From contig NZ_MPJW01000271.1 of assembly GCF_001945525.1 (NCBI RefSeq), forward strand, positions 1 to 34,562: a DNA stretch of 34,562 bases, read 5' to 3'. The notes beneath the pieces were generated by a model. That model did not search any database. It was not told where the DNA came from and saw only the letters and a program-made list of their open reading frames with translations. This stretch comes from Ileibacterium valens (GTDB lineage Bacteria > Bacillota_I > Bacilli_A > Erysipelotrichales > Erysipelotrichaceae). Positions 1 to 34,562 of the stretch are shown one piece after another; within the stretch, counting starts at the first letter, position 1; each line of letters starts with the position of its first letter. The position numbers and the translations under genes were made by a program.

Positions 1-255
1 CGGGAGAACATGTCTTCAGATGCAGGACATGAGATTATGGTCAGCCGGAGCATTCAGGCGGAAGGAACCTTCGGAGATCTTAAAGAAAACTACAGATACA
101 GCCGATTGAGACGCCGGGGACTGGAAAACGTAAAATTTGAGGTGCTTATTGTGGCCATGGGACACAATATCAGAAAATTAAACAACAGAAATCGGATGAG
201 TTGCCCAGAACTCGAACGTTATGGAAAATTAAAGGAGCAGAAAAGCGAAATCTGA
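1..255 (+). CDS. IS1182-like transposase, C-terminal fragment (5' end outside window)
   Basis: The frame is open to the window edge, and the ATG at 10 is only an internal methionine. About 84 residues remain. They show the pattern typical of the end of an IS1182/IS4-type DDE transposase: RSIQAEGTFGDLKENY, where the E of QAEG is probably the last acidic residue of the DDE site, then R-R-G-x-E-N-V and a closing GHNIRKL. About 165 bases of non-coding tail separate the stop from the inverted repeat. The visible part has no frameshift, so the gene may be intact upstream. Seen: motifs and the open frame. Known: the DDE family pattern. Inferred: the exact family. Confidence 0.8.
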   Translation, partial: RENMSSDAGHEIMVSRSIQAEGTFGDLKENYRYSRLRRRGLENVKFEVLIVAMGHNIRKLNNRNRMSCPELERYGKLKEQKSEI

Positions 256-370
256 AAAAGATTATAAACAGTCTTTTTGAGTTTTGGCTCTTTTCAGTGC
301 GTTCAAAAATTGACTTGAGCGGAAAAACACATCATAAAACAGGATTGAATCAGATAAAAAGCATAGAAAA

Positions 371-420
371 AGAGGCTGTAAATCTCGCTGATGAAAAATC
401 AGTCGAAATTTAACAGCCCC
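371..420. terminator. Hairpin at the IS right end, probable terminator
   Basis: GGCTGTAAAT near 374-383 pairs with ATTTAACAGCC near 408-418, with one bulged base. Reading the minus strand, the hairpin is followed by CTCTTTTTCT, a fair T-run. It could therefore stop leftward transcripts from the lipoprotein gene that ends at 466. It lies inside the IS end, so it may chiefly insulate the element. Confidence 0.45.
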
Positions 421-465
421 TTGATTTTCGATTCGATTTTATATGTGTTATTTGATTTATTCTGA

Positions 466-1254
466 TTATTCAACGACAGTAACAGAAGTGATGTGTGGGT
501 TAGCTCCTTCATACCAGTAAAGGTAGCCTTCCATGTTGACCTTATCGCCAACTTTCAGATCTTTTACAGCTTTGTATACATCAGAGTCTTTGTCTCTGAG
601 GTAGGATTCAACGGTGAAGGTATACGTCTTGCCATCTTTGGAAGCATTGAAGTACAGGTCATCGCCTTCGCTTCCGGAACCATCATAATTATAAAGATAA
701 GCGGCATCCGATCCTTCTTCTGCTGGTACAATTTCCATTTCATTAAAAGCGACTTTCTGGTTCTGCGATTTGATCAGTTCATCTTCATTAGCCAGTTTAT
801 CTGTCACATCAACAACTGGAGCCACATAAGTTGGACCCTCGATGATTTCAACGTCTGCCCCATCGGCAACTTCAACTTCTCCTGACCATTCTGTTTTATA
901 GCCAGTGACTTTCACTTTAGTTCCTTCGACTAACTTGTCATAAAGATCCTGAGGAACATTGGCGTTATACACAAAGTAAGCGCCATCCGGATCAGCCAGA
1001 TACAGAGTGGCTTTATCTTCCCACCAGGACTGTTTATCCTGAACATAACCTTCTACAACCACTTCAGAATCAATCGGCGCATCGATATATTCCTGATAGG
1101 TCATCACGCCTTCAGATTTTGCGGCCGCATCCGCAGCGGTTGTTTCAGATGTATCAGTTGTATCTGCTTTTTTATCAGCATCCGAACTGCTCGAGCAGCC
1201 GGCAAATGCAAGTCCGGCACTTAAGAACAGTGCCGCCCAAATTTTCTTTTTCAT
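466..1254 (-). CDS. Lipoprotein with two predicted OB-fold domains
   Basis: The protein has 262 residues from the start chosen here. An ATG six bases upstream (1260) is in frame, but the Shine-Dalgarno GGGAG is one base from that codon and seven from this one. The N-terminus is a lipoprotein signal (KKK, hydrophobic stretch, lipobox AFAGC), then a Ser/Asp/Thr-rich linker. Two similar beta-rich segments follow, about residues 48-140 and 155-262. Each has a 'VVVEGYV' or 'VNMEGYL' strand and a 'KVKVTGY' or 'KVGDKV' turn, as in bacterial OB-fold lipoproteins. The protein should sit on the outer face of the membrane. It lies downstream of an ABC importer in the same direction, with a 127-base gap holding its own possible promoter, so a link to that transporter is only inferred. 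The ligand is unknown. Confidence 0.7.
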   Translation of the reverse strand: MKKKIWAALFLSAGLAFAGCSSSSDADKKADTTDTSETTAADAAAKSEGVMTYQEYIDAPIDSEVVVEGYVQDKQSWWEDKATLYLADPDGAYFVYNANVPQDLYDKLVEGTKVKVTGYKTEWSGEVEVADGADVEIIEGPTYVAPVVDVTDKLANEDELIKSQNQKVAFNEMEIVPAEEGSDAAYLYNYDGSGSEGDDLYFNASKDGKTYTFTVESYLRDKDSDVYKAVKDLKVGDKVNMEGYLYWYEGANPHITSVTVVE

Positions 1255-1318
1255 TTCCATTCTCCCTGACAGAATATCTGTCTGTTATGAACTTTTCAGG
1301 TTCATTGAATACTCATTC

Positions 1319-1324
1319 ATTATA
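1319..1324 (-). promoter_or_regulatory. Candidate -10 box for the OB-fold lipoprotein gene
   Basis: The minus strand reads a perfect TATAAT here, about 65 bases upstream of the chosen start. No good -35 box lies 16-18 bases upstream. It would allow transcription separate from the ABC operon. Confidence 0.35.
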
Positions 1325-1381
1325 CGGCAGCTTTTGTTTTGAATACAGACTGCCTGTGTTAATTCTCTTTTGATTTGTGCT

Positions 1382-3022
1382 TTAGCTCTGGGCTTTTTTC
1401 TGTTGAAGCTTCTGACGAATAAACACAATAATAATTCCAATCCAGACGATCGCCAGAATGGAAAGCAGCCAGATTGAAGAGGCCGGCATTTTTCCTAATG
1501 GCTTTTTCGATCCGGATGCCTGTGAGAGCTGGTCCAACCGATAAAGGGTATTGACCTTGGAATACAGATCCTGCAGATAGCTTTCATCAATTGTTTCCTT
1601 GCGCCTGGTCGATTTAACAACACTTTCAACCAGTTCTCCTGCCGCATTGCGAAGTGAAGCTGAACCGTTAAATACAGGCGTTACAAACGTGTCGTCAAGA
1701 TGATCCATCAGAAGTTTGGCGGCATCGATCTTTACTGAATAATGTTCATTATTATCAGTTCCTGATAAGGAAAGATATTCCTGATATTCAGAGGACTCAA
1801 GTACTTTATCTGTAACCGGAAGATAGCCTTCTGTTTTGGCGTATCCTAATTGAACTTCATTGGATAACAGATACTGCGCAAACAGCCAGGATGCTAAAAC
1901 TTCCTGCGGATTATCCTTGGAAAATAATGCAATTGACGGCCCCTGGGAAATCATTTCAATGTTTTCAACATCGACTTGTGGGACCGGACGAACAACAGTT
2001 TCAAAATCGGTTTTTGCTCCTTCACTGATATCGCTTAATGGAGCATTGGCGCCCATCCATGTCGCTCCTGCTGTAGAGTCTACGGCAAACAGCGTCTGTG
2101 AAGCATTCAGAAAGTTTGCGGGATAACCCGAAATTTTAAAGGTTGAAAAAGCGCCGGATTTTGCATGAGAGGCAATCTCCTCTAAATCCGCTGAGGTTGT
2201 ATCATTAAAAATTTCGATCTCGCCTTCATCGGTCGAGTAGCCAGCATCCTGCTGTTTCAACATCGTGATCAACATATTGTCCGTCGATTTATAAATAAAC
2301 GGGATCAGCACTTTTTGATTGTTTAAAGCATAGGTTCCATCCGGATTTTTCTTTGTGGCCGCTTCTGAAACTTCCCAGATCCACTCCCATGTGGGTACAT
2401 CGGGAACTTCATAGCCTAACTTTTCAACCAGAGTCTTATTGATGTAGAGGGCTTCGGTTGAACGCATGAATGGAAGGGCATACTGCTGATCCTGAATGAC
2501 TCCTTCATTTAAAAAGGCAGATACGATTTCCTCTTTTTTCGGACCATCAAATTTCAGTTCGCTTCCGCCCAGACCATAGGCCGGATCGTCCATCAGTTCA
2601 TCCATTGCAACGACTGTGTTGGCACCCTGTAAATAAGAAGCGATATGGTCCGGGTAAGTAATCGCAACATTTGGAGTGGTTCCGGTAGCGATATTGGTGA
2701 TGATGTCGTTATAAATCTTGCCGTAATCGGTATACAGCTTCAGATTCACATGGATGTTTGGATACATCTTTTCAAAGTCGGCGATCGCCTTCTTATAGAC
2801 ATCCGTCTGATTTTTATTCGTATCATTTTTTGCCCAGAAGGTGATTTCAACTGGTTTTGTTTCATCAAAAGCTTCAGGCATTTCAAAACTCGAAGACGTT
2901 TTGGCGCCATGACATCCGAACAGGAAGACCATGCAAAAAACGGACAGCAGAGCCGTAAGCATCTTTTTATTTTTAGCAGCAGCCAATCGAATTTTTTTGC
3001 GAAGTTGAATAAAAGGCATCAT
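1382..3022 (-). CDS. ABC importer substrate-binding lipoprotein with C-terminal membrane helix
   Basis: A 546-residue family 1 extracellular solute-binding protein, the capture subunit of the importer encoded just upstream. A basic N-terminus and hydrophobic stretch end in the lipobox FLFGC (Cys37), predicting lipid anchoring. The mature region has the family pattern (VEITFWAK, ALPFMRSTEALYINK, a W-rich hinge near residue 205). Unusually for the family, residues about 513-535 form a strong transmembrane helix followed by RQKLQQKK, so the protein may be anchored at both ends. The family is usually 400-450 residues. The ATG overlaps the upstream permease stop (ATGA), with GAGGAGG at good distance. 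The next codon is also ATG. The substrate cannot be read from sequence; the family carries oligosaccharides, polyols and glycerol-3-phosphate. Confidence 0.85.
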   Translation of the reverse strand: MMPFIQLRKKIRLAAAKNKKMLTALLSVFCMVFLFGCHGAKTSSSFEMPEAFDETKPVEITFWAKNDTNKNQTDVYKKAIADFEKMYPNIHVNLKLYTDYGKIYNDIITNIATGTTPNVAITYPDHIASYLQGANTVVAMDELMDDPAYGLGGSELKFDGPKKEEIVSAFLNEGVIQDQQYALPFMRSTEALYINKTLVEKLGYEVPDVPTWEWIWEVSEAATKKNPDGTYALNNQKVLIPFIYKSTDNMLITMLKQQDAGYSTDEGEIEIFNDTTSADLEEIASHAKSGAFSTFKISGYPANFLNASQTLFAVDSTAGATWMGANAPLSDISEGAKTDFETVVRPVPQVDVENIEMISQGPSIALFSKDNPQEVLASWLFAQYLLSNEVQLGYAKTEGYLPVTDKVLESSEYQEYLSLSGTDNNEHYSVKIDAAKLLMDHLDDTFVTPVFNGSASLRNAAGELVESVVKSTRRKETIDESYLQDLYSKVNTLYRLDQLSQASGSKKPLGKMPASSIWLLSILAIVWIGIIIVFIRQKLQQKKAQS

Positions 3023-3855
3023 CCTTTGGTTCCTCCTCTTACCACGCCGCTCATGATCTGCTTGCGGTAAACCAGAAATAATACGATCAACGGAATGGAA
3101 ATGACCACTACGGCAGCCATCATGGCCGGAATATTGGCTCGCCCAAATCCACTTTCACGAATTTCCTGAATTCCATTGGAAACCAGAAAGTACTTTGGAT
3201 CATCCGTAATCAGAGATGGCCAAATGTAAAGATTCCAGCATTCGATGACCTTTAAAATCGTAATGGTTACGACTGTTGGCATACAGATCGGAACCATGAC
3301 TTTCCATAAATAGCGCCAGTCACTGGTTCCATCGACTTTCGCAGCATAGTAAAGCGAATCCGGAATCTGCGCGAAATTTTCCCGGAGTAGATAAATATAG
3401 AAAACAGAAGTCACTGATGGAAGAATCAGTCCGGTAAAGGTATTTCGCAAATTCAGTTCGGTAATCGTCTGAAAGTTGGTAATGACTACCAGCTCTCCCG
3501 GAATCATCATCAACGCCAGAAACAGGGTAAACAGAATGTTTTTACCAGAAAACTGAAGTCTTGCAAACGCAAAGGCAGCCAGTATGGTCACAAAGATCAT
3601 CAAGGCGGTCGTGATCACCGTAAAGATGACGGTATTGATTAAGTAGCGGCCAAGATCGACAGCCGTAAAGGCTTCAATGTAGTTTTCAATGGTTGGCGAC
3701 AGCGTAAAAAATGTCGGCGTATATTCGGCGTTATAGGCTCCATATTCCTTCAGAGAAGTCAGAACCATCCAGTAAAACGGAAATAATACAATGATTGCCC
3801 ATAAGATCAGAAAGAACCAGGTCAGCGGCTTATGTTTTTTAAAGAATGTTTTCAT
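3019..3855 (-). CDS. ABC sugar-type permease, MalG/UgpE group
   Basis: A 278-residue inner-membrane permease with about six hydrophobic segments. The cytoplasmic EAA loop that docks on the ATPase is clear: YYAAKVDGTSDWRYLWKVMV, then P-I-C-M-P. The N-terminal KPLTWFFLILWAIIVLFPFYW segment (shown in part) is typical of the MalG subunit of CUT1 importers. The start has GGAG five bases upstream, and the gene follows the other permease by nine bases. Its stop overlaps the binding-protein start. It should form the heterodimeric channel with the 3865-4758 product. It resembles the UgpE group in general form, but that does not prove glycerol-3-phosphate transport. Confidence 0.92.
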   Translation of the reverse strand: MKTFFKKHKPLTWFFLILWAIIVLFPFYWMVLTSLKEYGAYNAEYTPTFFTLSPTIENYIEAFTAVDLGRYLINTVIFTVITTALMIFVTILAAFAFARLQFSGKNILFTLFLALMMIPGELVVITNFQTITELNLRNTFTGLILPSVTSVFYIYLLRENFAQIPDSLYYAAKVDGTSDWRYLWKVMVPICMPTVVTITILKVIECWNLYIWPSLITDDPKYFLVSNGIQEIRESGFGRANIPAMMAAVVVISIPLIVLFLVYRKQIMSGVVRGGTKG

Positions 3856-3864
3856 AAAAACTCC

Positions 3865-4758
3865 TTAGCTGTAGTGAACGTGCTTTTTGGAAACCATCAG
3901 ATTGATGACAGTGATTGTCAGCACGATCGCAAACAGAATGATGGCTGCTGCTGAAGCGTAGGAAGGATATCCCCCTCCGTCCCGATAAAGCATGTCAAAG
4001 ACGTATCCAACCATCGTATTCATCCCCGCCGAATTCAGATTGGTTCCAAATAAAGCCACTGCATCGGAGTAGGCTTTAAACGCGCCAATAAATCCGGTAA
4101 TAATCAGATAAAACACGGAAGGTGAAATCAGCGGCAGGGTGATTTTATAGAAAATACGCCAGGGTCTGGTTCCATCCACCTTGGCGGCTGAATAATAAAT
4201 CGGATTCACGCTGGCCAGAGCAGATGTCAGAATCAGAATCTTAAACGGCATAACGATCCAGATCGTATAGAAACAAAGCACAAACATCTTTGCCCAGTAT
4301 GGTCCTTCAATAAAATCAACTCCCTGTCCGCCAAACATATGGATCAGCATATTCACAAAACCTTCTGAATACGGTGTCTGCTTAAAAAGAACCATAAAGA
4401 CCATACCGACGGCCAGAGTATTGGTGACATAAGGCAAAAAGTAAATGGTCTGAAACAAGGAGCGGACCTTTTCAATCCGGGTTAAGGCAAAAGCAATCAG
4501 AAGGGCCAGTCCGGTTGATAAGGGGACCGTTACAATGACCAGTATGAATGTATTTAACAGGGCTCTTGAAAAATAGGGATCATGCAGGACGTAGTCATAG
4601 TTATATAAGCCCACTCCAAAAAAGCTCTGGCTTGCCGAGCTGTATCCTTCTTCGACTGAATAAACAAAAACGTCAATCAGCGGATAAATCATAAATACAG
4701 CAAGAAACAGGAAAGCCGGAAGCAGATACAGGAAGGCTTTCAGGTTTTGTTTTTCCAT
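3865..4758 (-). CDS. ABC sugar-type permease, MalF/UgpA group
   Basis: A 297-residue membrane permease with six predicted helices, starting KAFLYLLPAFLFLAVFMIYP, the usual first helix of the MalF/UgpA group. The EAA loop reads YYSAAKVDGTRPWRIFYKIT followed by LPLISPS. The start codon shares one base with the ATPase stop (TAATG), which points to coupled translation. It pairs with the second permease downstream. Nothing is truncated; length is normal for the family. Confidence 0.92.
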   Translation of the reverse strand: MEKQNLKAFLYLLPAFLFLAVFMIYPLIDVFVYSVEEGYSSASQSFFGVGLYNYDYVLHDPYFSRALLNTFILVIVTVPLSTGLALLIAFALTRIEKVRSLFQTIYFLPYVTNTLAVGMVFMVLFKQTPYSEGFVNMLIHMFGGQGVDFIEGPYWAKMFVLCFYTIWIVMPFKILILTSALASVNPIYYSAAKVDGTRPWRIFYKITLPLISPSVFYLIITGFIGAFKAYSDAVALFGTNLNSAGMNTMVGYVFDMLYRDGGGYPSYASAAAIILFAIVLTITVINLMVSKKHVHYS

Positions 4759-5876
4759 TATTCCTTCTCCATCCTTTTTAGATCCACTCGAATTCGTTTG
4801 CCGTCTTCTGGCTGAAACAGATAAACTTTATGGGGTTTGAGATCAAAGCGGACCTTGCCATGAGGAATATGTGTCCAGTCATCTGATGAGATGATGGCTC
4901 TGGCAATATCGTTTTTAAAAGCCGGATTCTTAAACAGAATGCTGATATCGCGTCCGCTCACTTCAGGACGAACCAGTTCATTTTCCATCCGTCCATTTTC
5001 ATCCAGAATGAATCCTTCCGGCCGAATCGCCACCACAACATCCTGATCCGGCAGCCCGCTGGCTTCAAGAACGGCATCCTCATTGATATACAGCTTCTGA
5101 TCTCTGATCGTGCCTTCAAAAATATTGATTGGCGGAGTACCCAAAAACTGAGCGACAAACTGATTGGCTGGATCATCATAGACTTTTTGCGGCGAGTCAA
5201 TCTGCTGCAGTTCGCCATCCTTCATCACAACGATCAGATCAGAGATACTCATGGCTTCATCCTGATCGTGGGTGACAAAGATCGTCGTAATTCCTGTTTC
5301 CTGTTGAATCCTGCGAATTTCTTCCCGCGTCTGCAGGCGAAGTCTTGCATCAAGGTTGCTGAGCGGTTCATCTAAAAGCAGGACTTTGGGCAGTTTGACC
5401 AAAGCGCGGGCAATCGCAACCCGCTGCTGCTGACCGCCAGAAAGTTCACTGGGTTTTCTTTCAAGCAACTCATCAATATGAACCAGTTTAGCCGCTTCTT
5501 CCACTCTTTTTCTCATTTCTTCTTTCGAAAGCCGATCTTTTCCTGTGAAGTTTTCCAGAGGGAAGCGAATATTTTCTTCAACGGTTAAATGCGGATACAG
5601 AGCATAGTTCTGAAAAACCATGCCCACGCCTCTTTCTTCCGGAGGCAGATTGGTTACATCCTTATCTCCAAACAGAACTTTTCCGCTTGTGGGCTTAAGC
5701 AGTCCGCTGATCATATTGAGCGTTGTACTCTTTCCGCATCCTGAAGGACCTAATAGTCCTACCAGTTTTCCATCCGGAATGGTGAAATTAAAATCATCCA
5801 CGGCGACAACTTCTTTTTTATTTTTTCTTCCTCGTCCCGGGAACTTTTTTGTCAGATTTTCTAAAACGATTTCCAT
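4758..5876 (-). CDS. ABC importer ATPase, MsmK/UgpC/MalK type
   Basis: A 372-residue CUT1-type ATPase and first gene of a four-gene operon. Walker A is GPSGCGKST, the Q-loop QNYALYPHLTV, the signature LSGGQQQRVAIARAL, Walker B VLLLDEPLSNLD and the switch VTHDQDEAMS. The nucleotide-binding domain covers about residues 1-240. The remainder is a TOBE-like beta domain with FLGTPPINIFEG at its start. Residues 17-24 carry a lysine/arginine-rich insertion (GRGRKNKKE) before the second strand. GGAAG lies seven bases before the ATG. Many Bacillota share one MsmK between several importers; here the ATPase is dedicated to its own operon. Confidence 0.95.
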   Translation of the reverse strand: MEIVLENLTKKFPGRGRKNKKEVVAVDDFNFTIPDGKLVGLLGPSGCGKSTTLNMISGLLKPTSGKVLFGDKDVTNLPPEERGVGMVFQNYALYPHLTVEENIRFPLENFTGKDRLSKEEMRKRVEEAAKLVHIDELLERKPSELSGGQQQRVAIARALVKLPKVLLLDEPLSNLDARLRLQTREEIRRIQQETGITTIFVTHDQDEAMSISDLIVVMKDGELQQIDSPQKVYDDPANQFVAQFLGTPPINIFEGTIRDQKLYINEDAVLEASGLPDQDVVVAIRPEGFILDENGRMENELVRPEVSGRDISILFKNPAFKNDIARAIISSDDWTHIPHGKVRFDLKPHKVYLFQPEDGKRIRVDLKRMEKE

Positions 5877-6267
5877 CGTCAGTCTTCCTTTCCTTTTGTA
5901 AATTAAAACTCTATCCTGTCAGCCTTCTGCTAAGACCTTTATCTTTCTTTTGGAACATAAGCAATCAAAGATATTTTCAGATCCCGGCAAAATGCTCAGT
6001 AATGACAGCTTTAATTATGAATCCTTGTTAAACAAAATATGTTTCGTTCATTTTCTCTTTTGCTTGAACTGGCTTTATGATCGGCTTTTATCTTTGTCAG
6101 TTAAATCCCTCTTAAAAAACGAAATTACTGGCAGGAGAAAATGAGTCCTTATGCTAAGGATACCAAACAGACAAAATGGTTAACAGTTCGAAGACTAGAG
6201 GCCATACGTTCTATTGACCAGTTCCTTATACATAACCAATTAGAAAGCGAATAACAGGGCGATCAAT
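5877..6267. other. Upstream region of the ABC operon; one possible tiny ORF
   Basis: This AT-rich stretch must hold the promoter of the leftward ABC operon. The only candidate seen is weak: CTGACA (6095-6100) with a poor -10 near 6074. No recognisable riboswitch or T-box core was found by eye. The one item of coding character is the short plus-strand ORF at 6141-6254. Confidence 0.5.
6141..6254 (+). CDS. Possible 37-residue small ORF, function unknown
   Basis: ATG at 6141 is preceded by GCAGGAGAAA, a good Shine-Dalgarno with short spacing, and the frame runs to TAA at 6252-6254. The peptide starts MSPYAKDTKQTKW, is basic and polar, and has a helix-prone middle (RRLEAIRSIDQF). It lies on the opposite strand to both neighbours. 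The hairpin at 6274-6305 could end its transcript as well. It resembles nothing I recognise and may be a remnant of a longer gene. No clear promoter was seen. Confidence 0.25.
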   Translation: MSPYAKDTKQTKWLTVRRLEAIRSIDQFLIHNQLESE

Positions 6268-6305
6268 AAAAAAGCGGGCAGATTCGATTAGTGTATTCTG
6301 CCCGC
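6268..6305 (-). terminator. Terminator of the dusB transcript
   Basis: GCGGGCAGA (6274-6282) pairs perfectly with TCTGCCCGC (6297-6305), followed on the minus strand by six T residues (6273-6268). It sits 16 bases beyond the dusB stop. It closes the large core cluster and separates it from the ABC operon. Confidence 0.9.
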
Positions 6306-6320
6306 CGGTTTTCATTCAAT

Positions 6321-7385
6321 CTAAAGTTCAGTTTTTTCGCCATCTGTATCCTTTGTTGATTCAGAGGCATTTAAGGTATGGTCTTTTGCATACTCTTCAC
6401 GCATCGTTTCCTGCATTCTTGAAGCTTCCATGAATTCTTCAATGATCGCTTCGAGCTCTTCAGGATGATTCAGCGAAGAGACTCTGGCTTTAAAAGCACG
6501 GCTGGCTGGAAGACCTTTAAAATACCAGCTGGCCAGGCCGCGCATCTGAGCCATCGCATTCTTTTCTCCAGCATCTTCAATCAGAAGATTCATATGCTTT
6601 CTTAAAGCATTCATTCGCATTTCCAAAGTGAATTCATGCTTCTGACCTGTAAAGTAATCGGCGCATTCCTGAATCAGGAATGGATTTCCAACGATGCCCC
6701 GTCCAATCATCACCGCATCACATCCGGTCTGTTCCATCATAGCTTTCATATCTTCAACGCTGTGAATGTCTCCATTGCCAATCACAGGAATCGATACCGC
6801 TTCCTTGACCTTTTTAATCCAGGACCAGTCAGCCTTTCCTTCATACATCTGCGTTTTCGTCCGGCCATGAACCGCCACTGCACTTGCCCCAGCCTGCTCG
6901 GCTGCTCTGGCGAGCTCAACGCAGTTGATGTGATCCTCATCAAAACCAGTCCTCATTTTTACAGTTACCGGTTTTTTGACTGCATTCACAACCGCTTCGA
7001 TCAGTTTTTTTGCATAGTCGACATCTTTCATCAGATAACTTCCGGCTTTTGCCTTGATGACTTTGGTCACCGGGCAGCCCATATTGATGTCGATGATATC
7101 GCACTCAGTCTGCTGATCCAGATATTTTGCGGCATAGACGACCGATTCAATGTCGTGTCCAAAAACCTGAAAGGACACGGGATGTTCATTTTCGGAAGTC
7201 CTGCACATATTCTCAGTTCGATTCGAGCCATAAAAAAGGGCTTTGTCTGAAACCATTTCGTTGCAGACAAGCCCAGCTCCAAAGTCCTTGGCAACCGCCC
7301 GAAAAGCCCGGGTCGATATACCAGCCATCGGAGCGACTATGACAGGAATCTTAATCTCGACGTCCCGAATCCACACTGTCTTCAA
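6321..7385 (-). CDS. dusB: tRNA-dihydrouridine synthase, DusB type
   Basis: A 354-residue flavoenzyme that reduces uridine to dihydrouridine in tRNA D-loops with NADPH and FMN. The FMN barrel begins with [15 protein letters not shown]. The catalytic Cys104 is in NMGCPV, followed by the conserved [23 protein letters not shown] and GNGDI bind phosphate, and [10 protein letters not shown] is the family end motif. The last ~30 residues are a hydrophilic tail. The start is not ATG: the frame opens with TTG at 7385, with AAAGGA almost touching it; GTG at 7376 lies about 11 bases from the same site and is the alternative (351 residues). The gene overlaps the hslO 3' end by about 35 bases, so translation is probably coupled. 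hslO-dus neighbourhood is known from Bacillus. Confidence 0.92.
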
Positions 7386-8289
7386 GTTCCTTTGTCTCAG
7401 CCAGGTTTTTCAGGTTTTCATCCAGAATCTTCTGAAGTTCTTCTTCAGAAAATTGATAGGTTGTATTGCAGAAGTTGCAGGTCACTTCAGCCCCATGATC
7501 TTCATCAATCATTTCCTGCAGTTCACCTGGAGCAATAGAGGATAAAACACGTTCTGTTTTTTCTTTTGAGCACGGACACGAGAAGGCTACATCCTGTACT
7601 GAAAGAACATTGGCATCTTCAAACATGTCTTTGGCAAGAGCGCTCAGATCGCTGTCGTCATATTCTTCCATGATGGTTGACATCGGTTTTAAACCGGAAA
7701 GAACATGTTCACAAATTGAAATGTCCGTATCTGTCGCATCCGGCATCATCTGAAGCACCATGGCACCAGCTGCTTTTACCTGTCCGCCTGGTTCAACTTT
7801 GACACCGACAGAAACAGCGGTTGGAGTCTGTTCTGATAAAGTGAAGTAATAAGCGAAATCCTCTCCGATTTCACCACTCTGCAAAGCAACGGTACCTGAC
7901 CAGTTATCTTCCATATGCAGATCTTTGGTCACAGTTAATGTCCCCGCATTGCCGACAATCGCACCTACATTAAGATGCCCATTGTTTAATGAATCGGCTT
8001 CGGCAAGCGGATTGGATACAAATCCGCGGACATCACCATTGGGGTAAGCATCGACGACAATCTGTCCAAGCGGACCGCCGCCGTTAATGTTAATGGTAAG
8101 CATCTCATGGGAATCTTTGAGCATGGCTCCCATGATTGAAGCCACACTGAGCACACGGCCTAATGCGGCTGTTGGGGTTGGGTTCAGATCAAAACGGTTT
8201 CTGGCCTCTTCGACCAGATCTGTAGAACGAACCAGATATAAACGAACTCTGCCTTCAAGAGCCAGAGCTTTAACGAGCTGATCTTTCAC
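7351..8289 (-). CDS. hslO: Redox-regulated chaperone Hsp33
   Basis: A 312-residue cytoplasmic holdase activated by oxidation. The four zinc-binding cysteines are Cys238-x-Cys240 and Cys271-x2-Cys274 near the C-terminus, as in the family; a short acidic tail follows. The longest frame starts at 8316, but I choose GTG at 8289. GGAG lies eight bases upstream of it, and the resulting start, [16 protein letters not shown], matches the usual Hsp33 N-terminus. The start lies inside the 3' end of the acetyltransferase gene (20-base overlap). In Bacillus hslO follows ftsH, sometimes with coaX between; here an acetyltransferase takes that place. Confidence 0.93.
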
Positions 8290-8833
8290 GATATGATCTC
8301 CAATCTTCCTTTTCAAGGAGGCTCACATGGCTTAATACAGATTTATTTAAACCCTGCTGCCATATGTTTTCGGTCTTATTATAACGAAAGCCCAGTTTTT
8401 CCTGCACTCGAATTGATTGAGTGTTCTTTGCAGCGCAGATGCAGTAGATTCGATGGATTCCATTATTCGCAAATAGATCATCGAAAATTGATTCAAGAGC
8501 TTCCCCCATAAATCCCTGTCCCCAGAAGGGTTTTCCAATCCAGTATCCGATTTCCATTTCATCCTTTTTCAGTTTGAAATGCCCCATCGATTCTGGCATC
8601 AGGGAGACTGAACCAATCACTTTAGAACTTTCTTTTTCCTCAATCGCAAAAGCCCAGGGCTTTCTATACCCTGTGGCAATCATTTCAAGTGCTAAAAACA
8701 AAGAAACCACTGGTTTCCAGCCAGTAGGCAAAGCGACATCTGGATCCTGTCCCCATTTTTTCAGCCAGATGGCATCTCTTTTTCTCCAGGGCCGGATAAT
8801 CAGCCTCTTTGTTTCATAAATAGACTTAACCAT
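8270..8833 (-). CDS. GNAT acetyltransferase, RimJ/RimL-like
   Basis: The chosen start gives 187 residues beginning MVKSIYETKRLIIRPW, the usual opening of RimJ/RimL-type (Acetyltransf_3) enzymes. The longest frame adds 30 residues from a TTG at 8923, but that start lies in the ftsH terminator hairpin region and has no ribosome site. AAAGG precedes the chosen ATG, although only one base away. The acetyl-CoA site is GKPFWGQGFMGEAL, and NTQSIRVQEKLGFR is the conserved last helix-strand pair. These enzymes acetylate protein N-termini, ribosomal proteins or small amines; the substrate here is unknown. It lies between ftsH and hslO and is probably co-transcribed with hslO and dusB. Confidence 0.82.
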   Translation of the reverse strand: MVKSIYETKRLIIRPWRKRDAIWLKKWGQDPDVALPTGWKPVVSLFLALEMIATGYRKPWAFAIEEKESSKVIGSVSLMPESMGHFKLKKDEMEIGYWIGKPFWGQGFMGEALESIFDDLFANNGIHRIYCICAAKNTQSIRVQEKLGFRYNKTENIWQQGLNKSVLSHVSLLEKEDWRSYRERSAR

Positions 8834-9236
8834 ACCTTTCAATGGTAGAATTATTAATCCATTTATGAAAGCATCCATTTTTAATCGGTCCATCTTTGTA
8901 ATAATCCGCTTCAAAATCAACAAAAAAAACGCAGAACATATTCAGTTTATGAACTGCGTTAAAAAACTTTTTTGATTATTCATGCGTTTATTGACTGCCT
9001 CATCAGAGGTTTTGAATCCTCCATGCTTTTTGAGTCGGAATCTGATCAAAGAGAGTTTTTATCCTTTTGACATCGATCACATCATGATCATTTCCTGCAC
9101 GATCTGAGATAACGCGGCCGTACAGGAGTAGTGAAAAGATGCGGGTTCATTGGCAACGGCATTAAATACCGTATTTGTTCTGTCTCATTGACATTTACAA
9201 ACCAATTTTCGGGTCTTCTTTTCAATTTCCGGATCG
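8834..9236. other. Gap between ftsH and the acetyltransferase; possible decayed coding sequence
   Basis: No intact gene is seen. On the minus strand a frame is open for 47 codons (9146 down to the stop at 9003-9005) without a good start. It encodes a protein-like stretch including LYGRVISDRAGNDHDVIDV. A second frame just upstream is open for about 49 codons from the ftsH stop. Together they could be a frameshifted remnant, but I cannot assign a family. The ftsH terminator lies in the lower part of the gap. Confidence 0.3.
8922..8960 (-). terminator. Terminator downstream of ftsH
   Basis: AACGCAG (8928-8934) pairs with CTGCGTT (8954-8960), with an inner CATA/TATG pairing possible. On the minus strand it is followed by a run of eight T residues (8929-8922). 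It lies about 280 bases past the ftsH stop, so the acetyltransferase-hslO-dusB group probably needs its own promoter or read-through. Confidence 0.8.
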
Positions 9237-11249
9237 TTAATCACGACGTGATAGTTCATTCATCGCATCATCGAGGGACTTGCGATCCATTTCTGGAGCA
9301 GGAACATCTGGTAATGAAGGTTTTTCAGAAGAATCTGATGACTTATTCTGACCATCCGGTTCGTCCTTACTCAAATCGAGCTGCGTTTTCTGCGGCTCAT
9401 CCTTTTTTGGTTCCGGAAGAGCTGGTGCATTTGGATCCGTCAGCTGACCATAATTCATCAGATTCGTAATCTCTTCATTAGTCAATGTTTCATGTTCATA
9501 CAGGGAATGGGCAATCAGATCGAGCAGATTTCTGTTTTCTGTCAGGATCTTGCGGGCCATGGTATGACAATCATCAATGATTGAGCGAACTTCACGATCA
9601 ATTTCTGTAGCGACACCTGCAGAGTAGTCGCTTCCCTTGGTGTAATCCCTGCCAAGGAATACATTCCCCTGTGGATCGGCATACTGAATTGGTCCTAAAG
9701 AAGACATACCGTAAACACGAACCATGTTTTTAGCAATGCTGGTCAATTTTTCAATATCGTTAACCGCACCCGCAGAAATTTCGCCAAAGACGAGTTCTTC
9801 AGCGGTACGGCCGCCAAGCAGTCCGGTAATCTGAGCGATCAGCTCGGATTTGCGGTTAAAGTATTTTTCTTCTTTTGGCATCATCAGATTGTATCCGCCG
9901 GCATCTCCACGTGGAATGATCGTCACTTTCTGAACGATGTCGGCATCATCAAGTTTTAAGCCAATAACGGCATGTCCAGCTTCATGATATGAAACCAGCC
10001 ACTTGTCTTTATCCGTATACTTTTTCGACTTTTTCGCCGGCCCCATCATGACGCGGTCAATGGCTTCATCGAGATCATCCTGAGTGATGACTTTTTCCTT
10101 GTTTCTTACCGCAAGAATCGCACCTTCATTTAAAACGTTGGCCAGATCGGCTCCGGAAAAGCCAGGAGTTCTTCTAGCGAGACCTTCCAGGGAAATGGAA
10201 GGAGCCAAATGTTTATTACGGGCATGAACCTGCAGAATTTCTTTTCTTCCTTTTACGTCTGGAAGATTGACAGTAACACGTCGGTCAAAACGGCCTGAAC
10301 GCATCAAAGCCGGGTCTAAAACGTCTGGCCGGTTGGTAGCTGCCACAATAACAATTCCATTGTTATCGGTCATACCATCCATTTCCACTAGCAGCTGGTT
10401 AAGCGTCTGTTCGCGTTCATCGTTTCCACCGCCCATACCGGCTCCGCGCTGTCTTCCGACCGCATCGATTTCATCGATGAAGACGATACAGGGAGCGTTT
10501 TTGGCCGCGGTCTTGAACATGTCACGAACCCGGCTAGCACCTGTACCAACAAACATTTCGACAAAGTCAGAACCAGAAATGGAGAAGAATGGAACATTGG
10601 CTTCTCCGGCTACCGCCTTGGCAAGCAGTGTTTTACCAGTTCCAGGAGGGCCGACCATCAGGATTCCCTTGGGAATATGAGCGCCCATGTCAGTAAATTT
10701 CTGAGGAGAGCGCAGATAGTCGATGATTTCCTTGACTTCTTCTTTTTCTTCGTCACATCCAGCAACGTCCTTAAAACGGGTTTTTACGTTCGTTTCCACA
10801 CGAGCCTTAGATTTAGCAAATTCAAAAGCCTTGTTATTGCCGCCTCCGCCCATGTGAGCAAACATAAAGTAGAAGAAAACGGCAATTAAGCCAAGGGGTA
10901 AAAGCTGACCCAGAATTGTAGCCCATAAGGCACCGGAATCCGGATCGGTAATCGTAACGGTACCACCATCTTCACGAACCTGATCGCTGACCCATTCGAG
11001 GTTTTCTTCAGTGTTTGGAATAATGACATTAAAGCTTGTCGGCTTGCCATCTTTGGTATAAGTTCCTTCGACTTTCAGGACTGTATCCTGAATATCAATG
11101 GTCGCATTCTTGAATGTTGCATCCTGGGCCGCCTGCTGAAACTGAGTGTAGTTCATATGGTTGACCGAGCCCTGTGTTGAATACATGAACAGGGAGAATA
11201 CGATTGTGATAATAAAAATCGTCGGGAGGTAATTGAGCCATTTCTTCAA
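9237..11249 (-). CDS. ftsH: ATP-dependent membrane zinc protease FtsH
   Basis: A 670-residue membrane-anchored AAA+ metalloprotease that degrades misassembled membrane proteins and short-lived regulators. Helix 1 lies at about residues 7-24 and helix 2 at about 108-132, enclosing an external domain. Walker A is GPPGTGKT (200-207), Walker [12 protein letters not shown], the SRH region [20 protein letters not shown]. The zinc site is HEAGH (422-426). The C-terminal ~60 residues are rich in Pro, Asp, Lys and Ser and probably disordered. The longest frame opens with TTG at 11288 without a ribosome site; TTG at 11249, giving MKKWLNYLP, has AAAGGGGG seven bases upstream and matches FtsH N-termini, so it is preferred. 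The order tilS-hpt-ftsH is conserved in Bacillota. Confidence 0.96.
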
Positions 11250-11287
11250 TGCAAATCCCCCTTTCTTATGAGATTTTTTCGCTGTCA

Positions 11288-11307
11288 AAATCTGAAAATT
11301 CAGATTT
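11288..11307. repeat. Short palindrome in the ftsH leader
   Basis: AAATCTGAA and TTCAGATTT flank two bases, giving a nine-base-pair hairpin in the untranslated stretch upstream of ftsH. Its right part, continued to 11312, nearly repeats at 30980-30999 (one mismatch in 20 bases, reading CTGAAAAT then T or G then CAGATTTCAGG). No role is known. Confidence 0.4.
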
Positions 11308-11381
11308 CAGGTGCTGTGAACGAACAAAAGACAGAACATCCCTTCTTAAGATATTCTGCTTTTTTTCGCTTTTATTCGTTT

Positions 11382-11936
11382 TTACTCGTAGATTTCTTCT
11401 TTGAGGATTCCGATGTAAGGCAGGTTTCGATACTTCTGGTTATAGTCAAGACCATATCCAACGACAAAAGCATCAGGAACCTTAAATCCAACATAGTCCG
11501 CCTCGATATCAACTTTACGGCGGTCTGGTTTATCAAGCAAAGAAACGATGCGTACCTCATTGGCTCCCTTGTTATAAAAGAGCTGTTTTACTGCTTTTAA
11601 GGTGCGGCCTGTATCGACGATGTCTTCGACAATCAGGACGTTTTTATTGCGGCTTGAAAGGTCAAGGTCCTTGTCGATCTTGACATCACCGGATGATTCC
11701 GTTCCCTCATAGGAGCTGACGGAAATAAAGTCAATTTCAATGGCATGATGAAAATACTTAATCAGTTCGGACATGAAAGGCACACTTCCCTTCAGCAATC
11801 CGACGACAAGCGGGGTAATTCCATCGTTTTCATAATCAGCTTCAATCTGAGCGGCCAGTTCTCTGCAGCGCTGCTCAATGTTTTTTTCACTGATAATAAT
11901 TTCTTTAATATCGTTGCTGATGGGTGTATCACTCAT
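11382..11936 (-). CDS. hpt: Hypoxanthine phosphoribosyltransferase
   Basis: A 184-residue salvage enzyme joining hypoxanthine or guanine to PRPP. The PRPP-binding motif is VLIVEDIVDTGRTL, FISVSSY and the GLLKGSVPFM loop are in place, and DAFVVGYGLDY closes the family pattern. The longest frame starts at a GTG (11951), but ATG at 11936 has GAGG nine bases upstream and gives MSDTPISNDIKEI, close to known N-termini. It overlaps the tilS stop by eight bases, as in the Bacillus tilS-hprT pair. In Bacillus TilS and HprT also act together in regulation of ftsH; whether that holds here is unknown. Confidence 0.95.
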   Translation of the reverse strand: MSDTPISNDIKEIIISEKNIEQRCRELAAQIEADYENDGITPLVVGLLKGSVPFMSELIKYFHHAIEIDFISVSSYEGTESSGDVKIDKDLDLSSRNKNVLIVEDIVDTGRTLKAVKQLFYNKGANEVRIVSLLDKPDRRKVDIEADYVGFKVPDAFVVGYGLDYNQKYRNLPYIGILKEEIYE

Positions 11937-13671
11937 TGTCTGAATCCTCACTTTTCGTTCGAGAGACCTTATTCTGTTCTGAATTAGTCAGAGAAAATAA
12001 TACCATACCGTATGGACAGTTTTCTTTAAAATGTTTAATATCCGCTCCGGTTTGCGGCATAAAAATAACTTTTTGTTCCTTATTCTTCAGAATTGGGAAA
12101 TCTGCTCTGCTCTCTTTGGGAATTTTTTTATCGACGAAGATTCGAGCGATCTTTTTTCTTCCATATCTCAGATCGATTCGATCTCCATTCTTCATTCCTT
12201 CGATGGTTATTGGAAAGTCAGGATCCTTTACAAAAAATGATTCCATTCTGTTTTCAGGCTTTTGAAAACGGATTTTCCATTGATCTGAAATAACGAATTC
12301 CTTCTGGCTGCTGACAAGATCTTCAAGTTCCTTTTGAGAATGGATGACAATTGGCATATTCTGAATCAATGGTCTGATCTTGCTGCCTGCAGACTGATCT
12401 GTGTTTCTTCTGTTTCTATTGATTTCGAATAAATGATCACTGTTTTTGTTATGATCAATAACATTCTCTTTTAATTTAAGGACGATCAATGGATCTTCCT
12501 TACAATGTTTTTGAGTCTTTAATTGTTGATTTTGCCTGGTGTTTCGTCCAGTCAGTATCCTTTGAATTCGAACAGGAACAGTTTGGTTCTGTTTTGCATC
12601 TAAACCGGATTCAGACCAATCTTCATTTTTATCCATCTTTGTTATCCATGAATCTTCATTCAGACTGTTTTGATGATCCAAAGTTTTCTGAATGATTCGA
12701 TCTGGAAGCCGGATTTCAAAGGAGCCATGACTTGCAAGCTGACGCAACGCTTCCTGAAGCGACTTTTTTGAGAGATGAACAGCGCAAAAATCTGAAATCA
12801 TTCGATCCAGAACAAGCCATTGAATCTCTTCATTTTCCTTATTGAAGAGTGATTTTTCTTCGATAATCCGGGTAATTCTCTTATGCAGATCGTCCAGGTT
12901 TTTATTTTCAATTTTAATCTGATATAGAAGCTGCTGTCTTTGATTCAAAGACAGCTTTTCAATTTTCTGGTGTCGGATTCGATTGCGTAAATAATCATCC
13001 GATAAATTGCTTTCATCAATTCCATAGGGAATCTGATGATCAATGCAGTAATCTTCAAGTTCCTGTTTCGTCCACAAAAGAAGGGGTCTGATCAGCGTCA
13101 GAGACTTTCTATTTGAATAAAAAGGCAGCCCATAGTGCGATGGGATACTCTTTCTTTGTTTTTGCATCAGATAGGTTTCAATGTGATCATCCTGCTGATG
13201 AGCAATCAAAAGATGCTTTGCCTGATGTTTTCTGGCACACGCTTCAAAGAAGTCATAGCGAAGATCCCTGGCCCAGGCCTGAAAATTTCCAGTGACTTTT
13301 TTGCTGTCTGCCTTTAAGAGTTCAAATTGAAGATGGTGTTTGTTACAGAATTCTTCTACGATCTTTTCATCACGGTCTGCCGTATCCCGATGTTGATAAT
13401 TGACATGGCAGACAACAATCTTTGCGCTCTTTAAAAGTTTTAAATCTAAAAGCGAAAGATCAGGCCATTTCTGATCTGTACAGGCCTGTTTCTGATCATT
13501 GAAATTTTTGATATTTTCAGCTTTATCTGCTTTTCTTTTTTCTTTGATTAGAAGATCGAGCAAAGCCATGGAGTCTGGGCCGCCGCTGACTCCGACCAGA
13601 ATGGATTTTTCAGGTTCATCCATGGATTGATTCTGCAGGGAAGTGTTTTTGTTCTGGTTATTTTGTTTCAT
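11929..13671 (-). CDS. tilS: tRNA(Ile)-lysidine synthetase, enlarged
   Basis: TilS attaches lysine to C34 of the AUA-reading tRNA(Ile) using ATP. The PP-loop SGGPDS is at residues 29-34, and HVNYQHR, HQQDDHIETYLM, YGIDESNLSDDYLRNRIRH are family landmarks. A C-terminal TilS domain begins near residue 488 (MKNGDRIDLRYGRKKIARIF). At 580 residues it is about 100 longer than the Bacillus enzyme. The extra length lies in a Lys/Asp/Gln-rich insertion at about 45-80 and in long Asn/Gln/Lys-rich stretches between roughly 345 and 450. No strong Shine-Dalgarno precedes the ATG. The gene follows plsY after 94 bases and overlaps hpt. Essential in most bacteria, so it is probably functional despite the inserts. 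Confidence 0.92.
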   Translation of the reverse strand: MKQNNQNKNTSLQNQSMDEPEKSILVGVSGGPDSMALLDLLIKEKRKADKAENIKNFNDQKQACTDQKWPDLSLLDLKLLKSAKIVVCHVNYQHRDTADRDEKIVEEFCNKHHLQFELLKADSKKVTGNFQAWARDLRYDFFEACARKHQAKHLLIAHQQDDHIETYLMQKQRKSIPSHYGLPFYSNRKSLTLIRPLLLWTKQELEDYCIDHQIPYGIDESNLSDDYLRNRIRHQKIEKLSLNQRQQLLYQIKIENKNLDDLHKRITRIIEEKSLFNKENEEIQWLVLDRMISDFCAVHLSKKSLQEALRQLASHGSFEIRLPDRIIQKTLDHQNSLNEDSWITKMDKNEDWSESGLDAKQNQTVPVRIQRILTGRNTRQNQQLKTQKHCKEDPLIVLKLKENVIDHNKNSDHLFEINRNRRNTDQSAGSKIRPLIQNMPIVIHSQKELEDLVSSQKEFVISDQWKIRFQKPENRMESFFVKDPDFPITIEGMKNGDRIDLRYGRKKIARIFVDKKIPKESRADFPILKNKEQKVIFMPQTGADIKHFKENCPYGMVLFSLTNSEQNKVSRTKSEDSDNE

Positions 13672-13765
13672 CTTGAAAGAAGTTTATGGATCCTTATCTT
13701 GAATCGCAAGAATTCAAAGCGGGAATCTGATTTTTAGTTTTGTTTCTTTTCTGCTGCAGTTTCAA

Positions 13766-14416
13766 TCATTCTTCAAACTGCTTTTCGGCCTTCATCCAGA
13801 ATGGTCTGATTTCAATGGATGCCACCTGAAGATTTTCGGTATATAAACGGGCAAGTACGCCAAATACAATCAAAGCTTCACCAAAAATCACAGCCAGCCA
13901 TACCTGAAACAGAAAAGAACAGATTGGAAGCAGCAGAAAAACCAGAGCAGTTTTGATCGAGTCTGGATTTATTTTTATGATCAATGAGAAAAACAGGAAT
14001 AAAAAAGCCAGGATCAAAACTGGTTTCCAATCCGGAACCAGACCTAAAAGCACTCCAAAAGTCACCGCTATTCCTTTTCCCCCATGAAAGTGATGAAAGC
14101 AGGAATAGATGTGACCAAAAACCGGTGCTGCAAGCACAAGCGAAAATCCCAATCCATTCATTGCAGTTTCCGGGCACAGGTGCAGATATAAACTGACTGG
14201 GATGACTCCTTTTAATATGTCTCCCGTTAAGGTAAGCATTCCTGCCTGAAAGCCGCCTTGTTTAAAGGCATTAAAAGTTCCTGGATTATGATCTTCACTT
14301 GCTGCACTCAGATTTCCTTTATGAAATAGTTTCTGAGCCACATCAATATAAAGGACGCTGCCAGAAAGATAGCCAAAGATCACAAATATGGTTGTTTCAA
14401 GAACAGAATTATTCAT
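13766..14416 (-). CDS. plsY: Glycerol-3-phosphate acyltransferase, PlsY family
   Basis: A 216-residue membrane protein with about five helices. PlsY moves acyl groups from acyl phosphate to glycerol-3-phosphate, the first step of phospholipid synthesis. Motif 1 is seen as GYLSGSVLYIDV, motif 2 as SEDHNPGTFNAFKQGGFQAG and motif 3 as GHIYSCFHHFHGGKGIAVTFG. Motif 2 is the DHNPGT form found in a divergent PlsY branch rather than the classical SGNIGATN. Thus this may be a paralogue with a different role, and I cannot see whether a classical plsY exists elsewhere. GAGG lies eight bases from the ATG. Confidence 0.82.
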   Translation of the reverse strand: MNNSVLETTIFVIFGYLSGSVLYIDVAQKLFHKGNLSAASEDHNPGTFNAFKQGGFQAGMLTLTGDILKGVIPVSLYLHLCPETAMNGLGFSLVLAAPVFGHIYSCFHHFHGGKGIAVTFGVLLGLVPDWKPVLILAFLFLFFSLIIKINPDSIKTALVFLLLPICSFLFQVWLAVIFGEALIVFGVLARLYTENLQVASIEIRPFWMKAEKQFEE

Positions 14417-14607
14417 TTTGCAGTTCCTCTTCTTTATCGATAGATCTGATATGACATTTCGTTTTTACTGGATGTCCTGATCATCGTTTGTTCTATTGTT
14501 TTTTTCATTGTAGAAGAGAAAACTCAATCCACACCTTTTGATGCTTTTTCTTAATTGTTAATCTTCATAATTTGTTGACTTAACGAATTTCTCGAATAAG
14601 CCACTCC
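14417..14607. other. Non-coding gap upstream of plsY
   Basis: AT-rich, no ORF of note. It should hold a promoter for plsY-tilS-hpt-ftsH. TACAAT can be read on the minus strand near 14510 but has no fitting -35 box, so no promoter is called. Confidence 0.4.
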
Positions 14608-14642
14608 AAAAAGCCTATCTCGTTTTTTCGAAATAGGCTTTA
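14608..14642 (-). terminator. Terminator of the DUF1146/MreB-like pair
   Basis: AAGCCTAT (14611-14618) pairs with ATAGGCTT (14633-14640), extended inward by TCG/CGA. On the minus strand it ends in five T residues. It lies eight bases past the MreB-like stop and separates this pair from plsY. Confidence 0.88.
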
Positions 14643-14649
14643 GTACTAT

Positions 14650-15579
14650 TTATAAAAATCTTTTTTTATTTACGGCTTCGATCAGCGCATTTTCATTGCC
14701 TGAGACAATTTTTACAGGAACATTGAGCTGTTCAGAAATCATCTGCGATAATCCAAAGCATTCGCTCAATCCGCCTGACAGGTAAACCGGATGACGCAGT
14801 ACACGGTCCATCAAATCTGGTCCGTTCTGGGCAATCAATGTTTTGATCCATAAAATAATCTGATCAATGACTGATCTCATCGCCGGCCACAAATCATAGG
14901 CGTCCAGAGATATTCGAACATACTGTCCGGATTGATCAAGCGCTGTAAAAGAAAGTCCGGGATTTCTTCCCTGACTGAAAGCCTTTGAAGCGGCCAATCG
15001 TAAGGCGCTGGCATCTTCGGCATAGAGAAGAGCTCTGTATTTGTTGGCGATATAATCCATAATCGCTTCATCCATCTGAGCAGCTCCGTAGATGATTTTC
15101 TTATACAGGATTGGTTTTCGACCATGCATCACTGCAATTTCCGTACAGGAATGACCTGCATGAATGTTAAGTGAAAGCTCTTTTGACATCAGTTCCATGG
15201 TCTTTACAAATGAGATCTTGCGAAATCCACTCTGAGCCGCCAGTCTTGAGAAGACTTCCCTGTCTTCTTCCGTACAATCCAGCGGAAGAATCACTAACAG
15301 ATTGGCTCTTGTGTTCTGAACATCTATCCTGGCCTTTTTTAACAGTTCCCGAAACAGAATACTGATGTCCATATAGGCTTTACCCTGTGAATATGGAACT
15401 CTCATCATGGATGCTTCAGAAGTAAATGAAGCCTCGATAGCCTGGCTGCCGACCAGCGTGTTTCCATTGACCTGACATTGGCAGGTTCGAATGGAAGTAA
15501 TTTCTCCAGTATCAGGATTATAGAGCCTGAATGTATAGCTTCCCGGATCGAGGATGTAATTTTTGCGGATCAGTCCCAT
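14650..15579 (-). CDS. Divergent MreB-family actin-like protein
   Basis: A 309-residue protein with the overall plan of MreB: phosphate-1 loop region ILDPGSYTFRLY (residues 9-20), phosphate-2 region at 138-151, then GAAQMDEAIMDYIANKYR, a strong MreB signature, and an adenine-side region YLSGGLSECFGL (266-277). MreB normally has D-x-G-G-G-T-T-[DE] at phosphate 2; here it reads HAGHSCTE (140-147), so the acidic residue and two glycines are lost. The adenine motif GGG is GGL. It is about 25 residues shorter than usual. ATP binding or hydrolysis is therefore doubtful, and it may be a structural or regulatory paralogue of MreB/Mbl. AAGG precedes the ATG. It follows a DUF1146 gene by six bases; in Bacillus ywzB (DUF1146) lies in the mbl region, which supports the assignment. 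Confidence 0.78.
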   Translation of the reverse strand: MGLIRKNYILDPGSYTFRLYNPDTGEITSIRTCQCQVNGNTLVGSQAIEASFTSEASMMRVPYSQGKAYMDISILFRELLKKARIDVQNTRANLLVILPLDCTEEDREVFSRLAAQSGFRKISFVKTMELMSKELSLNIHAGHSCTEIAVMHGRKPILYKKIIYGAAQMDEAIMDYIANKYRALLYAEDASALRLAASKAFSQGRNPGLSFTALDQSGQYVRISLDAYDLWPAMRSVIDQIILWIKTLIAQNGPDLMDRVLRHPVYLSGGLSECFGLSQMISEQLNVPVKIVSGNENALIEAVNKKRFL

Positions 15580-15585
15580 GCCCTT

Positions 15586-15795
15586 CTACCGTCCTAGTCC
15601 GTTATAGACTGTGAGCATCAAAAATGCCTGTGTACACAAATAGGCACTGACTAAAGACAGGATAAAAAGAAGGATATAGATCTGCTGCACATTATTGGTC
15701 TTGCAGAATTTCTCGAATTTAACACAGGAAAACGCATAAAAGCTGACGCCAAAAAACAGAAAAAACGCCGCCATCTGCAAGATGGAAACATTCAT
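15586..15795 (-). CDS. Small DUF1146 (YwzB-like) membrane protein
   Basis: A 69-residue protein with two hydrophobic helices (about residues 5-22 and 39-61) and a short basic loop between them. The loop has KFEKFCKTNNVQQIYILLFI, which fits the FEKF-x(5-7)-V-Q pattern of DUF1146. Function is unknown in the family. AAGGA lies six bases before the ATG. It is the first gene of a two-gene unit with the MreB-like protein. Confidence 0.75.
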   Translation of the reverse strand: MNVSILQMAAFFLFFGVSFYAFSCVKFEKFCKTNNVQQIYILLFILSLVSAYLCTQAFLMLTVYNGLGR

Positions 15796-15817
15796 GATTC
15801 ATCCTTCCTTTCAAAGT

Positions 15818-15847
15818 TGATTTATGATGATTTATGATGATTTATGA
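15818..15847. repeat. Three tandem copies of a 10-base repeat upstream of the DUF1146 gene
   Basis: TGATTTATGA is repeated exactly three times without a spacer, 22 bases before the DUF1146 start and within the gap after ispE. It may be a slippage product or a protein-binding site close to the promoter. Confidence 0.8.
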
Positions 15848-15892
15848 TTCGGTATGACTTTTTAAAATCAGATCAACTGTCAAAGCAGCAAA

Positions 15893-16756
15893 CTATTCTT
15901 CCATCAGACCGATGATCGCTCTTTTTACAAATGGATAGCGGTCTTTGAGCTTTTTTTCAGCCTGTTCCAAAACTTCTTCATCAACTGAAAAGCCCATCAT
16001 GACACTGCCGCTTCCAGTCATCATCACCCGGACAATGCCTTCATCATTCATTTCTTCCTTAATTTCCTGCAGGATGGGCAGCTGCTCAAAAGCTGGCTCT
16101 TCCAAAGCGTTAGCCATCGTCGAATACAACAAAGCAGGATCTTTTTTAATCAGAGCATCTTCAATGATATCGACATCATAATGAACCGGTTTTTCCAGTT
16201 CATCAAAGACTCTGAAACATTCCGGAGTCGAGATACCTTCATCAGGCTGTATCAGAAGAACTGGAATCTGCCAGTCCGTAAAGATCGGTTCAGTTTTTTC
16301 ACCAAATCCCTTGACCCTGGCATAACCGGATAAAAGGCAATAAGGAACATCCGCTCCTACTTTCGCACCGATTTTCTGCATCTGATCCATACTCAGATTG
16401 AGCCCTTCAAGACGGCTGATCGCCTTGATTAAAGCAGCCGCATCAGCACTTCCTCCACCCATTCCCGCCTGCGAAGGAATTCCTTTATGCAGCGAAATTT
16501 TGTAGAAATGGCGGATGGGGTAAGTTTCCCTGAGCAGCTCCAGCGCTTTGGAAAGTGTATTGTTCTCTGGCAGCTGTTCATTTAAGCAGCTGATTTCATC
16601 CTGAACAGGATTTTTTGAAGGCGAAATTGCCTGGATTTCCATCTCATCAAATACATTGACCGGAGCCATGATCATATCGAGTTCATGATAGCCATTTTCC
16701 AGTCGATTCAGGACATCCAGAGCCAGATTCACTTTGGCAGGGATTTTAATCTTCAT
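15893..16756 (-). CDS. ispE: 4-diphosphocytidyl-2-C-methyl-D-erythritol kinase
   Basis: A 287-residue GHMP kinase of the non-mevalonate isoprenoid pathway, phosphorylating CDP-ME at the 2-hydroxyl. The N-terminus IKIPAKVNLALDVLNR, the substrate motif NGYHELDMIM, the ATP loop SQAGMGGGSADAAAL and the third motif MTGSGSVMMGF are all present. It overlaps rsmA by 11 bases, with GAGGTGAT upstream of its ATG. Co-transcription with rnmV and rsmA follows. It indicates that the organism uses the MEP pathway. Confidence 0.96.
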   Translation of the reverse strand: MKIKIPAKVNLALDVLNRLENGYHELDMIMAPVNVFDEMEIQAISPSKNPVQDEISCLNEQLPENNTLSKALELLRETYPIRHFYKISLHKGIPSQAGMGGGSADAAALIKAISRLEGLNLSMDQMQKIGAKVGADVPYCLLSGYARVKGFGEKTEPIFTDWQIPVLLIQPDEGISTPECFRVFDELEKPVHYDVDIIEDALIKKDPALLYSTMANALEEPAFEQLPILQEIKEEMNDEGIVRVMMTGSGSVMMGFSVDEEVLEQAEKKLKDRYPFVKRAIIGLMEE

Positions 16757-17609
16757 CCTTCATCACCTCAAACAGCCTGATAAAATCGGAAAGCTCGAGC
16801 TGCTGGGCTCTTGCATTTAATGGGATCCCTGCTTTTTCGAGAATTGCAGAAGCTGCTTCTTTATCTTTCATATATTCCTGCAAATTGTTATAGATGGTTT
16901 TACGGCGCTGCGTAAAACAGGCTTTTACCAGCTCAAAGAATTCCTTTTCCTGTTCGACTGGAATTGGATGGTCATTTTTAAAGGTAAACTGCAGTACGCT
17001 GCTTCCAACATTGGGACTTGGCCAGAAGACATTGCGGTTAACATCCATAATCTTTTTGATATCCGTCCGGTATTGAGTTATGACCGATAAGGCATTGTAT
17101 TCCTTGCTTGATGGCCTGGCCGTGAAACGATCTGCCACTTCTTTTTGCATCATGACGGTAATGGCATCTACCGGATGAGTGGCTTCAAAAAGTTTAAAGA
17201 GGATTGGAGTTGTGATATAGTACGGCAGATTTCCGGCAAAGCGAACCTTCTTATTCTGCTTTTCAAAATCTTCCAATACCTTATCCACATCCGTTTCCAG
17301 AAAGTCCTGCAGAATGACTTTAAGATGATCGCTGTCTATTTCCTTTTCAAGTATCGGTGGAAAGCGGGGGTCGATTTCATAAGCCACCACTTCGGGAGCG
17401 TACTCGCAAAGATACTGGGTAAGGGCCCCTATACCCGGGCCGATTTCAATGACAGATGCACCTTCATTACCGCAGGCTGCCTTTGCAATTTTATCGACGA
17501 CACCTGGTTCTACAATAAAGTTCTGTCCAAAACTCTTTTTGGTCTGCGCCTGGTATTTTTCCTGTATTTCACGCGTTCGTTTTTTTGTCGCGATGGGCTG
17601 TTCGATCAT
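16746..17609 (-). CDS. rsmA: 16S rRNA adenine dimethyltransferase
   Basis: A 287-residue SAM-dependent enzyme (KsgA) that dimethylates two adjacent adenines in helix 45 of 16S rRNA. Seen: KKSFGQNFIVEPGVVDKIAK, SAM site VIEIGPGIGALT, catalytic NLPYYI, and a C-terminal helical domain with FTQRRKTIYNNL. The start overlaps the rnmV stop by four bases (ATGA) and has GAGG seven bases upstream. Normal length. Confidence 0.96.
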   Translation of the reverse strand: MIEQPIATKKRTREIQEKYQAQTKKSFGQNFIVEPGVVDKIAKAACGNEGASVIEIGPGIGALTQYLCEYAPEVVAYEIDPRFPPILEKEIDSDHLKVILQDFLETDVDKVLEDFEKQNKKVRFAGNLPYYITTPILFKLFEATHPVDAITVMMQKEVADRFTARPSSKEYNALSVITQYRTDIKKIMDVNRNVFWPSPNVGSSVLQFTFKNDHPIPVEQEKEFFELVKACFTQRRKTIYNNLQEYMKDKEAASAILEKAGIPLNARAQQLELSDFIRLFEVMKDED

Positions 17610-18124
17610 TCAAGCACCTCTTCTATCTGTTCGCGGGTAATTCCCGCTTCATTCAATCGTTTAAATGCGGTCTTCGCGTTGCATTTTCCAAGATGAAACG
17701 CTTCGGTCACTTTCTGTCTGCGTAAGGCATCTCCAGTCAGCCCTAAATCAAGAAAGTCCTCTCTGGACAGAGTAAAATTGCCTTCCATGAAGGTTACGCA
17801 GGATTTCAGAGCCTTCTCAAGATCTTCCTTTCCTGCATGTTCAACACCGACTTTTTTATCTGTTTTTGCCTTCGATTTGGCAATAAAAGCGTGTTTGGCC
17901 TCCGGAATTCTTTCCTTGATCAGCCTTCGTATATGTTCTCCCGCTGTATCTGGGTCCGTAAAGACAATGATTCCCCGTCTATTGGCTGCGGCTTCGATTC
18001 GATCGAGCACCTCTTTGGAGACGTGATCGCCTCCGGTTTCAATCGTATCGCAATCAAAGAACGTCTTGAGCTTGGACGTATCGTTCTTTCCTTCAACAAC
18101 AATCATCTCTTTGATTTTTTTCAT
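17606..18124 (-). CDS. rnmV: Ribonuclease M5, 5S rRNA maturation
   Basis: A 172-residue TOPRIM nuclease that trims precursor 5S rRNA. The catalytic glutamate lies in MIVVEGKND, and the DxD motif in FTDPDTAGEHIR. The C-terminal domain includes DLGLTGDALRRQKVTEAFHL and GKCNAKTAFKRLN, as in the family. The longest frame opens one codon earlier with TTG; the ATG is preferred (GGAA at workable distance). It leads the unit rnmV-rsmA-ispE, known from Bacillus. Confidence 0.95.
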   Translation of the reverse strand: MKKIKEMIVVEGKNDTSKLKTFFDCDTIETGGDHVSKEVLDRIEAAANRRGIIVFTDPDTAGEHIRRLIKERIPEAKHAFIAKSKAKTDKKVGVEHAGKEDLEKALKSCVTFMEGNFTLSREDFLDLGLTGDALRRQKVTEAFHLGKCNAKTAFKRLNEAGITREQIEEVLE

Positions 18125-18146
18125 CAAATTCCACTTCCTTCAGTAT

Positions 18147-18164
18147 TTCATTTAATTAAATGAA
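18147..18164. repeat. Perfect 18-base palindrome upstream of rnmV
   Basis: TTCATTTAATTAAATGAA is fully self-complementary and sits 22 bases before the rnmV start, within the likely 5' leader or promoter region. It could be an operator. AT-rich palindromes of this length are uncommon by chance but not rare in AT-rich gaps. Confidence 0.45.
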
Positions 18165-18264
18165 TTCTTATTCTGTTTTTAGAAAATCTTATATATTCAA
18201 TAGTTCATTAACGATCCACGTCTTTTCCTGATCCTGTGAATCCTATGTTTGAATTCAGACCTTT

Positions 18265-19143
18265 TCAGACTTCTTCATCAATATCCGGTACCGTAAAGCC
18301 GCGGCCCCTGACTTCATGCACGTCTGTCACCACAATAAAAGCCTGAGAATCAATTTCATTAATGGCATCTTCGACCTGAGAGTATCGTCTTGAAGGCATC
18401 ACGCACATTAAAACCGGACGTTCCTGATTGGTCCAGGCTCCGGTAGCCGGTAAAATCGTAACCCCGCGCGAAATCTGCGTAAGCAGAAAATCGCGGATCT
18501 CTTTCCAGTGATCGGAAATAATCATGACATTTTTAGCTGCGTTGCTTCCAGCGGTCGAGGTCCAGTTGATCGCATAACTCATCGCGAAAATGGAAAGAAG
18601 ACCCGTTAAAAACGAATTCAGCCCATACACATATAATCCGGCAAGAATCGTCAGCGAATCAACGACCATTACGCAGGTATTCAATCGGACATGACTTAAT
18701 CGATGCAAAATCAAAGCCGGAACGTCCATTCCGCCTGTACTTCCTCCAACCCGAAAGACCAGACCCAAACCAAAACCCATGATAAGTCCCGCATACAAAG
18801 CCGAAAGCAAAGGATCCACATGAGAAAAAGCCGTTGTATCAAGGGTAGAAAAAAGGGAAATGAAAATCGGATAACAAAGCGATGAGATCAAAGATCGAAG
18901 GGCAAACCGATTCCCTAAAACTGCCCATCCTAAAATAAATAAGGAGATGGTCAGAATATTAATCAGATTCACCTGAGAGATGGGCAGAAAGTGACCCAGG
19001 ACCATAGCCACTGTAGCGGTTCCACCTGAAAGAATATTTCCAGGAAGAATAAAGAAACTGACAGAAAAAGCGACCAGCAGGTTGCCGACAAGGATCATTA
19101 TCAAATTTTTTAACCAGTATTTTTCCTGCAATTTCTTTAGCAT
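18265..19143 (-). CDS. YitT-family membrane protein (DUF161/DUF2179), copy 1
   Basis: The start used gives 292 residues beginning MLKKLQEKYWLKN. GGGAGGAG lies five bases upstream, and the longest frame's start (19182) would fall inside the predicted promoter. Five or six helices cover about residues 10-205, with FILPGNILSGGTATVA in the first loop and GLGLVFRVGGSTGGMDV, which are typical of YitT. The C-terminal ~90 residues form the soluble DUF2179 domain (RQVEDAINEI-like core, FIVVTDVHEVRGRGF). Family function is not established. A paralogue lies at 30995-31903. Confidence 0.88.
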   Translation of the reverse strand: MLKKLQEKYWLKNLIMILVGNLLVAFSVSFFILPGNILSGGTATVAMVLGHFLPISQVNLINILTISLFILGWAVLGNRFALRSLISSLCYPIFISLFSTLDTTAFSHVDPLLSALYAGLIMGFGLGLVFRVGGSTGGMDVPALILHRLSHVRLNTCVMVVDSLTILAGLYVYGLNSFLTGLLSIFAMSYAINWTSTAGSNAAKNVMIISDHWKEIRDFLLTQISRGVTILPATGAWTNQERPVLMCVMPSRRYSQVEDAINEIDSQAFIVVTDVHEVRGRGFTVPDIDEEV

Positions 19144-19180
19144 GTAATCTCCTCCCAAAACTAAAAAGCACTCTTCTATC

Positions 19181-19209
19181 ATTGTATTGAGCTTTTTTCT
19201 TCATTCCAA
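19181..19209 (-). promoter_or_regulatory. SigA-type promoter of YitT copy 1
   Basis: On the minus strand TTGGAA (19209-19204) and TACAAT (19186-19181) are separated by 17 bases. Transcription would begin near 19174, about 30 bases before the ATG at 19143. This also argues against the longer reading-frame start. Confidence 0.6.
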
Positions 19210-19333
19210 TCTTAATTCACGAAAAGTGCTTTTCGAACTTTATGCTCATCGACTCATTTTTTTCCATTAAAGCCTGTGAGGATTAAAACCAGAGATGGCT
19301 CAAGCTTGAACACTCAATCATAAAAACACAGAA
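19210..19333. other. Gene-free part of the gap upstream of YitT copy 1
   Basis: With its flanks this gap spans about 357 bases (19144-19500). It holds the YitT promoter at one side and a terminator at the other. A small palindrome CGAAAAGTGCTTTTCG (about 19219-19234) lies just upstream of the promoter. No gene is seen. Confidence 0.5.
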
Positions 19334-19369
19334 AAGAGCAAATCCTGATTTTTCTTAGGATTTGCTCTT
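19334..19369 (-). terminator. Terminator downstream of the 19501-20253 gene
   Basis: A 13-base-pair perfect stem (AAGAGCAAATCCT / AGGATTTGCTCTT) with a ten-base loop. On the minus strand it is followed by CTTTTCTG, a modest T-run. It lies about 130 bases past the stop. Confidence 0.75.
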
Positions 19370-19500
19370 CAGTTTACTTTCTTCTGCTTCAGCCCTTTTA
19401 TCTTTTGAATCCAGAATCTTTTTGAGGGCTGTTCTGATCGTATACAACCTTTTTGCATCATCTCAGAGTGGATACCTGAAAAAGATCTTCAATTTAAACC

Positions 19501-20253
19501 TTATTCGGCCGATTCCATCAATGAAATTTTATAGGTTCCATCCGCCTGCTTTTTTGAGAGCACCTGAATCTGCAGATCAGTCTGAGGCAGCGCCTTTAAG
19601 TCTTCCTTGACATCGGCATAGTAATCTTTCATTTTCATCGCCCGCAGAAAATTATCCGCTTCTTCCTGCGACTTTTCATTGACCATATTATTCAGTTCTT
19701 CAAGATGACTGGATACGTATTCCTGAATGGCTTCATTGTATCTGGTCTCATCGCGCGGCTGAAGCTTTGAAAAATCTGCCGTCTGAATACGAACCAGAAA
19801 TGCCGCATCGTCATGATCGGCGACGCTGTCTTCAATTGCGTATTCTCGAACATACTGAGCCGCGCTTGCCGAGTAGTAATCCTTCATGATGTCCTGAATC
19901 TCTTTGGGTTCATTTTTAATGGATTCATCAAATTCTTTCTGTTTTTCCTTCAGTGCAAAAAGATCCGGCATTTCTTCTTCGCAATAGGTGTATGCTTTTG
20001 CAACATTTCCATCCTTCAGGCTGGAAAAATAACCAGTCACGGCCGCTCTGGCCTCCTTGATGGATGGGGAAGATTCGTTGTTTTCCTCTGTTTCATTTTT
20101 TAAATCAGCTGAAGTGCTCTGATTTGTCTGGTTTGATGTATTTTGTGACTGAGCCGGCTTCATGAACATCGAAAGTCCCGAAACAATCAGACCGGTACTC
20201 ATGGCCAGAATCAATATGATCCCGATCACTCGATTTTTTGTACTAGATTTCAT
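19501..20253 (-). CDS. Membrane-anchored protein of unknown function
   Basis: A 250-residue protein I do not recognise. A short basic N-terminus precedes one helix (about residues 9-30). Then comes a Gln/Asn/Ser/Thr/Glu-rich linker (about 34-66), and an external alpha/beta domain starting AARAAVTGYFSSLKDGNVAKAY. That opening resembles NTF2-like or DUF4878-type domains that often sit on secreted linker proteins. The resemblance is by pattern only. No strong Shine-Dalgarno is seen before the ATG. It has its own terminator on each side and so is probably a single-gene unit. Confidence 0.65.
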   Translation of the reverse strand: MKSSTKNRVIGIILILAMSTGLIVSGLSMFMKPAQSQNTSNQTNQSTSADLKNETEENNESSPSIKEARAAVTGYFSSLKDGNVAKAYTYCEEEMPDLFALKEKQKEFDESIKNEPKEIQDIMKDYYSASAAQYVREYAIEDSVADHDDAAFLVRIQTADFSKLQPRDETRYNEAIQEYVSSHLEELNNMVNEKSQEEADNFLRAMKMKDYYADVKEDLKALPQTDLQIQVLSKKQADGTYKISLMESAE

Positions 20254-20338
20254 GTCTGTAATTTATCAGGTACAGATATTTTTTTCTACCTTATTCAAAG
20301 GACTCTTACTGAACAGTTCATCGAAATATCAGTAAACG

Positions 20339-20374
20339 AAAAAGGATATCCTCTCCAATACAGAATGGATATCC
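20339..20374 (-). terminator. Terminator of the small lipoprotein gene
   Basis: GGATATCC at 20344-20351 and again at 20367-20374 (self-complementary) form an eight-base-pair stem. Five T residues follow on the minus strand. It lies about 35 bases beyond the stop at 20410. Confidence 0.85.
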
Positions 20375-20409
20375 CCGAAATTGATCAATAATGATGTAAT
20401 TTTTGGCGC

Positions 20410-20844
20410 TTATTCGCAGGCAAATACGTCCTGATCCTTGATCTGATCGATCACTTCTTTATAGGTTGGCGCTGATTCGTCTGTGATGCCAAGTGTTTCA
20501 GGCGTTGCGGTTAAAGAGACAAGAACGTTTTTATCTCCGACTTCAACATTCATTTCAGCCTGAGATTCATCGATTTCGCCGCCAAAAGTCTGAGTTACAA
20601 ATTCTTCAATGGCCCCTTTGTCAGAAGTATCCACACCCGATGTTTCCAGATAGGATAAAGGAATATCTACTTTGACTGCCATTGCATCGACTTTATCATT
20701 TTCAGATGGTGCGCTGATTTCAACCGACATTTTCATTCCGAGAATATCAGTTGAGCAGGTAGTAGATACCTTTTTTGATGAACTGCATCCAGATGCCAAA
20801 AGCAAGGCAGCACATAAAGCAGCAGTGAAATAACGTTTTTTCAT
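20410..20844 (-). CDS. Small secreted lipoprotein, function unknown
   Basis: A 144-residue protein with a clear lipoprotein signal: KKR, hydrophobic stretch, LLASGC at Cys20, then Ser/Lys. The mature part has a predicted beta-rich fold with no domain I can name with certainty. It is loosely like the DUF1307/YehR-type lipoproteins in size and in an ending that reads TLGITDESAPTYKEVIDQIK. AAGGAGG precedes the ATG by 12 bases, slightly long. It is a single-gene unit with its own terminator. Confidence 0.7.
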   Translation of the reverse strand: MKKRYFTAALCAALLLASGCSSSKKVSTTCSTDILGMKMSVEISAPSENDKVDAMAVKVDIPLSYLETSGVDTSDKGAIEEFVTQTFGGEIDESQAEMNVEVGDKNVLVSLTATPETLGITDESAPTYKEVIDQIKDQDVFACE

Positions 20845-21258
20845 GGAAATTTAATTCCTCCTTAATTCATTTCTCTAGGGATTATGGTGTCAGAATCGTA
20901 CCTCAAAGTAAATAATGTTCGATCAACCTTTTCGAAATTCGTCACAATTCTTTCCTTATGACTATTCATTATTTTCAATATTTATAACCATACAGTTTGA
21001 AATCAGATATGAAATTTGCTTGTCCTGTAAGTTAGTAAAAAACGTGTTCTGAATGCAAAAAGTACCGATAATGCAGGCTGCAGTTATGCCTTCTCGTTCT
21101 ATTCGGCGTTCTATACTGCGGCATCCTGCTTTCAAATTTCAGAGTAAAGTTCAAAATCGAAACATTAGCTTCTCAAAGAGCAGATAATACAGGTAAACAG
21201 GCGTCTGTATTCATCCATGAATATTTCGCCAATGCATAAATCATATGGAGGTCACAAA
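20845..21258. other. Gene-free region at the strand switch
   Basis: Divergent gap between the small lipoprotein (leftward) and the DUF1643 gene (rightward), so it should hold two promoters, but no -35/-10 pair was convincing. A 44-codon frame at 21054-21188 lacks a ribosome site and looks spurious. Nothing else stands out. Confidence 0.45.
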
Positions 21259-21819
21259 ATGGAAACCACAAATTCAAATCAACTGTTTCATCCAGAAAAT
21301 GATGGAATGATCTATCAAAATTCACCAGACAATAAGGCGCGCTTTGTTCTTGGAACAAGAGGAAACAATCCTCTGATCGTTATGAGCATTAATCCTTCTG
21401 TCGGTGCTCCGGATGTAAAAAGTCCGACTGTAGGAACAGTAGAGCACATTGCCAAAGACTATGGATACGATTCCTGGATTATCCTTTGTCTGTATCCGCA
21501 GCGTGCAACTCATCTTGATGAACTGGATGAGATGACAAATCCCAATTGGGTTAAAGAAAATGAAAAAGTGATCCGCGAAGTCTTTGCTCAATATCCAGAT
21601 CATAAAATCTGGGCTGCCTGGGGAACACACTACAAGCATCGCTACTATTTTCCTGAACTGCTTTCAAGTATCGCCAAAATCGCCGAGGAATATTATGAAA
21701 GCTGGATGCATTATGGACCACTCGATGAAGGATATCTTCCACAGTACTGCCTTTATCTGGATAATGGAGAAGGATGGTATCCATACGATGTCAACAAGCT
21801 TCTTTCACAGAGCTTCTAA
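21259..21819 (+). CDS. DUF1643 domain protein
   Basis: A 186-residue protein from ATG 21259, chosen because GGAGG lies seven bases upstream; the longest frame starts at 21217 without such a site. Seen: ARFVLGTRGNNPLIVMSINP, then SVGAPDVKSPTVGTVEHIAK, YPQRATHLDELDEM, and IWAAWGTHYKHR. This order fits the DUF1643 pattern (phrases of the type 'NPS..A....PT', 'L.P.RAT' and 'WG'). The function of the family is unknown; it is often on mobile DNA. The gene precedes lacAB by 141 bases in the same direction and might share transcription. Confidence 0.75.
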   Translation: METTNSNQLFHPENDGMIYQNSPDNKARFVLGTRGNNPLIVMSINPSVGAPDVKSPTVGTVEHIAKDYGYDSWIILCLYPQRATHLDELDEMTNPNWVKENEKVIREVFAQYPDHKIWAAWGTHYKHRYYFPELLSSIAKIAEEYYESWMHYGPLDEGYLPQYCLYLDNGEGWYPYDVNKLLSQSF

Positions 21820-21960
21820 AGCAGGAATTTCAGCCAGCTCGTTTTGAACCTTCCAAAAATCAGGAAATTCATAAAAGAAAATCGCTGACCTGAAACAAGG
21901 ACCTGAAGAAAAAGGAAATTTACAAAGAAAGTTAAGAAAGAAAGGAAATTTGAAAAGCTG

Positions 21961-22476
21961 ATGATTTATCTTGCAAGTGATTCAAAAAGCCGTAATCTGC
22001 TTGATCTGCTGATTGGACGGCTTCAAAACGACTGTCAAATCAAGCTTCAGGATGAAGATTTTGAAATTCTCGAAGCGGATGTTCCCCCTGGCAGAGATCA
22101 GGATTTTAAGGATCAGGATTCAGAAGAAATGAGTCTGTTTTCCCTGTCCTGTCTGATGGCTGAAAAAATACGAAAGAATCCACAGGTTCATCGCGGAGTC
22201 TTTGTCGATTCCTATGGCGTTCTGCCTTTTATAGTGAGCAGTAAATTTCCAAAAATTATCTGCGCACTGGCCAGCGATGAACACAGCGCAAAAATGACCC
22301 GCGATCACAACAATGCCAATCTGATCACTTTAGGATCGAAACTGGTCGGAGAAGATGTCGCCTTCTCGATCATCAAACGGTTTTTACTCGGAAAATATTC
22401 TGGAGGCAGACATCAGATCCGCATCAATATGCTCAATGCATTAACACCAGAAGAAAACAGCGAGGTCAGTTTATGA
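21961..22476 (+). CDS. lacA: Galactose-6-phosphate isomerase, LacA subunit
   Basis: A 171-residue RpiB/LacAB-family subunit. With LacB it converts galactose-6-phosphate to tagatose-6-phosphate. The end is a strong LacA match: MTRDHNNANLITLGSKLVG, then KYSGGRHQIRINMLNAL. VFVDSYGVLPFIVSSKFP replaces the usual IDAYGAGPFMVATK. It is about 30 residues longer than typical LacA, with extra acidic sequence near residues 40-60. The only purine-rich site (AAAGGAAATTT) lies about 15 bases upstream, and the same 11-mer also occurs 30 bases earlier (21911 and 21941). The gene overlaps lacB by four bases. Confidence 0.87.
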   Translation: MIYLASDSKSRNLLDLLIGRLQNDCQIKLQDEDFEILEADVPPGRDQDFKDQDSEEMSLFSLSCLMAEKIRKNPQVHRGVFVDSYGVLPFIVSSKFPKIICALASDEHSAKMTRDHNNANLITLGSKLVGEDVAFSIIKRFLLGKYSGGRHQIRINMLNALTPEENSEVSL

Positions 22477-22982
22477 TCATTGCAGTCGGGTGTGATCACA
22501 TTGTCACTGAAATCAAGGACGATTTAAAAAAGCTTCTGGAATCAAAAGGCCATCAGGTACTCGATGCAGGAACATACGATAAAGAACGAACTCACTATCC
22601 GATCTATGGCCGCAAAGCTGCTCATTTAGTCACTGAAAACAAAGCAGACCGGGCAATCGTTCTTTGCGGAACCGGAGTAGGTATCTCCAATGCGGCTAAT
22701 AAGGTCAATGGTATTCGCTGCGTTCTGGCCAGTGATCCAGTCCTGGTTCAATATGCCAGAAAGAATCTGGATGCCAATGTTCTGGCTTTTGGGGGCCGGG
22801 TTATCGGTCCTGGAGTGATCGAGGATCTGGTTGATGTTTTTCTTGAAACTCCATTTGAAGAAAACAAACATACCGATTTGATCAGACAGATCGATCAGCT
22901 GCGCTTTGAAACAGATTTAAGTCATTCAGAACTGTTTGATCCTTTCCTAAATGACTGGGAAGCGGGAATTTATCACGACTGA
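22473..22982 (+). CDS. lacB: Galactose-6-phosphate isomerase, LacB subunit
   Basis: A 169-residue LacB subunit, starting IIAVGCDHIVTEIKDDLKKL with AGTYDKERTHYPIYG and catalytic-site Cys65 in VLCGTGVGISNAANKVNGIR. LacB-specific residues and normal length are seen. It partners LacA in the tagatose-6-phosphate route for lactose or galactose taken up by a PTS. No lacC (kinase), lacD (aldolase) or PTS gene lies next to it. It ends in a strong terminator, so this lacAB is an isolated pair. Confidence 0.93.
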   Translation: MIIAVGCDHIVTEIKDDLKKLLESKGHQVLDAGTYDKERTHYPIYGRKAAHLVTENKADRAIVLCGTGVGISNAANKVNGIRCVLASDPVLVQYARKNLDANVLAFGGRVIGPGVIEDLVDVFLETPFEENKHTDLIRQIDQLRFETDLSHSELFDPFLNDWEAGIYHD

Positions 22983-23362
22983 GCCATTCCATTCCACCTA
23001 TATTTCATCCTGTATTTTTTATTGTTTCCTATGCCATCACGTTTATCAGGTTTCGTCTGATCATTGTCACAGACGAAACCTTTCTTTTTTGCCTGTTTTA
23101 TTCTCCTGCTGCTTCTGCTATCGCTTGATTTGTGATTTTACTTTCGCAACTCTTCCATTTATTCTAAAAAGGATACTGTTTTATAACTTCTATATAGGAT
23201 TTCTATCGTATTTCTTTGAAAAGATTTCTTTGATCTATGATATGACTGATTATTCATTCTGACTTATCAAATAATTTTATCTGGCTTCAGTTCAGATTTT
23301 TTATAGATCAAACATAAATAATGACAATTAATCGTTTACGATGAATACTGCGAGGTATGCCT
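22983..23362. other. Gap between lacB and addB
   Basis: It contains the lacB terminator and then an AT-rich, T-biased stretch with no gene. It should hold the addBA promoter. TTGAAA followed after 16 bases by TGATAT (about 23215-23242) is a possible but weak candidate. Confidence 0.45.
23048..23090 (+). terminator. Terminator of lacAB
   Basis: AGGTTTCGTCTG (23048-23059) pairs perfectly with CAGACGAAACCT (23070-23081), followed by a T-rich tract. It is 65 bases past the lacB stop. Confidence 0.93.
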
Positions 23363-26119
23363 ATGAAACCAATTACTATTCTTGCTCCGGGTACTCTGCA
23401 TCTTCCTCTATACGCAAAGATGTATGAAATGCTCGGAAACACGACCAACATTCGCCTGTTAAGTCTGGATTCCTGGCTTCGCGAGCAGGTTGAATTTCCA
23501 ATTCAGAATAATCTTTCGCTCTTATATCAATACAGGAAGCAATTATCTTCATTATCTGCGGCGAATTCCTTTTTTGAATCGCGTGAAGACTACGACTTTT
23601 TAAGAGACTGTCTTGACTTTATGTCCAAATTTTTCCTGTATGAACTTTCGATAGAAGACCTTCCCCAGAATACAAAACGGGATAAGGATCTTCTTGAAGT
23701 CATTTCATTATTGAAGGACATCCCAAGAATCGAGCAGGCTTATGTTTCAACCGATTTTGAAAGGCTCGATCTGTCCGGTCTATGGATTCTCGATAAAAAT
23801 TATTCCATTGAAGAGATGAAGATTTTAGAGCGCTTAAAAAAAGGAGGCGCCAGAGTCTTAAAATCCATCGACGAAATTTCCGGATTCTCCATGGATGCAG
23901 CAAATCCGTCAAAAGATTTAAAAACCAATCCAGATAAGGATCCACTTTCAGAGAGCCTTCTACCCATCAACCGGTACTACTGGTCAACGAGCAATCCGCG
24001 CACTCAGATGGAAATCATTGCCGATACGATCATTACTGAAAACATGAGTGCGGAAGATATTTTTATTGTTTTAAGCCGGCCAGAAGATGCAAGTGTGCTT
24101 TCTCAGGTCTTTGAAGCCAGAAAAATCCCATTGACCTTAATGAGTGAACCAAGTATTTCACCTGTTCTATCCCAATGGAAAGCCGCTCTTTTATTTGTTG
24201 CTGACAAGTCCAGAGAAAATTTGATGAATCTGCTTAAGGAACTTTATCCGCAAACGAGTACTCAGTTAAGAAACTATATGGATCTCTTCCCGGAAGGTTC
24301 AGATCTTGAACATCTCGAGTATACGCCCAACCCGCTGATCAGTGAATTCGAATTTGAAAACATGCGGTCGATGGAACTTCAGATGCAGCCCTGGCTGCCC
24401 ATCTTTGAAAAAATGAAAACCTGGAAAGCCAACGATGCCACCATGCTGGATATTGGTGACTTGATTCAGAAAGCCAATCCCTCTCCCTCTGAAGATGACA
24501 TCCGCATTTTTGATGGAATCAGCCGGCTGTATGGCGATGTTCGAAGTGAAATTCATTCTGAACTGGATTTGCCGCTGCTCATCCGTCATCTGGATTCATT
24601 GTATCCAAACTCAGCGCTCTCAGAATGCACAGGAGTTCTGGCTGGAAGCAAAAAAGAGATTTCTCCATTACATAAAACCGTCTTCTATACGGGTGCAGAT
24701 GCGGCTCATTTTCCTGCCTTCTCAATGAATGGCGGAATTTTCGATGAAGCTTACATGCAGAAGATCAAAAAAGGATATCCTTCTCTTTCAGATCGCCTGT
24801 CATTGCAGCGAAATGCTCTGTTTCATTCCCTGGAAATCCCCAAAGAACTATATGTGATGGTTCCTCAGGCCGATTATGAGGGAAAAAGCAGCGATACGAG
24901 TTATGAGATGTTTACCTGGATGAATGCTCATCCTAAATTTCAGCACTGGAAAGATTCTTCCTGGTACATCAAACCGGACTTTTCCTTATCTGAAGAAATC
25001 AGCTCGCAGCTCTTTTTTCCGGAGAAGACTTTTAATGCCTCTCTTTCTTCACTCAACGCCTATGATATGTGTCCATTGAAGCACATGCTTCAGTACGGAC
25101 TCAAACTCAAAAAGCCTTATGTTCTTGAAGAGCGTCTGGAAGTCAAAGCTGAAATTTTAAAGGATGTCATCGAATCCTCCAATCTCTGGTATCAAAGACC
25201 CGTCTGGGCTTTATCAAAAGAAGAGGTTCGGTTTCTGGTTTCAAGACAGTTTGAATTTGCCCGTAAAGTCTTTAAGGATAAAACCGAAGCCCTGGAAATT
25301 CTTGAACTGGAATATGTTCAGAAAATTTTAGAAATGGTTCGGATTTTAAGACCCATCACCAAAAAACTCAACGCCAGTCTCATCCCCGATCAGGCGAAAA
25401 TAAAAATTTCTGAAAACAAGGATGGAATGCAAATGGATATTGAGGGCTTTGTCAACCGCAGTTCAAAAAACCGAACTCCATTTTTGTTAGTCAACCCGGA
25501 AAATGGAGAAACATCAGGCAGCTGTGAAATCACTCCTGATTCGGATCAGAATGACCGCTCTGCTTTTCATGAAGCAATGGCTGCCCTCGATGTGAGCCTT
25601 TCACAAAAACCCGTCCAGAATAAAGCCTTCAGCATCTCGATGGGACGGGGTAAAAAACCGGTTTGTGCCAATGAGTTTACTCATGAACAGCTCGATCAGG
25701 AATTTATTACTCAGTTTTTAAAAGATGCCATCAAAGGTCAGAATATGCCTGAAACGGATACCTTTGAAGGAGAAGTCATTCGCAAAAAGACGCCTTCCTA
25801 TGAAAAAACGGTGGAACAGGCCAGAAGCGCGGCCGATGATTTCATCAAGAGCCTTTCCCATGGCTGTGTTCTTCCGCTGCATAAAGCCAATGCCTGTAAA
25901 TTCTGCGCTTTTAAAAGCATCTGCCGAAATGGATCACAGGAAAGAACTCAGGAATCCACCAGACAGGCATTTGCCGAATACGATCGAAAAAACGAACTCG
26001 CCGCTAAAAAAGCAGCCAAAGCAGATCATAGGCATCCAGTCGAAGCCTCTGATCACGAAGATCAGGACTTAAATGAAACAGAAAGGGTGAACAGGATCGA
26101 TGCCAGTCCAGTTATCTGA
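23363..26119 (+). CDS. addB: AddB subunit of the AddAB helicase-nuclease, nuclease site degenerate
   Basis: A 918-residue AddB protein; ATG 23363 is preferred over 23357 because GAGG lies seven bases upstream. The family is usually near 1150 residues. The N-terminus lacks a Walker A motif (ILAPGTLHLPLYA), as in RexB-like forms. Iron-sulphur cysteines are kept: Cys570 in YDMCPLKHML and Cys845-x2-Cys848-x5-Cys854. The nuclease motifs, however, are altered: GRIDR is GFVNR with Asn698, and the D-Y-K of IDYKSG is N-P-E (Asn711, Glu713). QLxxY is also unrecognisable. Nuclease activity of this subunit is therefore probably lost. It overlaps addA by 20 bases. Confidence 0.85.
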   Translation: MKPITILAPGTLHLPLYAKMYEMLGNTTNIRLLSLDSWLREQVEFPIQNNLSLLYQYRKQLSSLSAANSFFESREDYDFLRDCLDFMSKFFLYELSIEDLPQNTKRDKDLLEVISLLKDIPRIEQAYVSTDFERLDLSGLWILDKNYSIEEMKILERLKKGGARVLKSIDEISGFSMDAANPSKDLKTNPDKDPLSESLLPINRYYWSTSNPRTQMEIIADTIITENMSAEDIFIVLSRPEDASVLSQVFEARKIPLTLMSEPSISPVLSQWKAALLFVADKSRENLMNLLKELYPQTSTQLRNYMDLFPEGSDLEHLEYTPNPLISEFEFENMRSMELQMQPWLPIFEKMKTWKANDATMLDIGDLIQKANPSPSEDDIRIFDGISRLYGDVRSEIHSELDLPLLIRHLDSLYPNSALSECTGVLAGSKKEISPLHKTVFYTGADAAHFPAFSMNGGIFDEAYMQKIKKGYPSLSDRLSLQRNALFHSLEIPKELYVMVPQADYEGKSSDTSYEMFTWMNAHPKFQHWKDSSWYIKPDFSLSEEISSQLFFPEKTFNASLSSLNAYDMCPLKHMLQYGLKLKKPYVLEERLEVKAEILKDVIESSNLWYQRPVWALSKEEVRFLVSRQFEFARKVFKDKTEALEILELEYVQKILEMVRILRPITKKLNASLIPDQAKIKISENKDGMQMDIEGFVNRSSKNRTPFLLVNPENGETSGSCEITPDSDQNDRSAFHEAMAALDVSLSQKPVQNKAFSISMGRGKKPVCANEFTHEQLDQEFITQFLKDAIKGQNMPETDTFEGEVIRKKTPSYEKTVEQARSAADDFIKSLSHGCVLPLHKANACKFCAFKSICRNGSQERTQESTRQAFAEYDRKNELAAKKAAKADHRHPVEASDHEDQDLNETERVNRIDASPVI

Positions 26120-29100
26120 AGTCCAAAAACGAATCGTCGATGAACGTGGCAAAAACATTCTCGTTTCTGCCAGCGCCGGAAGCGGAAAAACGACCGTTCT
26201 GGTTGAGCGGCTGATCAAGCAGGTCATCATAGACCGCATTCCGGTCTCTGATATTCTGGCGATGACCTTTACTGAAGATGCAGCCAGAGAAATGATCATT
26301 CGTCTGAAGCAGCGCCTGCAGATGGAAGATGTAAATGATTCATATATTCAAAACCAGCTTTCACTGCTTGAGACGGCATCCATCTCAACCATTCATGGAT
26401 TCTGCCTGAACATCCTTCAGCAGTTTTATTATCGTTTAAACCTTCCTTATTCCATGATCCAGAAAGTCGATAATGATATTCTGGCCCAGCAGGCAAGAAC
26501 GAGAGCTTATGACCGGCTGCTTAAAAACGTGAATCCTTCTTCTTATGCCGCGCTGAAGATCTACATGGAATCATGCAAAAAAAATGAAAACGACTTGCAG
26601 CTGCTTATTTTACATCTGCTTGAAATTGCACAATCAAAACCGGACCCGGACGCCTGGCTTTCCATGTGTACGCTGGGCATGGAAGATGAAAAAGTGGAAA
26701 AAAGCTTTCTGGACTATTTCAGACTGCGGATTCTTGCTTTAAGGGAAATCTTTGAGCAGATGAGAGAAAATGTCGAAAATCTCTCCTTTCCCAAAGCTCA
26801 GAGCAAGGATGAATGGTCCTTACTGTTTGAAGAAAAAGCCCGCTGCATGAATCAGTGCCTGAAGGATATCGATGATCTGAATTATCCAAAATTCAGACGG
26901 GATTTTTTAAACTATATTTCCGGAACCGGAAAATTCACGCCAACCATCGCCAAACAGTCCTTTAAAAATCTTTGCGATGACTACAAGGCGCTGCAGGCGG
27001 TTGTAGCAGAGCATCTGTTTCTGGAAGAAGACTATCAACAAGCGCAGCAGCAGATTCGTCCTTTGCAGAGTACGCTTGTCGAAATGGCCAGAACTCTGAA
27101 GGATTACTATCAGGAAGAAAAGCGAAAGATGGGATTTATCGACTTTTCCGATATGGAACAGTTTGCCTATCAGATTTTATCGATGGAAGATATCGCAAAT
27201 GAAATCCGCGAACAGTATCAGGTCATCCTGGTTGATGAATATCAGGATACCAACGATCTGCAGGAAGCGATTATCTCTTCCATTGCCCGCAAGAACAATG
27301 TCTTTCGAGTCGGAGATCTCAAGCAGTCCATTTATGGCTTTCGTCAGGCCAGACCCGAACTGATGAAAGGCTTTATGGACCATCCAGATGCCAACTCCGA
27401 AGTCATCTATATGGATGAAAATTATCGTTCCAAGGACGCGTTGATCGAATTTTCCAACCTGTTCTTTAAGACGCTGATGAATGCGCCAGGCTGCAAGCCT
27501 CAGTTTTCAGATGAAGACGCCGCAAAAACAGGAAGTGAATCTCAGAAATCAGGGGTGCAGAAACCAGTTCGTTTTTTGTTTTCACAATATGCCAAAAGCG
27601 ATTCGGATGATGAAGAATCTGAAGAAGGAACTAAATCAAAAGGGCCAAACCTGGTTGAAGCGCGTTCCTTACACAAGAAAAATCGTTTTGACTGGATCGC
27701 AAAAGACATTCAGAAAAAGATTGAAGAAGGCTATTCCTATCGGGATATCGCCATCTTAAGCCGGACAAGCAGCAACCATCAGGAAATCAGAGATGTTCTT
27801 GAAACCTGGTCCATCCCATCCATATCCCGTTTAAAATCCGGATTCTATACCAATCAGGCCATTCAGATTATCCTGTCCGCTTTGCGGATTCTGAAAAATC
27901 CAAATGATGATATCGCCTTAATGGCTGTGCTTTGTTCACCGATTGGCAAGCAAAGACAATCCACAGTCGTAAAAGCAAGCCTGAACCGGGATGAGAGTCA
28001 GTCTTTGTATAACGCCTTGCGCTTTCATCCAATGATGAAGTTTTATGATGAAATGAGCACCTGGAAAAAACTTTCCCTGTCTGCCATTTTACGAAAACTC
28101 TATGCCTGGAATGATTTCTATTACAATTTTACGACGGAGCAGGATAAGACCAACCTGGATCTGTTACTGGAAAAAGCCTCCAAAGCGCAGTCGAGTATGG
28201 ATCTGGATGAATTTTTAGAACAGTCATCTCTTGAATCGGATTTCAATAAGACCGGTGAAGCCATCCCCTTTGGCCGTGAAGATGATGTAGTAAAAATTTC
28301 TACGATTCATTCAAGTAAAGGTCTGCAGTACAAGATTGTTTATCTTCTTTCAGATGACCGTGATTCCGATTTAGGAAGCAATGATCCAATTTTAATCGAC
28401 AGTGATTTAGGCCTGTCCTTTCATTCACTCAACGAGAACTGTCATGCTCTGAGTCCGACCAAATCCAGACTGGCTTTTCAGACCCGGCGTTTTCTTGAAG
28501 ATCAGCAGGAAAAAATGCGGCTTTTGTATGTCGCCGCCACCCGGGCTGAAGAAGAACTGATTTTTGTCGACAGCATTAAGGCGCTTGAGGACTATGAAGA
28601 ACCTTTAAGTATTCGCACCCTGTTAAATAAGAAGGGATTCAGCGGCTGGCTGCTCAATACGGCTTATGAAAACAGAAACAACCCGAAATTCAAGCTCGAA
28701 TACGATGAAGTCGATCAGATTGTTCAACGACCGGTTGCCAAATCAAAGAAGTATTTTCGCAAGGAGCTGGCCGTTTACAACAAGCCAGTCAAAGCGATTA
28801 CTTCTTCGACAGCCTCCGGAGCTAAAGCCAATCGAACCTGGAATCCGATCAGCTTTACTTCTTCAGCCAATATGGAGCGCGGAACCCTGTTTCATGAACT
28901 GGCCGCCAGGCTTTCCTATCCATATTTAAAAGAAGAATTCCTTGGCGAGGCGAAAAAAGCTGGATTTAATCTCGATGAAAATGATGCCAGACAGTTTTTG
29001 CAGCTGAATCATTCAGCTGAATTCAAAAAGTGGATGAATGGCAAACATCAATTTGAACTTCCTTATTCAGTCAATGAAAACGGGGCCTATGTTCATGGCT

Positions 29101-29375
29101 TTATGGACTTTGTCGCCTTTGATCAGGATACGATTCATATTGTTGACTTTAAAACCGACTCGGCCTTTGATATGGAATCCTTAGGAAGAAAGTACATCAA
29201 CCAGTTATCTACCTATGAGCAGGCCATGGCTCAGATCTATCCGGATAAAAAGGTTAGAACCTATATTTACTCCTTCCATTTAAGTGAGCTCGGTGAACTG
29301 CAGCCACAGAAAAATCTTCCATCCCAAACAAAGGAAGATTCTAAAAAGTCAGCTCCCTCAAAACGAAAAGCCTGA
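26100..29375 (+). CDS. addA: AddA helicase-nuclease
   Basis: A 1091-residue UvrD-like helicase with a C-terminal nuclease. Walker A is ASAGSGKTT (residues 24-32). Other helicase motifs are TFTEDAAREM, STIHGFC, Walker B VILVDEYQDTNDLQ, GDLKQSIYGFRQA, STIHSSKGLQYKIVYL and RLLYVAATRAEEEL. The nuclease keeps its catalytic set: GFMD (Asp1003), DFK (Asp1016, Lys1018) and QLSTY (Gln1035, Tyr1039). With AddB it resects double-strand breaks and loads RecA. It is about 140 residues shorter than Bacillus AddA. A lysine-rich tail ends the protein. AddA alone may therefore carry the complex's nuclease. Confidence 0.95.
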   Translation: MPVQLSEVQKRIVDERGKNILVSASAGSGKTTVLVERLIKQVIIDRIPVSDILAMTFTEDAAREMIIRLKQRLQMEDVNDSYIQNQLSLLETASISTIHGFCLNILQQFYYRLNLPYSMIQKVDNDILAQQARTRAYDRLLKNVNPSSYAALKIYMESCKKNENDLQLLILHLLEIAQSKPDPDAWLSMCTLGMEDEKVEKSFLDYFRLRILALREIFEQMRENVENLSFPKAQSKDEWSLLFEEKARCMNQCLKDIDDLNYPKFRRDFLNYISGTGKFTPTIAKQSFKNLCDDYKALQAVVAEHLFLEEDYQQAQQQIRPLQSTLVEMARTLKDYYQEEKRKMGFIDFSDMEQFAYQILSMEDIANEIREQYQVILVDEYQDTNDLQEAIISSIARKNNVFRVGDLKQSIYGFRQARPELMKGFMDHPDANSEVIYMDENYRSKDALIEFSNLFFKTLMNAPGCKPQFSDEDAAKTGSESQKSGVQKPVRFLFSQYAKSDSDDEESEEGTKSKGPNLVEARSLHKKNRFDWIAKDIQKKIEEGYSYRDIAILSRTSSNHQEIRDVLETWSIPSISRLKSGFYTNQAIQIILSALRILKNPNDDIALMAVLCSPIGKQRQSTVVKASLNRDESQSLYNALRFHPMMKFYDEMSTWKKLSLSAILRKLYAWNDFYYNFTTEQDKTNLDLLLEKASKAQSSMDLDEFLEQSSLESDFNKTGEAIPFGREDDVVKISTIHSSKGLQYKIVYLLSDDRDSDLGSNDPILIDSDLGLSFHSLNENCHALSPTKSRLAFQTRRFLEDQQEKMRLLYVAATRAEEELIFVDSIKALEDYEEPLSIRTLLNKKGFSGWLLNTAYENRNNPKFKLEYDEVDQIVQRPVAKSKKYFRKELAVYNKPVKAITSSTASGAKANRTWNPISFTSSANMERGTLFHELAARLSYPYLKEEFLGEAKKAGFNLDENDARQFLQLNHSAEFKKWMNGKHQFELPYSVNENGAYVHGFMDFVAFDQDTIHIVDFKTDSAFDMESLGRKYINQLSTYEQAMAQIYPDKKVRTYIYSFHLSELGELQPQKNLPSQTKEDSKKSAPSKRKA

Positions 29376-29455
29376 TCCTTTCTTCTTATTCAAAATGGCT
29401 TTTAAACCGGATTAATACGACTTACAGCCTTATGGATTGAAATCAGACATTAAAA

Positions 29456-29500
29456 CGGCGCGAATCTTCTTATGAAGAATCACGCCGCTTTTCTTTTGGT
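29456..29500 (+). terminator. Terminator of addBA, possibly bidirectional
   Basis: A 14-base stem with two mismatches (outer CGGCG/CGCCG, inner TCTTC/GAAGA) and a TTAT loop, followed by TTTTCTTTT. A short A-run precedes it, so it may also stop the leftward anti-sigma transcript from the other side. Confidence 0.82.
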
Positions 29501-29586
29501 TTATTAGGCTAATCAAACTGTTGAATGGTTGATTGTTAATCGTTTAGATTATTCGCAATTCCCATTCAGTCTCCTTTAGTTCTATT

Positions 29587-29615
29587 TTGTTATTTCTTAT
29601 ATTGTTATTTCTTAT
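29587..29615. repeat. 15-base tandem duplication over the anti-sigma stop codon
   Basis: TTGTTATTTCTTAT occurs at 29587-29600 and 29602-29615. The second copy includes the stop codon of the leftward gene (29605-29607), so the last codons have been copied just past the stop. Confidence 0.8.
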
Positions 29616-30120
29616 CTTCGGCTTCTGAAGAAACTTCATTATCCGTATAGGAAACGCTTCCTGAGCCATCTCCTTCAAGAGTCATTTCCGTTTTGTCATC
29701 ATCGATACTCAACTGCAGATCATTTTGAGTCTCTGGATCTTCAATGGTCAGTGAATATTCTGAACCATCGTCATTTTTGAGCTGGTCAGAATAATACTTT
29801 GTTCCATCTTCGTTTTTGTATTCCTGTAAATCAAGCTTTTCATTTTCACCATTGATTCGAATAATAATAATGGTGTGAATGACTCCCGTACCGGTAGCCG
29901 CATAAACCAGACCATCTGCAGCCGGTACGATGATAGCCGCAGCTAGTAATCCAGCCGCGATCATCTTCCCCGTTCTTTTTTTCTGTTTGTTTGTGAATTC
30001 GTTTTTCATGAGGATTTCCTTTCTCAGAGAGGATGGAACCTGAATGGTATTCAGGGCCTCAAAGCAGGAATCTATAGACTGAATTTCATCAGGAATAATT
30101 TGATTTTCGTTCTTATTCAT
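29605..30120 (-). CDS. Probable membrane anti-sigma factor of the adjacent ECF sigma
   Basis: A 171-residue single-pass protein. Residues 1-50 are cytoplasmic and polar, one helix spans about 53-75 (MIAAGLLAAAIIVPAADG), and the external part is very acidic with DKTEMTLEGDGSGSVS and a Glu/Ser tail. No zinc HxxxCxxC anti-sigma motif is seen, so it is closer to DUF4179-type anti-sigma proteins in arrangement. Assignment rests mainly on context: its start overlaps the sigma gene's end by eight bases. AAGGA lies ten bases from the ATG. Confidence 0.65.
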   Translation of the reverse strand: MNKNENQIIPDEIQSIDSCFEALNTIQVPSSLRKEILMKNEFTNKQKKRTGKMIAAGLLAAAIIVPAADGLVYAATGTGVIHTIIIIRINGENEKLDLQEYKNEDGTKYYSDQLKNDDGSEYSLTIEDPETQNDLQLSIDDDKTEMTLEGDGSGSVSYTDNEVSSEAEDKK

Positions 30121-30601
30121 GGTTTGTTTTTCCTTCTGTCAGTTTGGTTTTCAGCTTTTTTCTAATTCTTAGCAACCGCATCGATACAGCCCCTGGACTC
30201 ATATTCAAAAGACTGCCAATTTCTTTTTGGTCATAATCCTGCCAGTAGTAAAGCAAGAGTATGGCTCGGTCAGTTTTGCTTAATCCTTGTATCAGATCTC
30301 TTAAATAGAGCAGGATCGGATCCTGTGGTTTGACTTCCGGTTCCATCCAGTCTTCCTGACTGAAGACATTCTTTCGCCAGAATGAACGCAGAAGACTTCT
30401 CGATTCATTCGCCGTACATTTCAAAAGCCAGTTCTTCAGATGTCTGGATGTTTCAAATTCTTTTTCTGTTTTTGTCAGACGTATAAATACAACCTGAGAA
30501 ATGTCTGCCGCATCGGCTTCATTGCCAGTAATCGAACACGCTAACCGGTATATGTCATCAAGATATGCTAAGACTGCCGACTCATATTCCTTTTCTTCCA
30601 T
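30113..30601 (-). CDS. ECF-type RNA polymerase sigma factor
   Basis: A 162-residue sigma-70 family protein with only regions 2 and 4. Region 2 includes YRLACSITGNEADAADISQV and HLKNWLLKCTANE. Region 4 has LSKTDRAILLLYYWQDYDQK, then EIGSLLNMSPGAVSMRLLRI, a typical helix-turn-helix. It is co-transcribed with its probable anti-sigma partner. The ribosome site is weak. I could not find a clear ECF promoter pair upstream, so autoregulation is not shown. Confidence 0.9.
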   Translation of the reverse strand: MEEKEYESAVLAYLDDIYRLACSITGNEADAADISQVVFIRLTKTEKEFETSRHLKNWLLKCTANESRSLLRSFWRKNVFSQEDWMEPEVKPQDPILLYLRDLIQGLSKTDRAILLLYYWQDYDQKEIGSLLNMSPGAVSMRLLRIRKKLKTKLTEGKTNHE

Positions 30602-30994
30602 TCCATCGACTCATTTCTAATGTTTGCACCTGAATGAACTCTGGTTCTTCAGGCGTGATACTGCAAGGAAAGATCTTTCACTTACATTACGTTTGAAACG
30701 GACAAAAAATCACAATCAATTTCCAATATTTCGTTTTTTCTTTCGATCTTCAGCTCGTTTCCAACTTTTCAATTAGAAAACCAACCGTAAAAAAACGCCA
30801 ATCAGAGCAGATCTTTTCACGTTCTGATTGGCGTATTTAATTTCTTATCGTATTTTTTTAATACCAGTTCCTGTTTACGCATGATTAATTGCAGGTCATT
30901 TTCAATTGGATCGCTTTATTTCAGACAAACTGTACTTTCATACAAAATGAACTGGCGTATGGGAGTTTTTTTCAAATCCCTGAAAATGCAGATT
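30602..30994. other. Gap between YitT copy 2 and the ECF sigma gene
   Basis: It holds the YitT terminator at 30788-30834 and, near the sigma gene, an 11-base palindrome CGTTTGAAACG (30690-30700). The palindrome resembles a -35-like GAAAC element only in part. The rest is AT-rich with no gene; plus-strand frames here are shadows of the neighbouring YitT gene. Confidence 0.45.
30788..30834 (-). terminator. Terminator of YitT copy 2
   Basis: ACGCCAATCAGA (30795-30806) pairs perfectly with TCTGATTGGCGT (30823-30834). On the minus strand a run of T follows (30794-30789). It lies about 160 bases past the YitT stop and before the sigma promoter region. Confidence 0.88.
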
Positions 30995-31903
30995 TCAGGC
31001 AGCCGATTTTGCCGCTTCTTTTTTCTGATTGGCTTTTTTCAGATCAGAATACTTTGCCGGATAAAAGCCGGTTCCACGAACCTGGCGGACATTGGAGATG
31101 ACCACAAAGGCATCAGGATCAATATCAAAAACCGCTTTCTGCATTGATGCAAGATCCTTCTTTCTGAAAATGGAATGAACGGCATACCCTTCCTGTTTGA
31201 GATAACCGGATTTGACATGGATCAGACTGGCTCCTTTATCCTGATCATGAAGAATGCATTCAAGAACTTCTTCAGATTTTGGTGTATAAACCAGCATTTC
31301 CACGGCATGCTTCCCGCTTGAAAGAATCTGATTCATGGTCACATAGGTTAATGCCATATAAATTACGCCATATGAAATGCTTAAAATACTGGCCTGTGAA
31401 ATCTGCAAAACCAATAAAACGACATCCATAGCCCACATGGTGGCAGAAACCGGAAGTCCGAATTTCTTTTCAAGAATAATTGGAGGAATATCTAACCCAC
31501 CGGAGCTCGCATCCGCCTGAAGGATCATTCCCAGACCACATCCCATTAAGACACCAGCCAGAATCGCATAAAGCATCGGTTCATTTCCATCAAAAGCCTG
31601 GCCAAGCCCTGCAGTCAGGTTAAAAAAGATTGGATAAACAATAGCTGAGATGAGTGTACGTCCGGCAAATTTGATACCCAGGCAGAGCAGTCCAAGAATA
31701 AAGCAGATCCAGCTGATTGAAGTCACCGCAAGCGGATATGGAATGTTCAGAAAATGGTTCAGAACCAAAGCCAGGCCCGTTGATCCTCCGGAAATAAAGT
31801 TTCCTGGAATAATGAAAGCATTCACCGCTGCCGCAATTAAAAAGTTTCCAGCCAGTACCGGCAGCAATTGAATCAGTGTTTTCTTTACATCCATTTTCTT
31901 CAT
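30995..31903 (-). CDS. YitT-family membrane protein (DUF161/DUF2179), copy 2
   Basis: A 302-residue paralogue of the 18265-19143 product: same plan of about five or six helices (GNFLIAAAVNAFIIPGNFIS, GCGLGMILQADASSGGLDIP) and a C-terminal DUF2179 domain ending DAFVVISNVRQVRGTGF. A lysine/alanine-rich tail follows. AAGGAGG lies seven bases before the ATG. Family function is unknown. The gene is divergent from a Crp/Fnr regulator, with an FNR-like box in the shared upstream region, suggesting control by it. Confidence 0.9.
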   Translation of the reverse strand: MKKMDVKKTLIQLLPVLAGNFLIAAAVNAFIIPGNFISGGSTGLALVLNHFLNIPYPLAVTSISWICFILGLLCLGIKFAGRTLISAIVYPIFFNLTAGLGQAFDGNEPMLYAILAGVLMGCGLGMILQADASSGGLDIPPIILEKKFGLPVSATMWAMDVVLLVLQISQASILSISYGVIYMALTYVTMNQILSSGKHAVEMLVYTPKSEEVLECILHDQDKGASLIHVKSGYLKQEGYAVHSIFRKKDLASMQKAVFDIDPDAFVVISNVRQVRGTGFYPAKYSDLKKANQKKEAAKSAA

Positions 31904-31952
31904 ACAAATTCCTCCTTCTTCAGTTTTTCAGAATTCCTTCTTTGATTTTCCT

Positions 31953-32003
31953 GTTGGCATTTACAGATCTTTGATAGGTATCAATGTTTATCGATCTGCC
32001 AAC
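31953..32003. promoter_or_regulatory. FNR/CRP-like box inside a larger inverted repeat
   Basis: TTGATAGGTATCAA at 31971-31984 is a perfect TTGAT-N4-ATCAA, the textbook FNR consensus. It is enclosed by GTTGGCA (31953-31959) and TGCCAAC (31997-32003), nearly concentric. It lies between the divergent YitT copy 2 and Crp/Fnr genes. A TATAAA at 32012-32017 could be the -10 box of the regulator; the FNR box centre would then lie roughly 40-47 bases upstream of its start of transcription. Confidence 0.6.
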
Positions 32004-32060
32004 GAGGACAGTATAAAAAGAGTGATTTAAAAAGAATGTTGTCCAGGCTACAATTCAGAT

Positions 32061-32717
32061 ATGAAATATTCAAAATTTAAGAAGAATTTATTACCGGCTC
32101 TTGAGAAGATCGGGAGCATTCGAAAGTATGATCCTAGTCAGATGATCTATTTTCAAAACGAAGATCAAAACCGCTTATTTTTTGTCAAGAAAGGAAGAGT
32201 ACGGGCCTTTTTTACCAGCGATTCTGGACATGAAATGACATTGGAAGTGATTGGAGAAGGCCGAATTTTTGGAGAAAATACGCTTCTTTCTAAAAACGGC
32301 CGTTTAAACAGTGTCGAAGCGATCACTCCTACCGAACTGATCTCGTGCTCGATTGAACAGCTGTTACCGCTTTTACAAAAATACCCGGATCTTCTAAGCA
32401 GCGTATTTGAACTGATGGCCGCAACGATAGCCAACTTATCCAGACAGGTTCTGAGGCTTTCGTTTATGAGCGCACCAGCCAGAGTGGCTGACTTTTTGCT
32501 TCAGGTCAGTGAAGATCCGGATCCTTCTCTGGAAATTAAAAATGGAGTTCTTCCTTATACTCATCTTGATGTAGCCTGTTCAGTCAATTTAAATCGGACG
32601 ACTGTATCCCGTATTCTTAAGGATTTTGAAAGGAAAAAGCTGATTGCAGCGGGATATAAAACCATTCAGATTCTCGACAGTAAAGGTCTCGCTCTTGAAG
32701 CTGAAGCAGAAGAATGA
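32061..32717 (+). CDS. Crp/Fnr-family transcriptional regulator
   Basis: A 218-residue two-domain regulator. The N-terminal cyclic-nucleotide-like barrel covers about residues 20-120 (RLFFVKKGRVRAFFTSDSGH, GEGRIFGENTLLS), a long dimer helix follows, and the C-terminal winged helix has DVACSVNLNRTTVSRILKDF as its turn and recognition helix. The four iron-sulphur cysteines of FNR are absent, so it does not sense oxygen by that cluster. The S-R of the recognition helix that reads TTGAT sites is kept, while the FNR glutamate is Thr. No strong ribosome site is seen. The FNR-like box upstream suggests autoregulation. Confidence 0.88.
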   Translation: MKYSKFKKNLLPALEKIGSIRKYDPSQMIYFQNEDQNRLFFVKKGRVRAFFTSDSGHEMTLEVIGEGRIFGENTLLSKNGRLNSVEAITPTELISCSIEQLLPLLQKYPDLLSSVFELMAATIANLSRQVLRLSFMSAPARVADFLLQVSEDPDPSLEIKNGVLPYTHLDVACSVNLNRTTVSRILKDFERKKLIAAGYKTIQILDSKGLALEAEAEE

Positions 32718-32823
32718 TGAATTGTTATTTGTTTGGCAAAGAATCTATACAAATAATCACGGCAGGAGCAGAAAAGCTTTGGATAAAGTAAACTTTTACG
32801 ATCTTTCTCAATCATCTCATCCT

Positions 32824-32852
32824 TTGGTTCGCTTTTTTCAGAAACATATGAT
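32824..32852 (+). promoter_or_regulatory. Candidate promoter of the HTH-UDP-glucose dehydrogenase gene
   Basis: TTGGTT (32824-32829) and TATGAT (32847-32852) are 17 bases apart. Transcription would start near 32859, about 60 bases before the ATG. Confidence 0.45.
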
Positions 32853-32859
32853 AAGATTC

Positions 32860-32898
32860 ATTCGCGAATTATAGAAAACAAACGATTCTGTCAGAATC
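32860..32898. promoter_or_regulatory. Two inverted repeats in the leader of the HTH fusion gene
   Basis: ATTCGCGAAT (32860-32869) is a perfect palindrome at the predicted start of transcription. GATTCT-GTC-AGAATC (32884-32898) lies 20 bases before the start codon. Both are plausible operators for the gene's own HTH domain; nothing shows binding. Confidence 0.4.
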
Positions 32899-32917
32899 AT
32901 CCAATGGAGAACTTATC

Positions 32918-34405
32918 ATGAATACTTTTAACTTAGAAAAGTTGTCAAAAATAATAAAAGATAAAAGAAACTCGATGCAGATGACGAAAGCGGACCTTTC
33001 CAAAAAAACTTCGATCAACCGTGGAATGATTTCACGGATCGAAAAAGGCGAATACACTCCAAGCATTGATCAGCTTGTCGCTCTTTCGGCAGCTCTGGAT
33101 TTTAATCCGGCAGACCTTTTTATAAATCCTGATCAAAAAAAGGAAGAAACTTCGTCAAAAGCAGTCAACCGTAAATACAACATTGCCGTAGCAGGTACTG
33201 GCTATGTGGGGCTTTCGATTGCTACTTTGCTTGCTCAGCACCATCATGTCACAGCTGTTGACATTATTCCGGAAAAAGTCGATCTGATTAATCAGAGAAA
33301 ATCACCGATTCAGGATGAATACATTGAAAAATACCTTTCGGAAAAAGAACTTGACCTTACTGCAACTCTGGATGGTGAAGAAGCTTATAAGAATGCTGAC
33401 TTTGTCGTCATCGCTGCACCAACCAACTATGATTCAAAGAAAAACTACTTTGACACAAGTACAGTGGAAAATGTCATTGAGCTGGTGATGAAAGTGAATC
33501 CAGAAGCCATGATGATCATCAAGTCCACCATTCCAGTAGGCTACACGGAAAGTGTCCGTAAAAAATTTGGAACGGATCGCCTGATCTTCAGCCCGGAATT
33601 CCTTCGTGAATCCAAGGCTTTATACGATAACCTTTATCCTTCCCGTATTATTGTCTCCTGTGATGAAAACTCCAGAGAAGAAGCAGAACTCTTTGCTTCC
33701 TTACTTCAGGAAGGGGCTATCAAAGAAGATATTGATACCCTGTTTATGGGATTTACAGAAGCCGAAGCAGTTAAGCTTTTTGCCAATACTTACCTGGCTC
33801 TTCGCGTATCCTATTTCAACGAACTCGATACCTATGCTGAAAGCAAAGGTCTGAATACAAGAGATATTATTGATGGAGTCTGTCTGGATCCGCGTATTGG
33901 TACTCACTACAACAACCCAAGCTTTGGTTACGGCGGCTATTGCCTTCCAAAAGATACCAAGCAGCTGTTAGCCAATTACAGCGACGTTCCTCAGAATATG
34001 ATGAGTGCCATTGTTCAGTCCAACCGGACCCGCAAGGATTTCATCGCTGATCGTGTCCTTGAACTGGCTGGAACCTATGAAGCCAATAGTTCTTATTCCC
34101 GCGAAAAGGAAGATTCTTCCAATAAAGTGGTTGGTGTTTATCGTCTGACCATGAAAGCCAACAGTGATAACTTCAGACAATCAAGCATTCAGGGGGTCAT
34201 GAAGCGAATCAAAGCTAAAGGAGCTCAGGTCATCATTTATGAGCCAACATTGGAAGATGGAACAACATTCTTTGGAAGCCGTATTGTCAACGATCTGAAA
34301 AAATTCAAGAAAATGTCTGATTCCATCATCGCTAACCGCTATGAAAGTGTACTTGATGATGTTGAAGACAAGGTCTATACCCGTGATCTTTTCCGCAGAG
34401 ACTAA
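32918..34405 (+). CDS. XRE-type HTH domain fused to UDP-glucose 6-dehydrogenase
   Basis: A 495-residue fusion. Residues 5-68 form an XRE helix-turn-helix ([20 protein letters not shown] then EKGEYTPS). After a short polar linker, a full UDP-glucose dehydrogenase follows: NAD Rossmann GTGYVG (93-98), [16 protein letters not shown] (224-231), Lys286 in [12 protein letters not shown], and catalytic Cys342 in [14 protein letters not shown]. The last is the form seen in Ugd and HasB-type enzymes, which make UDP-glucuronate for capsules. GGAG lies eight bases before the ATG, and no internal ATG, GTG or TTG with a ribosome site precedes the dehydrogenase. Thus the two parts should be made as one protein. 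No capsule genes are in view; an IS follows 31 bases past the stop. Confidence 0.93.
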
Positions 34406-34469
34406 AGGCCGAAATTTATTGAGATTCTAAAAGCCAAAGGGGCTGTTAAATTTCTGACAGTCCAAAAAT

Positions 34470-34512
34470 AAAAAGAGGCACCTGATCCGTAATGGATGAG
34501 GTGCCTTTTTTG
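34470..34512. terminator. Bidirectional terminator inside the IS left end
   Basis: AGGCACCT (34476-34483) pairs with AGGTGCCT (34499-34506), and the loop adds ATCC/GGAT. An A-run precedes and a T-run follows. It probably stops transcripts entering the element from outside and so limits transposase expression; it also ends the dehydrogenase mRNA. Confidence 0.88.
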
Positions 34513-34525
34513 GTAAAATATGTTC

Positions 34526-34562
34526 ATGCTTAATAAACAAAATTACCAAACACACTATAACT
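34526..34562 (+). CDS. IS1182-like transposase, first 12 residues (3' end outside window)
   Basis: From ATG 34526 the frame reads MLNKQNYQTHYN and runs off the edge. This start resembles IS1182-group transposases, and the position just inside the inverted repeat supports it. An in-frame ATG six bases earlier (34520) is the alternative. No strong ribosome site is visible, as is common in these elements. Confidence 0.65.
   Translation, partial: MLNKQNYQTHYN

Follow-up and report, generated by a model that had tools for sequence, protein, structure and literature searches.

The addB and addA genes of the window

The window, i.e. the whole stretch of 34,562 nucleotides of Ileibacterium valens DNA (contig NZ_MPJW01000271.1) analysed here, carries addB (23357-26119, + strand) directly upstream of addA (26100-29375, + strand), the start of addA overlapping the end of addB by 20 bases, and the same pairing is present in the relatives that together with I. 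valens make up the clade described below. The addB reading frame is open throughout its 920 codons and encodes a helicase-like N-terminal part, a nuclease-like Fe-S domain and a charged tail beyond residue 865 (residue numbers are counted from the first ATG of the ORF). Two adjacent and co-directional genes for isomerases of the LacAB/RpiB family are located just upstream of addB (21961-22982).

AddA (1091 amino acids), which was identified firmly by both Pfam and NCBIfam, comprises a UvrD-like helicase and an intact PD-(D/E)XK nuclease. Alignment places its catalytic set at His932, Asp1003, Asp1016-Phe-Lys1018 and Gln1035-Leu-x-x-Tyr1039 (28893-29216, + strand), which bears out the preliminary description of a complete set in this subunit. 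Wherever the sequence of a clade member covers that region the set is kept, and our comparison revealed no derived change near these residues that would mark the clade.

The window AddB was identified weakly by Pfam and NCBIfam, through fragments of PDDEXK_1. Its TIGR02773 score of 24.7 bits did not reach the cut-off of 903.7; this cut-off is not diagnostic, since intact Erysipelotrichaceae AddBs from the class search also score below it. With the window AddB alone as query, phmmer gave no AddB match among the PDB sequences, but the family profile did match AddB. The clade AddBs are approximately 250 residues shorter than B. subtilis AddB, and intact AddBs of the same family are equally short.

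Loss of catalytic residues and retention of the Fe-S cysteines

Full AddB sequences were obtained by searching first 60 related genomes and subsequently all 273 genomes of the family, and the main alignment comprised 33 sequences, 26 from relatives with an active-type AddB ("active relatives") and seven from clade members with readable sequence (the window and six others). In the 26 active relatives the nuclease motifs read GxIDRxD ... DYK ... QLxxY, and the invariant positions are, in window numbering, His602, Asp700, Asp703, Asp713, Lys715, Gln724 and Tyr728. The window AddB lacks His602, Asp700, Asp703, Asp713, Lys715 and the QLxxY helix of the PD-(D/E)XK domain. Specifically, Lys602 (25160-25162) replaces the histidine, GFVNR (residues 697-701; 25445-25459) stands for G-x-I-D-R with Asn for Asp700, and VNPENG (residues 712-717; 25490-25507) stands for the DYKS motif with Asn for Asp713 and Glu for Lys715, all on the + strand. 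At the site of the missing helix (25523-25540, + strand) the window has unrelated residues, and relatives have a deletion. The preliminary description had already noted these two motifs, the loss of both aspartates and the lysine, and the lack of QLxxY, and we confirm all of this; the helix is deleted or unrecognisable in the clade alignments.

Among the seven readable clade members the column of His602 holds K/P/E/A/S, that of Asp700 N/T/A/E, that of Asp703 S/T/N/D, that of Asp713 N/A/D/P and that of Lys715 E/T/G/A, and the Gln and Tyr of QLxxY are deleted or unalignable. The four predicted Fe-S ligands, one far upstream and three clustered, are all present in the window AddB and invariant in 33/33 AddBs: Cys572 (25070-25072, + strand), which is kept in relatives of both kinds, and Cys847, Cys850 and Cys856 (25895-25924, + strand; the Cys856 codon is 25922-25924). 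Thus the earlier statement that the cysteines are retained holds, but its numbering (570, 845, 848 and 854) does not and appears to have been counted from the second Met; likewise, the span given for the altered site, 25433-25920, includes GFVNR and VNPENG but stops just before the Cys856 codon and omits Cys572. Adding 15 AddBs from other Bacilli changed neither the catalytic loss nor the retention of the cysteines.

Comparison with B. subtilis AddB, which had been proposed as a check, gave the same picture. Profile alignment to 3u44_B paired its GRIDRVD with GYIDRID of the family, and the Asp713 column, Asn in the window, fell on chain residue 961, which is Ala (RIVAYKSS). We take this Ala961 to be the D961A nuclease mutation of the crystallised protein; the window AddB would thus naturally carry Asn at the mutated position. 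For the ionic-latch and Chi-contact residues of B. subtilis AddB, the similarity to these short AddBs is too low for a reliable alignment. Moreover, PDDEXK_1 matches 12 active relatives from end to end (E-values 1e-31 to 1e-39), and matches in the clade are weak or fragmentary (about 1e-4 to 1e-9).

Two further observations concern the same domain. Position 745 (25589-25591, + strand) is Tyr in all active AddBs and an invariant Asp in the clade, i.e. a clade-specific new constraint. Furthermore, three Erysipelotrichaceae AddBs, L018 (G009), L027 (G008) and L226 (G151), have the full set of nuclease motifs and have lost the Fe-S cysteines; because of this reverse case the cysteines and the nuclease motifs can be regarded as separable in loss.

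Predicted structure

AlphaFold2 models of AddB were built from nine sequences. The full model (mean pLDDT 66) is fair in the N-terminal part and weak in the C-terminal domain, and the nuclease-like domain modelled separately has a mean pLDDT of 60. For the full model the best PDB match is B. subtilis AddB (4ceh_B, E-value 2e-15), the AddB chains matching over approximately 940 columns, and the next match after AddB is RecC (7mr1_C, E-value 1e-10). With the domain model alone AddB chains also rank first, without significance.

Distribution and ancestry

A survey of related genomes, likewise proposed in the preliminary description, places the loss of the AddB active site in eight genomes of one clade, the Allobaculum group of gut bacteria, spanning three genera. 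Named members of the clade, in addition to I. valens, include Allobaculum mucilyticum 128, Allobaculum sp. Allo2, two Allobaculum-like MAGs, Erysipelotrichaceae bacteria RD49 and OPF54, and Firmicutes bacterium M10-2. The AddB of Allo2, the eighth genome, is frameshifted, and those parts of it that can be read have the same loss together with the cysteines; a ninth sequence (G028) has a run of N across the nuclease domain. Elsewhere the motifs are intact: counted as distinct genomes, approximately 140 Erysipelotrichaceae from outside the clade and 58 Bacilli of other families keep them, and Holdemanella is among the active neighbours. On reading of the sequences, the motifs are also intact in L022, L134, L186, L191, L199, L246, L249 and L252.

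In a tree based on AddB residues 1-560, from which the nuclease domain was left out, the nine clade sequences are united with a support of 100/98, and the AddA tree separates the same genomes (SH-aLRT 99). Hence, the trees suggest that the AddB catalytic residues were most simply lost once, in an ancestor shared by Allobaculum and the other genera of the clade.

Constraint on the degenerate domain

The nuclease-like domain of the clade AddBs has retained its full length, and the frames are open, Allo2 excepted. The identity of the domain is lower than that of the N-terminal part in the pairs G062-G064 (52% vs 65%) and G003-G063 (43% vs 61%), but G190-G191 is an exception (60% vs 56%). In most pairs of active relatives the nuclease domain is the better conserved part, e.g. 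72% vs 69% for G210-G213. For G062-G064 we estimated a dN of 0.39 and a dS of 1.19 in the domain (ratio about 0.33) and a dN of 0.29 and a dS of 2.0 in the N-terminal part (ratio 0.15), values that are rough because dS is near saturation. As judged from these sequence comparisons, the domain is under relaxed purifying selection, with the constraint weakened and not abolished.

In Allo2, whose genome is a single contig with a low completeness estimate, frameshifts occur in both addA and addB (L067, L087); they are probably due to sequencing error.

RecQ, RecJ and other candidate partners

Full-length RecQ is present in 8/8 clade genomes vs 0/12 close active relatives. Across the family, RecQ exceeds the cut-off in 23 of 268 genomes, i.e. 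the eight of the clade and 15 others. The association with the degenerate AddB has a Fisher p of 8e-10, which ignores shared ancestry, and since it is confined to one clade it counts as one event. RecQ could be ancestral and have been lost in the sister group, and with RecQ in approximately 6% of the genomes outside the clade the two could plausibly coincide on a single branch by chance; we therefore regard the association, as seen in gene content, as suggestive. The RecQ of the window's genome (G000:C1:5578-7377) was confirmed against NCBIfam. The clade RecQs (L271-L279) group together, the M10-2/OPF54 pair without a resolved placement, and that of Allo2 is split. Shorter RecQ/RecS-like proteins (E-value below 1e-20) were found in many relatives and are missing in the clade, which, given the full-length RecQ there, hints at a swap.

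Other candidates for a gain specific to the clade were rejected. RecJ is present in all 20 genomes compared, clade and active alike, and so is not a clade-specific gain. No dedicated RecD partner for the clade AddAB was found, and RecD2 is present in 20/20 of these genomes, active ones included, which argues against a RecD-like helper gained by the clade. Other ORFs with PDDEXK_1 (approximately 355-395 amino acids; G000 and G062) were set aside as replacement nucleases, since the active G060 and G011 also have them.

A probable single-nuclease AddAB

In B. subtilis AddAB the AddA nuclease cuts the 3' strand and the AddB nuclease the 5' strand. The 3' strand is protected once AddB has bound Chi, and the overhang arises as cutting of the 5' strand goes on (PMC4824097). 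For the clade we consider it probable that AddB is the non-catalytic subunit of an AddAB with a single nuclease, in which it acts as scaffold and scanner. The preliminary description had offered a scaffold as one reading, and our comparison supports it: across eight genomes the predicted catalytic residues are lost, and the cysteines, the N-terminal part and AddA are kept. Its further suggestions, that the complex may cut one strand and that AddB may recognise Chi, are conjectural, the strand polarity being taken from B. subtilis AddAB (PMC4824097). The Fe-S cluster would staple the degenerate domain onto AddB, an idea that goes back to the finding that loss of the cluster impairs dsDNA binding and stability of AddAB (PMC7311471). 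Stapled in this way, AddB could let the complex hold on to a DNA break and lead the 5' strand out of it, and AddA would be the sole nuclease, cutting the 3' strand up to the point at which Chi or an equivalent is recognised. Removal of the 5' strand might then be passed to another enzyme, perhaps most likely RecJ together with RecQ, which are candidates because every clade member encodes both; in B. subtilis, RecJ with RecQ or RecS provides an alternative route of 5' resection (PMC7031210). The full combination, i.e. a RecC-like AddB with an Fe-S clamp, 5' resection handed to RecQ-RecJ, and RecQ gained or kept on the branch on which the active site was lost, is put forward tentatively, and we consider it less likely than not.

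The strongest competitor is that the AddA nuclease cuts both strands as RecB does, AddB being inactive and no helper nuclease being needed. RecBCD indeed runs on one nuclease beside an inactive RecC domain (PMC1185551), RecC follows AddB among the structural matches of the full model, and AddA is intact throughout the clade. In the AddAB structures, however, the AddA nuclease is turned towards the 3' strand, with no evidence of a large movement reported (PMC4824097), and the clade AddA is without a derived change near the catalytic residues that would hint at a new mode; we consider this explanation unlikely, if still worth weighing. Decay of the complex, with AddB becoming a pseudogene and AddAB dispensable, would agree with the pace of the nuclease-like domain, whose evolution, measured against that of the N-terminal part, is faster in the clade than in active relatives. 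But the state is old and common to three genera with intact frames, the only broken copy (Allo2) looks like sequencing error, the Fe-S cysteines, the N-terminal part and the AddA catalytic set have been retained, and dS clearly exceeds dN, so that we give decay very little credence.

It is slightly less credible still that the AddB active site has been rebuilt, with catalytic acids and Lys elsewhere in the domain, an outcome that the preliminary description had regarded as fatal to its claim. Asp745 and Lys811, both invariant in the clade, might be taken as parts of such a site; yet the QLxxY helix is gone, we found no conserved alternative D...(D/E)xK pattern across the AddB domain of the clade, and Asp745 belongs to no conserved (D/E)xK motif. 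Furthermore, the residues at the five classical positions vary among the genomes, which fits relaxation and not replacement. The low identity of the domain is all that speaks for an artefact of assembly or alignment. Independent isolates and MAGs described in several studies are in agreement, and this recurrence in independent assemblies excludes chance and misalignment; we regard an artefact as next to inconceivable.

Relation to known systems

The AddBs of Gram-positive bacteria (B. subtilis, 3u44/4ceh; TIGR02773; RexB in streptococci and lactococci) share with the clade AddB the addB-addA order, the helicase-like N-terminal part, the C-terminal nuclease fold and the four split Fe-S cysteines; the clade AddB differs in being without the catalytic residues and the QLxxY helix. 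AdnAB of mycobacteria is also a two-subunit helicase-nuclease, but AdnA and AdnB each carry a nuclease, unlike the predicted clade AddAB; the structure of the AdnA(D934A)-AdnB(D1014A) mutant has been solved. With RecC of RecBCD (PMC1185551) the clade AddB shares helicase-like and nuclease-like domains, lost metal ligands and, by prediction, a sister subunit that alone cuts. It differs from RecC in keeping the Fe-S cysteines and in having AddA, not RecB/RecD, as partner. Since the clade AddB is clearly AddB by descent, its nuclease loss is independent of that of RecC.

Rigden (2005) suggested that AddAB resembles a stage before inactivation of the RecC nuclease and that the ancestry of RecBCD includes an AddAB-like stage (PMC1185551). 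The clade would represent a RecC-type inactivation that happened independently, in bacteria that are alive today and in part cultured, with the Fe-S ligands still present. It also separates two possible roles of the Fe-S cluster that have been difficult to tell apart, as structural staple and as catalytic helper, having kept the first without the second, and the three relatives with active motifs and no cysteines show the opposite. The clade provides a natural experiment on whether AddAB requires two nucleases. In our literature search we came across no natural AddB described as having an inactive nuclease; most subscription papers (the Cromie phylogeny; Yeeles/Dillingham) were outside its coverage, and an earlier mention is possible.

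Other genes of the window

At 32918-34402 a Cro/C1-type HTH (residues 13-67) is fused to a UDP-glucose/GDP-mannose dehydrogenase, which is an unusual fusion. Finally, the window has a gene for a YitT-type membrane protein at 18265-19182, as identified by Pfam, and, as judged by the look of its sequence, a second one at 30995-31903.
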